A stretch of 64,000 bases of DNA from an uncultured Oscillospiraceae bacterium. Lineage in GTDB: Bacteria; Bacillota; Clostridia; Oscillospirales; Oscillospiraceae. The translations under genes were made by a program, and so were the position numbers. Location of the stretch: assembly GCA_947625045.1 (NCBI GenBank), contig CANQMW010000007.1, positions 1 through 64,000 on the forward strand, given 5' to 3'. The notes under the pieces are model-generated. The model saw nothing but the letters and a program-made list of their open reading frames with translations, made no database searches and had not been told where the DNA came from. Below are positions 1 through 64,000 of this stretch, piece after piece. Each line of letters opens with the position of its first letter. Positions within the stretch are counted from its first letter, which is position 1.

Positions 1-18
1 ATTATAGCAAAAGAAGTG

Positions 19-47
19 TTGAAATGATGAATTTTGAGGTGTATAAT
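19..47 (+). promoter_or_regulatory. sigma-A-type promoter of thsA: TTGAAA (19-24), 17-bp spacer, TATAAT (42-47)
   Basis: Direct reading; correct spacing upstream of the ORF at 119. Confidence 0.7.
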
Positions 48-59
48 ACAATAAATGAC

Positions 60-77
60 AGATAATATGGGATTATC
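60..77 (+). repeat. Left copy of 18-bp inverted repeat AGATAATATGGGATTATC (itself a dyad GATAAT-N5-ATTATC)
   Basis: Exact reverse complement at 2288-2305. Confidence 0.85.
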
Positions 78-118
78 TGCTGTTATGGCGGAGTGTAACT
101 GTAAGAAAGGGAAAAACA

Positions 119-1498
119 ATGCCGATAAGTCTGAATCAGTTTTTGAGACAATTTGCCAAGCAAGCTTTAGATGAACGCGTTTCATTATTCCTTGGTGCTG
201 GTGGGTCACGTGAAGCTGGTTACCCAAATTGGGCAGAATTATTTTCGCCAATTGCTGATGATTTGGGAACTCCCATCACAGAGGCAACTGATTTTTATCG
301 GCTTGCGCAATACTATTCCAACACTTTTGGACAGGCCGAACTCCGCAAGCGAATCAATGAACGTATAAATAGATCTAGCGCAGAAAGCCCATTGCTTAGT
401 GAATTAATCAAAATTGGTTTCACCAATATTTGGACCACAAATTTCGACAACGCTATTGAATCTTCTTTTCAAAAAAATGACGTGTTAATAAATAAAGTCT
501 TTAAAGATGCAGATTTCTCAAATATTGATATTAATAAACGTATCAATATTTTTAAAATGAATGGAGATGTGACTAATCTCGAAGGAATTGTCGCGACACA
601 AAGTGATTATGAGCAATATATTGACACGCACCGTATCATGCTCATGTTCTTCAAACGAGAGTTGCTTTCAAGCACGTTTTTGTTTATCGGCTACAGTTTT
701 ACAGACCACTTAGTCTTAGGGTGTCTAAGCGAGATAATGCGGTATCTTGGAGGAACATCTAACTATCATTATACTATCCTCAAAAACAGACGCGATGATC
801 CATACTTTAAACATTTTGTTGATGACCTAGAACAAAGGTATCATATCCGCGTGCTGCTGGTAGAAGATTATTGCGAAATAACTAATGTTCTAAAAAGGCT
901 AAACACAAGAATACAAAATCGCCGTGTCTTTATATCCGGAGCATTTAGGTCGTATGACGAGAGAATTGAAGAATACTCCCACAACCTTGCCCAAAGTCTT
1001 TCAAAGCATCTTCTCAAAGCTGATTACCGTATTGTTAATGGGATAGGAAGACACTTCGGGACGCATCTGATAGGATATGCAAACGAGTACCTTGCAAAGC
1101 AAGGAATTAAAGACATGGAGCGATATTTAATAATTAAGCCCTTTGTCAGGAACAATGAGACTGCGGCAATTGAGAAAAAAGCGATGCGGCAAAAGGTGAT
1201 AGGGCAATGTGGCGCAGCAATCTATATCTTTGGAGATCCCCCTACTAATTCTCCGCTTACGGATAGCGGGGTCTGGGAGGAGTACCAAATTGCTCACGAA
1301 CAGCATAAAGTGGTCATTCCTATAGCGTATCCGGGAATGGTATCTAGTATTATTTGGGAAACTGTAATGAAGAATGTTACAGAGTTTCCATACTTGGAGA
1401 GAGTCGGTATGTTGCTAGATTCTCAACAGCCAACCGAAATAGTAGCTAAAGTCATTGTTCAAATACTGGACTCGATCCAAGAGCGGTTAGACGATTGA
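119..1498 (+). CDS. thsA: Thoeris ThsA-like: N-terminal SIR2 NADase domain plus C-terminal SLOG domain
   Basis: SIR2 motifs (LFLGAGGSREAGYPNW, IWTTNFDNAIE, KMNGDV, FLFIGYSFTD) and SLOG-like C-terminus (RRVFISGAFRS..RIVNGIGRHFGTHLI..GQCGAAIYIFGD); TIR gene adjacent. Confidence 0.88.
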   Translation: MPISLNQFLRQFAKQALDERVSLFLGAGGSREAGYPNWAELFSPIADDLGTPITEATDFYRLAQYYSNTFGQAELRKRINERINRSSAESPLLSELIKIGFTNIWTTNFDNAIESSFQKNDVLINKVFKDADFSNIDINKRINIFKMNGDVTNLEGIVATQSDYEQYIDTHRIMLMFFKRELLSSTFLFIGYSFTDHLVLGCLSEIMRYLGGTSNYHYTILKNRRDDPYFKHFVDDLEQRYHIRVLLVEDYCEITNVLKRLNTRIQNRRVFISGAFRSYDERIEEYSHNLAQSLSKHLLKADYRIVNGIGRHFGTHLIGYANEYLAKQGIKDMERYLIIKPFVRNNETAAIEKKAMRQKVIGQCGAAIYIFGDPPTNSPLTDSGVWEEYQIAHEQHKVVIPIAYPGMVSSIIWETVMKNVTEFPYLERVGMLLDSQQPTEIVAKVIVQILDSIQERLDD

Positions 1499-2231
1499 AC
1501 AATATGCACGTGGCGTTTTCTAGTAGCCACAAATCTCGGTAGTCTATAGAGATGTTTAGCCGCAGTTCCGAAAATGCACGTTCTAATATTTTGATTGCTA
1601 CACACAACATTTCGTCGTCTTCTTCTACTCTAAAGTTTGGCGATACAGTTAGATATACTGCATAAAGCAATGCCACACGGCTATTAATATTATCTTTATC
1701 AACATTCAAATAGCAGTTAACGAGCGGCACTGCTGACTGGTATTGCTTTGAAGTCAAGTGATTTGACACATCCGTGATTTTCTTAATTAAAAGGTCTTTT
1801 ATATAGTCTTTGGTAATTCTACATGCAATGTGATTGCATATCTGATATGTTCCAGAGTGTCTGTCAACTTCCTTAAAGATTATTTCTGACACCCACTTCA
1901 ATTCACTTGGAAGTTCTCTTTGTGTGATCTCATATAGAATAGGAAATACTACTACACTTCCATCCCGATATTTGTTCCGAATGATTGATATTTCTTCCAT
2001 CGCACATACAGAAGATTCTGTGCTTTTACTAATTACTATTATTGCGTAATCGCATGCTTTTGCCCCTTCAATTAGATTCTTCTGTACGCGGTTATCTCCC
2101 ATCAACAATTCGTTTCTGTCATACCAGACCTTTATTCCATAATTATTTAGATGGTATACAAGAGGTTCCGCGATTGTATAGCGATCTTTAAACGAAAAGC
2201 AGATGAACACCTTTTTTTGTTTTGAATTCAT
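1452..2231 (-). CDS. thsB: Thoeris ThsB-like TIR-domain protein
   Basis: N-terminal TIR (KVFICFSFKDRYTIAEPLVYHLNNYGIKVWYDRNELLMGD..CDYAIIVISKS) with helical C-terminal extension; convergent with thsA. Confidence 0.85.
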   Translation of the reverse strand: MNSKQKKVFICFSFKDRYTIAEPLVYHLNNYGIKVWYDRNELLMGDNRVQKNLIEGAKACDYAIIVISKSTESSVCAMEEISIIRNKYRDGSVVVFPILYEITQRELPSELKWVSEIIFKEVDRHSGTYQICNHIACRITKDYIKDLLIKKITDVSNHLTSKQYQSAVPLVNCYLNVDKDNINSRVALLYAVYLTVSPNFRVEEDDEMLCVAIKILERAFSELRLNISIDYRDLWLLENATCILFNRLTALGSSPVFEQ

Positions 2232-2287
2232 TGTTAAACCTCGTCAATATAGTCAAATGGAACAAATGTCTATGTCACTGAATTAAG

Positions 2288-2305
2288 GATAATCCCATAT
2301 TATCT
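2288..2305 (-). repeat. Right copy of the 18-bp inverted repeat, upstream of thsB
   Basis: Reverse complement of 60-77. Confidence 0.85.
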
Positions 2306-2315
2306 TCACATATAA

Positions 2316-2345
2316 CAACGCCACCGAGTTTATTCGGCGGCGTTG
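2316..2345 (-). terminator. Hairpin AACGCCaCCGA..TCGGcGGCGTT downstream of the recombinase gene
   Basis: Stem-loop read directly; T-tract is weak. Confidence 0.5.
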
Positions 2346-2361
2346 TAGTATACGAAATGGC

Positions 2362-3270
2362 TCACAATGAGAAACTCATCTTTCCGCGTGGATGCTTTTC
2401 CGCCAGCAGCTGAGTCTGATGCTCCGCTGCCACATGCGTGTAGATCTGCGTAGTAGATATGGAGCTATGCCCTAGCAATGACTGTATATATCTAATGTCC
2501 ATGCCAGCCTCAAGCAGAGAGGTGGCGAAGGTGTGCCGGAACATGTGCGGGGTAATGTCGGTCTTTGTGTCGAGTTTGGCAAGGTACTTTCTAATAATGC
2601 GCCTGACAGACTGCGGCGAGAGCGGAGCCCCTCGATCGTTTATTAGAATGGTGTTTGTGCGCTGAATTTCGGCCTCATACTCTTTGTAGTATCTTTCTCC
2701 AAGCTGGAGCAGTTCCGGAGTAGTGATGTGAATGATACGTTCCTTACGTCCCTTGCCATAGATTAGCATCTTCATATCGTTGGTGTCGACGGAAAAGGTG
2801 TTATTGGAAAGAGAGCACAACTCGGATACCCTGGCACCGCTGCTGAACAACAGTTCCAGCACGAATATATCCCGCAGGACCTTCCGACGCCCTGGGACAT
2901 AAGCCCCATAAGCACATCGCAGAAGATCCTGAACCGTTCGCTCGGGGATCGTCCGCGGGAGTTGTTTAGACATGTGTATTTTTATGTGTAGTTTATCGAA
3001 AGGGTTGTTCTCCACCTCGCCGTTCTGCTCTAACGCATGATAAAAAGCGCATACGCTTGCTAGTTTCCGCTTCACCGATCTCGGGGCAAAGTGAATATTC
3101 AAATACTTGACGTATTCGCTCAATCTATCCTTTTCTGGCCAAGCACCATTTGTAAACTGGGAGAATTGTGCAAGATCGATACGATACGCTTTTACCGTGT
3201 GAGGAGATAGCTCCTTCTCATGCTCGCAGGCTTCCAAATACGTCTTAATGGCCTCGTTGATTTGTTTCAT
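2362..3270 (-). CDS. Tyrosine recombinase/integrase (XerC/D-like)
   Basis: SSGARVSEL, HMFRHTFATSLLEAG and LLGHSSISTTQIYTH catalytic boxes; start at MKQINEA preferred over the longer ORF to 3453. Confidence 0.92.
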   Translation of the reverse strand: MKQINEAIKTYLEACEHEKELSPHTVKAYRIDLAQFSQFTNGAWPEKDRLSEYVKYLNIHFAPRSVKRKLASVCAFYHALEQNGEVENNPFDKLHIKIHMSKQLPRTIPERTVQDLLRCAYGAYVPGRRKVLRDIFVLELLFSSGARVSELCSLSNNTFSVDTNDMKMLIYGKGRKERIIHITTPELLQLGERYYKEYEAEIQRTNTILINDRGAPLSPQSVRRIIRKYLAKLDTKTDITPHMFRHTFATSLLEAGMDIRYIQSLLGHSSISTTQIYTHVAAEHQTQLLAEKHPRGKMSFSL

Positions 3271-3703
3271 GGCGCCCTCCATAGTAAGGTATTTCTTCGA
3301 CATTATGGAGGCAGCTTTGCTCTTTGTCCAGCAGGATCCAGAATAATGCCAAGCATCATCAGTGATGCACTGATCAGCATCCAGCAGCCGCACCGCAACC
3401 CATCGCCTCCTCGGCAAGGGGCTGTTAGACATACACTGACCGGATGCGGTCAAGGCATCCAGGAGTGTATCATCAACCTGGAGGATACCCCACGTTGTAT
3501 TTATGAGACGCAGGCGGAAAAGCTGGTGCCCAGCCTCCTCTGACGAATGATTATAATGCCCATACTCACATCTTTTCTGATAACAAGTAGGTATGGGTAT
3601 TCATCCTATAGACTTGACTGGCAGTCAAGAATGTGACTCCCAGTTTATTGCATTGGAGAAGGCCCTGTGGTACAATTGGCAAAAAAGAACGCTGGGGGCT
3701 ATC

Positions 3704-4015
3704 ATGTGCACATTTGAAGAGCAAATGATTAAAGAATCACTGAAACTAAACGACACATACCCGAAGGCTATGGCCGACTTCTTTTTCCGGGAGATTATCG
3801 AAGACGCCCATGTGAAGTACAATATATCTCAGGAAGATATGCACAACATGTGCAAACGCGTAGTAGACCGTGCAGCCTTGTTTCTCAAAATCATAGATAA
3901 GCCAGATTTGTATCGGGCTTTTGCCATATATGCCCTGTGGGGGAAGGATTTTGACGATGCCGAGGATACACCGGAGATAGAGAACATATACGACATGCTT
4001 AAAAGTCTGACATGA
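3704..4015 (+). CDS. Hypothetical protein
   Basis: ORF MCTFEEQMIKESLKL...; protein-like composition. Confidence 0.45.
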   Translation: MCTFEEQMIKESLKLNDTYPKAMADFFFREIIEDAHVKYNISQEDMHNMCKRVVDRAALFLKIIDKPDLYRAFAIYALWGKDFDDAEDTPEIENIYDMLKSLT

Positions 4016-4457
4016 TAACGCTACTCTCTGCAATGCACAGAGGGTAGCATTTTTCACTGTTTCTTGTTCCGCAATGCGGTATTGATATGGCCAGGGGCAA
4101 TTCTCCCGGATAGTCGTCCATGTACCTCTACATTATTAGAGGAAGAATACACAAAGTTCCTGAGAACACAGGCTCTCAGGAACTTTGAAAACACAGTCAC
4201 TGTCAACTACAGACTGCAATCTACAATACTTAGCAATGTGACCATAGCAGATGGCGGACGACTTTACAATCCGTACTATTCCACGCGCCAGCGGTACTCC
4301 CTGTGGAATCGCACATGCTGTAAAAGGTAACTCATTGGAGACTCTTCCAAATCAGCCAGACAGCATATGCAAAAGTGATTGTCAAACGGCCGCAAAACTG
4401 GTACACTGTTACTGTATTCAAACGTGAAATGCTTACAGAAATTGTGAGGTGTGACAG

Positions 4458-5639
4458 ATGGCTTTGCTCAATCTTTCGGATGAAGAAAAGATCGTTCGTA
4501 TCTCAAAGGATTTTCTTCAGGCGCGGATAACACGTCTGGAGCAATATGACAGCCCCATCGACTTTCTGACCTTCTTCGACCCGGACTCGCAGCAGTTTCG
4601 TCATCTTCAGTATATGTCCGACCGCATCGAACTGGAGGCCGGCCTTCGCAGAGCCAACAATGCGCAGGTCATGAAAAGTGAGCACCACCTAAAACATCAC
4701 CTGGTGGGTATCAGCGGAGACTATGCGGAGATCACGTTCTTTGAGAGGTATGAGTATGTCCTGAAGCCAGTACCAGAGTTCAAGACCTCCGAGACAACGA
4801 GATATGAAATGGCTCTGAGCAGGGTAAACGGGACCTGGCTTCTGTCGGACATCATCACCGACAGCGATTTTGACGATGCCTTCCGTGATACAGACGTTGA
4901 CGTCAAGACGTTTCTCGACTCTAATCTCAAGCGCAAAAAAAGCGTTCCCCCTGCAGAGTATCTAGGGCCCGACATGGCCGATATGTTCCCGGTCTTTACG
5001 CCCTACAATATCGAAAAGGCCGTGGCTTACGCAGAAAAATACGCGCTGTCATATAATCCGCTCTTCTACAGCTATAAGGGGCTGGGCGGTGATTGCCAGA
5101 ACTTTGCGTCGCAGTGCGTATGGGCGGGCCTCGGGGGAGAGAATACCGCCACGGCGGTCAACCTCAAGATGCCCCCTATGGTGCGAAGCGGTCCCCGGGC
5201 ATGGTATCAGAACAATACGACCGACCATGACCCCTATGGCCGCTGGATAGCCGTTCAGCCGTTCTCCGCCTATATACTCTCCGGCCAAGTGGGGGACCTG
5301 GGACCGGTGGGCACGGTCACAAACGGTCTGGCAAACGCTGCTACGGGGGACTTGATCGCGATCTCTGACGGCAAACGTTGGTTCCATATCTATGTAGTTG
5401 TCGCGCACACAGGCGTCCAGGGTATGCGCACGACAAAGGATCTCTGGGTCTCGGCCCATACTACGGATCGGAACAGACAATGGCTCGCGACGCTGATCAC
5501 AGATGCGCTGCCTGTCCGCACGATACATATCATCGGCGGTGTGAATAACGCGGGTTCCGGCCCATTGTCTGCTCCCGGGGGTATAGGCCTTCTTGGAGTA
5601 GACGAAGCATCGGCAGTAATTCCCCGTATAGATAAATAA
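4458..5639 (+). CDS. Amidase_6-domain protein (putative cell-wall amidase)
   Basis: YNIEKAVAYAEKYALSYNPLFYSYKGLGGDCQNFASQCVWAG motif. Confidence 0.8.
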   Translation: MALLNLSDEEKIVRISKDFLQARITRLEQYDSPIDFLTFFDPDSQQFRHLQYMSDRIELEAGLRRANNAQVMKSEHHLKHHLVGISGDYAEITFFERYEYVLKPVPEFKTSETTRYEMALSRVNGTWLLSDIITDSDFDDAFRDTDVDVKTFLDSNLKRKKSVPPAEYLGPDMADMFPVFTPYNIEKAVAYAEKYALSYNPLFYSYKGLGGDCQNFASQCVWAGLGGENTATAVNLKMPPMVRSGPRAWYQNNTTDHDPYGRWIAVQPFSAYILSGQVGDLGPVGTVTNGLANAATGDLIAISDGKRWFHIYVVVAHTGVQGMRTTKDLWVSAHTTDRNRQWLATLITDALPVRTIHIIGGVNNAGSGPLSAPGGIGLLGVDEASAVIPRIDK

Positions 5640-5700
5640 GAACACTTTACTTGGTACTGTTTAATCTCTACTTACAACATATAAAGAGGGAGGTATTTGT

Positions 5701-6156
5701 ATGAAAGCGATTGCCACTAATCTGTGTAACAACATCCTGGAACGCGGTAAGCACGATAGTATTCGCATCACCCCAATGAAGTTGCAGAAGCTGCTGTACT
5801 ATATCTGCCGTGATTACGTTATCGAAACGGGTCAAATGCCAATAGCAGAGCAATTCCAAGTATGGCAATATGGACCGGTACTAGAATCTGTGTATGGAGA
5901 ATTCAAAGATTTTGGCGCACGCCCTATCACATCCTTCGCCAAGAATGCAAGCGGACGGTCATATATGGTCAGCGAGGATAAAAACCCGATCTTAGCCAGG
6001 ATCATTGATATCGTCTGGGCAACGCATAAAGACAAATCTGGCATTACCCTTTCCAGAATGACGCATCAAACCGGTTCCGGGTGGATGACCGCATTTCTTG
6101 ATGGCCGGGACACCATTACAGAGGAGGATATGAAAAATGACACAACAGGAAGATAA
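5701..6156 (+). CDS. Panacea-domain (DUF4065) protein, putative antitoxin
   Basis: MKLQKLLYYICRDYVIETGQMPIAEQFQVWQYGPVLESVYGEFKDFG. Confidence 0.85.
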   Translation: MKAIATNLCNNILERGKHDSIRITPMKLQKLLYYICRDYVIETGQMPIAEQFQVWQYGPVLESVYGEFKDFGARPITSFAKNASGRSYMVSEDKNPILARIIDIVWATHKDKSGITLSRMTHQTGSGWMTAFLDGRDTITEEDMKNDTTGR

Positions 6157-6514
6157 TATAGAGCGCAAGCAGAACGAAAACAAGACTGCAGAAAATGCCC
6201 CCTTGCAGGGCCTCCCAGTGATTGAAGAGGAAGAGGATAGACCATTTCCAACTGACGGCAAGGTGATTGACAGCGAACTAGATGCGACGGAAGATGTTGA
6301 CAACGCATTTAAACAGCGTAAATTCCTGACCGGCACCGCTGTCCTGTTTGTCGCAATGGGCCTTATGTGCTTGTTTGTCGTCATGGATGTTGTTTTCTCT
6401 CTCAATGGGAATGCAGAGCGGACTCTGATAAATAGTGCGTTTGAGGCATTCAAGTTGATTGCTATGACCGTTCTTGGCTATCTGTTCGGTTCATCAAATA
6501 TGAATCAACAATAA
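6137..6514 (+). CDS. Small protein with acidic N-terminus and two predicted TM helices; putative Panacea-linked toxin
   Basis: Overlaps the Panacea ORF by 20 bp; hydrophobic segments FLTGTAVLFVAMGLMCLFVVMDVVF and FEAFKLIAMTVLGYLFG. Confidence 0.6.
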   Translation: MTQQEDNIERKQNENKTAENAPLQGLPVIEEEEDRPFPTDGKVIDSELDATEDVDNAFKQRKFLTGTAVLFVAMGLMCLFVVMDVVFSLNGNAERTLINSAFEAFKLIAMTVLGYLFGSSNMNQQ

Positions 6515-6536
6515 CGAAATTCTTCTCCAGCCGGCG

Positions 6537-6626
6537 TGGGAAATGCTGACGCTGCTGACCTGTCACCCCTACGCCTCCGAGGGCAGATACAGATATGTGG
6601 TCTACTGTGACTGCGTAACTGGCTGA
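6537..6626 (+). pseudogene. C-terminal remnant of a sortase
   Basis: WEMLTLLTCHPYASEGRYRYVVYCDCVTG*, a TLxTC...R sortase signature with no upstream ORF. Confidence 0.65.
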
Positions 6627-6633
6627 AAAAAGC

Positions 6634-6660
6634 AAGGGCCTCGATCAGAGGCCCTTTCGT
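6634..6660 (+). terminator. Rho-independent terminator AAGGGCCTC-GATCA-GAGGCCCTTTCGT
   Basis: Perfect stem followed by T-rich tail. Confidence 0.75.
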
Positions 6661-6836
6661 CATGTCATACCGTTACATTTGGGTGCAGAATGTAATAACT
6701 GCATCTTGGAGGCAACTTAGGCCCACCAAAATGTCTGTCAAAAGATAACCCCATGGAATAACATACCGCAAAAAGCTAACGCAGTTTTCCAATTTTGCGA
6801 TTTTAACCGCAAAATTGTTTACATTTAAAGGATTTT

Positions 6837-8081
6837 GTGGTATACTATCTTCAGATGGAGGTGATCGTTTTGGTTTACAGACCTATGTATGTAGATAGGA
6901 TCATGGCCTATGTGGACACGCCCTTTGTGAAGGTGTTGACAGGTGTTCGTCGCTGTGGGAAGTCCACTATATTGAAAATGATTATGGAAAAACTACGGGT
7001 GGAAGGAAATATCCCTGACGACCGGATCATAAGCCGCCGTTATGATTCGATGGAATATGCGGATATGACTGCAAAACAGATGTACGCTGAACTGAAACAA
7101 CTCCTATCCCCCACCGACAGAACGTATTTGTTTCTTGATGAGGTGCAGGAGATCAAGGGCTGGGAAAGGGTCGTCAATTCACTTGCCTCAAATCATAATG
7201 TGGATCTATATGTGACAGGCTCCAACTCCCGCATGATGTCCTCAGAGATATCCACATACCTGACAGGAAGATATGTCACTTTTCGCATCTACACGCTCTC
7301 ATTTGCTGAGTACCTGAAGTTCAAGGAAGTATACAGCTCTGTTGCGGACCCAAGGACAGAACTGGCGGAATATGTTCGCTTGGGCGGATTCCCAGCAACG
7401 CATCTGCGGAAGTATTCTCAGGATGAAATATATACCATCGTGCGGGATATATACAATTCTACCATTTTTGCTGACATTGTGCGGCGCAATCAGGTAAGAA
7501 AGATCGACCAGCTGGAGCGGGTCGTCAAATTCACGTTCAACAATGTAGGCAATACTTTTTCCGCGAAGTCTATCTCGGATTATTTAAAATCAGAGAACCG
7601 GAAGATCGACAATGAAACCGTGTATAGCTATCTGGAAAAGCTGGAGAAAGCGTATTTGCTTCACCGCTGCTCCAGATATGACATACAAGGCAAGGAACTG
7701 CTAAAAACGCAGGAGAAATTTTATCTTGCGGATACATCCTTGAGATACAGTGTTTTAGGCTATAATGCCGATACAGTCGCTGCGAGTCTTGAGAACATTG
7801 TCTACTTGGAACTCTGTCGCAGAGGTTACACTGTCCATATTGGGAAAACCAATGATGGAGAAATAGATTTCATAGGCACAAGGCAGAATGAAAAGCTCTA
7901 TGCTCAGGTCACCCAGGAGGTCCGTTCCGAGAAAGCTGAAAAACGTGAATATCATCGTCTGCTTGAAATACATGACAACTATCCCAAATATGTATTAAGA
8001 GCGGATGAGTTTGCAGGAGGAAACTACGAAGGCATAAAAACGATGCATATAGCCGATTTCCTTCTCAGTTCGGAGTACTAA
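6837..8081 (+). CDS. AAA_14/DUF4143-family ATPase
   Basis: GVRRCGKST Walker A, YLFLDEVQEIKGWE Walker B, YVTGSNSRMMSSEISTYLTGRY; DUF4143-like C-terminus. Confidence 0.88.
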   Translation: MVYYLQMEVIVLVYRPMYVDRIMAYVDTPFVKVLTGVRRCGKSTILKMIMEKLRVEGNIPDDRIISRRYDSMEYADMTAKQMYAELKQLLSPTDRTYLFLDEVQEIKGWERVVNSLASNHNVDLYVTGSNSRMMSSEISTYLTGRYVTFRIYTLSFAEYLKFKEVYSSVADPRTELAEYVRLGGFPATHLRKYSQDEIYTIVRDIYNSTIFADIVRRNQVRKIDQLERVVKFTFNNVGNTFSAKSISDYLKSENRKIDNETVYSYLEKLEKAYLLHRCSRYDIQGKELLKTQEKFYLADTSLRYSVLGYNADTVAASLENIVYLELCRRGYTVHIGKTNDGEIDFIGTRQNEKLYAQVTQEVRSEKAEKREYHRLLEIHDNYPKYVLRADEFAGGNYEGIKTMHIADFLLSSEY

Positions 8082-8126
8082 CTGACTACTGGGTAGCAGT
8101 ATCCAAGCGACATGGTCATTCAAATA

Positions 8127-8163
8127 GTCCCCATCCATGAGTTGCCAGTTCATGGATGGGGAC
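8127..8163. terminator. Hairpin with 14-bp stem (GTCCCCATCCATGA/TCATGGATGGGGAC)
   Basis: Direct reading. Confidence 0.5.
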
Positions 8164-8378
8164 TTCTGTGTATGATTTGGATTACCGCTGTCACCCGGTC
8201 GACTATGACGCCTTTGCCACGAACCTGGGTCATCTGCCAGCATAGAAAGCGTCTTAACACTCAATGTAACAGGTAGTGCAAGAGCGCCAAACTTTTCTCT
8301 TTCACAATTTAACCCATTGACAAACGCATTTCCGTGTGATAGCGTCATATCAAGCTTGGGGCGATATGGAGGTTTAAC

Positions 8379-8624
8379 ATGAAGTCAACTGGGATCGTCC
8401 GAAAGGTGGATGAATTGGGCCGCATTGTGCTGCCTATTGAACTGCGCCGTACCATGGACATCGCGGTGCGTGACCCCCTGGAGGTTTACATGGCCGAGGA
8501 TACAGTCATATTGAAAAAGCATCAGCCTGCGTGCGTATTCTGCAACAGTTATAAAGACCTCACCAGCTATAAAGGAAAGAATATCTGCTCCTCATGTGTT
8601 ACCGCTCTGCTAAAAAAGGCATAA
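8379..8624 (+). CDS. AbrB/SpoVT-type DNA-binding protein with CxxC-CxxC tail
   Basis: MKSTGIVRKVDELGRIVLPIELRRTMDI; VFCNSYKD..NICSSCV. Confidence 0.88.
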   Translation: MKSTGIVRKVDELGRIVLPIELRRTMDIAVRDPLEVYMAEDTVILKKHQPACVFCNSYKDLTSYKGKNICSSCVTALLKKA

Positions 8625-8790
8625 CTGGCTACATCAGACTTCACTTATTTTCTTGGTTTCTTCAGAGCGTCCGCCTTCTGGCGGGCGCTCTTTTCTATTC
8701 ATTCGGCGTCTTTCTGAAATAAATGGGTGTCACAGATTGAAGCGCACGCTGCGTATCATTATGCCAGCGCCGGAGGCGGGCCACTGACGA

Positions 8791-10035
8791 TCAGGAGTAC
8801 ATCAGCCCAGGCATCTTTACCAGGTCCCGACCGTCACAGGGCATCTTCAAATCGCCCATGAGCGTTGCATAGGTAAGCGCTTTTTTCCCGTATCTCTCCC
8901 GAACAGCCTCCACGGCATCCTGCAGCCGTTCCCTGCGCTCCATTCGCTGCGTATCCACAAACAATGATAACTGGTCCGGCGTCTCTTGCGGCACCAAATT
9001 GGTAGCACGCACAGTGACAGCCCGGACCTTTGTTGTCCATGGGTACCGTTCGCAGAACAGCTTATATGCGCCGGAAGCTATCTCGCTGGGCAGCTGCGTC
9101 ATAAACGGCAGGTGCCCTCTGTACTGGGCACCCATGAGGTCGTTGCCGCGTACCCAAAGCTCCACGCCCCTTGCAGTCAGGCCATGGATGCGGAGCCGGT
9201 GCCCAATGTCCTGGGACAGCTCCAGAATCACCTTCCAGACCTCCTCCCTGTTCACCAGATCCGCCACACAGGTGATTCCATGGCCGATGGATTTGATTGG
9301 CGACTCATAGTCCTTATGCATGACCCGCGAGGTATCCGTCCCGCTGGCATACCGCCAAAGCGCTAGGCCGTTGACGCCCATGAGCCGCTGAAAAAACTCT
9401 GGTTCTGTGTTTGCGATGTCTCCGATGGTGTGTATTCCGTACTTGGCCAGTTTTGCTGTCGTTGCCCGACCGCAGTAGATCATATCGCTGGCTGGGAGCG
9501 GCCACACTTTCTCCCTGTAGTTCTCCGGGGTGATTTCCGTAATGGCGTCCGGTTTCTTCATGTCGGAGCCGAGCTTGGCAAAAACCTTATTATAGGAGAC
9601 CCCAACACTGACCGTGAGCCCCAGCTCCTCTTTCATCGAGCGGCGGATCTTCTCCGCTATAGTCATCCCGTCGCCGGCACTCCAACGGCTGTGTGTCACA
9701 TCCAGCCAGCACTCGTCCATCCCGAACGGCTCGATGAGATCCGTGTATCGCTGGTAGATGTTTCTGGCCAGCTTGGAATACTTTAAATACTCATCATAGT
9801 GCGGCAGCACCGACACCATGTCCGGGCAAAGCTGCTTTGCTTCCCAGTTGACCATCCCGGTCTTGACCCCGCACTTTTTCGCCTCCTCTGACTTTGCGAG
9901 CACAATCCCGTGCCGCTCCTCCGTTGCTCCACATACTACGACAGGTTTCCCCCGGAGCGTTGGATCAAGCATCATCTCGACCGAGGCGTAAAAGCAGTTC
10001 TGGTCACTGTGGAGTATAGTCCGCTGTTCCGCCAT
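8791..10035 (-). CDS. dinB: Y-family DNA polymerase (DinB/Pol IV-like)
   Basis: HSDQNCFYASVEMMLDP, PFGMDECWLDVT, VGVSYNKVFAKLGSDMKKPD; start at MAEQRT. Confidence 0.92.
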   Translation of the reverse strand: MAEQRTILHSDQNCFYASVEMMLDPTLRGKPVVVCGATEERHGIVLAKSEEAKKCGVKTGMVNWEAKQLCPDMVSVLPHYDEYLKYSKLARNIYQRYTDLIEPFGMDECWLDVTHSRWSAGDGMTIAEKIRRSMKEELGLTVSVGVSYNKVFAKLGSDMKKPDAITEITPENYREKVWPLPASDMIYCGRATTAKLAKYGIHTIGDIANTEPEFFQRLMGVNGLALWRYASGTDTSRVMHKDYESPIKSIGHGITCVADLVNREEVWKVILELSQDIGHRLRIHGLTARGVELWVRGNDLMGAQYRGHLPFMTQLPSEIASGAYKLFCERYPWTTKVRAVTVRATNLVPQETPDQLSLFVDTQRMERRERLQDAVEAVRERYGKKALTYATLMGDLKMPCDGRDLVKMPGLMYS

Positions 10036-10118
10036 GCTCCTCCCCTCCTTTGCGCTCATCTTATATTCGCTGCTGGAACTCGTCAAGGTCGCAGTTGTGT
10101 ACTATTAGGAGATTTTTG

Positions 10119-10147
10119 TTGACAGTATTCTCTTAACAAGCTATAAT
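10119..10147 (+). promoter_or_regulatory. Consensus sigma-A promoter TTGACA-N17-TATAAT
   Basis: TTGACA 10119-10124, TATAAT 10142-10147; AAGGAGG RBS before the ATG at 10174. Confidence 0.85.
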
Positions 10148-10173
10148 CCGAGACAAGCAGAAGGAGGTGCGCT

Positions 10174-11007
10174 ATGAAAAGAGCAGACTGCAGCGGCGCG
10201 GTCATCCGCCTTGATGTTGCCACCAACGCCCCCTACAACATGGAGTCAGAGCGGGAAAGAAACGTCATCGGTTGCCGCATCAAAGAGGGGCGGCACAGAA
10301 TCGGGATGAATCTGGACGCCTTCTGCGAACACCTCAAGGACTACGGCGTTTCCGTAGGCCGCGGCGGACTCAGCAAGTGGGAAACGGGAGCGACGATCCC
10401 AAACGCATAGCAGCTGGTCGCTCTGGGCTATGCTCTCGGCGTAGAGCAGGACCCGGATTACTTCACAGGTGACTGCCACCGTGACCTGAACGATGAAGGC
10501 ATGAGAAAGGTCGCCTCATATAGGGCCGACCTGATCGCCTCCGGCAGGTACACGCCCGAGGCTCTCGAAACTGACTCCCATGGCTCCATCAAGTATATCG
10601 AGATGCCCATCAGCGACCTGTGTGTTTCCGCCGGCCCCAGTAACTTCATGGACGAGGAAAATTTCGAGCTGGTTTCTTTCCCTGCTGCTGCCGTTCCAGC
10701 GAAAGCTGATTTTGGCGTCCGTGTGTCCGGTGACAGTATGGAGCCTGCATACCATGACGGCCAGATCGTCTGGGTCGAGCAGTGCAGCCGTCTCAATGTC
10801 GGGGATGTAGGCGTTTTCATCTACGACAATGCCGGCTATTTGAAATCCTACAGCGAACAGCAGCCTGCCGAGGACATTTCCGATGCTTTCACAGACAGCA
10901 GCGGTAATTTGCGGCCGCAGCCGGTCCTCATTTCCTATAACCGGAAATATGCCCCGAAGGTCATCTCCCCCAGCTACCCATTCCAGATCCTCGGGAAAGT
11001 GCTCTGA
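10174..11007 (+). pseudogene. HTH plus S24 (LexA/CI-like) repressor interrupted by in-frame TAG at 10408-10410
   Basis: HTH ORF 10174-10410 and S24 ORF 10501-11007 are in one frame, open from 10411; VSGDSMEPAYHDGQIVWV Ser motif, GYLKSY Lys motif. Confidence 0.8.
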
Positions 11008-11090
11008 CTGTCCGGTTTTCGGGACATGTCCTCATTTATGATATGGTTGCAGCATTTACCTACTCATGGTTCGTGAAAGCGAGGATACAG

Positions 11091-11360
11091 ATGGACACTA
11101 TGAAACGAGTAAAGGAGCTTGTGAAAGAGCGGAATATGAGCCTCTATAGTCTGGCTAAAACATGCGACATCTCATATTCCACACTGAAGAACACTGTCTC
11201 ACGCAACGGCCAGCTGACAGTCGACACCATCGAACGCATCTGCCAGGGCCTTGGGATCCCCATGTATGAGTTCTTCATGGAGAGAAAGGACCCGCCCAGG
11301 CCACAGGCGAGGAGGTTTTCACAGAATGAGCCAGAAAGTATATGTAGAAGTGCTCGTTGA
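11091..11360 (+). CDS. XRE-family HTH regulator
   Basis: MKRVKELVKERNMSLYSLAKTCDISYSTLKNTVSRNGQLTVDTIERICQGLGI. Confidence 0.8.
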   Translation: MDTMKRVKELVKERNMSLYSLAKTCDISYSTLKNTVSRNGQLTVDTIERICQGLGIPMYEFFMERKDPPRPQARRFSQNEPESICRSAR

Positions 11361-11595
11361 CCACGACCCTGAAGGGCGAATGCTCCCCAAGGTAATCACC
11401 TGGGAGGACGGCACCCGGTATGTGATCGATAAGGTCGTGGATATCCGGCAGGCAGCATCCCGTGTGGGTGGCCAGGGCGACCGATATACCATAAGGGTGC
11501 AGGGCCGTGAGAGCTGTCTGTTCTTCGAGAGAAGCGCCAATTTGACCGGTAATGTCATCGGCCGGTGGTTCGTAGAAAGACGCACCGCAGGATAA
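11326..11595 (+). CDS. Small beta-rich protein of the dinB cassette
   Basis: MSQKVYVEVLVDHDPEGRMLPKVITWEDGTRYVIDKVVDIRQ..; resembles the 53695-53925 protein. Confidence 0.7.
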   Translation: MSQKVYVEVLVDHDPEGRMLPKVITWEDGTRYVIDKVVDIRQAASRVGGQGDRYTIRVQGRESCLFFERSANLTGNVIGRWFVERRTAG

Positions 11596-11598
11596 CAG

Positions 11599-11642
11599 AA
11601 CAACGCCACCAGACCCTCCATGGGGCGCCTGGTGGCGTTGTT
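11599..11642 (+). terminator. Hairpin AACAACGCCACCAG ... CTGGTGGCGTTGTT
   Basis: 14-bp perfect stem just downstream of the 11595 stop. Confidence 0.8.
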
Positions 11643-11842
11643 GATTTGCAATCTCATTTTGAGCAGATAACGCAATACCAATGAGCGGCAGGACGTCCAG
11701 CATTAAACAAACTGGCCGCCGCAGAGCTCCACCTCTACGGCGACAATCTTTTCTGATATGCGGCCAACAGGCAGATTTCAAGCAGATAGAAAATACAAAA
11801 GAATGCAGTTCAAGTCAAGATGCAGAGAGTCGACTAATTTCC

Positions 11843-12154
11843 TTATCCCGCCGAGACCTCTCTCGCCTGCTTCACCATCAGCTCTACCATTTCAAGGATG
11901 CGGTGCTGTTTCTCACTGGAGACTCCATCAAGGAGCCGGGATAGCTGTGATGCCTTAAACTCTGTCCCATGCTCCACAACGTCACAGAACAGCGCGTCCG
12001 CAGAGACCTCCAAGCCGTGGATGATCGCTATCAGCTTGTCATAGCGCGGGAATGCCGTACCCCGCTCAACCGTGGAGATGTAATTCGGTGTGAGACCAAT
12101 CCTCACTGCGAACTGCTCCTGCGTCAGGCATAGCTGTTCACTGCATGCCTTCAC
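11843..12154 (-). CDS. XRE-family HTH protein, probably 5'-truncated
   Basis: CSEQLCLTQEQFAVRIGLTPNYISTVERGTAFPRYDKL; GTG start and missing N-terminal residues at the composition junction. Confidence 0.65.
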   Translation of the reverse strand: MKACSEQLCLTQEQFAVRIGLTPNYISTVERGTAFPRYDKLIAIIHGLEVSADALFCDVVEHGTEFKASQLSRLLDGVSSEKQHRILEMVELMVKQAREVSAG

Positions 12155-12166
12155 ACGTTTACCGGA

Positions 12167-12883
12167 TCATTTTTTGATGCATCGGATACAGAAAGACAAA
12201 GGTGACAAAAAAACTCTTCTGATTCTGAACAAATAATCTTGTGCAACTCCTTCAACAAAAAAACCATGTTCCTCTAATATAGACGCAACTTCTTCACATT
12301 TTCGATATATAGGCTTGACGCCATTAAAATGTGCATCCCAGAATATATTTGGTGACGGATCAATGATAATAAGCTCGCTTCCGGTATACAAAGAGTTCAA
12401 CACATCAATGAATAATCCATCTTCAATATAACATAAAGAGTTGCACATAAATATAATATCATTTGAACCAGATAAGTATTTATATGCATTAGCAATATCA
12501 TCATTCTTCAGAATTCCGCAGTCATCTATATTTCGATTGCGTATCGAGAAATCGATTCCAGTATACCTGCTAATTGATAGTCTACGCTGTCTTAACCAAT
12601 AATATAGGCTACCATTACCACTCCCCAAATCCAGAATAGAAACATTGTGCCACGATTTAAAATCTACCAACAACTCAATTTTAGAATAATAGCCATTTGT
12701 AGAACCATCAAACAATAAATCATCCTGCTTTTCATAATAATTAGATATAAAAAATTTTCTAATTCCATCTTTTTTCGGAATGAAAAAAGGTAATGTTATA
12801 AAAGAAACGGCTGATACATATAATTGCCTCATATATTTTTTAAATCCAGGAATCCATTCTGCCACTACTTTATATATCATCAT
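12167..12883 (-). CDS. Class I SAM-dependent methyltransferase
   Basis: VSILDLGSGNGSLYYWLR..YTGIDFS..NDIIFMCNSLCYI. Confidence 0.7.
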   Translation of the reverse strand: MMIYKVVAEWIPGFKKYMRQLYVSAVSFITLPFFIPKKDGIRKFFISNYYEKQDDLLFDGSTNGYYSKIELLVDFKSWHNVSILDLGSGNGSLYYWLRQRRLSISRYTGIDFSIRNRNIDDCGILKNDDIANAYKYLSGSNDIIFMCNSLCYIEDGLFIDVLNSLYTGSELIIIDPSPNIFWDAHFNGVKPIYRKCEEVASILEEHGFFVEGVAQDYLFRIRRVFLSPLSFCIRCIKK

Positions 12884-14441
12884 TCACATTCCTTTGCATC
12901 CAATACATAGGATATCCTGTTATAAAATCATTCTTATCGAGCATTCTTTTAGGCTTTTTATTCTTAAGGTTAACCATTCCTATAAATCTGGTTAGCGAAG
13001 ACTTTTTAGAATAATATGAAAGCACATCATACATTAATCTCTGAGCAACACCATTGCGCCGATATTGCTCTAGAACGTATATATTCTCTAGATGAACTTT
13101 GTTGGTTGCTTTATGGTAATGTGTTAAACAAAATCCGATGAGCGTTTTCTCAAAGAATGCTCCGATACAATAATCCTCCTCAACAGAAAACCACTCTTCA
13201 AGCTCACTGTCACTCCAACAATCACAAATCGCGCCGCAGTCAAACGAATAATGATGCAAATAAAGCGAAACAGAACTCACATCACATTCTGCTAGACGAT
13301 GAAGCGTTACATGATTGGCAATCTTATTATCTACTCTTTCCCCGGAAATCCATACTTCTTCTGGGTATCCAAGCAAATCGAGATTTGTGAGTGGATTGTC
13401 CTTGTAGCATGAAAAATCTGCATAATAGCCCTGAGCAATTCTCCCCAGCTTATCGCCTAACATTAGGGCCTGTGGTGTTGTAATTAGGTCTGAAAACAAT
13501 ATCCGTTCAATAGATATTCCAAAATCTGAATTTAATAGCTTTATCTCTCTTATTAACGAATCACAGGGTGTGCCACTAAAGCCCGAATCAGTACCTAAGG
13601 CCACCATAAGATTATTTTCAAATAATTTAGGAATTACTTTTTTCTCCCCAACAATCCAACTTTTGAGTACTTCTCCATTAATATCGCTAAATGTTTTGCA
13701 ATTATCAAGCGTGCTGTCGACCGATGCAACATAAGTTGGTATAATAATTACGTTCCGCTTTTTAATCATCTGCAATAATGAATCGCTATAGTCTCCAGCA
13801 TGCTCCAAAGTGTCTGTACCTGCTAGAACCGCTTCAAACGCTGCCTTCTCTGTGTAGGCATGACAGGAAACCAACAGATCATTACTGTGCGCGAATTCTA
13901 TCATACTCTCCAACAGGTCAAATGAAAAGGCATTGTCACCATGCAGAATTTTACAAAAGTGTATATCACTACTAATTAATTTGCTTATCGCATTTTTGAA
14001 TTGTAAAATATCCGTAACCACAACAGCGCCACGATCATGACAATGTCCCCCTGGGCAGGTAAAAAAACAACCAGAAGTATAAATCCTCGGTAGGTAGTTC
14101 TTATTAAGCCTGTTCACAATACCTATCGGCTTAAAGGAGAAACCTCCCATATCTTTTAAAGTGGTAATCCCGCATTTGCATGCATCTAAAGCATTTTTGA
14201 GAGCAATTTCGTGTAATGTACTCGTTAGCTCTTCATCGTACGGGTTCTCAAGAATATGGCAATGTGCATCAATTAGCCCTGGCAATATGTAACGAGAATA
14301 CTTCTTTTCTTCAACACAATCTGTAAAATCAACATCAACAATTGTGCCATCAGAAATAGTAAGGCAATTAAGCTGCAGCCATTTTGCACTTATAGCGTCA
14401 TAGAAGCAAGTATTATTCGGCTTATAAATATAATCACTCAA
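12870..14441 (-). CDS. Amidohydrolase (imidazolonepropionase-like) fused to a C-terminal GNAT acetyltransferase
   Basis: ILPGLIDAHCHI, VSCHAYTEKA, DTLEHAG, ALGTDSGFSGTP; C-terminal VHLENIYVLEQYRRNGVAQRLMYDVL. Confidence 0.85.
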   Translation of the reverse strand: MSDYIYKPNNTCFYDAISAKWLQLNCLTISDGTIVDVDFTDCVEEKKYSRYILPGLIDAHCHILENPYDEELTSTLHEIALKNALDACKCGITTLKDMGGFSFKPIGIVNRLNKNYLPRIYTSGCFFTCPGGHCHDRGAVVVTDILQFKNAISKLISSDIHFCKILHGDNAFSFDLLESMIEFAHSNDLLVSCHAYTEKAAFEAVLAGTDTLEHAGDYSDSLLQMIKKRNVIIIPTYVASVDSTLDNCKTFSDINGEVLKSWIVGEKKVIPKLFENNLMVALGTDSGFSGTPCDSLIREIKLLNSDFGISIERILFSDLITTPQALMLGDKLGRIAQGYYADFSCYKDNPLTNLDLLGYPEEVWISGERVDNKIANHVTLHRLAECDVSSVSLYLHHYSFDCGAICDCWSDSELEEWFSVEEDYCIGAFFEKTLIGFCLTHYHKATNKVHLENIYVLEQYRRNGVAQRLMYDVLSYYSKKSSLTRFIGMVNLKNKKPKRMLDKNDFITGYPMYWMQRNVNDDI

Positions 14442-14453
14442 TATATCACCTCT

Positions 14454-15011
14454 TCAGTTTTTCGCAGAGCTATAATCTTTTGATTGTCTAAAGTTCTTTA
14501 TATAAAAATCATAATACCAAACAGTAAGCACAGCAATCCACATTATCATCCCAACATACTGAAGATAGATTATAAAAGAATTTGACATAACCTTCTGAAG
14601 AATAAATACAATCAAACTATATACAATTGAAGAAATATTGCACACTTGATACTTATGCAATGTAGCTTTTAACTTTGCATCCTGACTTTCCAAAAGTATA
14701 TTCCAGAGAAAATAGAAAATAAAGATTAAAGAACTAAATAAAAAGAAGTGTTCGTATGAACCGTCAGCAAGTTCTAGCAACGTTAGAAAATATAGCGCCA
14801 GGCAAAATGCATCAATCAGTAAGTATAAATCACCATAAGAAATACTGTCATCCTCTGAAGCTGTCCATCCATTCAACGCTGCTATAAATTCTATAACTGC
14901 AAATAGACGAATTATCATACTGCTACTTCTATAGAAAACAACCACTGCAAAGCCCATGAGAGCAACAATAGCAAATTTAAACGCAACCGGATATCGTCTT
15001 TCAGTGTCCAA
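14454..15011 (-). CDS. Multi-pass membrane protein, unknown function
   Basis: Several hydrophobic segments. Confidence 0.65.
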   Translation of the reverse strand: MDTERRYPVAFKFAIVALMGFAVVVFYRSSSMIIRLFAVIEFIAALNGWTASEDDSISYGDLYLLIDAFCLALYFLTLLELADGSYEHFFLFSSLIFIFYFLWNILLESQDAKLKATLHKYQVCNISSIVYSLIVFILQKVMSNSFIIYLQYVGMIMWIAVLTVWYYDFYIKNFRQSKDYSSAKN

Positions 15012-15015
15012 GCGA

Positions 15016-15918
15016 TCACTTCCTATCTAAATGATACATCTCAAAGTACTCATCCATCTCCGCCCAAGCATCACAACAGCTACAGAGTGCTATTTCTCTG
15101 TATCGCTCTGCCATATGCAAATCTCTCAATCTTGATATTTGCTCACCGTTCCAAATATCAAATAAAGATTCTTCATTGCTATCACCCAGAAAAAGCCTGT
15201 TTTCATAGTCAAAGCAACATGCAGATACTATGCCGTTCCAATGAATTGTCATCTTATTCCACAAATCTGCACATGGAACTCTAGGCCTACCTAACACTGG
15301 ACTAAGATTATTACTAGCTAAATTTAGGCTTGGCATTTGGTTAGCCCATGTATATAAGCAAGAAATCTCCAAATCGCAGTCATATTTAGCCCATTTCTTC
15401 ATGAAACAATCTCGCTCTGCGTTATTTACATACATATCAATAAATTGCAGAACTACATGAACTCGATCATTATTACTAAGCAAATATTCTAAATTATCAT
15501 TTAGCTGATCCAAATCACCCCCGCATCTAATCAAATCATAAACTGTATTTGAATCACATGCATCGACTGAAACTATCAACTCATCCAAACCAACCTCATT
15601 CAACCTATGAACGGCATAGTCCGTTAATAGACTTCCATTTGTCGAGACAATGACTTTCGACTTTGTCCTTTCCTTACACCAGCGTATAAGAGTATATATC
15701 TCTGGATTCAAAAATGGTTCTCCCATCCAATACAATTGTACAACTTCAGCACTATCACTAATTTGATTCAAAATCGAATCATAGAGTTTCATTGACATAC
15801 ATCCAACGGGTTTATCTTGTGAAGCAATTGAATTCGGACAAATACTGCAATGGAAGTTACATTTATTCGTTGGCTCAATAACATAATATTTGGGGAGGGG
15901 GTAACGACTTTTCATCAT
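15016..15918 (-). CDS. Radical SAM protein with SPASM-like C-terminal Cys cluster
   Basis: IEPTNKCNFHCSICPNS (CxxxCxxC); IVSACCFDYENRLFLGD..ALCSCCDAW. Confidence 0.9.
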   Translation of the reverse strand: MMKSRYPLPKYYVIEPTNKCNFHCSICPNSIASQDKPVGCMSMKLYDSILNQISDSAEVVQLYWMGEPFLNPEIYTLIRWCKERTKSKVIVSTNGSLLTDYAVHRLNEVGLDELIVSVDACDSNTVYDLIRCGGDLDQLNDNLEYLLSNNDRVHVVLQFIDMYVNNAERDCFMKKWAKYDCDLEISCLYTWANQMPSLNLASNNLSPVLGRPRVPCADLWNKMTIHWNGIVSACCFDYENRLFLGDSNEESLFDIWNGEQISRLRDLHMAERYREIALCSCCDAWAEMDEYFEMYHLDRK

Positions 15919-16692
15919 CTACTCCATGCAATATACACTGCCAGAAAATGCAGTTTCAAATCCAAGTTCACGATACCATTTCTCTACCGTGCTTCCAGCC
16001 TCTGTCTGCAAAAATAACACTTCTCCTAATCTTCTACTCCATTCATATATACATGCATTAGTAACAGCAGTTCCGTATCCATGGCTTCTGCTATCAGACA
16101 AAGTCCCCACATTATATATACCGCCTTTTCCTTCTTCAATACAAAGTGTCGCAACTGACAAAGGAATGTTATTGCAATAGCAGATATAATGAATGAATTT
16201 CTCACTATTCGAAAAAGAACGAGTAAGCGCATCTATATATGTTTTATCAAGCTCACCATACGGCTGCTCTGGAGTTCTTTCACCACAATAAGCACTCATA
16301 AACACTCTAATAAAATCCTGTATTGTCTTATCATCACGCACTTGCCTAATAACCAGATCTTTTGCTTCCTGTCGTTGCTGTTTTGATTTATATACCATGA
16401 ACGATTCTTCAGACATCTTCACAAATCCATTATGTTTTAGGTATTCAATTGTATCCATCTGTTCCTTTTCATTAACTATATAAACTGACGGTGTTCTTCC
16501 TGAACTTAGAAAAGTACGCTTAATGCTTGGTAGTACATCTGTAAGATGTGTATTTTCTCTTAGAATTGCATAATTCCAAAAGCCATCGGTAATTATATCA
16601 CTCAAATAAGCAGTCCAATCCTCATAGTCTAAACAATGGTCAAAAAACATCCCTTCTTGTACCTTGTAATGCCATTTTAATAAATCATTCAT
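15919..16692 (-). CDS. GNAT-family N-acetyltransferase
   Basis: GGIYNVGTLSDSRSHGYGTAVTNACIYEWSRRLGEVLFLQTEAGSTVEKWYRELGF. Confidence 0.82.
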   Translation of the reverse strand: MNDLLKWHYKVQEGMFFDHCLDYEDWTAYLSDIITDGFWNYAILRENTHLTDVLPSIKRTFLSSGRTPSVYIVNEKEQMDTIEYLKHNGFVKMSEESFMVYKSKQQRQEAKDLVIRQVRDDKTIQDFIRVFMSAYCGERTPEQPYGELDKTYIDALTRSFSNSEKFIHYICYCNNIPLSVATLCIEEGKGGIYNVGTLSDSRSHGYGTAVTNACIYEWSRRLGEVLFLQTEAGSTVEKWYRELGFETAFSGSVYCME

Positions 16693-16705
16693 AATACTAT
16701 CCTCC

Positions 16706-17299
16706 TTATTGCTTTATTAATGTTATAATAACTGAAACCATTGCTCCAATAATACTTATATATAACCCAGTCCAAAACTCTTTCCTTTTATTGTTTCTTA
16801 TGTGCCTTTCAACTTCACCACACCTTTGATATAACAATTCCAAATCTTCTTGGGCTCGAGTAATGTTATTCACCTTTAACGATTCGGATATTCTTTTGAA
16901 AATTTCTGCGCTTAAGTTTGAAACTTTAATATACGTATTTTTCCTTTTAATAGCGTCAATCAAGATATCTATCTTAAATAGTATGTTTTTCCTCTGTTCT
17001 TTTTGAATTTCTATTGCACGAAGCTTTGTCAGATCATTAAGCATCTCATTATAATTTATCTCTCCATCCATATAGTATAGTGGTTCGAAACTTTCAAGTA
17101 AATCTATAATTCTCTTTGTGCAATCAGGCTCACTATTCTCAACATTTGAGCTGAATAATAATTTTATAATTTTCTTCTTCCTTTTAAACACAAAAAATTT
17201 TTTGCTATGATTTGCCAGCAGATAGTAAAGATACCCTAATATGAACATAGCAGGGAATGAGTACTGGAAAACCTTTTTTAACATGTCTATTAACACCAT
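16706..17299 (-). CDS. Membrane protein with N- and C-terminal TM segments
   Basis: SFPAMFILGYLYYLLA and LYISIIGAMVSVIITLI. Confidence 0.6.
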   Translation of the reverse strand: MVLIDMLKKVFQYSFPAMFILGYLYYLLANHSKKFFVFKRKKKIIKLLFSSNVENSEPDCTKRIIDLLESFEPLYYMDGEINYNEMLNDLTKLRAIEIQKEQRKNILFKIDILIDAIKRKNTYIKVSNLSAEIFKRISESLKVNNITRAQEDLELLYQRCGEVERHIRNNKRKEFWTGLYISIIGAMVSVIITLIKQ

Positions 17300-17412
17300 G
17301 CTTTCTCAATTTAACAAGCCGTCAATGACAACCACTTCCATCTTTTTGTATAACTAATCTTACCTCTTGTATTACTTCGTCATACAAGTAAACATCTGGG
17401 GACAAATCATGA

Positions 17413-17506
17413 GGTTGTCATAGACGGGCAGGTACTGCTTCGACATGCCCTTGGTGATGGGTTGTATTCTCATTCCATATCTCCTGGCCAAGATGACACT
17501 TCACAT
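17413..17506 (-). pseudogene. rfbA: 5' remnant of glucose-1-phosphate thymidylyltransferase
   Basis: M*SVILARRYGMRIQPITKGMSKQYLPVYDNLMI aligns to [34 protein letters not shown] of the intact rfbA at 45966-46841. Confidence 0.75.
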
Positions 17507-17519
17507 GTTCTTTACCTTT

Positions 17520-19391
17520 CTACAGTTCCTGTGCCGCCCTATCCAGCGCCACAGCGATGGTTTCATCCATGTCGTAATACTGATATTCCCCCAGCCGGCC
17601 GCCGAAAATCACATCCGGCCGCTCCTTCGCCAGGTCAAGATACTGCTCGTACAGCGCCAGGTTCCGCTCGTCGCTCACAGGATAAAAAGCCTCCCGCCCG
17701 GGCACCCACTCCCGGGGATATTCCCGGGTGATCACCGTCTTCGGGCTCTTCTGCCCCGACAGATGCTTGTGCTCGACGATCCGCGTATAGAGCGGCTTTT
17801 TCTCGCAGTAGTTCACCACCGCATGGCCCTGGGAGTCCTCCTGCTCCAGCGTCTCGGTCTCGAACCGCAGGCTCCGGTATTCCAGCTGCCCCAGCTCGTA
17901 CCCGAAGAACTCGTCTATGGGCCCGGTGTATACGGTCTTCTTCGCGATGTCCGGGAAGGCGTTCACCAGCTTTTCATAGCTCATCTCCGTCGCCGCCGGG
18001 ATGCCCTCCAAAAGCTTCTCTATGAGCCCGTTGTAGCCCCCCTCCGGGATGCCCTGGTGCTCATCCTCAAAGTACCGGTCGTCCTCTGTGAACCGCAGGG
18101 GGATGCGCTTGATGACGTCCGCCGGCAGGCTTTTGCAGGGCCGGCCCCACTGTTTCTCCGTGTAGCCTTTGATAAGCGTCTTGTACAGGTCCTTCCCTAC
18201 CAGCGCCAGCGCCTGCTCTTCCAGGTCCTTCGGCTCGTGGTCCAGCCTCGGCCGCTGGGACGCAAGCTTCTTTTTGGCCTCCTCCGGCGTCTTCACGCCC
18301 CACAGCTGCTCAAAGGTCTTCATATTGAAGGGCAGGGAATACTCCTTCTCCCCGCTCACCGCCATCACCCGGTGGGTATAGGGCCGGAAAGCGGTGAAGC
18401 GGTTCACATACTCCCACACCGCCTCGTTGTCCGTGTGGAAGATATGGGCGCCGTACTTGTGGACGGTAATGCCCTCTATGTCCTCGCAGGCCACGTTCCC
18501 GCCCAACTGGGGCCGTTTGTCGATGACGATGCATCTCTTGCCCTTGTCCGCCATCTCCCGGGCAAACACACTGCCGTAGAGGCCGCTGCCCACGATAAGG
18601 TAGTCGTACTTCTCGTTGAGCGCCGCCCATATGGCCCTGGCCTGGTCCAGCGTGACAGCCTTGTCCAGATACTGCTGATAAAGCCCGCATATTACCGCCG
18701 TGTCCCCATAGGCGATCTGCTCCCCATGCTCCAGCCACAGCACCTTCGTGCACAGCTCCTGCACCTGCGCAAGGGAATGGGACACCAATATCGTCGCCGC
18801 GCCCCGGGCGATGATCTCCCGCATCTTGGCTTCGCTCTTTTTTCGGAAAGCGCCGTCGCCGACCGACAGCACCTCGTCCAAGATGAGGATATCCGGCTGG
18901 ACCATGCTGGCGATGGAGAACGCCAGCCGGCTCTTCATGCCGCTGGAAAGCTGTTTGAAAGGCCTGTCCTGGAAATCATGCAGCTCAGCGAATTCGATGA
19001 TCTCGTCGTAGGTCTCATCCATAAACTTCCGGGTGTAGCCCAGCATAGCACCCCGGAGGTAGGCGTTTTCTTTTACCGTCAGCTCTCCGTCAAAGCCAGA
19101 GGCCAGTTCCAGCAGCGCCGCCACGTTCCCCCGCCTCTTCACCCGGCCTTCCGTGGGCTCCATGATGCCCGACACCGCCTTCAGAAGCGTGGATTTGCCC
19201 GCGCCGTTGCTGCCGATGATCCCCAGCATCTCCCCCTCATCCAGGGTGAAGGAGACGTCCTTGTCCGCCCAGAACTCGTTCACATGATAGTTGCGGGTCA
19301 GACGCCGCATCACATACTCTTTGAGCCCTATCTCCTTAAAGTCTCCCGTCATATACCGGATGGAGACGTTTTTCACTTCCAATACGCTCAT
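17520..19391 (-). CDS. Fusion: polysaccharide ABC exporter ATPase (Wzt/TagH-like) plus UDP-galactopyranose mutase
   Basis: N-term GIIGSNGAGKSTLLKAVSG, QLSSGMKSRLAFSIA; C-term YDYLIVGSGLYGSVFAREMADKGKRCIVIDKRPQLGGN..YGAHIFHTDNEAVWEYVN; one 623-aa frame. Confidence 0.93.
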   Translation of the reverse strand: MSVLEVKNVSIRYMTGDFKEIGLKEYVMRRLTRNYHVNEFWADKDVSFTLDEGEMLGIIGSNGAGKSTLLKAVSGIMEPTEGRVKRRGNVAALLELASGFDGELTVKENAYLRGAMLGYTRKFMDETYDEIIEFAELHDFQDRPFKQLSSGMKSRLAFSIASMVQPDILILDEVLSVGDGAFRKKSEAKMREIIARGAATILVSHSLAQVQELCTKVLWLEHGEQIAYGDTAVICGLYQQYLDKAVTLDQARAIWAALNEKYDYLIVGSGLYGSVFAREMADKGKRCIVIDKRPQLGGNVACEDIEGITVHKYGAHIFHTDNEAVWEYVNRFTAFRPYTHRVMAVSGEKEYSLPFNMKTFEQLWGVKTPEEAKKKLASQRPRLDHEPKDLEEQALALVGKDLYKTLIKGYTEKQWGRPCKSLPADVIKRIPLRFTEDDRYFEDEHQGIPEGGYNGLIEKLLEGIPAATEMSYEKLVNAFPDIAKKTVYTGPIDEFFGYELGQLEYRSLRFETETLEQEDSQGHAVVNYCEKKPLYTRIVEHKHLSGQKSPKTVITREYPREWVPGREAFYPVSDERNLALYEQYLDLAKERPDVIFGGRLGEYQYYDMDETIAVALDRAAQEL

Positions 19392-19401
19392 GCCGCCGAC
19401 C

Positions 19402-20226
19402 TCATACGTAGTACAGGAACCGGGTATTGTACTTCTTGTACATCACGCACCCGACCCCCAGCGCGATCGCCACATCCGCCGCCATCAGCAGGTGGAACCA
19501 TACCGAGGGAATGGTCGCCTCTATCACGATCTTACGGAAATAGCGGATGAACAGATACACCGGGTTCAAGAGAAATAGCTTCCGGGCCGTCTCCCCATAG
19601 CTGTCGATCTGATAGAAAATGGCCGACATGTACATCAGAAGCCGTACGAATACATCATAGAGATACTGGATATCCCGGAAAAAGATGTACATCGCCGAGA
19701 GGATCATCCCCACGCCGATGTTGAACAGGATGAGCATGCAGATGGGATATACGAGACACAGAAATTTCCAGGTGAACGCCAGGTGGTCGAATGCCACGAA
19801 GATAAAGAAGATCACCAGCGTCAGCAGAAAGCTGATGAAGGTCTGGACGTTCTTGGAAAGCAGGAACAGGTACTTGGGCACCGTCACCTTGGAGAATATC
19901 TTAGCGTTATCCATGAGCGCCCGCATGCCGGACTTGGTGGACTCGGAGTAGTAGTTGAACACCAGGTTGCCGCAGAAGAGATAGATGGTGTAATGGGGCG
20001 TGTTCCGGCCGAAGAAGTGGGTGAACACCAGCTTCATCACAAGCAGCATCAGCAGCGGAGACAAGAGGCTCCATCCCATCCCCAGCACCGTCCGCTTATA
20101 TTTCTTTTTAAAGTCCCGTTTCACCAGCTCCTCAAAGAGAAACCGGTGCTGGAGCAGCTTTCGGAACATGGGTCTTATCTCCACATATAAGTCTCTTGAG
20201 ACACAGTAAACAGAACTATCGATCAA
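19402..20226 (-). CDS. Polysaccharide ABC transporter permease (Wzm/TagG-like)
   Basis: VLGMGWSLLSPLLMLLVMKLVFTHFFG and TM pattern. Confidence 0.9.
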   Translation of the reverse strand: MIDSSVYCVSRDLYVEIRPMFRKLLQHRFLFEELVKRDFKKKYKRTVLGMGWSLLSPLLMLLVMKLVFTHFFGRNTPHYTIYLFCGNLVFNYYSESTKSGMRALMDNAKIFSKVTVPKYLFLLSKNVQTFISFLLTLVIFFIFVAFDHLAFTWKFLCLVYPICMLILFNIGVGMILSAMYIFFRDIQYLYDVFVRLLMYMSAIFYQIDSYGETARKLFLLNPVYLFIRYFRKIVIEATIPSVWFHLLMAADVAIALGVGCVMYKKYNTRFLYYV

Positions 20227-21175
20227 GCGTGTTTAGGATCGTTCTGACGTTTTCCACGGCGTCAAAAAAGCCCCTATATTCCTCCGGCGCCCAGCGCTCC
20301 CGTATGCGCTGCTGCACACCGCCGGGGCCGATGACCGAGGGGACCGACAGCGCCACGTCCCGCACCCCATGCTCTCCCATCAGCGGGGAACTTACGCACG
20401 CGATCGTGGGGCGCTGGTTGAGGATGGCGTCGGCAAGCTGGCAGACACATGTGGCGATGCCGTAGTGGGTCCTTCCCTTGGCACGGATGATCTCGGTGCC
20501 CATTCCCTTTGTCTTTCCCGCAAGCTCAGCACGGACCGCCTCGTCCCATGGGATGTCCGCCTCTCTGCAGTAGTCATCAACAGGGATGCCGCCCACCGTC
20601 ACCCGGCTCCACACCGGTACCTGGCCCTCGCCGTGTTCTCCCACCAGGTACCCCTGGACCACGCCGGTGCTCAGCCCCACATAGTCGGCGATGAAGCGGA
20701 CGAACCGGGAACTGTCCAAGATGCAGCCCGTGCCGAACACACGCCCGTTAGGAAGCCCCATCCACTGGCTCACCTTATACGTCAGGATGTCCACCGGGTT
20801 GGTGATCACCAGGACGGCCCCGCGGGTATAGTATTCTTGAATGTACCCTGTGACCTCCCGCAGGATGCGCACATTCTCCTCCGCCAGGTCCGCCCGTGTC
20901 TCGCCGGGCGCCCGGTTGCGGCCGGCCGCGATGACAATGAGATCACAGTCCGCGCAGTCGGAATAATCGCCGGCGTACAGGTCGGCGGTCCCCAGCATAG
21001 GGATGCCGTGGCGGATGTCCCACGCCTCGCCCTCCGCCTTGCTCCTGCTGCGGTCGATCAGCACGATTTCCCTGGCGATATCCCGCAGAGACAGCGCATA
21101 GGCCACCGTAGCGCCCACATAGCCCGCCCCGATGATAGCCACTTTTCGATTGCCCTGCGTGTAAGCCTTGGTCAA
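20216..21175 (-). CDS. L-lactate/malate dehydrogenase family protein
   Basis: VAIIGAGYVGATVAYAL, ITNPVDILTY, GTGCILDSSRFR-like, LVGEHGEGQVPVWSRV. Confidence 0.92.
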   Translation of the reverse strand: MTKAYTQGNRKVAIIGAGYVGATVAYALSLRDIAREIVLIDRSRSKAEGEAWDIRHGIPMLGTADLYAGDYSDCADCDLIVIAAGRNRAPGETRADLAEENVRILREVTGYIQEYYTRGAVLVITNPVDILTYKVSQWMGLPNGRVFGTGCILDSSRFVRFIADYVGLSTGVVQGYLVGEHGEGQVPVWSRVTVGGIPVDDYCREADIPWDEAVRAELAGKTKGMGTEIIRAKGRTHYGIATCVCQLADAILNQRPTIACVSSPLMGEHGVRDVALSVPSVIGPGGVQQRIRERWAPEEYRGFFDAVENVRTILNTLDR

Positions 21176-21212
21176 TGCCGGTTCCTCCCAACGGTCCGTT
21201 TCTGATCTTTGG

Positions 21213-22436
21213 TTATCCTACCGCCACCGTCCTTGTCAGCCGGCTCACCAGGTCGTACCCGTCCCAGATGAGGTCAAAGTCCATAGTCTTGCCGATGGGC
21301 ACGATGCGGTCTATCCCCCGGACGCCAGCCGCCAGCAGGGGACGGAGCATATCCTTGTCCCCCAGATAGGAGATGGTCTGACAGCGGTTATCGTCGCACA
21401 GCGGCGCCAGTTCCAAAATGTCGTTGCAGTCATACTCAAAGAAGTACCCGGAGTTGTCCTTCAGGTCCATGATGCCGCCGTCCAGGGCCGGCACATGGAC
21501 CCGCACCAGCAGATTGTCCTCATGGGGCTCCACCCGGATGCCCTCCCGACTCACCGCAGCCAGATACCCACTCGTCAGCTTATTGACGCCCTGGATGGAC
21601 TGGAACGTATACTTTTTGCGGACCAAGTCATGGAGCCGCCGCCAGAATTCCGACTTGGCCTCTTCCCTTTTGCCGCCTGTCCAAATGACCATCCGGGGGC
21701 TTGTGCAGGCATTCTGGTCGGTGAGATAAGTATCGTTATAAAAGTCCTGTGCGATGTGGTCCTTGTCCTCCCGGGCCAAGTAACCGTCGGCGTCGATCAC
21801 CGCCAGAGAGAACCGGTCGGCAAAGGTGACCTCGCTGCCTCTGGGCGGCAGGGGCGATTTGCGCACCTCCGCGATAGTGGCGTCGCCGCCCCATATAACG
21901 CGGGTATCGGCCATGGCGGAGAAGGCGTCATTGACGGCCTTGTCCCGGCCGTACCGCACCAGGCAGACCCGCCTTTTCATCTCCCCATACTCCGGCATAT
22001 CCAGCACGCTTTGGAGCGCCCGGTCGATTATGCCCACCTGGGGAAAATCCTTGCTGGGCACACGCACGATGTTGGCGTTGCCGGTCAGGAGCCCCGCCGT
22101 CAGGGAATAGGCATAGTTCACCGGCACATTGGAAGGGGCGATATGAAAGGCCACACCCCGGCCCAGGCGGACGTGCCCCTCCTCCCGGCAAAACCGCTCC
22201 TTCAGCTTTTTCGTGGAGGCGCCGCGTATCCAGAAGGCAAAGGTGACCACATCGGGATAGGCCTTCGCCTCCCGGTCCGCCAAAAGCACCTTCGCCGCCG
22301 CGTTCAGAAAGTCCAGGATACGCCCGTCAAAGGGCGGCAGCGCCGGCACGGCCGGCATGGCGGCGGCGATATCCGCGCTGCCTACCAGGTATGTGACGCC
22401 GGTCAGATCATGCAAATCTTGCCGCATAGGTATCAC
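21213..22436 (-). CDS. LuxC-like acyl reductase (copy 1)
   Basis: RGVAFHIAPSNVPVNYAYSL; active-site TDQNACTSPRMVIWTG. Confidence 0.88.
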   Translation of the reverse strand: MIPMRQDLHDLTGVTYLVGSADIAAAMPAVPALPPFDGRILDFLNAAAKVLLADREAKAYPDVVTFAFWIRGASTKKLKERFCREEGHVRLGRGVAFHIAPSNVPVNYAYSLTAGLLTGNANIVRVPSKDFPQVGIIDRALQSVLDMPEYGEMKRRVCLVRYGRDKAVNDAFSAMADTRVIWGGDATIAEVRKSPLPPRGSEVTFADRFSLAVIDADGYLAREDKDHIAQDFYNDTYLTDQNACTSPRMVIWTGGKREEAKSEFWRRLHDLVRKKYTFQSIQGVNKLTSGYLAAVSREGIRVEPHEDNLLVRVHVPALDGGIMDLKDNSGYFFEYDCNDILELAPLCDDNRCQTISYLGDKDMLRPLLAAGVRGIDRIVPIGKTMDFDLIWDGYDLVSRLTRTVAVG

Positions 22437-23499
22437 TGCACCCCCGTATCTCCGCGTTTTTCAGCCGCCCGTTGATCTTGAAATACTTTCCCTTCCGCCC
22501 GCAGGGGCAGTCGTCCTCCCCCAGCAGCACACCCTCGTCCTCGGTCAGGAGAGAGTGGCCCGGATAGGACTCCGGGATGGTGGACACCACCTGGATGATG
22601 CCCGGCTCCCCCACTCCGCATACGCCGAAGTCAAGCGACCGGCGCATGATAACATCAGAGAAGACGCTGGCGTGGAGATGGCCGCACTCGCACTGCATAT
22701 AGATGCAGCCGGTCTGCTCCACCATGCCGTAGTAGTCGTGTATCCGGTCCAGGCCGCATACATCCCGCAGCCGGTCGTGAAACTCCTGAGGGCTCACCGC
22801 TTCGCTGGCCAGCTTTTTCCATCCGCCGCCGTGGATGAGGATGCCGCGGGAGAGGTCGAAGGTGACGCCCTGCTCCTTCAGCCGCACCAGCTCTTTATAA
22901 AAGTGCTGCCAGACCATAAAGGTGAAGCCGAAGAGAAGGACATCCTGCCCCTGAAACTTCTCCAGAAACGCCCGCAGGCCGTCCACGTCCAGGCGCATAT
23001 CGTCGTCCAGGGCGTATATCTTCCGGGCCCCGAAGATGGAAAAGCCCAGAATGCCGGCGCCCCGGGCGGAGAACATGTTCCGGTCCTTCACCACCGACGG
23101 GCAGTCCAGAATGATCATGGGCAGCCGGGAGGCGCCCAGAAAGTCCGAGACGATCTTCACCATGGTCTTCTGCTGGTTGGCGGAGGTAGTCCTGTCCAGG
23201 TATATCCTGGACACGGCCTGCCCCGTGGTGCCGGAGGACGTCATGGTCTTCACCACATCCTCCTGCGGCACGCTCCTGAGGCTCAGCTCCTTGAAAAGCC
23301 GCACCGGCAGAAACGGCAGGTCCTCATAGCCGGAGATGCTCCCGCTGTCATAGCCAACGCTGTCCAGCATCCGGCGGTATTCCGGGCAGTGAGCCAGGTG
23401 ATGCTCCGTCAGCCCAAGGAGCCTCTCCGTCAGAAGGGCATGTTTCTCCTCATGCCCCAGCGAATAGGGCGGTATCTGCAAAAGCTCCTCAAATGTCAT
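22408..23499 (-). CDS. LuxE-like acyl-protein synthetase (copy 1)
   Basis: TSSGTTGQAVSRIYLDR; C-terminal NAEIRGCSDTYAARFA. Confidence 0.88.
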   Translation of the reverse strand: MTFEELLQIPPYSLGHEEKHALLTERLLGLTEHHLAHCPEYRRMLDSVGYDSGSISGYEDLPFLPVRLFKELSLRSVPQEDVVKTMTSSGTTGQAVSRIYLDRTTSANQQKTMVKIVSDFLGASRLPMIILDCPSVVKDRNMFSARGAGILGFSIFGARKIYALDDDMRLDVDGLRAFLEKFQGQDVLLFGFTFMVWQHFYKELVRLKEQGVTFDLSRGILIHGGGWKKLASEAVSPQEFHDRLRDVCGLDRIHDYYGMVEQTGCIYMQCECGHLHASVFSDVIMRRSLDFGVCGVGEPGIIQVVSTIPESYPGHSLLTEDEGVLLGEDDCPCGRKGKYFKINGRLKNAEIRGCSDTYAARFA

Positions 23500-24190
23500 G
23501 CTCTCTCAGCCTCTCATTGATCACATCTGCCACTTCCTGTTCGTGCTCCCGCAGGAAGAAGTGGCCGCCGTCATATTCCAGAATGTCACAGCTGCCAGTA
23601 AAGACCCGCCGCCATTTTTCCATATCTCTCCGGGGGATATCCGACGGTGAAAAGAACACCGTGGCCGGGATGCGTGTTTCATAGACCAGCCGCCCGAAAT
23701 CATAGCTTGTTATCAACTCATAATCCGCCCGGTAGACAGGCAGATAGACGCGCCAGAAGGTGGGGCTGTTGATGAGCTTTTCGGGAAGTCCTCCGAAGCG
23801 GACGGTCCACCGCTTGATTGTTTCATTTTCATCCGGTCCCTCAGCGCTGACCCGTTCTCCCAAAAAGCACGGCCCATGGGATGCCAGGAACACATGGACC
23901 GGCAGCGGCATCTCTCCCCTGGCCTGGATCATTTTCGTTACCTCGGCGGCCGCCAGGGCGCCCAGGCTGTAGCCGAATAAAGCGTAGGGTCCCTCTCCTG
24001 CCTGCGTTTTGATCTGGCCGTACATATCCGCCGTGAGCTCGTCAAAGTCCTTATAAAACGGCTCATGCCGCCGCTCCATATGGCCGGCGTATTCCAATTT
24101 TACCGGCTCGATGTCCGGCCGCAGATAGGGCGCAAGCCCATTGAAAAAGGACCCGCTCCCGCCGACAAATGGAAAGCAGAAAAGCCGCAT
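23489..24190 (-). CDS. Type II thioesterase (GrsT-like alpha/beta hydrolase)
   Basis: LFCFPFVGGSGSFFNGLAPYL..YALFGYSLGALAAAEV..YDGGHFFL. Confidence 0.88.
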   Translation of the reverse strand: MRLFCFPFVGGSGSFFNGLAPYLRPDIEPVKLEYAGHMERRHEPFYKDFDELTADMYGQIKTQAGEGPYALFGYSLGALAAAEVTKMIQARGEMPLPVHVFLASHGPCFLGERVSAEGPDENETIKRWTVRFGGLPEKLINSPTFWRVYLPVYRADYELITSYDFGRLVYETRIPATVFFSPSDIPRRDMEKWRRVFTGSCDILEYDGGHFFLREHEQEVADVINERLREHDI

Positions 24191-24203
24191 AAGCTCCTAC
24201 CCC

Positions 24204-25616
24204 TTACTCGTAATACTTTGCCAGGTCCTTGTAGAGCGTCTTGCCCGCATCATTCTTCGGTATCTCGTCGATGACGATGACCTTAAACGCCGCCTGGTTG
24301 AGCCCCGTCTTGACCACGATGAAGTCCTTCACCTCATCCGCCAGGGAGCCGTCCGTCACGAACAGGTACAGGTGATCGTCCACGCCGGCGCTGGCGCAGT
24401 CAAGGCCCTCAAAATGACCCTTGATGAGCCTGTCCACCTCATCCAGATTGACCCGGTTGCCGTATATCTTCAAAAACCGCTTTTTCCGGCCAACGATATA
24501 GTAATACCCGTCCTCGTCGAACTGGGCCATGTCCCCCGTCTCCAGCACGCCGTGGCGCTCGTCGCCCTTGATGAGATCCTCGCCGCTTTCCGCATAGCCC
24601 AATGTCACATTGGGTCCCTCATAGACCAGCTCCCCGGTCACATGGGGCTCGGTAACAGTCCCGCCGTCGGCGTCCACCAAACGGAACGTGCCGCCGGGGA
24701 TAGGGATGCCCATAGAGCCGCACCGCTCCACCGCCTTGTCCGCCGGCAGATAGCCCATGCGCGCTGTAGCCTCGCACTGGCCGTACATCACCACGAACTT
24801 TTTACCCTTTGACCCGGCGTATTCGGCGAATTTCTTGTGCAGCTCCGGCGTCAGCTTGCCCCCCGCCTGGGTCATGGTCCGCAGGCTGGGCAGGTCCATG
24901 CGGAAGAACCGCAGCCGCTCCAGCATCTCGTAGGTATAGGGCACGCCGCCGAAGGACGTGGCGCCCTGTTCCCTGAAAAACTGCCAGAACTCCCGCTGCA
25001 TGAGGCCCTTGTCCGTAACCAGCAGCGTGGCCCCCACCAGCAGGTGGCTGTTGATGATGGAAAGGCCGTAGGTATAGTTCATGGGCAGGGTCGTGATGGG
25101 CCTTTCCGTCTCGTCCAACTCCAGATACTGCACGATGGACCGGGCGTTGGCCAGGATGTTGGCGTAACTTTGCCGGACAAATTTGGGGCTCCCCGTAGAG
25201 CCGGAGGTGGTGAGCAGAAGGCCCAGTTCCGGGAACAGCGGGTACTCGGTGGGATAGCCTGTCCGAAGAAGGCTGTACCCATATACGCGGTAAACGCTCT
25301 CCATGCCGGCAAAGCCATCCGCCATTTCCGCCGGGACCCAGAGATACTTTGGCTCATAGGCCGCCAGCAGCTCCTCCAGCAAAGACCGCTCCAGATGGGC
25401 GTTCAGCAGCACCGGTACGACACCTCCGTTCAGAAAGGACACATACCCCGCCACGGAGCCGATGGTATTCGTACATAGGCAGAACACCAGACAACGCCCG
25501 CCGGCCGCGGAGACGATGCGCTCGCCCTCCGCGGCCAGTTCGCCGTATGTGACCGCCCCGCCAAACTCATCCAGTATGGCGGTGCGGTCATGGAATTTTT
25601 CCAGCTCCCAAATCAT
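24204..25616 (-). CDS. AMP-dependent acyl ligase
   Basis: LLLTTSGSTGSPKFVRQSYANI, MYGQCEATARMGYLP, NDAGKTLYKDLAKYYE. Confidence 0.9.
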   Translation of the reverse strand: MIWELEKFHDRTAILDEFGGAVTYGELAAEGERIVSAAGGRCLVFCLCTNTIGSVAGYVSFLNGGVVPVLLNAHLERSLLEELLAAYEPKYLWVPAEMADGFAGMESVYRVYGYSLLRTGYPTEYPLFPELGLLLTTSGSTGSPKFVRQSYANILANARSIVQYLELDETERPITTLPMNYTYGLSIINSHLLVGATLLVTDKGLMQREFWQFFREQGATSFGGVPYTYEMLERLRFFRMDLPSLRTMTQAGGKLTPELHKKFAEYAGSKGKKFVVMYGQCEATARMGYLPADKAVERCGSMGIPIPGGTFRLVDADGGTVTEPHVTGELVYEGPNVTLGYAESGEDLIKGDERHGVLETGDMAQFDEDGYYYIVGRKKRFLKIYGNRVNLDEVDRLIKGHFEGLDCASAGVDDHLYLFVTDGSLADEVKDFIVVKTGLNQAAFKVIVIDEIPKNDAGKTLYKDLAKYYE

Positions 25617-25855
25617 CAGAACTCGATGTCGTAGTTCTTGGCGAGGATCTCCTTGCCCTTTTCAAAGGAACTGAAATCGATGATGTCATCGGTGTCCATC
25701 ATGATGTCGAAGGCATCCTCCAGGGCCGCGATGAGGCTCATGTGCCCCACGGAGTCCCAGGCAGGGATGTCCTGATATTTCAGGGTCCTGGCCGTGGCCT
25801 CATCTACGTCAAAGCTCTCCTTGAAAATGCTCAGATACTTTTCTTCGTTTGTCAT
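25616..25855 (-). CDS. Acyl carrier protein
   Basis: DIPAWDSVGHMSLIAALEDAFDI (Ppant Ser). Confidence 0.88.
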   Translation of the reverse strand: MTNEEKYLSIFKESFDVDEATARTLKYQDIPAWDSVGHMSLIAALEDAFDIMMDTDDIIDFSSFEKGKEILAKNYDIEF

Positions 25856-25923
25856 TGTTTTTTCCTCCGTTTTTGTTTTTATATACTATTATGCAGCCGC
25901 AAGATGCAGACTGTATTATCAAA

Positions 25924-26670
25924 TCAGCGAATCCCACCATCAACATGCAGGACCTGGCCGGTTATAAATGACGCCATATCCGACGCGAGAAAGACCACCG
26001 CATTTGCGATCTCTTCCGGCCGCCCAAGCCGTCCCATGATGCTCATAGAATAAGCTTTTTCCACATCCGCATCGGAAAGGCTCTTAGCCAACTGCGTGTC
26101 TGTCAAACCCGGTGCAACTGTGTTGACCCGAATACCATAATTCCCAAGCTCTAATGCCAGTCGTTTACCTGCGCCAACCAGCGCCGCCTTGCTGGAAACG
26201 TATTCCACATTTGCCCCGCCGTCGAATGCAGCGGCAGATGAAATAAAAACAATGCTCCCCGCCTTGTTACGGATCATACTTTTTGATATAAGCTGTGTCA
26301 GCAGGATGTGAGAAAAATAATTTACCTGAAATGTCTCTTTAACAGTGGCCATACCCGTCATTAGAAACGCGTTCTGATTGTAGTCCATACCCACATTATT
26401 GACCAGAACATCAATTGGGACCTTCTGCGAAAGTATCTCCTTCGCGCCGGCCTTCACGCTTTGCTCATCGGAGAAATCGGCTTGAATAACATTGACTCTC
26501 GCCCGCGCATCTGCATCCATTTCAGAAAGAAACTGTCTGAATTCATCTGTCTCATTTCTGACAACAGCAAACACTCTCGCACCCTGATCCAGGAATTCAC
26601 AAAGAATCGCTTTCCCGATTCCTCTGTTGCAGCCAGTTATAATGGCTGTCTTGTTTTCCAAGAGCTTCAT
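25924..26670 (-). CDS. SDR-family oxidoreductase (FabG-like)
   Basis: TAIITGCNRGIGKAI; YVSSKAAL; GQVLHVDGGIR. Confidence 0.92.
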   Translation of the reverse strand: MKLLENKTAIITGCNRGIGKAILCEFLDQGARVFAVVRNETDEFRQFLSEMDADARARVNVIQADFSDEQSVKAGAKEILSQKVPIDVLVNNVGMDYNQNAFLMTGMATVKETFQVNYFSHILLTQLISKSMIRNKAGSIVFISSAAAFDGGANVEYVSSKAALVGAGKRLALELGNYGIRVNTVAPGLTDTQLAKSLSDADVEKAYSMSIMGRLGRPEEIANAVVFLASDMASFITGQVLHVDGGIR

Positions 26671-27881
26671 TTTCCTACCTCCACATATCTAGACAGTGTG
26701 TCTACGAGAGAATACCCATCCCAGTCAAGGCCCGGCGCCGTAGTATCACCCAAAGCTACGATGCGGTCCACGCCTTTCAGGCCCTTCTCAAACACCAGAT
26801 TTTTAAGTTCGCTGGTTTCTATGCCAAACAACGCTACCGTCTGACAGGCTTTGTTGTTCAGCAACGGCATAAGATCATCCAGACTGTCACATGAGCACTC
26901 AAAGAAGTACCCACCGCCGTCTTTAAAGCGCATAAGCTCCGGCGTCGGATTTTTGACCCATACCCGGTAGATATAGCCATCACAGGATACGAGGTTTACC
27001 TCTTCCTCCGACTGCATAGCCAGTCTCGTAAAGGAAGTAAGCTTATTGACCGACAGGATATCAGCAACATCATATTCCTCCTCCACCTTCTTATGGAGCG
27101 CATCCCAAAATCTACTGCGGGCATGTTCTCTTTCGGTGCCTGTCCATGCAATGAGCCGTGGAGAGCTGCACGCATTCTGATCGACAAAATACGTGTCGGA
27201 CCAGAACTTGTCCACCACATCACTGATATCGGCCTTCAGCAGTTCCTCGCTATTGATGACGGCGAGAGAATACCTGTCGGCGAACACGAGTTCTGTTGAC
27301 CGGGGCGGTATCGGGAATGTGCGGATGCTCCTGACCGTGCGGTCTCCGCCCCAAATGATTCGGACATCACAAAATGAAGAAAGCCACGCCGTTATCTCGT
27401 CGTCATGGTCGTACCTTATGATACAGATATATCTGGCAAGGTCTGTATGTTTTCCTGTCAGCAGGGTCCTGAGTTTTTCACACAGTATATCCACCTGGGG
27501 AAATTCACGCATAGAAACCCTTATGACACACGCGTTGCCGGCAAGAAGCGCATGGACCATGCTCAATGCGAATTGGATTGGTATGTTAGACGGAGCGATA
27601 TGGAATGTCACACCTCTTCCTATCTTTTGGTCTGCACGTGATATAGTATCCTTATAGGGCAGGATGGACGCTTTTCGGATCCAATACGCATATCCAGCTA
27701 TATCTCTGTAGGATCTGACAATGTTCCTGTCGCGCAGAATACTGGCTGAGAGATCCGACAGGAACGAGACGACTTGTTCGGAAAACACTGGAAGCACAGG
27801 GATGCTCATTATATCGAGCAGCGTCTCCTCATTTCCGACCAGGTAACTTATACCCTTAAAACTTGGACGCATAAGTGTCAC
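26667..27881 (-). CDS. LuxC-like acyl reductase (copy 2)
   Basis: RGVTFHIAPSNIPIQFALSM; YFVDQNACSSPRLIAWTG. Confidence 0.88.
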   Translation of the reverse strand: MTLMRPSFKGISYLVGNEETLLDIMSIPVLPVFSEQVVSFLSDLSASILRDRNIVRSYRDIAGYAYWIRKASILPYKDTISRADQKIGRGVTFHIAPSNIPIQFALSMVHALLAGNACVIRVSMREFPQVDILCEKLRTLLTGKHTDLARYICIIRYDHDDEITAWLSSFCDVRIIWGGDRTVRSIRTFPIPPRSTELVFADRYSLAVINSEELLKADISDVVDKFWSDTYFVDQNACSSPRLIAWTGTEREHARSRFWDALHKKVEEEYDVADILSVNKLTSFTRLAMQSEEEVNLVSCDGYIYRVWVKNPTPELMRFKDGGGYFFECSCDSLDDLMPLLNNKACQTVALFGIETSELKNLVFEKGLKGVDRIVALGDTTAPGLDWDGYSLVDTLSRYVEVGK

Positions 27882-28935
27882 TGCACCCCCTCAACTCCGC
27901 CATCTTTAACCTTCCGTGTACCTTGATGTATTTTCCCTTTCTCCCACATGGGCAATCATCGATACCCACAATCTCTCCCTCGTCCTCGGTCAGAAGAGAA
28001 TGGCCTGGATAGGACCTTGGCACCACGGAGACGACCTGAATGATCCCGCGCTCGCCTACTTTGCACAGACGAAAGTCAATGGGGTCTCTGATGATGACAT
28101 CGGAATACAGGCTTGCATGATAATGTCCGCAAGGACACTCCAGATAAATGCTCCCGACTTGCTCCGACATGCCGTAATGGTCAAGGAATGTCTTTACTCC
28201 GCAGGTATGGGAGAGCGCGTCTTTGAAATCCTGCTGTGTGAGCCCATCTGAGGCCATCTTTTTCCATCCGCCGCCTGTCATAAGTATGGCGTTGGACATA
28301 TCCACTGTTTCACCCGCCTCCTGGAGGACCTTGTACAGATGCCGCCAAACCATAAAGGTAAAACCAAATACGACGAAGCGGGAATCGCCGTATTCGGCCA
28401 GGAATCTATCCAGTACATCCCAGTCCAATTCCATATTGCCGTTCAGTAAAAAGCGGGTATCTCTGGCAAAAAACCTCATCCCCATGATGGCAGACGCTCT
28501 GGCGGAAAACTGGATCCTGTTCCTGACCGTTTCTTCGGAGTCAACTATGAGAAATGGCAGTCTTTTTTTGCCCCAAAAATCCGTCAACTGCCTGGCAGCG
28601 ACTTTCTGCTGACAAGCAGCGGTCTCCCTATCGAGATACATCTTGGATACCATTTGCCCCGTTGTGCCAGAGGAGGTCACCGTTTTGATGACCTCTTCCC
28701 TCGGGACGCTGAGGAGCTCCATCTCCTTGAACATCCTCACAGGGAAAAAGGGAATATCCCCTATGCCGGCTACGTTGTTCTCGTCATATCCTATCGCATT
28801 CAGAAATCGCCTATATTCCAGGCATTTCTCTCCGTGGTGCGCAGTAAGCTCTACGAGTTCTCTCGTCATCAGCCGTTCCTTTTCTGCCTGAGGAAGATCA
28901 TACGGCCCTTGCTCGAAAAAAGCCTCAATACTCAT
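27856..28935 (-). CDS. LuxE-like acyl-protein synthetase (copy 2)
   Basis: TSSGTTGQMVSKMYLDR; MAELRGCSDTYASKF. Confidence 0.88.
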   Translation of the reverse strand: MSIEAFFEQGPYDLPQAEKERLMTRELVELTAHHGEKCLEYRRFLNAIGYDENNVAGIGDIPFFPVRMFKEMELLSVPREEVIKTVTSSGTTGQMVSKMYLDRETAACQQKVAARQLTDFWGKKRLPFLIVDSEETVRNRIQFSARASAIMGMRFFARDTRFLLNGNMELDWDVLDRFLAEYGDSRFVVFGFTFMVWRHLYKVLQEAGETVDMSNAILMTGGGWKKMASDGLTQQDFKDALSHTCGVKTFLDHYGMSEQVGSIYLECPCGHYHASLYSDVIIRDPIDFRLCKVGERGIIQVVSVVPRSYPGHSLLTEDEGEIVGIDDCPCGRKGKYIKVHGRLKMAELRGCSDTYASKF

Positions 28936-29044
28936 ATCTTGCCTCCGTCAAATAAGTGATAATGCCACCGCAGCTTTTCTACTTATTACTAAATTTACTA
29001 CGCATAACATATGAAACCGCCTAATGATACAAGCGAAATAGTGG

Positions 29045-29815
29045 CTAAACGCCTTTTTTTCTTAATGTAACGCCGCCATCCACTCTTATGACCTGTCCGG
29101 TGATATAGCTGGAAAGGTCAGAGATGAGAAATGCCGCCGCATTGGCGATGTCCTCAGGTTTTCCAGTCTTTTTCAGGGCAGCAGCTTCTTTTTCGATCTC
29201 ATAGATATAGTCATGCATTTGAGATATCATCTCCGTCTGTGTCACACCTGGACATATCGCATTGGCTCTGATCCCGCTTCCGCCCAGTTCCTCAGCAATG
29301 CACTTCGTCAGTGTTATCAATGCCGCCTTGGATGCGCCATACGCCGATTTTCCCGCATTGCCATCGAGGCCAGCTGTCGACGCGATATTGACGATACTTC
29401 CGCCCTGACCCCGCATCATCAGTTTTGAAATATACTGTGTCAGCATATAAGGCGCCATGAAATTGACTTCCATCACCCTCCTCAGATCTTCTTCCTTCGT
29501 CATCTGAACAAGAGCATTATGGGTAATACCAGCATTATTCACCAAGCCGTCGATACAAAACTTATATGAGCGGATCTCTTTGACTGCCTCTTTCATGGCT
29601 TCGAAATCCGTTAGTTCGAAATAGACCGGTATGACTGATACGCCGTTTTTCTCGGAAAGCTCTCTGCAGCACTCCTCATGCTCTTGCGTGTGTTTCCTCG
29701 CCAGTGCAAACACATTTCCTCCCAGCGAGGAAAAGACTTCGACCATCTGTCGTCCCATACCACGGGCTGTGCCCGTGATCACTGTCGTTTTACCATTTAA
29801 GATTCTTTCCATCAC
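29045..29815 (-). CDS. SDR-family oxidoreductase
   Basis: TTVITGTARGMGRQMVEVF; YGASKAAL; GQVIRVDGGVTL. Confidence 0.92.
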   Translation of the reverse strand: MMERILNGKTTVITGTARGMGRQMVEVFSSLGGNVFALARKHTQEHEECCRELSEKNGVSVIPVYFELTDFEAMKEAVKEIRSYKFCIDGLVNNAGITHNALVQMTKEEDLRRVMEVNFMAPYMLTQYISKLMMRGQGGSIVNIASTAGLDGNAGKSAYGASKAALITLTKCIAEELGGSGIRANAICPGVTQTEMISQMHDYIYEIEKEAAALKKTGKPEDIANAAAFLISDLSSYITGQVIRVDGGVTLRKKGV

Positions 29816-30576
29816 CTTATTCCCCCGTCGATACGAATCGTTTGCCCTGAAATATGCGAGGACATATCAGACATCAAAAATATCAGCACGGATGATACTT
29901 CGCTTGCCTTGCCCAGTCGTTTGATATCCATTAACTCAGTTTTCTTCGCTTTCAATTCATCTGAAAGCTTGTCTGTCATCGGAGTTTTGATGACTCCCGG
30001 TGCCACAGCATTGACACGGATCCCGTTTACCCCCAATTCCTTTGCCATAGAATGCATCGCGCCAAGCAGCGCAGCTTTAGACGCTGCATAGGCGACCTGA
30101 CCTTCATTCCCATCGAACGCAGTTGTGCTGGATATAAATGCGATGCTCCCACCAGCTTTCTTCCGCAGCATGAGTTTAACGATATACTGCGAAAATGTGA
30201 TCTGGGAGAAAAAGTTTACCTGGAAAGTATCCTGCATATCCCGTTTTGAGATCATACCAAAATACGCGTCCCGGTTTATCCCAGCGATATTGATCAGGCC
30301 ATCGATATCCACCTTTGCGCCCTGTATCTCACGAGCCGCCCGTTTTATTGCATCGTCGTCCATCATGTCAAAATAGACGGGAATGACCTGCCGTCCATTC
30401 TCACTGGCTAGTTTTTGACAGTATGCCTCAAATTCATCTGTCTTTTCATAGGCACAGGCGAACACATTCGCACCGTTCCTCACACAGTCGGTCAGCGTCT
30501 GCCTACCAATTCCGGTCAGGCAGCCTGTTATTACCAAGTTCTTTCCTTTCAGCATAGCTTTTGCTCCCCCAATCAT
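29812..30576 (-). CDS. SDR-family oxidoreductase
   Basis: LVITGCLTGIGRQTL; YAASKAALLGAM; GQTIRIDGGIR. Confidence 0.92.
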   Translation of the reverse strand: MIGGAKAMLKGKNLVITGCLTGIGRQTLTDCVRNGANVFACAYEKTDEFEAYCQKLASENGRQVIPVYFDMMDDDAIKRAAREIQGAKVDIDGLINIAGINRDAYFGMISKRDMQDTFQVNFFSQITFSQYIVKLMLRKKAGGSIAFISSTTAFDGNEGQVAYAASKAALLGAMHSMAKELGVNGIRVNAVAPGVIKTPMTDKLSDELKAKKTELMDIKRLGKASEVSSVLIFLMSDMSSHISGQTIRIDGGIR

Positions 30577-30602
30577 ATAAACATAGCCAAATTATCTGAT
30601 GA

Positions 30603-31598
30603 TCAATTATTTCTACATGCGCACTGTTTGATCCTGTCTACTATTCCTTCTGCCGTGAGACCGGCCTGTTCAAGCATGAACTTTCGGCTTCCGAAAACGC
30701 AGCTTTTCTCTTCAACCCCTACGAATAACTGCCGCACTCCGGCCCCATGGGCCGACAGGCACTCTGACACAGCTCCTCCAAGCCCTCCTACAACAGAGTG
30801 CTCCTCTGCTGTTACTATGAGTGAGTGATCTTTACACAGTGACAAGACGAACTCCTCATCTAATGGCTTTATCGTGTGGATATCCGCCACAGTAGGTTCG
30901 ATTCCGATATTATCCCGCAACATATCCGCCGCGCGAAGGGCTTCCCAAACGACATTCGTACCTGTCGCCAATATCGCCACTTTGGAACCCTCTTTCAGTA
31001 CATTGGCCTTTCCGATCTTGTATTCAAAATCCTCTGCATATACGTTAGGCAAGTTGTTTAGGCCACAGAACCTCATATAAACAGGCCCATCCGTCTCGCC
31101 GATAGCAACAGCCATCTTCATGGCCTCCGCACAATCGGCCGGCGATAAGACCGTCATATTCGGTATAGCACGCGCAAATGCAATATCATTTATCGCCATA
31201 AGCGAATAGCCTGACGTGGCCGCCGAAAAACCTGCCGCCGTCCCAATCGCTTTGATGTTGAGATTGCAGCTTCCTGCCAAATGTCTCAACTGGTCTGCGC
31301 AACGAAATGCAAGAAACGGCGCATATGTGGTGACATACACCTGCTTGCCTTCCAAAGCCATGCCGGCGGCGACGCCGATTAGATCCTGCTCTGCAATACC
31401 AACGTTGAAGATCCGATCAGAAAGCTCTTCATCTATCTTTTGAAATCCACAATATCTTCCAGTATCTGCGGTGATAAGGCATGTATTTTTGTTCTTCTTC
31501 ATCACATCTGCAACACCGTGTATAAATATAGACGGTGCAATGCCTAGCAGTGACCATGACCGAATACTTTTCTTGTCAAATTGAGGCATTTTATCCAC
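30603..31598 (-). CDS. Transketolase C-terminal subunit
   Basis: FNVGIAEQDLIGVAAGMALEGKQVYVTTYAPFLAFRCADQLR; VTAEEHSVVGGLGGAVSE. Confidence 0.93.
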   Translation of the reverse strand: MDKMPQFDKKSIRSWSLLGIAPSIFIHGVADVMKKNKNTCLITADTGRYCGFQKIDEELSDRIFNVGIAEQDLIGVAAGMALEGKQVYVTTYAPFLAFRCADQLRHLAGSCNLNIKAIGTAAGFSAATSGYSLMAINDIAFARAIPNMTVLSPADCAEAMKMAVAIGETDGPVYMRFCGLNNLPNVYAEDFEYKIGKANVLKEGSKVAILATGTNVVWEALRAADMLRDNIGIEPTVADIHTIKPLDEEFVLSLCKDHSLIVTAEEHSVVGGLGGAVSECLSAHGAGVRQLFVGVEEKSCVFGSRKFMLEQAGLTAEGIVDRIKQCACRNN

Positions 31599-32415
31599 GC
31601 CTTCCTTTCGTCATCGCCACAGTATAATCACTCTTCAAAAGTGATGTTTGATGGGACTCTGGTTTGTTTTCAAGCCGTTCGATTCCTTTTGCTTTGATCG
31701 TGTGAGCAATAACAGCCAAAGGCTTACCCACATGCCGCACAGCAAGCACGTCACGCAGGGCATTAACGTCGTGGCCATCGACTTCTACAACGGCAAATCC
31801 AAATGCCTCCATCTTTTTACCCAGCGGATCCAGCGTCATGACTTTGTCGTTTGCATCATCAAACTGCATATTGTTGTAGTCGATGATGACCGTCAAATTA
31901 TCAAGCCTATACTGGTTTGCTGTCATAAAAGACTCCCAAACAGAGCCTTCATTACATTCTCCGTCGCCTAGCAGAACATATACTTTATGTTTCTTCCCGT
32001 CATGCTTTGCCGCGAGAGCCATTCCAACGCCAACTGATATTCCCATTCCCAAGCTGCCGCCTGAAAATTCGAGTCCTATCTCCGGGGCATATGGATGTCC
32101 GCACAAAAGGCCTCCGTCCTGATGAAAGCTTGAAAGTTCTGTTTCCGGAAAATACCCTACCAAACTGAGCGTTGCAAAATGGGAAAGTATGCAGTGGGCC
32201 TTGCTGGCGATGAATCTATCTCTTTCGTCCCATAGAGGATCGTTTACGCTATAATGCAGCACATCTGCATATAGGACCGCGAAAATCTCGATGCAGGAAA
32301 AACTGCCTCCGATGTGAGAACCCTGTTGCCCAGCCCCAAGAGCCATATCAAGCGATTTTTGATAGATAGCATCTGCCAGGCTTTCACTGCTCCAGTGTTT
32401 CATCATCTTCTCCAT
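31591..32415 (-). CDS. Transketolase N-terminal (ThDP-binding) subunit
   Basis: GSHIGGSFSCIEIFAVLY; VYVLLGDGECNEGSVWESFMTANQYRLDNLTVIIDYNNMQFD. Confidence 0.93.
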   Translation of the reverse strand: MEKMMKHWSSESLADAIYQKSLDMALGAGQQGSHIGGSFSCIEIFAVLYADVLHYSVNDPLWDERDRFIASKAHCILSHFATLSLVGYFPETELSSFHQDGGLLCGHPYAPEIGLEFSGGSLGMGISVGVGMALAAKHDGKKHKVYVLLGDGECNEGSVWESFMTANQYRLDNLTVIIDYNNMQFDDANDKVMTLDPLGKKMEAFGFAVVEVDGHDVNALRDVLAVRHVGKPLAVIAHTIKAKGIERLENKPESHQTSLLKSDYTVAMTKGRRG

Positions 32416-33257
32416 TCACTATTTCTGTATACAAACTGCCACAGATACTTGCCAGTCAAATCAGATACTCTTTCTGCCCCGGAACTTGATTCCGCGTTAT
32501 CCTCTCTGACCCAAGTCAGCTGTTTTGTACAGCCTTCCTCATATTCACATATTGCTCTTTCATATGCTACGCTACCACCTAACCCCGATTTCTTGAACAC
32601 CGTTTCTGTGATATAGTCATATGCCAAATTTCCCGATTTAAAGAAGGTGCTCGACGCCACGATCCTCCCCTGTGGGTCACATATGACCGGGCACCGACCG
32701 TACTTCTCCATTTCATCCAGTTGAGCGTCAGTCAACGCGAGCACATTATAACTATCTTCACCCAGCATTATCAGCCATTGCTTCCTCAGTTCAGGATAGT
32801 CCGCCTTTGTCGCCTTGCGATAGGTGAATCCACGCTTCTCCCAAAACGCACGCATGACTTTAGCTCTGCTTCGAATCATTTCTATGAAATCTTCGAGAAA
32901 TGAACCATACTCCAAATACTTGCCGCCCTTTTCAAACCCCGCCGCGACAAGCTCCCGGTCCATCTGCACGTTGTAACGGGACTCGTTGCCCATGAGCTCC
33001 ACTTCCACATCCTTATCCTGTTTCTCCATCTGGATGGGCCTGTCCGCCGGGGCATAGAGGTGGGCGGAATAGAAGTAGTCCTCGTCAGAAAAGAACCACA
33101 GTGTGTCACCGATCTGTTCATAGTACAGCTTGCCTGCCTCGATCAGCGCCGTCAGCTCGTCCCGCATCATCATTTTGTTGGTGGCGCACCGGGCCCGACC
33201 CTGCTTGAACGCCGCCAGCACCTGGGAGTATTGTTCATATGACTGGAGTTTTTCCAT
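32403..33257 (-). CDS. GNAT-like-fold protein, unknown substrate
   Basis: FTYRKATKADYPELRKQWLIML...GRIVASSTFFKSGNLAYDYITETVF; start at MEKLQSYEQ. Confidence 0.5.
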   Translation of the reverse strand: MEKLQSYEQYSQVLAAFKQGRARCATNKMMMRDELTALIEAGKLYYEQIGDTLWFFSDEDYFYSAHLYAPADRPIQMEKQDKDVEVELMGNESRYNVQMDRELVAAGFEKGGKYLEYGSFLEDFIEMIRSRAKVMRAFWEKRGFTYRKATKADYPELRKQWLIMLGEDSYNVLALTDAQLDEMEKYGRCPVICDPQGRIVASSTFFKSGNLAYDYITETVFKKSGLGGSVAYERAICEYEEGCTKQLTWVREDNAESSSGAERVSDLTGKYLWQFVYRNSEWRR

Positions 33258-33286
33258 ATGTATCTCCGCCCTCCTTTTTCGTTTTG

Positions 33287-34813
33287 TCAGCTGATATAGT
33301 CCTGCTTCAGCTTCACCCGGTCGATCTTGCCGTTGGCGTTCAGCGGCAGACTGTCCAGGCACACGACCTTGCTGGGCAGCATGTACCGGGGCAGCAGCTC
33401 CGCCAGCTTTTCGTTGATCTCGGCTCTGGTGAACTGCCCCTCCACAAACAGAACGATCAGGCTCTTTCTATGGTTGTACAGGCAGCAGCACGCACCTATG
33501 CCGTCCAGAGACGACACCGCCGTCTCTATCTCGCCCAGCTCGATCCGGTGGCCCAGATGCTTCACCTGGAAGTCCTTTCTCGACATGTAAATGAGCTCAT
33601 GCCGGTCATTGTACTTCACCAAGTCGCCGGTGCGGTATATCTTCTCTTCATAGGCCGTCTGCAGCGGATTCTGCACGAATGCCTCATCTGTCTTCTCCGG
33701 GTTGTTGTAATACCCCGCCGCCAGAGACGAACCCCGCACGCACAGCTCGCCCACTTGGTCCGGCTCCGTCACTAGCCGATTCTGCTCGTCCAGCACCAAG
33801 ACTTCTGTATTGCGCATGGGTCCGCCGATGGGCAGAGGCTCTTCGTCCGAAAATTCCCGGTCTACGATATAGTAGGTGCAATCGACTGTGATCTCCGTAG
33901 GCCCGTAAAGGTTAGCATAAGTAGCGTTGGGAATATGACTACGCCATGTATTCAACAGTTTTGTAGGCATCACTTCACCAGCAAACAGTACCCGCTTCAG
34001 AGTCCTCGTCAGGTCGACCGTCTCGAACGCCTTTGACCGGGCCGTTTGGGACAGAGCCGAAGGGACCCAGAAAATGGTGCTGATTCTATTGTCAACTAAA
34101 TACTGCAGCAGCTGAGGGGCTTGATGATACATCTGCTCCGGAATGATATGCAATTCAGCGCCGGTCTTGAGTGAAGAATAAATATCCAGCACAGAATTAT
34201 CAAAATGGAACGGGGCCTGATTGCCGAAAGAGTCGTTCTCCGTGACGGAAAACTCCTCTACCACCCAGTCAATATAATCGATCACGCTCCGATGGTTGAT
34301 AGCCACGCCCTTGGGCGTACCGGTGGAGCCGGAGGTGAACAGCACATACAAAAGATCTGTGTCCAGGGTGCTGTCCGCATAGCGTTTGGCATTTGGATCG
34401 CTCACGTCATCACCTGTTATGTCCTCAAAACACAGCACTTCCCCGGAAAAGACAATGTCCTTTCCCGAGCCGACTTTACCGCATAGTTCTCTTGTACTGA
34501 TAAATATTGATGGCTGAAGAACGTCCAAGATCTTCTCAACCCTAGAGGGCGGCATATCCGGCGCCACAGCGGTGTATATATTTCCGCTGTAGGCAATACC
34601 CAGAAATGTAATTACCATGTCAGCGGATTTTTCCATGTACACCGCAACCGGCTTCTTCCGCCCCGGTACAACTTTCTCTATATTACTGGCAATGGACAGC
34701 GCCTTTTGCCGCACCTGGGCCCAGGTATAGGACCCCTTTTCATCCACAAAGGCGATTTTATCCTGAAACCGTGCCGCTGTCTTCTCCAGCCATTGAACTA
34801 TACTGTTTTGCAT
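33287..34813 (-). CDS. Adenylation enzyme (DltA/NRPS A-domain-like)
   Basis: YVLFTSGSTGTPKGVAINH; YANLYGPTEITVDCTY; YRTGDLVKYN; LNANGKIDRVKL. Confidence 0.9.
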   Translation of the reverse strand: MQNSIVQWLEKTAARFQDKIAFVDEKGSYTWAQVRQKALSIASNIEKVVPGRKKPVAVYMEKSADMVITFLGIAYSGNIYTAVAPDMPPSRVEKILDVLQPSIFISTRELCGKVGSGKDIVFSGEVLCFEDITGDDVSDPNAKRYADSTLDTDLLYVLFTSGSTGTPKGVAINHRSVIDYIDWVVEEFSVTENDSFGNQAPFHFDNSVLDIYSSLKTGAELHIIPEQMYHQAPQLLQYLVDNRISTIFWVPSALSQTARSKAFETVDLTRTLKRVLFAGEVMPTKLLNTWRSHIPNATYANLYGPTEITVDCTYYIVDREFSDEEPLPIGGPMRNTEVLVLDEQNRLVTEPDQVGELCVRGSSLAAGYYNNPEKTDEAFVQNPLQTAYEEKIYRTGDLVKYNDRHELIYMSRKDFQVKHLGHRIELGEIETAVSSLDGIGACCCLYNHRKSLIVLFVEGQFTRAEINEKLAELLPRYMLPSKVVCLDSLPLNANGKIDRVKLKQDYIS

Positions 34814-34870
34814 AACCTCGTCTCCAATCTTCTTTTCTGTTATATGACCCAGCCCTTCGCTCTGTACTAA

Positions 34871-36445
34871 TCAGAACCGCTCATAGATGAAACTGGCCGC
34901 ATCGAATCCCGGCCCATACATGCCAAAGATGACCAGCGCGAATATCGCAGCCAGATACACGCACCAGCGCACCGCTATATTCTGCCTGGCAATGGCCTGA
35001 CGGATATGTACGCCCTTCTCTTTGATAAAGTCCGATACCATGAGTATCACGATAAATATGATCATCACCCAGAAGTTCTTTTGGTCCACTCCCAGTGTAT
35101 AGAGAGAGCCGTTCACAAATATCCAAGGGTTGAACCGGCTGAATGTGGCCATGATGAGGCCGATCATATCCGGCTCTTTGGTCAGGATCAGGTAATTGCC
35201 GAGTGTCACGATGATGAATGTACGCAGAACCTGGAAAACATGCCATCCCTTAGAGTCATCTTCTATTTTGAACTTTGTCCTGCAACTGGCATAAAAGTCT
35301 TCTAAGAGCGTACTCGAAGCAACTAGGATAGCGTTAAAAATGCCAAACGGCACATACGCCCAGCCTGCGCCATGCCACATGCCGACCAGAAAGAACGTGA
35401 TGAACGACGCCAAACTTGGCGCAATCTGTTTACCATAGCTATCCCCCAGCTTCTGCCGGCACTTTCGGCCCAGCTTGCTGAAGCTCTGGGACAGGGACAG
35501 CGGATAGAACACATATGTCCGCATCCACGCGCCCAGCGTGATGTGCCAGCGCTGCCAGTACTCAGATATGCTTGTAGAAAAGAATGGCTGCTCAAAGTTC
35601 TCCGTCAGTTTAATACCAAATATCTCGCTGAGACCGATGACGATGTCCATGCCGCCGGAAAAGTCAGCATAGATCCGGAAGGAGGCAAGGAACATCATGA
35701 ATAATATGGTGAACCCCTCATAGCCTGCTGTAGTAAAATTATACTGGACTGTGTTGATGATGATCGTGGCCCGCTCGGCAATGATGAGCTTTTTCATATA
35801 GCCCCACAGCATCCGCTGGGCGCCGAAGCACAGCCGGTCGTAGTCGAACTTGTGCTCCGCGAACAGCTGCTCCGCCACGTCCTCATACCGGTCGATGGGC
35901 CCCTGGACCAGCGCCGGGAAGTACCCTATGTACAGCGCCAGCTTGAAGATGTTCTTTTGGGCCGGGATACGCCCCCGGTATACGTCGATGACATAGCCGA
36001 TGGACTTGAACGTGTAGTAGCTCAGGCCGATAGGCAGCAGAAGGTCGAGGGTGGCAAGCGTCGTGCCAAACCTCTGATTTATGCTGCCAATGGCCAGATC
36101 AGCGTATTTCAAGGCAATGAGGATGCCCAGATTGATCAGTACCGAGAGAACTACATACCATTTCTTATGCTTGGCGAATTGCTTCTTGATCTCTTTTTTC
36201 TGTTTCCCCTCCGCCTTGTCCATCCGCGCCTTCATCTCGGTGTTCCTGCGCTCCAGCGCAAGCGCCAGGAAAAACTGGGATATGATGGTCACCAGGATAT
36301 ACCAGCAGCTTTTCCATCCAAAGCTCAGATAAAACGCGGCGCTGGCCAGCAGCAGGATGACCCACTGGCACTTTTTGGGCAGCAGGAAAAACAGTGCCAC
36401 CAGCACGATGGCAAAGCATATGAATTTTAATGAAACGATCGACAT
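34871..36445 (-). CDS. MBOAT O-acyltransferase (DltB/AlgI-like)
   Basis: LLPIGLSYYTFKSIGYVIDVYRG; YWQRWHITLGAWMRTYVFYPL; FFLVGMWHGAGWAYVPFG. Confidence 0.93.
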   Translation of the reverse strand: MSIVSLKFICFAIVLVALFFLLPKKCQWVILLLASAAFYLSFGWKSCWYILVTIISQFFLALALERRNTEMKARMDKAEGKQKKEIKKQFAKHKKWYVVLSVLINLGILIALKYADLAIGSINQRFGTTLATLDLLLPIGLSYYTFKSIGYVIDVYRGRIPAQKNIFKLALYIGYFPALVQGPIDRYEDVAEQLFAEHKFDYDRLCFGAQRMLWGYMKKLIIAERATIIINTVQYNFTTAGYEGFTILFMMFLASFRIYADFSGGMDIVIGLSEIFGIKLTENFEQPFFSTSISEYWQRWHITLGAWMRTYVFYPLSLSQSFSKLGRKCRQKLGDSYGKQIAPSLASFITFFLVGMWHGAGWAYVPFGIFNAILVASSTLLEDFYASCRTKFKIEDDSKGWHVFQVLRTFIIVTLGNYLILTKEPDMIGLIMATFSRFNPWIFVNGSLYTLGVDQKNFWVMIIFIVILMVSDFIKEKGVHIRQAIARQNIAVRWCVYLAAIFALVIFGMYGPGFDAASFIYERF

Positions 36446-36520
36446 AATTAGACCCGCTCCCCCTGCCGCCGTCTGTTGCCAGGCGGCGGCAGGAGCTTTC
36501 TTTTGCGTTTGTGTCCCTTC

Positions 36521-36745
36521 TTACTGTAGCGACTTTATCAGCGCCACGATGGCATCCACAGTGTTGAAGTTCTCCGGCTCCAGCTCGTCTGCGGAGATAT
36601 CTACGTCGAACTCGTCGTTGAGATCGGACACCACGGAGATGATGTCGAAGGAGTCGAGGATACCGTCGTCGATGAGCGCCGTCGCATGTTCATAGTCCAC
36701 GCCCTTCTTCACGCCGTTCAGGATGGCCAATACCTTTTCTTTCAT
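36521..36745 (-). CDS. DltC-like carrier protein
   Basis: LIDDGILDSFDIISVVSDLNDEFDVDIS. Confidence 0.88.
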   Translation of the reverse strand: MKEKVLAILNGVKKGVDYEHATALIDDGILDSFDIISVVSDLNDEFDVDISADELEPENFNTVDAIVALIKSLQ

Positions 36746-36789
36746 TGCTTCGTTCTCCTTTATTGTTATAGTTTTTTGTTTTCTCGTTT

Positions 36790-39012
36790 TCAGCCCGCGC
36801 CGTAGACGGCTGTCTGTCCGGCGTCCTCACGGAACTGGCCGTAATAGGTGCACCCGCCTTGGGTACACATTGGCTGGAGCGTGTACGTGTACGTGCCCTC
36901 CGCCGGAGGCTTGTCCTGATAGGTATTGCCGGTCTGGAATGCCTTGATCAGTATCCATTCGCTCTCGCCCTCCGCCTGGCGGTAGATGTGATAGGATGTA
37001 GCGTTTGCGGACGGCCCCCAGACGAGCTGCACAACGTTTCCGACTTGCTCTGCCATCAGTATCTCCGGCGGCTCCAGTTGTATCGGTTCTGCCTCCGCCG
37101 TGGCCGTCACCACTTCCGACGGATAAGTCTTTGTTTTTGTCCCGTTAGAATACACGAAATTCGCGCTCACCTGATATTTGTATTCTGTTCCAGCCTGGGC
37201 CGTAATGTCCCGGAACTGTGTGTTATCTTCACCCGTCAGATCTGCCACCACAGTCCATTCGCCGCCAGGTTCCCTGCGGGCGACGGTATAGCCTGCCATT
37301 GTTTCTATTTTTCCCCATATCAAAACAGGCGCGCCGTTTTCCAGTTCCACAGTGACGCTCGGTCCGGAGAATTCCGGAATATACAATATCCGGCCAGACC
37401 AGCTGCCATATACATACTCTCCCGCCTCATTGATCCAATAGGCCCTCACGCGATACTGATAGGGCAAGCCCTCCAGCATGGCAGTATCAACATAGGACGT
37501 ATCCGGCCCCGGCTCTCCCTGGTTCTGCCAACTTCTCGCATACACCCGTCTATTCAACCAATATCCATCCGCACCTGGAACCGGATCCCATGTCAGTGTC
37601 ACACCATCAGCCGTGTCAGACACTGTTAGGTTTTGGGGAGCTGCGATCAGCGCCGTTTCGCTCAGACCGGCAAAGTTATATTTGCCCCAATAGCGGACGC
37701 CATCCGTTTCCCGGTAGGGGGCGACCACGTATGTGTAAGCAGTGCCGATTGCAAGACCCTCGTCCGCATAGAAGAGCGTTTTGCCGTCCACGTCCGCCAC
37801 CTGTGCGAACATTTTTGCTTCGGCATCGTCCTTTCGGTAAATACAGTACCCATCCGCACCCTTGGATGCCTTCCAGGACAGCGTGAGTGTTTGCCCGTTC
37901 ACCTCCAGGCCGCTCAACTCCGGCGCAGCGAGGGTATTATCCCTCGGCGAGCCGTCCCACTCAAAGTCACAGCCCCACTCAGAAATGATCTCATTATATT
38001 TCTCAAATGCCTGGTCCCAGTCGGCATAGGCCGGATCGCCGCGCTTATCCTCAAAACCGTAGTGCTCCATAAGATACCGGCTCAGATAATCTGTCACTTT
38101 TGCCGCACCGTGGCAGTTCGTATGACCAGTGCTATAGTAATCTGCTGCCAGATCCAGCCCTATTTCTTCGTACAGTTCGTTCATATTCAGCGCTGGATAT
38201 CCGCGCGCCTCTAAATAATCACATATCGAATTAATCTGCGCCAAAGCGCTCTCATCAGTCGTAATCTGCGGCGAATTCACGAACAGGACATCAACATCCT
38301 CTTCGTCGCAGTAATCCAATAGACTATCCAGATACCCAAAATTATCCTCTGGCAATGGTTCCCGACGGTCTGTCTGACGATATTTCGCCGACACATCCAC
38401 ACTCTTGCGGAGGAAAGAACTGTATGTGCTCCCTCCCTTCAGACCGTCCAATTCATAATTGAAGTCCGCCTCCGTCAACTCTTCCCAGCGAGAGTGATAA
38501 CGGTATAGGGGGAAATAAAACTCCAGCCGGTCTTTTCCTTCGTATCCCGAAAGGTCCAGAAGCGCATTTGTCATCTTGAGTTTATTTATTGAGTTTGGAA
38601 AATAGTCGAGCAGATAATGTAGCTGCGGCTCACTGTATTCAGTGCCCTGAAGACCGATCTTCACGATATAAAGCGCGTTTGGCTGTGTTTTTCTCGCCTC
38701 CCTGATGATGCCCTCAGCTGCGGCGAGCGGCTGGCTATTGCTCGCAAGCGGATAAACTGTAATGCCATAGTTTTCCCATGCCAATGGCGCCATCCAAAAC
38801 GCATAAGTAGCGCTTGAGCCTAAATACACAGCATCCAGAGAATCCTCTCTCTCTTCAAAAAAGCCATGGACCCATTGGTAATTCCGGTAGTCCTCTGTGC
38901 TTGTCATGACTTTTGAAAGCGGGATCATAAGTGCGGCCAGAAGCGCGAAAAACACTATGGCTCTTAAAGCTTTTTTCATCCCTGTTCTCTTCATCATATA
39001 TATTCTTCCCAT
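36790..39012 (-). CDS. SGNH/DltD-AlgJ-like membrane-anchored protein with C-terminal fibronectin III repeats
   Basis: VYLGSSATYAFWMAPLAWENYGI..YYSTGHTNCHGAAKVTDYL; several FN3-like repeats. Confidence 0.78.
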   Translation of the reverse strand: MGRIYMMKRTGMKKALRAIVFFALLAALMIPLSKVMTSTEDYRNYQWVHGFFEEREDSLDAVYLGSSATYAFWMAPLAWENYGITVYPLASNSQPLAAAEGIIREARKTQPNALYIVKIGLQGTEYSEPQLHYLLDYFPNSINKLKMTNALLDLSGYEGKDRLEFYFPLYRYHSRWEELTEADFNYELDGLKGGSTYSSFLRKSVDVSAKYRQTDRREPLPEDNFGYLDSLLDYCDEEDVDVLFVNSPQITTDESALAQINSICDYLEARGYPALNMNELYEEIGLDLAADYYSTGHTNCHGAAKVTDYLSRYLMEHYGFEDKRGDPAYADWDQAFEKYNEIISEWGCDFEWDGSPRDNTLAAPELSGLEVNGQTLTLSWKASKGADGYCIYRKDDAEAKMFAQVADVDGKTLFYADEGLAIGTAYTYVVAPYRETDGVRYWGKYNFAGLSETALIAAPQNLTVSDTADGVTLTWDPVPGADGYWLNRRVYARSWQNQGEPGPDTSYVDTAMLEGLPYQYRVRAYWINEAGEYVYGSWSGRILYIPEFSGPSVTVELENGAPVLIWGKIETMAGYTVARREPGGEWTVVADLTGEDNTQFRDITAQAGTEYKYQVSANFVYSNGTKTKTYPSEVVTATAEAEPIQLEPPEILMAEQVGNVVQLVWGPSANATSYHIYRQAEGESEWILIKAFQTGNTYQDKPPAEGTYTYTLQPMCTQGGCTYYGQFREDAGQTAVYGAG

Positions 39013-39038
39013 TCACTCTACTTCTCGTCAAATGTCGC

Positions 39039-40103
39039 CTACTGCACACTTTTTCTTTTCCGAAAGTCGTTCAGCATATCCTTCACCCCTGCGGCCAGAT
39101 CATACTGTGGTACCCAGTCCAGCCCTTCCAGTTTGGAGGCATCCAGGACCGCTCTGGAAATACGGGAGTACCCCCTGGCTTCTTCCTCCGTGGGGAAGTC
39201 GTTTTGGATGCCGACGCCGCCAGCCTCTGCCAGCGTTTGGGCAAACTCACGGACTGTAGCAATGGAATGCCGGTTCGCCACGTTATACGCCTCGCCCGAC
39301 ACGCCCCACACCAGAATGTACAGCAGCGCCGTCGCCGCATCCTTCACATAGCAGAACGAACGCACCTGCGTACCCGGGCTTTTCATCACGATGTCCTCAT
39401 GGGCCAGCACCCTGCGCAGAAACTGCGCGTCCGCCCGGGTGTTCCTCTCCGTGATTGCCGGGCCGTACACATGGCACAGCCTCGCCACAACGGCGTCTAC
39501 GCCGTACTGCGCGTGATAGCTGGCGCACAGCGTCTCCGCCGCCCGCTTGCTCTCCGGGTAGCAGGAACGCGGGTTCGTAATATCGATGTAGCCGTAATCG
39601 TCCTCCCGGAACGCGCTGTTCGGGTCACCGCTGGTGCCGTATATCTCCCCGCTGGACAAAAACAGCAACCGGGCTCCGCACCGCCTCGCCAGCTCCAGCA
39701 TGTTGAGCGTTCCCAGTAAATTCGCCTTCATCACGTCTACCGGTGTCTGCGAATAGGCAAGAGGATGAGCCGGACTGGCCGCGTGGACGATATAGTCGAC
39801 CTGCAGGTCCGACAGATCCACACGGCTTATGTCGCCCTCCAGCACGTGAAAGCATGAGGCATGAATATATGCTTGGAAGCGGTCCTCCAGCCTTCGGCCG
39901 TCGCGCCCCAAGGCATATACTTCTATCTTTGGCTCCGCACCGTTCCCCAACATGAGGCAGTCGATCAGGGTAGAACTGATCAGCCCACTGGCACCGGAGA
40001 CCAATAACCGCTTGCCCGCCAGCATGTCAAACGGCATTTGAACCCGAGGGGATATATCTCCTAAAACGGTCTTCCCTGCCATTGCGTCCGTCACTCCCGT
40101 CAA
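39039..40103 (-). CDS. NAD-dependent epimerase/dehydratase
   Basis: LLVSGASGLISSTLIDCLM; HAASPAHPLAYSQTPVDVMKANLLGTLNMLE; SRSCYPESKRAAE-like YPESK. Confidence 0.9.
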   Translation of the reverse strand: MTGVTDAMAGKTVLGDISPRVQMPFDMLAGKRLLVSGASGLISSTLIDCLMLGNGAEPKIEVYALGRDGRRLEDRFQAYIHASCFHVLEGDISRVDLSDLQVDYIVHAASPAHPLAYSQTPVDVMKANLLGTLNMLELARRCGARLLFLSSGEIYGTSGDPNSAFREDDYGYIDITNPRSCYPESKRAAETLCASYHAQYGVDAVVARLCHVYGPAITERNTRADAQFLRRVLAHEDIVMKSPGTQVRSFCYVKDAATALLYILVWGVSGEAYNVANRHSIATVREFAQTLAEAGGVGIQNDFPTEEEARGYSRISRAVLDASKLEGLDWVPQYDLAAGVKDMLNDFRKRKSVQ

Positions 40104-40801
40104 CTCCCCTGCGACCCATGCAGAAATGCCCGGAGGATATCCATATCCTCCAAGGTGGTCAGCTTAAAGTTCTTCTCCGAGCCCTTTGAGAGATAGACCG
40201 TCTCTCCCAGCTCCTGCATCAATGTACAGCTTGCCGCCGTGTTTTTTATCCCGCGCTTTTTTGCTTCATCATGCGCCCACAGCAGCTTTTCCAGTGTATA
40301 TGTATGCGGCGTCTGAGTCCGGAAAAGCTGTTCCCGCGGGATAGAAATGTCGGATGTACGGCCATCTGCGCTCTTGAACACCGCTTCCACGCAAGGGATA
40401 GCAGCCACCGCAGAGCCATATTTTTTGAATACCGACAAGCTATCGGCGATGATGTCATATGATACCAGCGGCCGGTTCCCATCGTGGACCATGACGATGC
40501 TGTCCGGTCCGCACTCCTCCGCCAGTGCCCGCAGGCCGTTTTCAATGGATTCCTGCCCCGTGGCGCCGCCGGATACGACCCAGCGCAGCTTCGTTATCTC
40601 ATACTGCCGGGAATAGGTCCAGACAAAGTCCTTCCAGGTGTCCAGCGTCACCACCATGATCGCGTCGATTTGCGGGTTCTTCTCGAAAGCCTCCATGGTA
40701 TAGAGAATGATCGGCCTGTCGTTGATATGTAAAAACTGTTTGGGGATATCCTGATGCATCCGGCTCCCGTTGCCCGCCGCCGTCAGAAGTGCAACGACCA
40801 T
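40100..40801 (-). CDS. IspD/TarI-family cytidylyltransferase
   Basis: LLTAAGNGSRMHQDIPKQFLHINDRPIILYTMEAF; MVHDGNRPLVS. Confidence 0.9.
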   Translation of the reverse strand: MVVALLTAAGNGSRMHQDIPKQFLHINDRPIILYTMEAFEKNPQIDAIMVVTLDTWKDFVWTYSRQYEITKLRWVVSGGATGQESIENGLRALAEECGPDSIVMVHDGNRPLVSYDIIADSLSVFKKYGSAVAAIPCVEAVFKSADGRTSDISIPREQLFRTQTPHTYTLEKLLWAHDEAKKRGIKNTAASCTLMQELGETVYLSKGSEKNFKLTTLEDMDILRAFLHGSQGS

Positions 40802-40817
40802 TTACACGTCCTCTACT

Positions 40818-42131
40818 TCACATTAATTCTTTCAGTTTCTCTACAACTCTTTCCGCTGCGTGCCCGTCCTCAAAGCATCCTTTTTCTTCCAAAAACTTGT
40901 CGCAGTTTTCTCTATATCTATCCTCGTCGAAATTTTCGATATTATTAATAAGCTCGAAATTATTCTGCGCTAATGGTATCGGCGTCGTTTCCAACGGATA
41001 ATAGAATCCTCGTTCGCTGTAAAAACTACGCAAATCTGTTACGAAGAAAAATGCCGGCCTTCTTGTTAACATATAATCACATATCCAACTCGAGTAATCC
41101 GTGATCCCAACATCAGTTATCAGCAAAAGATCTTGAATGTCAGGATATGTCGAAACATCTAAAACAAATTCAGGGAATTGCGTCGCTTTCTTTGCTTTCT
41201 TTACTTGTTTTTGAAGCTGAAAATGAAACCTTACCAATATGATCCATTCACCGCCAAAGCGGTTTATGAGGGCTTTTTGCAGTTTTTTATAGTCAATATC
41301 ATAATATGAAAAACTAATTTCGTCTCTGTATGTTGGTGCATAAAGCGCAACATGTACGTCCTTTCCGATACTCAAATCAGAACGAAGACGTTTTTTTATT
41401 GTCTTCTCTTTGTCAGTATTCGGTAACACCAGTATGTCATTTCTGGGATATCCAAAAGAAAGCATCTCACTAGACGGCCAAAACGTCTTTTTAAACAGTT
41501 TGTTCTCAAACTCACTGTTAGTAATGCAATAATCTGTCCGCGCACCGGCCTGTTTTGCTTTTCTTATCCAAATCTTGTCACTACTCGTTTCAAACCTTTT
41601 GAGTCCAAAAGAACCATGCCATGCTTCAATCAGTATCTGGTCTTTCTTTTTGGGCATGTATAGGTACTGAAGATTAATAGAATTATCCAGCCACACTTTT
41701 GCCGATGCCATTTCGCAGAAAAGCTCATAAGAATCACGGAGGACGATCCTCAATTTTGAGGGAAACTGATCCGACCTTTTCAGTTCCTCACGTCGTACTA
41801 CCCAAACCAACTCCCATGGTAGTTCTTGCCGGATTATCTCATCCGCGATCGCACGAAGATTGCAGTTGTAGCTTCCCCTTGTGGTCATAAAGAGTATCTT
41901 ATTGTGTGCGACCTTTGTTTCTCTGGCTAGCTTTCTTCTGAAAAACGATGAAAATACGGCATCAATTCTCTTAAAAACCCGCCTTCTGTTTTTCCCGCTA
42001 AGCGTATCTGTAATAAACAGTTTCTTCAGCTTCCTATATGACTTCTCCAGTAGCATTCCTTCTGTAATCGCTTTTTTGACCTTATTCACACACTTGCGCC
42101 TTTCATCAGTTCTTGATCTGCATTCTTTCAC
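40818..42131 (-). CDS. CDP-glycerol:glycerophosphotransferase family (TagB/TagF-like)
   Basis: QILIEAWHGSFGLKRFE; LYAPTYRDEISF; LLLITDVGITDYSSWICDYMLTRRPAFFFVTDL. Confidence 0.92.
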   Translation of the reverse strand: MKECRSRTDERRKCVNKVKKAITEGMLLEKSYRKLKKLFITDTLSGKNRRRVFKRIDAVFSSFFRRKLARETKVAHNKILFMTTRGSYNCNLRAIADEIIRQELPWELVWVVRREELKRSDQFPSKLRIVLRDSYELFCEMASAKVWLDNSINLQYLYMPKKKDQILIEAWHGSFGLKRFETSSDKIWIRKAKQAGARTDYCITNSEFENKLFKKTFWPSSEMLSFGYPRNDILVLPNTDKEKTIKKRLRSDLSIGKDVHVALYAPTYRDEISFSYYDIDYKKLQKALINRFGGEWIILVRFHFQLQKQVKKAKKATQFPEFVLDVSTYPDIQDLLLITDVGITDYSSWICDYMLTRRPAFFFVTDLRSFYSERGFYYPLETTPIPLAQNNFELINNIENFDEDRYRENCDKFLEEKGCFEDGHAAERVVEKLKELM

Positions 42132-42143
42132 GTCTGTTCAATA

Positions 42144-42944
42144 TCATTTTTCCATGCTGATATGTTTTAACCGCTCAGGTTGATCCGGTATCCTTAGATA
42201 CATCGTTCCATACATCAGTTCCAGAATTTCCTCAGCCAACTCAGGTATCGCAAACCATCTTCCTTCAAATCTTTCTAGCCTAATTTGATGTCCAAGCCGA
42301 AGAACAGGATAAATTTCTTTTTTATACCCATACGCCCCTGCATAGCACGCCATATATTCCCCGTCGCTCAGCCATTTGCTCAGCCGCAAAAGCTTTCGCC
42401 TCAGCTTTACCAAGCCACGGGGGGAAAACAGCCGCAATACGACATAGCCTATCCTTCCGCTCAGCTCCTCATAGGGCCGGTACGCCTCCCCGCTGTCCAC
42501 CTGCCCCCGGTAGTTCATCACCGCCAGCACGTTGAACAGCAGGTGACATATGAGCCCCGGCTTCGGGCAGCCGTCCAGCGGAAAGATATCTATAAACACG
42601 CCCTGGTGGAACTTCGCGTCCTTGAACCGCTCCTCGTAGACCTCCGTCCCGTTTTTGCGGAGCTTGTTATAGGACAGGAAATAATAGGGGTCCGTTTCTG
42701 GGCACTGGTAGAAAAACTTGAGGTCCAGCTCCGTCCTGCAGACTTCTCCGAACCGGTCGTAGTCCGCCCGGGGCATGGCCACGTCTATGTCGTCGTCCCA
42801 GGGGATGAACCCATGGTGCCGCACCGCGCCCAGCAGCGTCCCGCCTACCAGGTAATACCTCAGTCCGTGCTTCTCACACAGCCGTACGAACTCGTCCAGT
42901 ATCTCCAGCTCACACAGCTGCAGCTGCCGCAGTTTGTCATACAT
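42144..42944 (-). CDS. LicD-family phosphotransferase
   Basis: YYLVGGTLLGAVRHHGFIPWDDDIDVAMPRADYDRF. Confidence 0.94.
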   Translation of the reverse strand: MYDKLRQLQLCELEILDEFVRLCEKHGLRYYLVGGTLLGAVRHHGFIPWDDDIDVAMPRADYDRFGEVCRTELDLKFFYQCPETDPYYFLSYNKLRKNGTEVYEERFKDAKFHQGVFIDIFPLDGCPKPGLICHLLFNVLAVMNYRGQVDSGEAYRPYEELSGRIGYVVLRLFSPRGLVKLRRKLLRLSKWLSDGEYMACYAGAYGYKKEIYPVLRLGHQIRLERFEGRWFAIPELAEEILELMYGTMYLRIPDQPERLKHISMEK

Positions 42945-43761
42945 CCCTTCCTACGATCCCCTTCACCGCCGCTCTCCGTTTCGTCCCCGGTGGCAGCAGC
43001 GCGTTCAGGGCTCTCCTTTTCACATACTCCTCGCCGGTGTAAAAGTGTACCCGGGGCAACTCCAGCGTCTTCAACTCCCGCCGCCGGTATTCGGCATACA
43101 CCCCCAGCAGCCGCTCCCCTATGTACCCGTCTACACGAGGCTCCGGGTCAGGCGCCTCAGCGTCGAACGCTTCCAGCAGCGGGAACAGCCAAGAGCAGTA
43201 GTCGTGGAACACATCCCGGCTCATGACGAAGATATTGCCGAAATACTGCGCCGTGCCATTTAAATATGTATCCAGATCAACCGAAATCTCCGGATACATC
43301 GCTCGTACCAGTTCTTTCGCCAAGTCAAGGTCAGTGGCACGGTGATACCGAGCGTAATGCTCCCGCACAGGCACACCCATATCCTCACCCTGAGGGAGGA
43401 TCATGTCATAGCGTTCAATGAGCGGCCCAAAGCGGTCATAACCCAGCGCGGCCAAGTCCGGCTCACGCCGTATGATGTACGGTCGCTTGGCATCAACATC
43501 TGGATACAGATACCGCCGGTAATGGAAAAAGCCGTACCAGCCCGCCGTGACATTCTTCCAGGCCCAGTACTGGCCCGTGAGCTCACAGTAGGCCCGATTC
43601 TTGGCGGAGATGTTCTCCCCTTCGTCGTCATGGGCAAAGCCCGGGAACCGTTTCCCCGCCAAGGCCGCGCCCACCTGCAGCGGGCACAGCAGCGGATGCG
43701 ACGGCACCGCAACCGGCTCATGAAAGCACACATACAGCTTTATCTCAGCTCTCCCACCCAT
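42937..43761 (-). CDS. DUF4422 glycosyltransferase
   Basis: AYCELTGQYWAWKNVTAGWYGFFHYRRYLY; YARYHRATDLDLAKELV. Confidence 0.88.
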   Translation of the reverse strand: MGGRAEIKLYVCFHEPVAVPSHPLLCPLQVGAALAGKRFPGFAHDDEGENISAKNRAYCELTGQYWAWKNVTAGWYGFFHYRRYLYPDVDAKRPYIIRREPDLAALGYDRFGPLIERYDMILPQGEDMGVPVREHYARYHRATDLDLAKELVRAMYPEISVDLDTYLNGTAQYFGNIFVMSRDVFHDYCSWLFPLLEAFDAEAPDPEPRVDGYIGERLLGVYAEYRRRELKTLELPRVHFYTGEEYVKRRALNALLPPGTKRRAAVKGIVGRDV

Positions 43762-44308
43762 ACTCCGCCTGCTCCTTGTCCAGCTGCTCCTGCATGAGCT
43801 GCTGGACGGTCTCGGTCATCAACTCAACCCAGGTGGTCTCATACAGCTTCTGCAGTGTCCGGGCAGAAACAAGGCCATCATCAAATCCTGCGACCCTGCT
43901 CACAGTCTTTATCTGCTCCCGGACCATCGACAAGGCCGGGAGCGTGCCTATCTTGTCCATAAATATCGCCCCACTGGAGATGCCGTTTCGCCGGGCGCAG
44001 GCCAAAAGCTCCTCCCGCAGACTGTCCGGCAGGTGGATGACACGCTCCGCCGTCGTGATCTCGCCAGTCTTGACTTCCTCCACTGTCACCGCCAGAAGCT
44101 CCTGCGGCTGGACGCCCGCAGAGAAAATCGCCAGCATGGCAAGATAGGCCTGCACCTTGTGCATTTTCCGCGCTGTCTTCAACATCTCCAGGTACTGATC
44201 CCGGGTGAGTTCCTTCGGTGCCGGTTCCGGGATAAACGCAGGCTCCCTGGGGACCTGCGTGACCGGGCGCCGCCGTATTCGGTTTTGACTACGCGGCAGC
44301 TCCTGCAT
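43745..44308 (-). CDS. Degenerate tyrosine-recombinase-like protein (short form)
   Basis: [33 protein letters not shown]..; lacks box I Arg, HxxRH and Tyr. Confidence 0.7.
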   Translation of the reverse strand: MQELPRSQNRIRRRPVTQVPREPAFIPEPAPKELTRDQYLEMLKTARKMHKVQAYLAMLAIFSAGVQPQELLAVTVEEVKTGEITTAERVIHLPDSLREELLACARRNGISSGAIFMDKIGTLPALSMVREQIKTVSRVAGFDDGLVSARTLQKLYETTWVELMTETVQQLMQEQLDKEQAEYGWES

Positions 44309-44310
44309 CC

Positions 44311-45291
44311 TTATACATCCCAGCCTGCTATGAGCTGTTCTTGCTCCGCCTGCTTATCCATCGTCTGCTCCACCAGCAGTGCAAAGTTCGCCTCCACCGC
44401 TGCCCGAGTACTCTTGTACAGCCGCCGCAGGCACTGGGGATTACACTTCTCGCTTGCTATCCCAGCTGTTTCACTCAGTTTCGAAATAGAAGCCGTCAAA
44501 CCAGAGCGACACATGGCTTTGCCCCTGATTGACTTAAAGATGGGCCCAATGCCTATCCCCTGCCGTTCCGCGTATGCCAAAAGCTCCCAGCACAGGCAGC
44601 GAGGAAGATGCACCATACTTCTCGTGCCGCTGGATTCGACCATCAGGCAACCGGTCTTTGCCGCCTCCACTGTCACCTTTTTCAATTGCTGCACCGGCAA
44701 GTCGCAGGAGGCAAACAGCTTCACCAACAAATACTCCCTCTCCCGTTCCAAGGTCTTCGCCGCCTGTAGAAGCTGCAGGTATTCGCCCCGTGTAAGCTCC
44801 GGCTGGGGGCTCTTCTCCTGCTTTGGCAGCTCGGAAAGCTGATACTCCCGATGTCCTACATAGTCCAAAAACCTATTTGCCACTATCGCGAAATTGTTTA
44901 TTGTATTGGCAGCATATCCCTTATCTCGCAGGAGCTCTATCCATTGTGCAAGAGTACCCTTGCGGACGAATTTATCCTCCGGCAGGTCCTGATACAGCTG
45001 CTCCAGGATGCTACCGTAGCGGCGAGCAGCCGCAATAGAGCCTTTGGTGGACAGACTCAACAAATATCCGTCCATATCCTCACGGGTTATCAGGACACCA
45101 GGGTCATTGGATACCGGCCATATGGTGTCAGCCTTATCCTGCCTATCTTTAGTATTGGTTGTCCCCAACGCCTGACCCGTCGGCTCGCGCCACTCCCCGG
45201 AAAAATGCCGTATCTCAGCGCCCGCGTGCCGCATTACCCCGAACTCCTTCCATTCGCTGAAAAAGTCAATATAAAAACAAACGTTTCTCAT
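44311..45291 (-). CDS. Degenerate tyrosine-recombinase-like protein (long form)
   Basis: ELTRGEYLQLLQAAKTLEREREYLLVKLFASCDLPVQQLKKVTVEA; NPQCLRRLYKSTRAAVE; no Tyr box. Confidence 0.72.
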   Translation of the reverse strand: MRNVCFYIDFFSEWKEFGVMRHAGAEIRHFSGEWREPTGQALGTTNTKDRQDKADTIWPVSNDPGVLITREDMDGYLLSLSTKGSIAAARRYGSILEQLYQDLPEDKFVRKGTLAQWIELLRDKGYAANTINNFAIVANRFLDYVGHREYQLSELPKQEKSPQPELTRGEYLQLLQAAKTLEREREYLLVKLFASCDLPVQQLKKVTVEAAKTGCLMVESSGTRSMVHLPRCLCWELLAYAERQGIGIGPIFKSIRGKAMCRSGLTASISKLSETAGIASEKCNPQCLRRLYKSTRAAVEANFALLVEQTMDKQAEQEQLIAGWDV

Positions 45292-45294
45292 GAA

Positions 45295-45800
45295 TATAAG
45301 TGGCCCGAAACGCCGTCAAACATCACTCTGTCCGTTATGCCGAGGTGCCGCGCTTTTCCTCCAGCATGGGCCGGTACTTGTCTTCACCCACCAGAAGCAA
45401 CACACTCTCGGGCTACACTTTCACCGCCTCAGCCAGCATGTTCGGCAGAAAACTTTGGCATTCTGATATCAAAGCCACTCCCACATGACCTATCGCGCTC
45501 TTACGGTCCGGCCCCTTCTCATGACACACTTCATTCCGCGCCGCCGACTCGATCGAAACCCATTAACATCTATCCCGTTAGGGATGAACTGAAACCCCCA
45601 CCCCGACATCTCGTCCACAGCAAACGGAAAAGTTGCCGCATCCCTGGAGCAGGCACACATGACCGTGAATACGCTACTGCCCTGCTGTGCTACCACAGCG
45701 CCCACTTCCAGCCAGGTCATATCCAGCCGCGTCAGCATATTGCAGAGAAACGGCTCTATCCCTCCGGAATCCTGGCTTACGCACATGTAGCACATCAGCC
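45295..45800 (-). pseudogene. GT4-family glycosyltransferase (EpsF-like) pseudogene
   Basis: Broken frames: SGGIEPFLCNMLTRLD, FQFIPNGIDVNGF, AEAVKV*PESVLLLVGEDKYRPMLEEK, LGITDRVMFDGV. Confidence 0.75.
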
Positions 45801-45829
45801 TGATTGAACTATTCTTCCTGTGTTCTTCC

Positions 45830-45925
45830 TACTCCCCATATGGTTCTGCAGCACGAATTGCTGCACAGTCTCTGCCATCTGTTTCGCCCAAGTCGTCTCA
45901 TACAGTTACAGTCCTTGAAGCGTGT
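45830..45925 (-). pseudogene. Remnant of a short-form integrase-like C-terminus
   Basis: LYETTWAKQMAETVQQFVLQNHMGS matches LYETTWVELMTETVQQLMQEQL at 43745-44308. Confidence 0.7.
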
Positions 45926-45965
45926 ATGTGCACTGTCTTTTGGGTAAACAGCATTGCTCATAGCT

Positions 45966-46841
45966 TCACGATCTGTCGTCTTCCGCGATCTCCTTCAGAT
46001 ACTGGCCGTAGGCCGTCTGCTCCAGCGGCTCCGCCAGGCTCAGGAGCTGCTCCCTGTCGATGAAGCCCTTCCGGTAGGCGATCTCCTCGATGCAGGACAC
46101 ATACAGCCCCTGCCGCTTCTGGATGATGTTCACGAACTGGGCCGCCTCTTGCAAGCCATCGTATGTACCGGTGTCCAGCCAGGCCATGCCCCGGAAAAAC
46201 TTAACCGCGTGGAGCTGCCCCCGGCGCAGGTATTCCTGGTTCACCGCCGTGATCTCCAATTCACCCCGGGCGGAGGGCTTTATCGTCTTTGCGATGTCCA
46301 CCACCTGGCTGTCGTAGAAATAGAGCCCCGGCACGGCGTATTTTGATTTGGGCCGTCTGGGCTTTTCCTCCAGGGACAGCACCGTACCGTCCTTATCGAA
46401 TTCCACCACGCCGAAGTCGGATGGGTCGTGGACCGGATAGCCGAATACCACCGCCCCCTCCTTCACGTCCGTGGCCTTGCGCAGGAAGGAGGAAAAGCCG
46501 CTGCCGTAGAAGATATTGTCCCCCAGTATCAGCGCCACCCTGTCCCCGGCGATGAACTGCTCGCCGATGAGAAACGCCTCGGCCAGGCCGTTGGGCTTAT
46601 CCTGTTCGGCATAGGAAAACTTCATGCCCAGCTGGGTCCCGTCCCCCAGTATCTCCTGAAAAGCGGGCAGGTCCCGGGGCGTAGAGATGATGAGCACTTC
46701 CCGTATCCCCGCCAGCATCAGCGTGGACAGGGGGTAGTAGATCATGGGCTTGTCATAGACTGGTAGCAACTGCTTGCTAGTCATCTGCGTCAGCGGGTAT
46801 AGCCGCGTACCACTACCGCCCGCCAGTATGATCCCCTTCAT
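45966..46841 (-). CDS. rfbA: Glucose-1-phosphate thymidylyltransferase
   Basis: [46 protein letters not shown]. Confidence 0.97.
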
Positions 46842-46861
46842 ACTCTCTTCGTCTCTTTCCG

Positions 46862-47425
46862 CTAGTTCTCCCAGCCATGCTTCACCTGCTCCTGCTCTAA
46901 CTGCCCCAACATAATTTTTTCCGTTACTTGGGCCATCAGCTCTAATCTAGTTGCCTTGTACAGTTTCACCAGCGTCCGGGCACTGACCTCAATGCCCTCC
47001 ATGCCCGCAACTCTGCACACAACCCTTATCTGCTCCCGGACCGTCGGCCAGGTCGTGATTGGGGCCTCCTTGCCCACAAAGATAGCTCCGCTGCTGACCC
47101 CCTTTCGCCGGGCATAGCCCAAAAGCTCCTCCCGCAGACTGTCCGGAAGATGGACGGTCCTCTCCGCCGTCCGGATCTCTCCGGTCCTGACCTCCTCCAC
47201 CGTCAGCGCCAGAAGTTCCTGTGGCCAGATGCCCGTAGAGACTATCGCCCGCATGGCGAGATAGGCTAGCATCTTGCCTCTTTTCCTTGCAGCCTTCAGA
47301 AGTTCAAGGTACTGGTCCCGCGTGAGTTCGTTTTGCTGCGGCTTCTGCGCGTCAACCAGTTTCTGAGTTCTTTCCTTGGGGAGGTGCCTTAACGTTTGCT
47401 CTTGTACCTGAAATATCTCCTGCAT
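46862..47425 (-). CDS. Degenerate tyrosine-recombinase-like protein (short form)
   Basis: Paralog of 43745-44308; [33 protein letters not shown]; catalytic residues absent. Confidence 0.7.
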
Positions 47426-47427
47426 TC

Positions 47428-48960
47428 TTAAACCTCCCAGCTCGCTATGAGCTGTTCCTGCTCCACCTGCCGGTCCATCGCCTGCTCCACCAGTAGCGCG
47501 AAGCTGGCTTCAACCGCCGCTCTGGTGGTCTTATACAGCCGCCGCAGGCACTGGGGATTGCACTTCTCACTGGGAAGCCCCGCCTCCTCACCCAGCCTCG
47601 TGATGGACTGCACAATGCTGGCGTGGCTCATCGTTCTCACCCGGTACGACAAAAAGATAGGCCCATCGCCGATGTACTGCCGATCCGCATAGGCCAAAAG
47701 CTCCCGGCACAGGCACCCGGGCAAATGAAGCATAGTGCGCGTGCCCCTGGAATCGACCGTCAGGCACCCAGTCTTTGCCGCCTCCACCGTTACCTTTCTC
47801 AGCTGCTGCACCGGCAGGTCACAAGAGGCGAACAGCTTCACCAGCAGATATTCCCGCTCCCTGTCCAGCCGCTTCGCCGCCTGCAGCAGCTGCAGGTATT
47901 CGTTTCGGGTCAGCTCCGGCTGGGGGTTGTCCTTCTGTTTGGGAAGATCGGAAAGCTGATACGCCCGGTGCCCAATATAGTCCAAAAAACCATTCGCCAT
48001 GATGGCATAGCCGTTGATCGTGTTGGGGGCATAGCCCTTTTCCCGCAACAGTTCTACCCAACAGGCCAAGGTCCCCTTGCGGATACGCTTATCTGCTGGC
48101 AGGTCATTGTACAGCTGCTTCAAAATGACTCTGTACTGTTGGGCAGCCGCTGTGCGCCCTTTGGCATGCAATAACGACATATACCCCTCGATGTCCTCCT
48201 TGGTCATTAAAACGCCAAGGCCATCGGAGGGGGGCCATAAAACGCAACTCTTTTCCGCCATTGCTTTCGTTCCGGCAGTCTTTCTCGCCGGAAACGGTTT
48301 CTCTCGCCGTTTTGGAAAAGTAGGGCGGCTCTCCGCATCCGCCTGCCGATCCATGAACTGTTCCGCCATATCGACAGCCCGGGCCTCCGCATCCGCCTGC
48401 CGATTCATAAGCTGTTCCACCTTGTCGGCGGCCTGGGCCTTCGCATCCGCCTGCCGGTCCATGAACTGTTCCACCACGTCGGCGGCCTGTGCCTCCGCAT
48501 CTGCCTGCCGCTCCATGAGCTGTTCCACCATACTAGGGGCCCGGGCCTCCGCATCCGCCTTCGTATCCCGATACAGCTTCCTCAGTGCGCTTGGGCGGCA
48601 CTTCTCTTCCTCAAGTTCTGCCGAACGGCATAGGTTATGCAGGAACCTGGATACCTGCGTTGAGTTGTAAGGCCGCCCGTTTCGCGTGATGAACACCGGC
48701 CCGGATCGGACGCTCTTCCCCGCCGCATAGGCCGTGAGTTCCTCCTGCAGGCCCGCCGCCAGCGGCACGACGTCATGTTCCACTTTCAGCTTACCAGCCC
48801 GGACGGCTTCCACGGTCAGCTCCGGCAGTCCCAGTGTCGACACGCCGGTGGTGGCCATCACCTTCACCAACAGATACGAGCGCTCATCATTTGATTCCCT
48901 TGCCGTGTCCAGAAGATGCAGATACTCTTCCCGGGTGATATCAGCGCCCAAAGTCCACAT
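47428..48960 (-). CDS. 510-aa protein: two degenerate recombinase-like domains joined by an 18-aa repeat linker
   Basis: Two HTH/recombinase-like segments flank (ADAEARAxDMVEQLMDRQ)n; no Tyr box. Confidence 0.72.
   Translation of the reverse strand: MWTLGADITREEYLHLLDTARESNDERSYLLVKVMATTGVSTLGLPELTVEAVRAGKLKVEHDVVPLAAGLQEELTAYAAGKSVRSGPVFITRNGRPYNSTQVSRFLHNLCRSAELEEEKCRPSALRKLYRDTKADAEARAPSMVEQLMERQADAEAQAADVVEQFMDRQADAKAQAADKVEQLMNRQADAEARAVDMAEQFMDRQADAESRPTFPKRREKPFPARKTAGTKAMAEKSCVLWPPSDGLGVLMTKEDIEGYMSLLHAKGRTAAAQQYRVILKQLYNDLPADKRIRKGTLACWVELLREKGYAPNTINGYAIMANGFLDYIGHRAYQLSDLPKQKDNPQPELTRNEYLQLLQAAKRLDREREYLLVKLFASCDLPVQQLRKVTVEAAKTGCLTVDSRGTRTMLHLPGCLCRELLAYADRQYIGDGPIFLSYRVRTMSHASIVQSITRLGEEAGLPSEKCNPQCLRRLYKTTRAAVEASFALLVEQAMDRQVEQEQLIASWEV
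48332..48547. repeat. Four 54-bp tandem repeats (plus partial fifth), in frame within 47428-48960
   Basis: Unit starts at 48332, 48386, 48440, 48494, 48548. Confidence 0.92.
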
Positions 48961-49115
48961 CTTCTTGGGTCTCCTTTCTCCAGCCAGCGGAAGGACAGGT
49001 CAAAATTGAACTATCGTTTCTAGTGACAAAGGTTTGACCCCTCCATAATGAAAAGACCATCCTGCATGTGGACCATACAGGACGGCAAAATGAGATGCCA
49101 TGGGCATAGGAAAGC

Positions 49116-49146
49116 AGGCCGTTGAAAGATGTCGTTTCAACGGCCT
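49116..49146. other. Perfect 12-bp hairpin AGGCCGTTGAAA-N7-TTTCAACGGCCT
   Basis: Direct reading; no clear U-tract. Confidence 0.7.
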
Positions 49147-49207
49147 TAATGCGTATGCAAAGCTACTTGATTTGGATGCTTTTTACGCCGCATACAGAGA
49201 ATACTGC

Positions 49208-49236
49208 TTGATTTATATGTAGGGATATGGTATTAT
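49208..49236 (+). promoter_or_regulatory. Promoter-like TTGATT-N17-TATTAT
   Basis: -35 49208-49213, -10 49231-49236, 17-bp spacer. Confidence 0.5.
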
Positions 49237-49313
49237 TCTTTAGACGATTTGGTCGAATTACCGTAATTTGAACTGTTTGCCGGTCGCTTAAGTTCAATTC
49301 TGTTGATGTTCCG

Positions 49314-50186
49314 CTAGCTGACCAACCCCAACCGCTCCAGCGTCCGAGCATGTTCTGCCCCGGTGGTGATGAGGTATATCCGTGTCGTGTTGATGCTGGA
49401 GTGCCCCAGTACATCCGCCAGCTTCACGATATCGTGACAGGCCCGGTAAAATGTAGTGGCGAACAGATGCCGCAGGTTATGGGGGAAAACCTTGGATGGC
49501 TCCACGCCCGCCAGTTTGCACACTGCCTTCATCTCCGCCCATATCTGCCGCCGGCTCAAGCTTTTTCCGCTTCTGGTGAGAAATATCTCGCCGGAGGCAA
49601 TCTTATTTTTCCGGGCGTACTTTAGGAGCTTTCTGCATAGCTTTCCCGGTAACATGATGGTCCGTATCTTCCCCTTCAAGGTAATCTCTGCCTGGCCCGC
49701 TATAGCCGCCTCAACGGTCACGTACCGCACCTCGGACACCCGGATGCCCGTGCCGCAGATGGTCTCCATGAGTAAGGCAAGTCGGCTTCGACCACTGTCT
49801 ATCGCCGCTGTTACCAGCCGCTCATACTCGGTCTTCGTCAGTTCCCGGCCCGGCTCGCGGTAGGCCCTGCGCTGGAGTCGCAGGGCTTTGACGCAGCAGT
49901 CCTGCCAGCCGCAAAACTTTAAGAAAGCGTTCACCGCCGCCAGTTTCACGTTCACCGTGGTCGGAGCATAATGCTGGACCAGTTCATTCTTCCAAGCAAC
50001 CACCGCTTCCTTTGTGACATGACCATCCCCCAGCCATTCCGCAAACGCATGGACATTTGCCATATATGCACTTACTGTGCCCTCGCTTCGTTCTTCCCTC
50101 CGCAAATTAGACGCAAATGATTCGATTTCGTAGCCTTTCAACTTCCTTCTCATGTTGGGATACCTCCTCATTTTAATATCTTCCAT
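49314..50186 (-). CDS. Tyrosine recombinase, apparently catalytically intact
   Basis: GTGIRVSEVRYVTVEA, FPHNLRHLFATTFYRA, VLGHSSINTTRIYLI. Confidence 0.92.
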   Translation of the reverse strand: MEDIKMRRYPNMRRKLKGYEIESFASNLRREERSEGTVSAYMANVHAFAEWLGDGHVTKEAVVAWKNELVQHYAPTTVNVKLAAVNAFLKFCGWQDCCVKALRLQRRAYREPGRELTKTEYERLVTAAIDSGRSRLALLMETICGTGIRVSEVRYVTVEAAIAGQAEITLKGKIRTIMLPGKLCRKLLKYARKNKIASGEIFLTRSGKSLSRRQIWAEMKAVCKLAGVEPSKVFPHNLRHLFATTFYRACHDIVKLADVLGHSSINTTRIYLITTGAEHARTLERLGLVS

Positions 50187-50245
50187 TTTAACATTCTGAG
50201 GAGGGTCTTAGACACAAACACATATAACTGGAGCTGTTTAACAGA

Positions 50246-50485
50246 ATGAGTACAGAAAAAGTCTTTCCTGATGATAAGACCATCCGGGATGCCATCTCAG
50301 GCGATCAGCAGGCAGTTGAAAAACTGCTGTCACATTACGCAGATGTAATTGATTCCTATGCGACTGTCGAAGTCCATAACCAGGACGGAACCACACGACA
50401 GTATGTTGATCCCGACCTCCGACAACATTTGGTGATGAAACTCCTGGAGGAACTACAGAGCTTCCCAGTAGATGAAGCAAAATAA
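50246..50485 (+). CDS. Small helix-turn-helix-type protein of the kind found in clostridial ICEs
   Basis: DDKTIRDAISGDQQAVEKLLSHYADVIDSYATVEVHNQDGTTRQYVDPDLRQHLVMKLLEEL. Confidence 0.75.
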   Translation: MSTEKVFPDDKTIRDAISGDQQAVEKLLSHYADVIDSYATVEVHNQDGTTRQYVDPDLRQHLVMKLLEELQSFPVDEAK

Positions 50486-50487
50486 AA

Positions 50488-50519
50488 CGCTGCCTGGAGC
50501 ATCAACAGTCCAGGCAGCG
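50488..50519. terminator. Hairpin CGCTGCCTGGA-N10-TCCAGGCAGCG
   Basis: 11-bp perfect stem after the 50485 stop. Confidence 0.75.
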
Positions 50520-50560
50520 AAGTCTATCAAATATCGTCACATTTAAGCATTGCGAATACT

Positions 50561-53500
50561 TTAGTTTAACAAGTTATGTTGGTTAGAAATTAAAACATTG
50601 TGTTCTTGAAAACCACAAAGTTGACAAAGCTTTTGTCTTAATGAATGAGTACAAATTCGATGGTTGAGATAATAACCAACGATAGAATCGAGTACTCGAG
50701 CCGCATAGATTTCATTTTCACCCTCAAAGCAATCTCTCAATTGTTTAACATCATAATAGTTAAAACTATTTAAACAATTAATTTTAAGGTCGAGCAATAC
50801 GAGTTTGGAAGATATGGATGAATCAGCCTCAAATGAAGTTGTTGCTGCTCGTAATAAGTGCTTGCTGTTTAATGAGGTGGCAACTTGATGAACCATGTTG
50901 CTTGCCATTCCTGAAACCAAAATTTTGACAAAGGTACGAGTCGCTTGGAGCGCAGCCTCCCTTGTAATATTCTTATTATTCGCTACAGCGCGCTGATATG
51001 CAAATTCAACTAAATCACCCTCGATGAAAACTATCATATCATTTATAGCGCGCACTGCACGCATACCGAGTTTATGGATCTCGCTAATAATATTAATTTT
51101 ATCTTCGCCCTTAATATCAGTTGGATAATTTTGCAGAATTTGTCCCAGCACTTCAATTGTCTTTAGTGCTGACACAACTGCCGCCATGTCTTTATCTTTA
51201 TCTGAGAGACTGTCATCTATTATCTCTTCACCTTCATGCACCGAACCATCTACAATTCCTATTTCATCTTTTAGTGTAAGTTCTCTTCTCTGATTCTCTG
51301 AAACTTCATCATCCGTAGACGCGACGGAAGAAGGGACAAGTGCTTCTACGACTTCCTGAATATCCTCAAATATGGGATCATCTTTGTTGAAGTCGAACTC
51401 TTGATAATCATCCAACGTACAGTACGCATTCAACAGAACATTGTCAATCACCTCAGAACTATTTGCGAAGTGACACACAAAAATAACAATGTTTCCATAC
51501 GTCTCATTGTACAGTCTTGAACTCATATACTCAAGTAATTGTAGGACATCTTTATCTGCAATATTGGCAGCAATATATCTCCCGCAAAAGTAGTAAAATA
51601 TATATGGGTATTTAAATCTAAATACCTCGCCCGCGCTTTGATCCTTATAAAACAGTTTCGCTTTGAGCATATTGTTCAAGAACTCATTTACTGAAAGTCG
51701 AAGCATATATGTAGAGCTAATCACTTCAACCACCGCTTCTAATTCTTCTACTGTAAAGCTTGTTTTCTTTTCAGAAAGCATTAAATATGCCAACCTTGAC
51801 AAGATGCTTAAATCAGTATTAATATTTCCTGACTGGTAATAATCCTCCGACAGGACCTGAAGACTCCCAAGAATCAGCGACTCATACAAAAAACTATATT
51901 TGCTGCCTTTAAATATCGGCCTAACCGCATCAACATTTTGCAAAACGCTTAATACAGTTATTGGCATTGCTGGAATAAACGCAGCACCATTTCCTAAAAC
52001 CGTATCAACTTTATTTCTCGCCTGTTCTATACGTTCAGATATTTCAGGCTCAGTCATTGATCTGTTCTGCAAATGATACCACTTAGATATTAACTCGTTC
52101 CTTTTTGCGTTTCCGAGCGGTAAAATCTCATAGTATATGAGATTATCCCATGTTCTAACCGTTTTTGATGTCAGTATAGTTGCCAACTCTAATGGGGAGG
52201 TCAGCAGCAAGCTAACGTTTCCAAAATATCCACACAGAAAATCGACCACTTGGTTTCTTCTGTTGTTAGAATCTTTAATATAATCAAAATCATCGACAAT
52301 AATCTTTCTCTTTTCTCTCTTTAGTTGTCTAAAATCCTCCAATGCACTTTCTGAGTATTGAGAAACAAATGCCTCCTCAACAACTTTCATAATACTAGAC
52401 TCTGATGACGCAGTAAAGGACCTTCCATTTACAATCAAACAGCAACAATCAGAATCTTTTTCGCTAAAAAAGATTCTGTTGGCCAGAGCAGTCTTTCCAG
52501 CACATGAGTCTCCTGTCAAGATGTTTAATGAGTTCTTATTGAGCTCAGCTAGCACGTTCGTGCGTATGACTCTACTCCTCATCTTTTCGTTCTTGAAATT
52601 GCACTTGTTCAATTCCGGCCATACGTATATATCCGATAGCAATACTTCCTCGGCGGCAAAATGGTTAATTGTAACCCCAATATCATTTGCTCTATTAATA
52701 CTTTCCTCGTTAGGACAGTAGGGATTCATTGTAGCAGCAATATTCTTGTGATACTGCTGTTTATGTGCATTCCCCATTCGTTCGTATTTTTTGCCTGTCC
52801 AGCAATAGTCGATAATTTCGTATGTCTGAAGTGCGCCATCAAAGTTAATTACAGAGAATGCGCTCTCGTCATCGTCACTGTTCTGTAACTCTTTTCCTTT
52901 GTCAATATACAGCGAAAAATTATCCCAACCCTTATTATAGTTATCTCTGTTATGTTCATGTCCCATGAGCACAATATCAGCTTTACTTCGTATGTAGTTA
53001 ATGAAGTCGGTTTTATGATCGGGGTTCATCCAATTTATTGGATGATGGAAAAGAAATACCACAACCCTGTAATTCTCTGGAGATATATCTTCAAAGTGCT
53101 CGGTCGGCATAACTATTTTGCCGGGCACTTCGCAAATTTTAGACATCCATGATGTGTTCGCCATCACAAATAAGCATTTGCTTCCATCGACTTCTATCTC
53201 TGATCTCGGCAAATACATGTCAGTATTAATCCCATGTGCTTTAGCAAATTCAAAATAGCCCTGCTGCACCACGGTCACATTCCTATAGAAATCATCATCA
53301 AGTTTACTTTGGTGGACACTATTTATCAAAACTTCCCTCGTTGTTGTTTCTCTGTCAAAGTCGCAGTCATGGTTTCCTGGTACACATATAAAATGCACTT
53401 TAGAATTCTTCTCTTTTTCTATAAACTCTGCTATATCATTAATCAGTTCATTAGCCAAATCATATTGTTGCTTTTTTCCAGAATACGCAATATCACCCGT

Positions 53501-53668
53501 TATCGCAAGTACAACATCCCCGTTGCTAGGCAATGCGCTAGCACAGGCAGAAGCCAACTTGTCCTTCTTCATCAGGATAGTATCATCATGTCCACTTATA
53601 TGTATATCAGACAAGTGAATAATTGACAGGCTCATATCTTTCTTCCCCCAAATCAGTATGAATGTCAA
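50561..53668 (-). CDS. Calcineurin-like metallophosphoesterase fused to a STAND/NACHT-like P-loop NTPase and helical C-terminus
   Basis: LSIIHLSDIHISG, ITGDIAYSG, VPGNHDCDF, FLFHHPINW, LMGHEHNRD; then NILTGDSCAGKTALANR Walker A and KIIVDDFDYI Walker B. Confidence 0.85.
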   Translation of the reverse strand: MTFILIWGKKDMSLSIIHLSDIHISGHDDTILMKKDKLASACASALPSNGDVVLAITGDIAYSGKKQQYDLANELINDIAEFIEKEKNSKVHFICVPGNHDCDFDRETTTREVLINSVHQSKLDDDFYRNVTVVQQGYFEFAKAHGINTDMYLPRSEIEVDGSKCLFVMANTSWMSKICEVPGKIVMPTEHFEDISPENYRVVVFLFHHPINWMNPDHKTDFINYIRSKADIVLMGHEHNRDNYNKGWDNFSLYIDKGKELQNSDDDESAFSVINFDGALQTYEIIDYCWTGKKYERMGNAHKQQYHKNIAATMNPYCPNEESINRANDIGVTINHFAAEEVLLSDIYVWPELNKCNFKNEKMRSRVIRTNVLAELNKNSLNILTGDSCAGKTALANRIFFSEKDSDCCCLIVNGRSFTASSESSIMKVVEEAFVSQYSESALEDFRQLKREKRKIIVDDFDYIKDSNNRRNQVVDFLCGYFGNVSLLLTSPLELATILTSKTVRTWDNLIYYEILPLGNAKRNELISKWYHLQNRSMTEPEISERIEQARNKVDTVLGNGAAFIPAMPITVLSVLQNVDAVRPIFKGSKYSFLYESLILGSLQVLSEDYYQSGNINTDLSILSRLAYLMLSEKKTSFTVEELEAVVEVISSTYMLRLSVNEFLNNMLKAKLFYKDQSAGEVFRFKYPYIFYYFCGRYIAANIADKDVLQLLEYMSSRLYNETYGNIVIFVCHFANSSEVIDNVLLNAYCTLDDYQEFDFNKDDPIFEDIQEVVEALVPSSVASTDDEVSENQRRELTLKDEIGIVDGSVHEGEEIIDDSLSDKDKDMAAVVSALKTIEVLGQILQNYPTDIKGEDKINIISEIHKLGMRAVRAINDMIVFIEGDLVEFAYQRAVANNKNITREAALQATRTFVKILVSGMASNMVHQVATSLNSKHLLRAATTSFEADSSISSKLVLLDLKINCLNSFNYYDVKQLRDCFEGENEIYAARVLDSIVGYYLNHRICTHSLRQKLCQLCGFQEHNVLISNQHNLLN

Positions 53669-53694
53669 TATTATACCTTGTTTAGGGTGTTATT

Positions 53695-53925
53695 TCAAGA
53701 GTCATGGTTTGTTTGTTCGATGACTAACCATTTATCACCGTCAAAAAACAGGACAAATTGCCGCTCATCTGATATGCACTCGAACTTGTGTCTTTCAGCT
53801 TTTCCTATTGCAATTCGTTTAACCTTCCGAAATAAATGTGTCTCACCCCAGCTATCTGTGATGCCTAATGGCAATATTTCCCCATCAGGATAATAATCTG
53901 CTCTGACAATATACTTATTTGCCAT
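53695..53925 (-). CDS. Small beta-rich protein
   Basis: MANKYIVRADYYPDGEILPLGITDSWGETHLFRKVKRI..FVLFFDGDKWLVIE; 26 bp upstream of the MPE-STAND gene. Confidence 0.65.
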   Translation of the reverse strand: MANKYIVRADYYPDGEILPLGITDSWGETHLFRKVKRIAIGKAERHKFECISDERQFVLFFDGDKWLVIEQTNHDS

Positions 53926-54029
53926 AATACTATTTTCCCTTTCAATCGTCTACACATGTTTGTAGCTAGTTATTCTATTGACATATTTCTAACATATTAT
54001 GCCACGCCAGCATCTATAATGTGTCAATT

Positions 54030-54300
54030 CTTCTATTACAATAAAAGTTGGACGAGGAAGCCGGGCAGCCAGTCCGGCTTTCATCCATCTCTTGCCTAAG
54101 CTACAATGGGAGGAGCAACTGGCTGACCTAATTCTCCTTGGGCTTTTATGTCCGCTGGAAAGACTGTCAGCCATCCTCTCATTGCAGCGTTCGGTTTAAG
54201 CAGGTTGAGCCCACCGCTCGTCGGAGTGTTCGCGTCACCCAATAGATTGAATCGGCAACGAGAAAAAGATGGGGTCCGGTTGCAGATCACTGTATTGGAG
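54030..54300 (+). ncRNA. Candidate IS110 bridge RNA region
   Basis: ORF-poor structured leader directly upstream of an IS110 transposase; stem AAGCCGG (54058-54064)/CCGGCTT (54074-54080). Confidence 0.45.
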
Positions 54301-54307
54301 GAATGAC

Positions 54308-55516
54308 ATGAACGCAGTTGGTATCGACGTTTCCAAAGGCAAGAGCATGGTGGCCGCCATGCGCCCCTTTGGAGAAGTGGTGTTCTCTCCCTTTGAGGTA
54401 CATCACACAGACAGCGAACTGTGCAGCTTGGCAGAGAAGCTCATAAGCCTGCCAGGTGAAACCCGCGTGGTAATGGAGTATACGGGAAACTACCACGCTC
54501 CGGCAGCACAGGCGCTTTGTGCAGCCGGGATCTATGTCTCCGTAGTCAATCCCATCCTGGTACATGACTACGGGAACAACAGTTTAAGACGGGCCAAGAC
54601 CGACAAAAAGGACGCCATAAAGCTGGCAAATTACGCTCTGGATCACTGGCTTTCTCTGCCGCAGTATTTCCCCGAAGAGGATACGCGGCATTTACTCAAA
54701 GTCTGCTATCGCCAGTACCAGCAGCTCAGTAGGATGCAGACCATGCAGAAGAACAATCTCATTTCTCTGCTCGATTCCACATTCCCTGGCGCAAACCGCC
54801 TGTTCTCAAGCCCTCCTCGTGCGGATGGAAGCGAAAAATGGGTGGACTTCGTGGCCCATTTCTGGCATTGCGAGTGTGTTTGCGGTACGTCTGTTGCGGA
54901 GTTCACTCGCCGGTATGAAAGATGGTGCCGGAGGCACGGCTATAACTTCAGTGCGGAGAAAGCCTCTGAGATATACACGGATTCTTGCGGTTATCCCAGC
55001 GTCTTGCCGAAGAGCGACACTACAAAGGTACTCATTCAGCAGGCCGTAGCTCAGCTCCAAGCCTCTTCATCTTCCCTGGCAGTTCTCCGCCAGCGCATGA
55101 CCACGCTTGCACAAATGCTGCCGGAATACCCCATCGTCATGAAGATGTATGGCGTCGGGCAAACCCTCGGCCCTCAACTCATGGCCGAGATCGGCGACGT
55201 TCGCCGGTTCCATTCCAAAAAAGCCCTTGTAGCCTTTGCCGGTATTGACGCGCCTCCCTACCAATCTGGCACGGTAGACGTCCGCAGCCGCAGTATCTCC
55301 AAGCGGGGCTCAGCATCCTTACGCCGGACGCTCTTTCTTGTCATGGGCGCTATCCTGCGCACCTCGCCAGCGGATGAGCCCATCTTCCAGTTCATGAACA
55401 GAAAACGCGCCGAGGGTAAACCCTACAAGGTCTACATGATGGCCTCCGCCAACAAATTCCTTCGCACCTACTATGCCACAGTAAAAGCGTATCTGAACGC
55501 CCTGGAAGACTGCTGA
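54308..55516 (+). mobile_element. IS110-family transposase (DEDD plus transposase_20)
   Basis: VGIDVSKGKSMVAAM; RRAKTDKKDAIKLANYAL; MKMYGVGQTLGPQLMAEIGDVRRFHSKKALVAFAGIDAPPYQSG. Confidence 0.95.
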
Positions 55517-55710
55517 TTCTTCCTTACATTCAATAGGCCGCCGTTTCAAAAAAGAGGCGTCATGCGGTCAGGATTGGTGTACCTGTTTTGGCCGTTTCAT
55601 AATCTGCTTTTTCCTACTTGACTTTTCTTAGCAGGTCTTTCCACTTCTCGCTAGGTAGACCAGAATTATAAGTAATGCCTTTTATTGACCTTCCTTCTGT
55701 CAAAAGCATA

Positions 55711-56163
55711 TTACCCAGTGCTCTTCTCAAAGGTGACCAGTTTTGGTCCGTTCTGGCACAATCTGACTGCTTCCACCTCCTCTTCTGTTATAAATGGCTC
55801 GTCCCAATGGCGCGAGTCGTAGGAGTCTGCCGCGTTATCGCCCAGGACATAGAAGCAGCCATTCGAAACGGTGATCATCTCGCCGTTCCGTTCTATTTTC
55901 TCTCCCCCGCTCGCCGCGATCCTCTTCACCAGAAACTCTCCATTATGCCTAAATATGATAATATCCCCGGTCTTCAGCTCCCCACGGAGCCGAAGGCCGA
56001 GGATAAAACTGTTTTTGTGCAGTGTCGGTTCCATGAAGGAGCTGGGCGCATAGCACACTAGCAGCACCATCTTGAAAAACAGAAGCGTCACCGCCGCACA
56101 TAGGACTGGGACCACCCAGCCTCGTTGTTTTCGCATATCCGAAGATCTCTTTCCTTCACGCAC
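55711..56163 (-). CDS. Signal peptidase I-like protein
   Basis: APSSFMEPTLHKNSFILG; EFLVKRIAASGGEKIE; FYVLGDNAADSYDSRHW. Confidence 0.85.
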   Translation of the reverse strand: MREGKRSSDMRKQRGWVVPVLCAAVTLLFFKMVLLVCYAPSSFMEPTLHKNSFILGLRLRGELKTGDIIIFRHNGEFLVKRIAASGGEKIERNGEMITVSNGCFYVLGDNAADSYDSRHWDEPFITEEEVEAVRLCQNGPKLVTFEKSTG

Positions 56164-56476
56164 TCATCTCCTTTCTGTTCCTGATACCGGTTCCCCTCGC
56201 CTCCAAAAACGCTTTACTCCTGGAGATGTGTGCCTGGGACATTGGGGCTGAGATCGTGGCCGCCAGCCAGCGGTATGCCTCCTTCTTGCTCATATATCCT
56301 GACTGGTGCAGCTGATCAAAGTAGCGATGGTCCGTCCGCCGGAGCGCACGCATGTGGCCGTTCGCCATCTCTCCCACCGGGATCGTTGTCCCCAGGTGCG
56401 TGCGGACATAGGCGTCACATGCCGGACATTTGGCGCAGACATACAGCATGGTGTTCCTACTGCTAGTATGCCGCAA
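56156..56476 (-). CDS. DUF3268-like zinc-finger protein
   Basis: YVCAKCPACDAYVRTHLGTTIPVGEMANGHMRALRRTDHRYFDQLHQSG. Confidence 0.7.
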   Translation of the reverse strand: MRHTSSRNTMLYVCAKCPACDAYVRTHLGTTIPVGEMANGHMRALRRTDHRYFDQLHQSGYMSKKEAYRWLAATISAPMSQAHISRSKAFLEARGTGIRNRKEMSA

Positions 56477-56479
56477 GGT

Positions 56480-57020
56480 CCTTGCACAGCTTCTTTGGCA
56501 GCAGGATCATGCGTATCTTTCCCTTGTATGGATCACCGCCTGGCGTTTCCGCAAACACTCCACCGTTACAGCATACACCTCGCTTACGCGAATACCATTG
56601 GCAGCAATAGTCTGCATCAGCAGCTCTAACCGCTTATCTTCCTCATTCCTCGCAGCCCTGAGCAGTTTTTCATAGCCCTGCTGAGTCAGCTCTCTTTCTT
56701 ATACGGAAAGGATCGTCCACTACACCATTACGCGACGCAGCTTCCACCGAGGAAATCCGGCAAAACCAAGGAAGCGATTCACAGCCGCCAACACGAAATT
56801 GATGCTGGCGGCCGCATTGCCCTTTGCCTAATTCTTGAAAGCGACCAGCGTTCCCTTGTTCATGATCTGCCCACCGCAGAACGATGCCAATACCCCAACA
56901 TCGTGCATGTACTTCGCTACCATGGCCCCGCTGCCCCCTCGTTCCTGCAGATAAGCCTGGAATCTTTCCATTTCTTTTCTTTGTATCAAAAGCACTTTCC
57001 GCGTCCTCCTTTCGCTCATT
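56480..57020 (-). pseudogene. Degraded tyrosine recombinase
   Basis: Stops separate ERFQAYLQERGGSGAMVAKYMHDV, INFVLAAVNRFLGF and ELTQQGYEKLLRAARNEEDKRLELLMQTIAANGIRVSEVYAVTVE. Confidence 0.75.
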
Positions 57021-57238
57021 TTAGCACGAAAGGATGGCATTTCGGATAAGGTGCCTTTTTGGAGGGATTATTCCTCTGATTTGTTAAGGCATTGCGGCCA
57101 GTATAACCTGGCTGCCTTCATCCTATTATTCTAAAACCGCTGTCCCTATATTTCTCAAGGAAATATCGAATTGCTCTTTAGCTTATTTAAACTCTTTCCC
57201 ACGAAAAATATAATCATCCCTTAGGGAGGGATGATCAT

Positions 57239-57601
57239 ATGAACAAAAGCGAATTACAAGAGACCATTGGCAACAACCTATATCAAGCGCGGCTCAACGC
57301 TCACATGACCCAGGAACAGCTTGCTGAGAAGGCGGGCATCAGCACTTCCTTCTACACAAACGTAGAACTCGGTCACAAGGGTATGGGCGTATACAACCTA
57401 TACAGGATCATCAATGTACTCCGCGTCAGCGCCGATGGCATCCTCTATGGCAGTGATTGCGACGCACACATTCTCAACATTCTTGCCATTCTGAAATATC
57501 AGCCGGACAGCTTCCTCACCTCAGTTGAGAACATGATCCGTTTCATGCTTGCCGAGAAGGAGCGTCAGGAAAAGGAGCACAGAGAGGAAGTGCTCCAATG
57601 A
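57239..57601 (+). CDS. XRE-family HTH regulator
   Basis: IGNNLYQARLNAHMTQEQLAEKAGISTSFYTNVELG. Confidence 0.9.
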   Translation: MNKSELQETIGNNLYQARLNAHMTQEQLAEKAGISTSFYTNVELGHKGMGVYNLYRIINVLRVSADGILYGSDCDAHILNILAILKYQPDSFLTSVENMIRFMLAEKERQEKEHREEVLQ

Positions 57602-58092
57602 TAGAAACAGAGGAACAGCGGCAGGGCATCCACACGCTTTATCTGCAAGAGTACCCAAAGCTCCTGGCTTACGCCCGGTCACTTCTCCATGACGAGAGCC
57701 TTGCCAAGGAAGCGGTGCAGGACACTTTTCTTATCGCTTGCACGAAACCAGCGGTCTTGCTCAGTCACCCGAATCCGCCCGGCTGGCTGATGCTGACCTT
57801 GAAATACACCATTAATAATATGATCCGAGGCAGGGCTAAGCTGAGCGCCCTGCTTCTTTATTATCAGGAGGTTCCGCTTGCCGATGGCTCTCTGCGCTTG
57901 GGTGAGTTGGAACTTGACGTCATCTGTGAAGACCTTTTGGGCAAAGAGGACTGGCGCATGCTCAAAAGCTTTCTGCTTCATCATATGTCTGTCCAGGATG
58001 TCGCCGATTCCATGGGGATCTCTCGAGAGGCCGCCAAAAAGCGTCTCCAGCGCTCTCACAAGCGGCTGAAAGAAAAACTCAAAAAAGACTGA
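57598..58092 (+). CDS. ECF-type RNA polymerase sigma factor
   Basis: YARSLLHDESLAKEAVQDTFLIA; MSVQDVADSMGISREAAKKRLQRSHKRLKEKL. Confidence 0.88.
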   Translation: MIETEEQRQGIHTLYLQEYPKLLAYARSLLHDESLAKEAVQDTFLIACTKPAVLLSHPNPPGWLMLTLKYTINNMIRGRAKLSALLLYYQEVPLADGSLRLGELELDVICEDLLGKEDWRMLKSFLLHHMSVQDVADSMGISREAAKKRLQRSHKRLKEKLKKD

Positions 58093-58145
58093 TCCGCTGT
58101 CCCCAAAACGTCGCTTTTCGACATATACGCTATAGGAGGGTTAAG

Positions 58146-59027
58146 ATGCAAGGTTCAAAAAAGCAACGCCGTCAGGACCTCTCTCAGTTTGACTCTATGA
58201 CCACAGATGAACTGCGGGAGCTCCTAAGAAACGACGCTCTTAAAAAGGAGGCGGATGCCAGCCTAGATATCGATGCGACCCTATACATAGCCGGAGTGAT
58301 AGCATCTCGGGAGAATGCCCCTGACACTGATGCCGCCTGGGAAGAGTTTGAACGGTCCTATCTGCCCGACGCCGGCGAAAAGACATTATATGAGGAGATC
58401 CTGTCCGATCCCGTTGAGCCGGTCAAGGCCTCTTCTGTCAGGGCCAAAACAAAGCGCCGCCTGCTTCGGTTTTCCCTCATCGCTGCGGCTGCGGCCCTTC
58501 TGATTTCCACAACGGCTTTCACAGCGGCTAAGCTCGGCTGGTTCCACACCTGGAATACAGAGGAGCTATGGTCACGACTGTCCCGCGAAGCGGCACCAGC
58601 GCAGGCGACCACCCTGCCAAAGCCCGCATACTACGATGAGATGGCCGAGGCTCTGGATTCCATCGGTGCGTCAGCGCACATGATCCCACTGTGGATGCCG
58701 GAAGGATATGAGATGACATCATATGAATCTCATATTAATAATCCAATAAAACAATACATCTTCGGCTTCAGTAATCCAAATCATCATAGTATAATTCTGC
58801 AATGTTCGTCAAATACCACTAGCAACATCTCTATATACTCCAAAGATGCCGGTTCTCCTGATATCTACACCGCTGGTGGTATAGACCATAGTATTCTCAC
58901 CAATATGAGCAACTATGGTGCTATTTGGTGGAGAGAGAGCTACGAGTGTTTCCTTTACGGCTATGAATACAGAGACGACCTGATCAAAACTATTGATTCA
59001 CTCTATATGGAGGTGCAAAATGAGTAA
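58146..59027 (+). CDS. Putative anti-sigma factor with one TM and DUF4367-like C-terminus
   Basis: TM LLRFSLIAAAAALLISTTAFTAAKLG; IPLWMPEGYEMTSYE; follows the sigma gene. Confidence 0.7.
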   Translation: MQGSKKQRRQDLSQFDSMTTDELRELLRNDALKKEADASLDIDATLYIAGVIASRENAPDTDAAWEEFERSYLPDAGEKTLYEEILSDPVEPVKASSVRAKTKRRLLRFSLIAAAAALLISTTAFTAAKLGWFHTWNTEELWSRLSREAAPAQATTLPKPAYYDEMAEALDSIGASAHMIPLWMPEGYEMTSYESHINNPIKQYIFGFSNPNHHSIILQCSSNTTSNISIYSKDAGSPDIYTAGGIDHSILTNMSNYGAIWWRESYECFLYGYEYRDDLIKTIDSLYMEVQNE

Positions 59028-59469
59028 GCGTTTTATCCATGTTACCGCCCTAGTTCTGGTATTGATGACCGTGTTTTCCATCCCTGCCGCTGCGGCGGCA
59101 GCTTCCGCACCCTCCCCAGCCCAGCCCCAGTCGGATGCCTACATTGCTTCATATCTTGCTGCTATTGATAGCTATAGCACTGGCACCGTAACAGTAGGGT
59201 TCAGTACAACCGGAACTGACATAATGGACACCGTCGGCGCCACCTCAATCATTGTTTATAAGTGGAACAGTACACAGCCAGTAGGCTCCCTATCCTCTAG
59301 TTATACTTCATCCATGCTTGGCCACTACTGTTTTGGTCATAGCAACTCCTATACGTTTACCGTCACACCCGGCGAGAAATACTACGCAGTCGTATCCTGC
59401 TATGCAGCAAAAGACGGCGGCAGCAGCACACGGAAATATACCACCGCCTACGCCACTGCCAAGAAATGA
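59020..59469 (+). CDS. Secreted small protein
   Basis: Signal peptide MSKRFIHVTALVLVLMTVFSIPAAAAA. Confidence 0.7.
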   Translation: MSKRFIHVTALVLVLMTVFSIPAAAAAASAPSPAQPQSDAYIASYLAAIDSYSTGTVTVGFSTTGTDIMDTVGATSIIVYKWNSTQPVGSLSSSYTSSMLGHYCFGHSNSYTFTVTPGEKYYAVVSCYAAKDGGSSTRKYTTAYATAKK

Positions 59470-59508
59470 TCTTCCCCTATCCCCGCAAGAATAATTCAGC
59501 AAGAGAGG

Positions 59509-59886
59509 ATGGTCCCCATACACACGATCCAACGCACTGTAACTGAACTGAGCGGCCGGCGAAACAAATCCTGCTACTATGTTCTCTGCCGAGCCGTTGA
59601 GGCCGCTCTAAGCTGCCTTCCGGCGGAACCAAAGATGAACACGATCTGCGCCATGGTCCAAACCAGCACCGGTATGTCTGTCAACGCCATATCCAAGGCT
59701 CTCTCCCGGGTCACCGCCGACATCTGGGTCTACGGCAACAGGGACAAGCTACAGCAGATATACGGCCGGCCCATCCTGGAACAGCCAACGCCTAAGGAAC
59801 TGGTCTCTGTCCTGGCCATGTACTGTCAGGCCCTGGAAAACAGTTCTCATGCCAAGTCCATCCTCTCCCTGAGCCCTGTATCCTGA
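59509..59886 (+). CDS. Stand-alone Spo0A C-terminal-like DNA-binding protein
   Basis: MSVNAISKALSRVTADIWVYGNRDKLQQIYGRPILEQPTPKELVSVLA. Confidence 0.72.
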   Translation: MVPIHTIQRTVTELSGRRNKSCYYVLCRAVEAALSCLPAEPKMNTICAMVQTSTGMSVNAISKALSRVTADIWVYGNRDKLQQIYGRPILEQPTPKELVSVLAMYCQALENSSHAKSILSLSPVS

Positions 59887-59925
59887 ATCTTCCTTGCCGC
59901 CTGCCAAAATTGGCTGGCGGCAATT

Positions 59926-60144
59926 TTATGTGAGGTCTCCCTGCAGAAAAGCATTCTCAAAATCCTCCAGAGATGCTTTCTCCCTCTCCAGCCCTGTGAT
60001 GAGACGATCGACCCTATCTTTATCATCGGTAAATGGGGCCGCCATAGCACATACTCGGCTCTCGGTGTCCTGCGCCAGGATGCCATATTTTCCTGTGAAA
60101 CCACATATTACTAGTCGATATACCACCCCCCTCACTGGCCTCAC
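59926..60144 (-). CDS. Small hypothetical protein (DUF6514-like), coupled to 60141-60470
   Basis: KYGILAQDTESRVCAMAAPFTDDKDRVDRLITGLEREKASLEDFENAFL; 4-bp overlap with upstream gene. Confidence 0.5.
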   Translation of the reverse strand: MRPVRGVVYRLVICGFTGKYGILAQDTESRVCAMAAPFTDDKDRVDRLITGLEREKASLEDFENAFLQGDLT

Positions 60145-60470
60145 TCTTTCCAGAGATGCTGCGCCAGCACATTGATCAGCTCTTTCGGCGACGGACGCTC
60201 CAACAGCGGACGGCCATATATCTGACAGAGTTTTTCACGGTTTCCATTGTCCCATATGTCATCCACCGCCCTCGATAACGCTTTCGCCGCCGCCCCAGGC
60301 GTCATGCCAGCGTTCTTTTTGATCACGGCACACACCTCTTTCATCTGCATCCCGTCAGGCTGGTGATCCCTCACCACCTCTATTGCCCAGCACAGCACAT
60401 AGTAGCATTCCTTGTTCCTTCTACCACTGATCTCAGTCACCAGCTGCATGATCTCCTGCAAACGAACCAT
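60141..60470 (-). CDS. Stand-alone Spo0A C-terminal-like DNA-binding protein (paralog)
   Basis: GAAAKALSRAVDDIWDNGNREKLCQIYGRPLLERPSPKELINVLA. Confidence 0.72.
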   Translation of the reverse strand: MVRLQEIMQLVTEISGRRNKECYYVLCWAIEVVRDHQPDGMQMKEVCAVIKKNAGMTPGAAAKALSRAVDDIWDNGNREKLCQIYGRPLLERPSPKELINVLAQHLWKE

Positions 60471-60604
60471 CCCTTCCTACATTTTGCCAGCCGGAATTAT
60501 AAAACTTTCTCTTGGAATTATCTCCCGTTTTGACCGCATTTGACGGTCGCTGACAAAAACTGACGCCGCACATATTGTTATATGATGCCAGTTTCATAAA
60601 GGGC

Positions 60605-60633
60605 TTGACGCGCAGACATAAACCATATAAAAT
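60605..60633 (+). promoter_or_regulatory. hipBA promoter: TTGACG-N17-TAAAAT
   Basis: -35 60605-60610, -10 60628-60633. Confidence 0.65.
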
Positions 60634-60722
60634 GTAATCTATAGCATATTATATATTAAACAGCGCTTTAAAAGGAAATGTATTGCCTTTTATATGCTCA
60701 CTGACTTGAAGGAGCGCATAGC

Positions 60723-61070
60723 ATGAAGCTAACAGCACGATCATCCAATGAAGAGGTTCTACAGGTTCTCGGCAAACGGATCCGGGAGGCGAGGATCAAT
60801 ATGAACATGACCCAGGGCGAAACGGCAAAAAAAGCAGGGGTAACGGCAAAAACGATCAGCCGGATCGAAAACGGTGAAGACCTTGCCGTCTCTACGATGT
60901 TGAATGTGCTTCGCGCCCTGGGCCTGGTACAGAATATGGATGCTCTCATACCGGAGCCCACGGCCCGGCCCAGCATGCTCATGGCAAATGATAAGGAGAA
61001 GCAGCGCGTCCGTAAAAAGGCGAGCCGGGATGGGGCAGAAAAAAAGTGGAAATGGGGTGATGAAAAGTGA
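60723..61070 (+). CDS. hipB: HipB-like XRE antitoxin
   Basis: LGKRIREARINMNMTQGETAKKAGVTAKTISRIENGEDLAVSTMLNVLRALGL; overlaps hipA by 4 bp. Confidence 0.85.
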   Translation: MKLTARSSNEEVLQVLGKRIREARINMNMTQGETAKKAGVTAKTISRIENGEDLAVSTMLNVLRALGLVQNMDALIPEPTARPSMLMANDKEKQRVRKKASRDGAEKKWKWGDEK

Positions 61071-62353
61071 CCTTTGCCACGGTTTATCTCTGGGGAACAA
61101 AGGTCAGCGTCGTCGCGTTCGATGACCAGACCGGTGTCGGCTCATTCGAGTATGAGCGGAGCTTCTTATCTTCCGGGATAGAGATTTCCCCCATTGTAAT
61201 GCCGCTTTCAACCAGAGTGTACAGCTTCCCCGAACTGCCCCGCAGGAGTTTCCATGGACTCCCCGGGCTGCTTGCAGACAGCCTCCCGGACAAGTTCGGT
61301 AACGCCGTCATCGACGCTTGGCTGCAGTCAGAAGGGCGCTCTCCGGAATCCTTCGACCCCGTAGAGCGGCTTTGCTATACCGGGGAGCGAGGCATGGGGG
61401 CACTGGAATTCGTACCCGCTACAGGACCAGCCCCCTCGGGGACCGAAAAAATCAGTCTCGCCAGTTTGGCACGCCTGGCGTCGGATATCCTCCGCTCCAG
61501 ACAGGGTTTCCATGTCCCCGCAGGAAAAGGGGCCATGAATGAGATCATTCGGGTCGGCACATCTGCCGGCGGCGCCCGGGCGAAGGCCGTCGTGGCCTGG
61601 AATGAGCGTACAGGTGACTTCCGCTCTGGTCAAGTCTCCGCCGGTGATGGTTATGACCATTGGCTGGTCAAGTTCGACGGGGTATCTGAAAACAGAGACA
61701 AAGAGGGCTATGACCCGCCGCAGTATACGCGGATCGAATATGCCTACTATCTGATGGCTTCCGCCGCTGGGATCGATATGGAGGAGTGCCGGTTGTATGA
61801 AGAGGGCGGGCTGTATCACTTTATGACCCGCCGGTTCGACCGCGTCCGCAGCACAGGAGGCAAACTGCACATGCAGACGCTTGCCGGCATCGCCCATTAT
61901 GACTTCAACCTTCCCGGTGTATACAGCTATGAACAGGCCGCCGGCGTCATGCGGCAGATGGGCATTTCACAGGACGAGATCAAGCAGTTCTATCGCCGGA
62001 TGGTATTCAACGTTTTGGCCAGGAACCAGGATGACCATACGAAGAACATCTCGTTCCTGATGGACAGAACTGGCAGATGGAGCCTGTCCCCGGCATATGA
62101 TGTCACCTACGCATATAATCCGGATGGCATGTGGACCGGACACCATCAAATGACCATAAACGGGAAGGTGGATGGCATCACCAAAGAGGACTTGCTGGCC
62201 TCTGCAAAGCACATGGGACTGCGAAAAACAGCCGCAGAGCAAGCCATCGCCGCAGTTATGGACAGCATCTCAAAATGGCCGGAATATGCTGAAAAAGCAA
62301 AGTTAAGCGACCAAACACAGTCAAGGCTCAAGCAGAGTTTTGTCTTGATTTAA
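61067..62353 (+). CDS. hipA: HipA-like Ser/Thr kinase toxin
   Basis: LPGLLADSLPDKFGNAVIDAWL; RGMGALEFVP; GTSAGGARAKAVVAWN; FNVLARNQDDHTKNISFLMD. Confidence 0.93.
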   Translation: MTFATVYLWGTKVSVVAFDDQTGVGSFEYERSFLSSGIEISPIVMPLSTRVYSFPELPRRSFHGLPGLLADSLPDKFGNAVIDAWLQSEGRSPESFDPVERLCYTGERGMGALEFVPATGPAPSGTEKISLASLARLASDILRSRQGFHVPAGKGAMNEIIRVGTSAGGARAKAVVAWNERTGDFRSGQVSAGDGYDHWLVKFDGVSENRDKEGYDPPQYTRIEYAYYLMASAAGIDMEECRLYEEGGLYHFMTRRFDRVRSTGGKLHMQTLAGIAHYDFNLPGVYSYEQAAGVMRQMGISQDEIKQFYRRMVFNVLARNQDDHTKNISFLMDRTGRWSLSPAYDVTYAYNPDGMWTGHHQMTINGKVDGITKEDLLASAKHMGLRKTAAEQAIAAVMDSISKWPEYAEKAKLSDQTQSRLKQSFVLI

Positions 62354-62476
62354 GCCCTCTTTAACCATGCATAAGACATAGTCATTCATAAAAGACCCCA
62401 TCAATGAACCAACGGTTTGAACAGCACCCCATTTGTTAGACAGTATGGTATACTGATAACGAATGGGGTGTTGCTT

Positions 62477-62821
62477 ATGCCAAAAGGGAAACCGAAATAC
62501 AGCGGAGAATTCAAGCAGAGAGTCGTAGAGACAATGATGCGGGAGAAACTGAGCTACTGTGAGACAGCACGGGAATATGGAATAGCGGATCACAAGTCAG
62601 TTGCCAGATGGGAGCGCATCTATCTCGAGGAAGGGCCGGAAGGGCTGTATATTGAGCGGCGAGGGCGAGGAAGTAGAGGGTGTCCGTCAAAGGGACTGCG
62701 CCCGGAGGTAGAGGAAGATTTGCTGGCCGAGGTGCAGCGGTTACGGGCGGAGAATGCATATCTAAAAAAATTGAATGCCTTGGTTGCCGAGAGGGTACGG
62801 CAAGAGAGAAAGCAAAAGTGA
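62477..62821 (+). CDS. IS3 OrfA
   Basis: KPKYSGEFKQRVVETMMREKLSYCETAREYGIADHKSVARWERIYLEEG. Confidence 0.9.
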   Translation: MPKGKPKYSGEFKQRVVETMMREKLSYCETAREYGIADHKSVARWERIYLEEGPEGLYIERRGRGSRGCPSKGLRPEVEEDLLAEVQRLRAENAYLKKLNALVAERVRQERKQK

Positions 62822-63660
62822 TATGGGAACTAAGGCATGAACACAAGGTGACGCTGTTGCTGGACATTGCCGGTCTCCCTCGCAGCACATATTACTACTA
62901 CACCAGAAAGCAGAAAGAGCCGGACAAATATGCTGGGTTGAAAGAGGAGATCTGCTCCATAGTGACAGAAAACAAAGGGCGATACGGCTACCGAAGAGTA
63001 ACGCTTGAACTGCAAAACCGGGGATTCCACTATAACCACAAGCTTGTTATGAAGCTCATGAAGCAGCTTGGCGTGAGCAGCAAAGTAAGAATGAAGAAGT
63101 ACTGTTCTTACAAGGGAGAGGTCGGAAAGGCGGCCCCGAACCTATTGGAAAGAAACTTCTTTGCCGAGAAGCCGAACCAGAAATGGGTCACCGATGTAAC
63201 GGAATTCTCTTTGTTTGGTGAGAAGCTATATCTGTCGCCTGTTCTTGATCTGTGCAGTGAGGATCTGGTCAGCTATACGATCTCCGAACGGCCAGGACTC
63301 GACATGGTCCTTTCCATGGTGGAAAAAGCGTTTACAACGATCCCGGATGATACGGGACTGATCCTGCACTCTGACCAGGGATGGCAGTACCGGCACAAGC
63401 ACTACCAGGAAATGTTGAAAGCAAAAGGTGTTAAGCAGAGTATGAGCCGGAAAGGAAACTGCTTGGACAACGCTGTAATGGAAAACTTCTTTGGGTTGCT
63501 CAAGTCAGAGCTGCTCTATCTGCAGCAGTTCGATTCCTTGGAACATTTCAAGGCTGAACTTATTGACTATCTCGACTACTACAATAATCGCAGGATCAAG
63601 GCAAAATTAAAGGGCCTGACACCTGCTCAGCACAGATACCAGACCCTTCGGGTCGCTTAA
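62680..63660 (+). CDS. IS3 OrfB (DDE integrase), probably made by -1 frameshifting
   Basis: NQKWVTDVTEFSLFGEKLYLSPVLDL; LHSDQGWQYRHKHYQEML; CLDNAVMENFFGLLKSEL; A7 run near 62764. Confidence 0.9.
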   Translation: MSVKGTAPGGRGRFAGRGAAVTGGECISKKIECLGCREGTAREKAKVIWELRHEHKVTLLLDIAGLPRSTYYYYTRKQKEPDKYAGLKEEICSIVTENKGRYGYRRVTLELQNRGFHYNHKLVMKLMKQLGVSSKVRMKKYCSYKGEVGKAAPNLLERNFFAEKPNQKWVTDVTEFSLFGEKLYLSPVLDLCSEDLVSYTISERPGLDMVLSMVEKAFTTIPDDTGLILHSDQGWQYRHKHYQEMLKAKGVKQSMSRKGNCLDNAVMENFFGLLKSELLYLQQFDSLEHFKAELIDYLDYYNNRRIKAKLKGLTPAQHRYQTLRVA

Positions 63661-63690
63661 CTCATTATTTCGTCTAACTTTTGGTGTTCA

Positions 63691-64000
63691 CTTCAGAGCG
63701 CTCTCGCCGGGGCGCGGGACATCATCGCCGAGACGGTGAGCGATGACGCGGCTCTTCGGAAGGACCTGCGGGCAATGCTGCTGCGGGACGGCGTCATAAC
63801 CACCGCCGCCAAGGACGAGGACAGCGTCTACCGGATGTACTATGACTACCAGGAGCCGGTGCTCCGCATGGCCCCTCACCGGGTGTTGGCCGTCAACCGG
63901 GGCGAGCGGGAGGGATTCCTGAAGGTGACCCTCTCCGTGCCGAGCGAACGCATACTGGACCGGATCCGGCGGCGCCTCGTCCGGGGCAATGGAGAGGCCG
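63691..64000 (+). pseudogene. tex: 5'-truncated Tex-like RNA-binding transcriptional accessory protein, runs off window
   Basis: ALAGARDIIAETVSDDAALRKDLRAMLLRDGVITT..YYDYQEPVLRMAPHRVLAVNRGEREGFLKVTL. Confidence 0.8.

What the first reader, a model, noticed from the sequence alone, without database searches (positions are those of the whole stretch)
60..2305. Identical 18-bp dyad motif in both Thoeris promoter regions
AGATAATATGGGATTATC (60-77) recurs exactly, inverted, at 2288-2305, so it sits 40-60 bp upstream of both start codons. Each copy is a dyad (GATAAT-ATGGG-ATTATC), and the left copy lies just downstream of a TTGAAA-17-TATAAT promoter. This suggests one regulator binding both promoters of a convergent immune pair. 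Alternatively these are recombination sites: a tyrosine recombinase gene starts nearby, and inversion of 60-2305 would swap which promoter drives thsA or thsB.
Basis: partly seen in the sequence, partly recalled or inferred. Interest (0 to 1): 0.75.

Follow-up and report, generated by a model that had tools for sequence, protein, structure and literature searches.

The report
Flip-switch cassette alternating two immunity genes
The two identical motifs are the ends of a DNA cassette that a neighbouring enzyme can flip, so that one fixed promoter would drive either an immune effector gene or its partner signalling gene but not both, and the same kind of swappable, flipping two-part cassette turns up in clostridia, streptococci and Aliarcobacter.

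Summary
In detail: AGATAATATGGGATTATC lies at 60-77 and, inverted, at 2288-2305, and nowhere else in the genome except the same left site at the end of contig C55. The operator reading is not supported; the recombination-site reading is. The sites bound a cassette next to an intact XerC/D-like tyrosine recombinase (2362-3297, minus). Relatives give 31 distinct cassettes in Clostridia, Streptococcus and Aliarcobacter, with inverted GATAAT-N5-ATTATC-type sites whose spacers match within a locus and differ between loci. In 30 of 31, two gene sets face each other. A -10 box sits outside the distal site only. Inversion is visible directly: a 3458-bp cassette (99.9% identical) is reversed between two A. 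cryaerophilus plasmids, both orientations occur in one S. equinus record, and a 7.7-kb cassette is reversed between two gut genomes. Many contigs, including the window's own, break at a site. Flanks stay constant while cassettes are swapped. Contents are matched pairs: ThsA/TIR, STAND/ATP-grasp, membrane protein/prenyl synthase. Best explanation: a flip-flop switch with exclusive expression of the two halves of an immune-like system. Inversion of this copy, exclusive expression and biological role are inferred, not shown. No earlier description was found in the papers searched.

The parts
1..77 (+). 77-bp stretch shared exactly by the start of this contig (C7) and the end of contig C55: an assembly branch that ends on the last base of the left site
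19..47 (+). promoter TTGAAA-17-TATAAT outside the left (distal) site, reading into the cassette
   Evidence: -10 box at this place conserved in relatives
60..77 (+). left recombination site AGATAAT-ATGGG-ATTATC
119..1498 (+). ThsA-like effector, SIR2 + STALD domains, 459 aa; TTNFD kept, KMNGD in place of KMHGD
1452..1498 (.). 47-bp overlap of the 3' ends of the two convergent genes
1452..2231 (-). TIR-domain protein, 259 aa, ThsB-like partner
2288..2305 (-). right recombination site, exact inverted copy of the left one
2315..2346 (.). terminator-like GC-rich hairpin between recombinase and right site (no strong T run in this copy)
   Evidence: present in most close relatives
2362..3297 (-). 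XerC/D-like tyrosine recombinase, 311 aa from the ATG (ORF open to 3453 with a TTG start), catalytic R-K-H-R-H-Y intact

Best explanation
The two motifs are crossover sites of the adjacent tyrosine recombinase. They bound a 2.2-kb cassette that the enzyme inverts. One promoter, fixed outside the left site, reads into the cassette; no comparable promoter lies on the recombinase side or inside the cassette ends. In the assembled orientation it drives the ThsA-like effector and then runs antisense through the TIR gene; after inversion it would drive the TIR gene and run antisense through thsA. The result is a flip-flop in which a cell line expresses one half of a two-part immune-like system at a time. 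Shown by sequence: sites, recombinase, convergent genes, a single promoter-like sequence, and inversion and cassette swapping in relatives. Inferred: that this particular copy inverts, that expression is exclusive, and what exclusivity is for (most likely division of labour or bet-hedging between signal makers and responders, with both proteins present together only for a short time after a flip).
For: Spacers identical and inverted within a locus, different between loci. A 3458-bp cassette, 99.9% identical, is inverted exactly site to site between two A. cryaerophilus plasmids whose flanks are 99.8-99.9% identical in direct orientation. Both orientations in one S. equinus plasmid record. A 7711-bp cassette, 99.1% identical, is inverted between L007 and L008. 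The window's own assembly branches at the last base of the site; 10 of 31 relatives' contigs end within 8 bp of the first site. TATAAT/TATACT within 35 bp outside the distal site in 12 of 20 clostridial cassettes, 0 of 20 on the recombinase side, 1 of 40 just inside. Catalytic residues intact in the window's enzyme and 20 relatives. Two convergent gene sets in 30 of 31 cassettes.
Against: No reads were available, so inversion of this copy is inferred from the contig break and from relatives. Promoters are consensus matches only, and 8 of 20 clostridial cassettes lack an exact TATAAT/TATACT at the distal site. In Aliarcobacter no hairpin separates recombinase and cassette, so read-through could feed the silent side. 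One cassette (L108) has all its genes in one direction.
Confidence: 0.88

Rival explanations
1. The dyads are operators of a regulator that binds both ends and co-regulates thsA and the TIR gene.
For: Palindromic motif in both 5' leaders; left copy just downstream of a promoter.
Against: No promoter at the right copy; spacer identity follows the locus and not the sequence of a regulator; cassettes of the same DNA lie in both orientations between the same flanks, ending exactly at the motif; no regulator gene is shared by the cassettes.
Confidence: 0.03
2. Inversion happens but expression is not exclusive: the silent side is fed by read-through from the recombinase gene or by weak internal promoters, and flipping only changes the ratio of effector to enzyme.
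For: In Aliarcobacter the recombinase ends about 30 bp before the site with no hairpin. Matched pairs suggest both halves are needed together.
Against: Strong hairpin between recombinase and site in most Clostridia; in Streptococcus the recombinase reads away from the cassette; -10 boxes almost absent inside the ends (1 of 40); a transcript of the ON side would run antisense through the overlapping OFF side.
Confidence: 0.25
3. The sites serve mainly for cassette acquisition and exchange, integron-like; inversion is a by-product without a regulatory role.
For: Constant flanks with different cassettes: L012 vs L014 (flanks 95% and 90% identical up to the sites), three different cassettes in one slot of S. 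salivarius-type plasmids; nearly identical cassette in different flanks (L007/L008).
Against: Does not explain why almost every cassette has two gene sets facing each other, each starting at a site, with one promoter outside.
Confidence: 0.15
4. The two halves are unrelated alternatives (like two tail fibres), not parts of one system.
For: The flip-flop layout is that of alternative gene sets, as in the Mu G segment (own knowledge).
Against: Pairings are conserved across distant hosts: ThsA with TIR in 3 of 3; an ATP-grasp family in 10 cassettes, 9 of them facing a large AAA/STAND protein and one (L018) a pentapeptide-repeat protein; a methyltransferase family with the same partner family in Clostridia, Streptococcus and Aliarcobacter.
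Confidence: 0.2

Closest known systems
Mu G segment / P1 C segment (Gin, Cin)
   Same: Invertible segment with two opposed gene sets; one promoter outside drives one set at a time (own knowledge).
   Different: Serine recombinase with an enhancer, tail-fibre genes, phage. Here a Xer-like tyrosine recombinase, immune-like pairs and exchangeable cassettes.
Tyrosine-recombinase phase switches (FimB/E fimS, C. difficile RecV, S. pneumoniae hsdS)
   Same: Short inverted repeats, tyrosine recombinase, reversible inversion (PMC7446863, PMC4948785, PMC9993118, read as abstracts only).
   Different: Those flip a promoter or leader or shuffle gene parts; here whole convergent gene sets flip in front of a fixed promoter.
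Type I Thoeris (ThsA/ThsB)
   Same: SIR2-STALD protein and TIR protein as a pair.
   Different: Convergent, overlapping, in an invertible cassette; KMNGD instead of KMHGD in ThsA; the TIR protein matches ThsB models only over the TIR domain.
Integron
   Same: Tyrosine recombinase, fixed promoter, exchangeable cassettes in one slot.
   Different: One cassette between two inverted simple sites, no array; integron-integrase model 91 bits against a cut-off of 265.
PinQ inversion in the E. coli Qin prophage (PMC12529663, abstract only)
   Same: DNA inversion linked to phage resistance.
   Different: Serine recombinase, cryptic prophage, effect on adsorption.

Membership tests
Tyrosine-recombinase invertible element | tyrosine recombinase with intact R-K-H-R-H-Y | tested here: met
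Tyrosine-recombinase invertible element | inverted repeats with identical crossover region bounding the segment | tested here: met
Tyrosine-recombinase invertible element | segment found in both orientations between constant flanks | tested here: met
   in relatives; in the window's own genome only indirectly, by the contig break
Tyrosine-recombinase invertible element | inversion catalysed by this recombinase | not testable with these tools
   needs an in vitro or cell assay
Type I Thoeris | ThsA with SIR2 and STALD domains | tested here: met
   BcThsA 6lhx E 1.3e-55
Type I Thoeris | TIR protein (ThsB) next to it | tested here: met
   TIR_2 1.3e-14; PADLOC ThsB 1e-10 over the TIR domain only
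Type I Thoeris | catalytic Asn and His of the SIR2 NADase | tested here: not met
   Asn of TTNFD kept; His position is Asn (KMNGD) in the window, L019 and L047
Type I Thoeris | both genes co-expressed and giving abortive phage defence | not testable with these tools
   the layout argues against co-expression
Integron | IntI-type integrase | tested here: not met
   best models XerC/XerD, both below cut-off; integron integrase far below
Integron | attC sites in cassettes | not tested
   attC was not searched for; the sites seen are simple 17-bp dyads present at both ends of each cassette
Mu G-type flip-flop | two opposed gene sets with one external promoter | tested here: met
   layout and -10 statistics; expression not tested
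Mu G-type flip-flop | serine recombinase | tested here: not met
   Phage_integrase (tyrosine) domain

The most novel reading that the evidence does not exclude
A class of conflict systems, shared across phyla, built as maker-or-responder switches: each cassette holds an enzyme set that makes a small molecule or modification, facing its matching sensor/effector, and inversion makes a cell one or the other, so that the signal has to come from siblings in the opposite phase or from the cell's own recent past. Cassettes are traded between strains as modules through the same sites.
Probability: 0.35. Interest if true: 0.95.

Novelty: new variant of a known kind. Interest (0 to 1): 0.87.

Why it matters
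Signal-making and signal-sensing halves of immune systems such as Thoeris are understood as working in the same cell. A widespread cassette layout that puts the two halves under mutually exclusive, switchable expression would mean that such immunity can be split between sister cells or armed only briefly after a flip. It also gives a tool: matching recombination sites mark new effector/enzyme pairs (STAND with ATP-grasp, membrane protein with prenyl synthase, TIR with radical SAM); nine effector-side proteins from these cassettes were scanned against PADLOC with no clear match to a described system, apart from SIR2-domain similarity in one.

Tried and rejected
Operator model: rejected for lack of a second promoter and because the same DNA occurs in both orientations. 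Prophage or phage origin of the recombinase: no relative in IMG/VR contigs with this query; relatives in phage records are at most 45% identical and unannotated. Scattered motif: not seen, it is unique to the locus. More distant recombinases (about 42-48% identity): some have a site pair (L110, L149, L152, L158, L159), others have a single or no recognisable site, so the family's limits are unclear. The complete genome G370 has the recombinase and hairpin but transposase-like sequence in place of a cassette. Literature: ten searches found no description of such cassettes; subscription papers and bioRxiv are not covered. No structure prediction was run.

Full report
Observation. The motif GATAAT-N5-ATTATC is found in this genome only at these two sites and at the end of contig C55. 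The last 77 bases of C55 equal the first 77 bases of the window contig. Contigs that share a fixed-length end are the mark of a branch in a k-mer assembly graph, and this branch ends on the last base of the left site, exactly where the two inner ends of the cassette stop being alike (T next to thsA, C next to the TIR gene). That is what a mixture of two orientations would give; reads were not available to confirm it.

Anatomy. From left to right: promoter TTGAAA-17-TATAAT (19-47), site (60-77), thsA-like gene (119-1498, SIR2 and STALD domains), TIR gene on the other strand (1452-2231), overlapping thsA by 47 bp, inverted site (2288-2305), hairpin (2315-2346), recombinase (2362-3297, minus). 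The recombinase is XerC/XerD-like but below the cut-off of every curated model; its six catalytic residues are intact. Each start codon lies 41-56 bp inside its site, which leaves little room for an internal promoter.

Relatives. The recombinase was sought in GTDB genomes, plasmids and phages. Downstream of it most close relatives have a GC-rich hairpin and then a GATAAT-N5-ATTATC site. Where the contig goes on, an inverted copy follows 1.8-7.7 kb away with the same spacer. Spacers differ between loci (ATGGG, TCGGG, AAAGA, AAGCA, CTGCA, CTCTT and others). Fixed arms, free spacer, and spacer identity within a pair is the pattern expected of tyrosine-recombinase crossover sites. The layout recurs in Aliarcobacter plasmids (recombinase about 40% identical; site AATAAT-AGGAT-ATTATA) and in Streptococcus salivarius-type megaplasmids (36%; site GATAA-TAAATTG-TTATC), where the cassette lies on the other side of the recombinase.

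Inversion seen directly. (i) A. cryaerophilus ATCC 43158 and M830MA: 3458 bp, 99.9% identical, reversed exactly between the sites, flanks 99.8-99.9% identical in direct orientation, both records complete plasmids. (ii) The S. equinus FDAARGOS_251 plasmid record, which holds the region twice, shows the cassette in opposite orientations in the two copies; this may be an assembly redundancy, but it then reflects two orientations in one culture. (iii) L007 and L008, two gut genomes: 7711 bp, 99.1%, reversed. (iv) Ten of 31 recombinase contigs end within 8 bp of the first site, and L019 and L034 end exactly at the second.

Cassette exchange. L012 and L014 have flanks 95% (distal) and 90% (recombinase side) identical right up to the sites but unrelated cassettes. 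L007 and L008 share a 99.1% identical cassette while the recombinase flank is only 84% identical. The window and L007 share recombinase (94% DNA) and distal flank (79%) but not the cassette. Streptococcus plasmids hold three different cassettes in one slot with flanks that match up to the site. The site-bounded segment is therefore a unit of exchange as well as of inversion. How a cassette with a different spacer enters is not explained.

Why one promoter. Within 35 bp outside the distal site, TATAAT or TATACT occurs in 12 of 20 clostridial cassettes; on the recombinase side in 0 of 20; just inside the sites in 1 of 40; shuffled distal sequences give 1.2 on average and at most 5 in 1000 trials. 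TATACT also lies 3-9 bp outside the distal site in the Streptococcus and two of the Aliarcobacter loci. With genes that overlap at their 3' ends, a transcript of the ON side would continue antisense through the OFF side. These are sequence inferences; no expression data exist here.

Gene content. Counting identical or inverted copies once, 31 cassettes with two sites were read; 30 have gene sets facing each other, one (L108) does not. In most, one side looks like a sensor/effector and the other like an enzyme set: SIR2-STALD vs TIR (3 cassettes, one with added kinase and HAD genes); AAA/STAND-TPR proteins, one with a SIR2 domain, vs ATP-grasp enzymes, alone or with glycosyltransferase, nucleotidyltransferase or other enzymes (aminotransferase with ATP-grasp in L018, whose partner is a pentapeptide-repeat protein; aminotransferase alone vs STAND-TPR in a Streptococcus plasmid); multi-pass membrane proteins vs polyprenyl synthases; membrane/GNAT-like proteins vs a methyltransferase family; AAA proteins vs glycosyltransferase sets or methyltransferase/PLP enzymes; TIR vs radical SAM. 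All-against-all comparison of the cassette proteins shows that pairs stay together across distant hosts: an ATP-grasp family in 10 cassettes, the ThsA and TIR families in the same 3, and a methyltransferase family and its partner family in the same 3, from Clostridia, Streptococcus and Aliarcobacter. Two cassettes (L092, L159) have no recognisable domains. Except for the Thoeris-like and SIR2 proteins the effector sides tested match no clear PADLOC model, so 'defence' is an analogy for them.

Mechanism and role. The switch itself is well supported. The role is not. If expression is exclusive, a cell holds either the maker or the responder. Either the two meet only for a while after a flip (bet-hedging, a small armed fraction), or the signal passes between siblings (division of labour), or both sides are expressed after all at unequal level. 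The ThsA-like proteins in three cassettes have Asn at the position of the catalytic His of BcThsA, so this sub-family may not be a standard NADase.

Verdict. Observation confirmed. Operator reading not supported, recombination reading supported and widened: a family of invertible, exchangeable two-part cassettes. As a mechanism it is a new variant of DNA-inversion switching; the maker-or-responder reading would be new in kind but is unproven.

Noticed in passing
window 119-1498; L019 11210-12583; L047 5368-6846: ThsA-like proteins of three cassettes (36-63% identical to the window's) carry KMNGD where B. cereus ThsA has KMHGD, i.e. Asn at the catalytic His position; in 400 family genomes this ThsA type was found only in two genomes, both in site-bounded cassettes.
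   Followed up: partly
L021 10780-10824: A second dyad with a different spacer (GATAATTTAGGATTATC) lies 11 bp from the distal site: possibly the remnant of an earlier cassette.
   Followed up: no
NZ_CP032824.1 (L128, L132): One Aliarcobacter plasmid carries two independent recombinase-cassette loci with different sites.
   Followed up: partly
L047 377-7605: Two site-bounded cassettes with different spacers lie about 1.6 kb apart on one contig.
   Followed up: partly
L123 (MT835475.1) and L117/L118: An unverified 'Bacteriophage sp.' record shares repeat sequences with the recombinase regions of two bacterial genomes, so it may be chromosomal or an integrated element.
   Followed up: no
window 6837-8081: AAA_14/DUF4143 protein with a strong match to the PADLOC candidate PDC-S01, 4 kb beyond the recombinase; relation to the cassette unknown.
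   Followed up: no
window 5701-6156: SocA/Panacea antitoxin-like protein without an obvious toxin partner checked.
   Followed up: no

Follow-up and report, generated by a model that had tools for sequence, protein, structure and literature searches.

A low-GC six-gene block with a BtrN-type radical SAM protein downstream of a surface-polymer cluster in an uncultured Oscillospiraceae bacterium

Layout, composition and borders of the operon

The window considered here (the whole stretch of 64,000 nucleotides that was analysed, from one contig of an uncultured Oscillospiraceae bacterium) contains six minus-strand open reading frames, here termed genes a to f in order of transcription, at the downstream end of a surface-polymer cluster (Table 1). 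All six are intact and lie at 12167-17299, as an earlier, sequence-only reading of this DNA had stated. The gaps between them range from -14 to +13 bp, with the stop codon of gene b abutting the start of gene c (which begins at the next base) and the start of gene f placed inside gene e, and the six genes look translationally coupled. Domain calls against Pfam returned a radical SAM protein with a SPASM match, a GNAT acetyltransferase, an Amidohydro_1 domain fused to a second GNAT domain and a weak class I methyltransferase; among the domain calls for the six genes there was neither a scaffold-forming enzyme nor an identifiable transporter, and when the whole set was scanned with Pfam and NCBIfam, neither glycosyltransferases nor aminotransferases nor nucleotide-sugar enzymes came up in the operon.

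Table 1. Genes and border features of the operon (positions in the window).
Feature	Position	Strand	Description or basis
Gene a	16706..17299	-	197-aa helical protein, C-terminal membrane segment, no family
Gene b	15919..16692	-	257 aa, C-terminal GNAT acetyltransferase domain
Gene c	15016..15918	-	BtrN-type radical SAM/twitch enzyme
Gene d	14454..15011	-	185 aa, membrane protein with some five hydrophobic segments and no family match
Gene e	12870..14441	-	Prolidase/arginine-carboxypeptidase-like amidohydrolase fused to GNAT domain
Gene f	12167..12883	-	Class I SAM-dependent methyltransferase-like protein, LDLGSGNG motif
Downstream scar: XRE regulator without its six initial codons	11843..12166	-	Comparison with orthologue in sister genome G001
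Decayed 5' rmlA fragment (upstream scar)	17381..17506	-	tblastn to the RmlA of the window
ABC-transporter ATPase fused to UDP-galactopyranose mutase (ABC-GLF)	17520..19391	-	Last polymer-cluster gene, directly upstream of the operon

The block is, as had been noted, far richer in AT than its neighbours: its genes have a GC content of 0.298-0.376 and a GC3 of 0.27-0.34, against 50-60% GC in the flanking DNA. Nearly all genes of the polymer cluster fall between 0.48 and 0.63 in GC and between 0.49 and 0.83 in GC3 (with TagF, at 0.40 and 0.41, as the exception), and the Y-pol and LexA genes have a GC of about 0.55 and a GC3 of about 0.7. The uniformity of composition within the operon argues for one donor.

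Both borders of the block carry scars. On the downstream side, the XRE (helix-turn-helix) regulator has a 76%-identical orthologue in the sister genome G001 that begins MIDKRFGKRVKECRERIG, of which the copy in the window retains only SGKRVKACSEQL, read directly on from the stop codon of gene f; at the nucleotide level, homology to G001 extends exactly as far as 12163, which is three bases away from the stop codon of gene f, and the loss of the six codons coincides exactly with the start of the AT-rich DNA. On the upstream side, the decayed rmlA fragment aligns to the intact RmlA of the window with 48% identity over 42 amino acids (tblastn, E 6e-8) and is interrupted by an internal stop. These two scars indicate that some 5.2 kb (roughly 12164 to 17380) were acquired, replacing or interrupting earlier content; the operon is one acquired block. 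Flanking direct repeats were considered as marks of insertion, and the sole pair found about 5.4 kb apart (18 nt, 83%) is chance-like. A phage origin was likewise rejected: PHROG matches were limited to generic domains, phages and plasmids gave no match at the DNA level, and viral contigs contained no relative.

The polymer cluster that lies upstream on the same strand encodes an ABC permease, the ATPase-GLF fusion, LuxC/LuxE acyl-activating proteins and an MBOAT protein, as well as a CDP-glycerol glycerophosphotransferase, LicD, an IspD-like protein and RmlA. Two sister genomes retain the in-frame ABC-GLF fusion, with identities of 80% and 67%, and it is therefore regarded as real. Between 21213 and 36445, this teichoic-acid-like cluster also holds an unusual mixture of genes: two sets of LuxC/LuxE acyl-reductase and acyl-synthetase, AMP-binding proteins, SDRs, a split transketolase and MBOAT. 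A consensus scan of the DNA that separates the operon from the GLF gene recognised neither a terminator nor a minus-strand promoter, which is weak evidence; this arrangement would allow read-through from the polymer cluster into the operon.

In G001, whose ABC-GLF gene is 80% identical, the operon is absent, and it is not kept at the matching place in the related polymer cluster of that genome. The DNA downstream of ABC-GLF there (L066:10655-15615) carries a different low-GC cargo, which by eye includes adenylosuccinate-synthetase-like and MazF-like genes, and this side of the polymer cluster resembles a cargo ‘hot spot’. Two further features were seen elsewhere in the window. One is a Thoeris-like pair at 119-2231 (a SIR2-STALD protein matching the ThsA model at E 7.8e-101, and a convergent TIR-domain gene) that adjoins a tyrosine integrase at 2362-3453; the other is a low-GC gene for a 1035-aa protein at 50561-53668, with calcineurin-like phosphoesterase and STAND NTPase signals and a match to the candidate defence model PDC-S60 (E 4.7e-58).

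The encoded proteins

Gene c had been taken for a SPASM protein. A Pfam SPASM match is indeed found at its C-terminus, but the domain holds four auxiliary cysteines rather than seven, and is a twitch domain. The CxxxCxxC radical SAM motif (cysteines 20, 24 and 27) and a four-cysteine auxiliary [4Fe-4S] site (cysteines 216, 234, 279 and 282) are both present, with cluster binding predicted at each; C20, C24, C27, C216, C234, C279 and C282 are the only cysteines that are invariant among seven relatives, and the auxiliary spacing, C-18-C-45-C-3-C, is common to L086 and L088.

The best match in both sequence and fold is BtrN (PDB 4m7s/4m7t), a twitch radical SAM sugar-alcohol dehydrogenase from the pathway to the aminocyclitol antibiotic butirosin that oxidises an amino-cyclitol alcohol to a ketone, and which combines a radical SAM core with one auxiliary cluster ligated by four cysteines in the same spacing. 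A profile built from the seven relatives matched BtrN at E 4.6e-29 across both domains, with the twitch part free of gaps, and Foldseek placed BtrN at the top (E 2.3e-10) for a gene c model of moderate confidence (pLDDT 63), with the spectinomycin radical SAM enzyme SpeY (7wzv) and several RiPP enzymes ranked lower. In contrast to BtrN, gene c is about 50 residues longer than the ordered chain of the BtrN structure, and no aminocyclitol genes were recognised among its scanned neighbours. By analogy, gene c may be expected to perform a BtrN-type conversion of an alcohol to a ketone. An assignment as prokaryotic viperin (pVip) was rejected, with gene c scoring 40.7 bits against a cut-off of 180 (NF038283) and viperin matches confined to the core.

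The amidohydrolase half of gene e has a complete set of metal ligands (DAHCH at 58, FCKI at 162, SCHAY at 192, LEHAG at 212 and GTDSG at 283), and shares with prolidase and Zn arginine-carboxypeptidase-like amidohydrolases (2p9b, Cc2672 3mtw and 3be7) the binuclear set of HxH, Lys, His, His and Asp. It differs from known amidohydrolases in that its identity to them is only remote (23-32% to genomic relatives) and in its C-terminal GNAT domain, for which the searches returned no full-length counterpart. Gene b carries an acetyl-CoA motif, RSHGYG, at about residue 202, and has only remote relatives (in the genus, the phylum sample and plasmids); its single-sequence structure model (pLDDT 44.5) was not usable. 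For gene f, the methyltransferase assignment is based on a weak class I match and the motif given in Table 1, and the match lies below curated cut-offs. The proposal of two membrane proteins stands in part: genes a and d both have membrane segments, but gene a is mostly soluble and helical, with its C-terminal segment only. Neither gene a nor gene d matched a family in Pfam and NCBIfam scans.

Relatives of the operon and their genomic settings

Conservation of the gene order in other genomes, which the sequence-only reading had put forward for checking, was looked for with the fusion, GNAT and radical SAM proteins, and only remote paralogues were recovered. A full-length counterpart of gene e was found neither among 99 relatives nor in 391 genomes of the class (a search that reported only matches at E 1e-20 or better), nor in genome contigs, viral contigs and plasmids; a pattern scan across some 85,000 species, which would detect close relatives only, returned none. 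Searches with the radical SAM protein covered family, phylum and order samples, genome contigs and plasmids. The description of the block as a foreign modification operon of unfamiliar composition is upheld, with no copy and no full-length homologue of the fusion in any collection searched; no described operon of comparable composition was found in the open-access literature searched. The enzyme types are individually known, but none of the other sampled genomes showed them in this combination. The operon is foreign, coherent and apparently functional, and we infer that its six genes are co-transcribed. By the yardstick of the sequence-only reading itself, under which a gene order not conserved elsewhere would count against it, these searches lend no support to a conserved new system, and the claim of a new one is based on one instance.

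The six nearest relatives of gene c in the phylum sample are 27-32% identical to it, and five of them adjoin sugar genes (DegT, GFO/IDH, PglD, epimerase or WbqC); the sixth, on a 4-kb contig (L090), adjoins an asparagine synthase and a GNAT-like gene. These nearest relatives often lie beside methyltransferases. Glycosyltransferases, DegT, WbqC or rfbC were also present at four of six plasmid loci inspected, whereas for looser relatives recognisable sugar neighbours are often absent; overall, 12 of 35 radical SAM loci were sugar-positive, as judged with a limited probe set and no matched control. An association of gene c-type radical SAM proteins with sugar genes is suggestive.

The closest analogue in composition is a sugar cluster (L087) made up of an epimerase, WbqC, GT2, a PglD-like acetyltransferase, the radical SAM protein, a methyltransferase and a creatininase. 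There, as on the Solidesulfovibrio plasmid pDCAR1 (DegT, radical SAM, methyltransferase and WbqC), a radical SAM protein of the length class of gene c stands beside a methyltransferase; L087 further has an acetyltransferase and an amide hydrolase nearby. Both loci nonetheless differ from the operon in having glycosyltransferases and no amidohydrolase-GNAT fusion, and their radical SAM proteins are about 30% identical to gene c or less.

Candidate functions

The reading that we rank best, to which we assign a probability of roughly 0.4, is that of a horizontally acquired, co-transcribed six-gene module at the end of the surface-polymer cluster that acts in the decoration of a building block resembling a sugar (a polyol or amino-sugar); a stand-alone small-molecule pathway is a close second. 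This ranking is based on the uniformly low GC3, the border scars, the BtrN match, the sugar neighbours of the relatives, the absence of a recognised terminator and the complete metal ligands. Counting against it are the lack of glycosyltransferase, aminotransferase and nucleotide-sugar genes within the operon, its absence from the sister genome with the ABC-GLF gene, the looser radical SAM relatives that often have no recognisable sugar genes nearby, and the moderate confidence of the gene c model. In such a module, the twitch enzyme encoded by gene c would oxidise a hydroxyl to a ketone in the manner of BtrN, an acyl or aminoacyl group would be taken off by the amidohydrolase half of gene e, the GNAT domains of genes e and b would N-acetylate, the methyltransferase would cap the product, and the two membrane proteins might hold or move it at the membrane. 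The substrate, the order of these steps and the tie to the neighbouring polymer are points that we infer.

It is also possible, albeit less likely, that the genes form a self-contained pathway to a small molecule (an amino-sugar, a cyclitol or a modified amino acid) that is unrelated to the polymer, and merely resides in a cargo hot spot. The absence of the operon from a sister genome that has ABC-GLF, together with the different cargo found there, implies that the site may be no more than such a hot spot, and the sharp borders, a base composition unlike that of the polymer genes, the membership of BtrN in an aminocyclitol antibiotic pathway and the additional match to SpeY all fit this alternative. 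It is harder to reconcile with an operon that includes no scaffold-forming enzyme or identifiable transporter, and that lacks its own promoter-like site upstream. A module of defence or anti-phage cargo occupying a variable site, as might be suggested by the other low-GC genes of the window (the Thoeris-like pair and the PDC-S60 gene, both defence genes) and by border genes that resemble mobile-element debris, is improbable: the six proteins match no PADLOC model beyond a generic superfamily signal, and viperin matches (E about 1e-11) are confined to the radical SAM core and are far surpassed by BtrN. Chance recombination of AT-rich genes with no joint function, which would agree with a gene order seen in no other genome searched and with scars on both flanks, is held to be just as improbable, given reading frames that overlap or abut throughout, a uniform composition and intact enzyme motifs.

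Peptide maturation, to which the SPASM assignment had pointed, is not borne out, in that the operon has no precursor reading frame, no RRE and, in place of a seven-cysteine SPASM maturase, a BtrN-type twitch protein. The small-ORF scan proposed for finding a precursor detected none: the gaps between genes are at most 13 bp and hold no same-strand reading frame, and the 220-bp leader consists of rmlA debris only. There is no room for an RRE in the 19 residues that precede the first cluster cysteine of gene c, Pfam and NCBIfam found no RRE or PqqD-like family in the six proteins, and the match to the RRE-less epimerase EpeE, the kind of radical SAM enzyme envisaged for a system with an unannotated or distant precursor, is far weaker than that to BtrN. 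Radical SAM enzymes and methyltransferases are nevertheless known from RiPP clusters, and some RiPP radical SAM enzymes are leader-independent (PMC8326336), for which reason RiPP-type modification is retained, as the least probable of the alternatives. A Pfam SPASM match is not by itself proof of peptide maturation, and a common over-reading is corrected here.

Returning to the decoration of a sugar-like building block, a broader proposal, held with low confidence, is that the operon represents an undescribed pathway in which a BtrN-type dehydrogenase and a bifunctional amidohydrolase-acetyltransferase, exchanging an acyl group on one polypeptide, together supply the cell surface with a new sugar or metabolite that is oxidised, N-acetylated and methylated. 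If this is true, the twitch radical SAM dehydrogenases of aminocyclitol antibiotics would be linked to the modification of surface sugars, and gene e would combine hydrolase and acetyltransferase in a single chain, with a substrate from which the pathway could be identified.

Follow-up and report, generated by a model that had tools for sequence, protein, structure and literature searches.

A probable anti-phage gene of the DS-8 family and a linked small gene in an uncultured Oscillospiraceae bacterium

Introduction

DS-8, validated by DeWeirdt, Mahoney and Laub, consists of one protein that combines a metallophosphatase with a NACHT domain and protects E. coli against phage, and mutants in the metallophosphatase or in the NACHT domain lose defence (PMC13092281; DefensePredictor). 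A cyclic nucleotide substrate was proposed by its authors, together with a comparison with SMPDL3A (PMC13092281). In STAND proteins more broadly, the exchange of effectors (TIR, calcineurin-like and others) has been described in general terms (PMC8195603).

Here we analyze a stretch of 64,000 nucleotides, called the window below, from an uncultured Oscillospiraceae bacterium (contig CANQMW010000007.1 of assembly GCA_947625045.1, positions 1 to 64,000), in which a fusion of a phosphoesterase to a P-loop NTPase with a small gene just upstream had been put forward as a candidate anti-phage system. Our best explanation, to which we give a probability of roughly three in four, is that the large gene is a horizontally acquired anti-phage gene of the DS-8 family, on a distinct clostridial branch of it, with the mechanism and the role for the small protein that are proposed below.

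The large gene and its assignment to DS-8

Positions 50561-53668 on the minus strand form a single intact open frame. Translation very probably begins at ATG 53635 and not at TTG 53668, since GGGGGAAGAA lies at 53640-53649 and the starts of the relatives align with this position, and the product from there is 1,024 aa long. With that start, the spacing between the small gene and the large gene is 59 nt, not 26. The features of the pair are as follows.

50561-53635 (minus strand): DS-8-type metallophosphoesterase-STAND protein, 1,024 aa, matching NF053861 over its full length; ribosome-binding site and start as above, supported by alignment
52736-53635 (minus strand): putative metallophosphoesterase effector domain, aa 1-300, with motifs kept in the phosphoesterase-type relatives
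52046-52573 (minus strand): STAND/NACHT-like P-loop NTPase core, aa 355-530, which holds both Walker motifs
51587-51760 (minus strand): nSTAND_NTPase4 region, aa 626-683 (PF24406, E 6e-9, exceeding the cut-off)
50564-51568 (minus strand): all-helical C-terminal region in the AlphaFold2 model, aa 690-1024, presumed sensor
53695-53925 (minus strand): 76-aa all-beta partner protein in the model, with homologues directly upstream of DS-8 in L065, L074 and L075
53670-53698 (minus strand): promoter-like site for the DS-8 gene, TTGAAA-17-TATAAT

The predicted architecture of an N-terminal phosphoesterase effector, a STAND/NACHT NTPase and a helical, sensor-like C-terminus was borne out, with all motifs intact. 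Pfam Metallophos matches across the N-terminal 240 residues (E 4e-14), and the alignment places all five phosphoesterase motifs, SDIH, TGDIAYSG, PGNHD, FHHP and GHEH (aa 9-12, 46-53, 86-92, 197-198 and 225-228), in register with the relatives, as it does the intact Walker A motif GDSCAGKT (aa 375-382; 52490-52513, minus strand) and Walker B motif IIVDDFD (from aa 445). An AlphaFold2 model built from a 30-sequence alignment reached a mean pLDDT of 82 and a pTM of 0.64, and in a Foldseek comparison with the PDB its NTPase part matched the NLR proteins NLRC4, NOD2 and NLRP3. The C-terminal helical region is presumed to be the sensor from what is known of STAND proteins in general.

NCBIfam model NF053861 (DS8_antiphage) gives the window protein 792.5 bits where the cut-off is 790, a marginal score, although the match covers positions 1-993 of the 994 in the profile. 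More distant members score 977-1169, and within the same branch L008 scores 818, L074 798 and L075 only 693, below the cut-off. It is thus the divergence of its clade that puts the window protein on the margin of the model, and not an incomplete match. Members above the cut-off are rare around it: sampling 392 genomes from its class gave one besides the window's own, and sampling 399 from its phylum gave one. The window's own genome also holds a second, distant phosphoesterase gene (G000:C56:1332-2078, within a 533-aa frame) that matches the N-terminus of the DS-8 profile (E 1e-14).

Because DS-8 is already validated for defence, the large gene is not a new candidate; it falls into a characterized family, the outcome that the original prediction itself had named as counting against it. 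What held was its guess at an anti-phage role, given that the large protein belongs by its sequence to DS-8, and at this locus we infer that function by analogy. The window protein is about 23% identical over most of its length to E. coli genes labelled "anti-phage protein" in RefSeq, a set that may not include the validated gene. With this identity and a margin of 2.5 bits, the same substrate or trigger as in E. coli DS-8 should not be assumed.

Other affiliations fared less well. The gene had also been read as Avs- or bNACHT-type, and of this the Avs part fell away, since no PADLOC Avs protein model matched, and Pfam NACHT stayed below its gathering score (20.7 versus 26.7 bits), while the NACHT/NLR-like character survives in the predicted fold. 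Membership in DS-9 was rejected, with NF053862 at 37.9 bits against a cut-off of 420 and no HAD gene adjacent. The only PADLOC models that matched the large protein were PDC-S60 and PDC-S10; the candidate PDC-S60 spans the same family as the DS-8 relatives, and a literature search on PDC-S60 and on this architecture returned nothing.

An AT-rich insert among mobile elements

The pair has a GC content of 37-41%, against 52-59% in the flanks, and is an AT-rich insert of foreign composition between recombinases and an IS110 element. Its immediate surroundings are these.

49314-50186 (minus strand): intact tyrosine recombinase flanking the insert (Phage_integrase, E 6e-25)
50246-50485 (plus strand): HTH_16 protein, convergent with DS-8 (PF12645, E 7e-18)
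54308-55516 (plus strand): IS110-family transposase flanking the insert (DEDD_Tnp_IS110, E 1e-34)

Beside the tyrosine recombinase lie two further integrase-like genes at 46862-48960, so that 46862-50186 (minus strand) holds three consecutive genes of this kind, one of them apparently a double-length fusion, and a nucleotidyltransferase gene (45966-46841) adjoins them. Neighbors of the DS-8 relatives include restriction or recombinase genes; one relative is near a Pycsar effector, and in E. coli one copy is flanked by yggR and yggS and accompanied by recombinases and a helicase.

Relatives that carry TIR in place of the phosphoesterase

A contig scan with the single protein as query gave no match, whereas an alignment-based scan succeeded: with the STAND and C-terminal part, 85,488 species genomes yielded 61 loci, and viral contigs yielded 5 more. 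Where N-termini are complete they are of two kinds, a phosphoesterase in proteins of about 1,000-1,050 aa or a TIR domain in proteins of about 845 aa, the TIR call being made from an ISYSHKDE-type N-terminus and, for one member (L100), from a TIR model match as well. A tree built on the core that all of them share, with 63 rows, separates 27 members of the TIR kind from 36 of the phosphoesterase kind, with two to three changes. As TIR replaces the phosphoesterase on the same STAND core in 27 relatives, the phosphoesterase is best read, from these alignments, as an exchangeable effector domain.

Two oddities within this set deserve mention. The phosphoesterase-type protein of L096 (3071-6133) has a core that groups with the TIR side, possibly a separate effector swap, on a long branch of unsure placement. 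A mostly proteobacterial DS-8 clade (L087, L088, L090, L091, L098, L118, L085 and L115) no longer has the Walker A lysine, reading GxxxxGCT there (GRT in L115), while its phosphoesterase motifs and Walker B are kept, in contrast with the essential NTPase of E. coli DS-8.

What the phosphoesterase may cleave

The original prediction allowed for either nucleic acid or a nucleotide as the substrate, and both are possible. On the evidence of sequence and model, the domain leans slightly toward the nucleotide type and appears nearer to class III phosphodiesterases than to nucleases. In the Foldseek comparison with the PDB, the phosphoesterase part matched Rv0805, purple acid phosphatase, CD73 and Mre11, with Rv0805 as the best structural match. 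The HHP motif, which the domain carries, is typical of class III phosphodiesterases. The published SMPDL3A comparison agrees with this lean.

If the domain were instead a nuclease of the Mre11/SbcD kind, it would degrade DNA or RNA after activation rather than act as a phosphodiesterase on nucleotides or cyclic nucleotides. Both groups share the five motifs, and chains of SbcD and Mre11 also match the phosphoesterase profile of the family when it is used alone (E 5e-4 to 9e-4), but LMO2642 (4e-7) and GpdQ (1e-6) match it better, and the structural match to Rv0805 and the HHP motif point the same way. We regard the nuclease as a serious contender that has somewhat the worse of the argument, and keep the nucleotide-type phosphodiesterase as the preferred, if slight, reading.

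The small gene and the clostridial DS-8 clade

The window protein forms with L008/L065, L074 and L075 a distinct clostridial clade (support 100/100) on a long stem, in which the large proteins are about 31-54% identical to the window DS-8. At all four loci of this clade a homologue of the 76-aa gene lies directly upstream on the same strand, the copies being 25-47% identical to that of the window. The counterparts at the three other loci confirm that the 76-aa gene is real, and the suggestion that it partners the large gene finds backing in this conserved linkage, read from four loci of one clade. No homologue was found beside the other full-length DS-8 loci (0 of about 28), and a profile of the four small proteins gave no match next to the remaining DS-8 and TIR-STAND loci that we examined, those of E. 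coli included. In a search of 292 genomes from the class, small genes of the close type turned up only in the 2 genomes with a clade-type DS-8. Searches for the small protein in plasmids, phages and viral contigs found none, and a search for further clade members in the family of genome G252 and in viral contigs gained none. One match, in genome G110, was discarded because it runs antisense to a long, repeat-rich frame resembling a surface protein. At locus L065 of G252, the small gene and DS-8 are preceded on their strand by a LexA-like gene and by another of 79 aa (8288-8932).

AlphaFold2 predicts for the 76-aa protein, from three sequences, an all-beta fold of seven strands (pLDDT 85), and this model has no significant fold match in the PDB (best E 0.22). 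Pfam, NCBIfam, PADLOC and PHROGs likewise gave no match to the protein.

Weaker matches in the 292-genome search point to a kinship. All nine similar-sized small proteins found there adjoin dinB, the gene for DNA polymerase IV, as recognized by the DinB motif at eight loci and, at the ninth (L148), by eye from a DinB fragment at a contig end. A profile-profile comparison (hhalign) of the 76-aa family with a dinB-side family, the latter built from six dinB-side members and L007, which adjoins a LexA-like gene, gave a probability of 96.4 and an E of 1.1e-9 over 67 columns. Since the profiles match, the small proteins linked to DS-8 are diverged relatives of a clostridial family linked to dinB. 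That family (L141-L149 and L153-L164), of about 77-98 aa and mostly beside dinB, came up with the dinB-side profile in 29 of 149 genomes from the order, and the member tested had no significant match in Pfam or NCBIfam. The window has a dinB of its own (8791-10059, minus strand), an S24/LexA-like gene (10501-11007, plus strand) and a dinB-type small protein (11329-11583, plus strand); with the last of these and the 76-aa gene, it holds two members of the small-protein superfamily.

The promoter-like site listed above, which has 11 of 12 matches (chance 0.0035 in simple shuffles), runs from the 3' end of the small gene into the gap that separates it from DS-8. Similar sites occur at the same place in L074 (11/12, 0.0015), in L065 (10/12, 0.044) and, weakly, in L075 (9/12, 0.25), so DS-8 may be transcribed from a promoter of its own, which makes a common transcript for both genes less likely. 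An inverted repeat resembling an operator, GTATGATATA...TATATCATAC, lies across the -10 site in the gap before DS-8 of L075 (about 1560-1630). No SOS box (GAAC-N4-GTTC) was found when the window was searched for one ahead of the pair; it has only sites with one or two mismatches, inside genes.

Could the 76-aa gene be a passenger, a small dinB-type gene that travelled along with a single DS-8 ancestor and does nothing for it? The four loci form one clade, so the association may be a single event, and the promoter-like site of the large gene's own fits this as well. Yet the clade is deep, and adjacency, order and strand are kept in four of four loci at those levels of identity, as are the A, G, P, G and W positions of the small protein, for which reasons we hold a passenger to be unlikely. 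The 76-aa protein may rather control or assist the DS-8 protein of this branch, as a regulator or a cofactor. A bolder version, in which the clade is a two-gene clostridial subtype of DS-8 and the small protein of the dinB-linked family serves as a dedicated regulator or co-sensor, possibly tying immunity to signals of DNA damage or replication, is one that we put forward tentatively.

A proposed mechanism

By comparison with DS-8 and with NACHT/STAND proteins, the large protein would be closed and inactive at rest. Its helical C-terminus would recognize something made during phage infection, and binding of NTP would drive oligomerization. The N-terminal phosphoesterases, clustered in this way, would hydrolyze a cellular phosphodiester, whether a nucleotide, a cyclic nucleotide or a nucleic acid, and growth would stop before the phage matures. 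The 76-aa all-beta protein would most likely be a regulator or cofactor dedicated to this branch, with its origin in a small-protein family that is elsewhere linked to dinB.

That the phosphoesterase modulates another system by removing a signalling nucleotide of host or phage, in a cGAMP-like role for which the SMPDL3A comparison and the cyclic nucleotide substrate proposed by the DS-8 authors (PMC13092281) speak, rather than killing as an effector, seems improbable to us, as the domain occupies the place of TIR in sister proteins and one DS-8 gene is enough for defence in E. coli MG1655, no partner synthetase having been cloned with it.

Comparison with known systems

The analysis places what was an unknown candidate in a defence family that is named and already validated. 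Three further points, all of them testable, go beyond published DS-8 as far as the sequences tell: a partner gene specific to one clade, the kinship of this small gene with the dinB-linked family, and the exchange of phosphoesterase and TIR on one sensor core. The last bears on how the phosphoesterase acts, and a comparison of TIR and phosphoesterase members that share one core could help to find the DS-8 substrate.

The likeness to Avs and bNACHT lies in how such proteins would work, through an effector, a STAND/NACHT NTPase and a C-terminal sensor. DS-9A is more remote, its metallophosphatase (NF053862) being a distant match to the first ~100 residues of the window protein, and the HAD-phosphatase partner of that system is missing here. 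The TIR-STAND proteins covered by PDC-S60 share the STAND and C-terminal core (about 20-24% identity, aa ~310-1010) and differ in the effector, which is TIR in them and a phosphoesterase in the window protein. The 76-aa protein has the A, G, P, G and W positions in common with the dinB-linked small proteins, though it is without their AASLKxGGxGxRY segment and its gene adjoins DS-8 instead of dinB. Closest of all is DS-8 itself, with the same N-terminal metallophosphoesterase, NACHT-like NTPase and helical C-terminus, equal length and all catalytic motifs; but where DS-8 is described as a single-protein system, the clade of the window protein has an added 76-aa gene.
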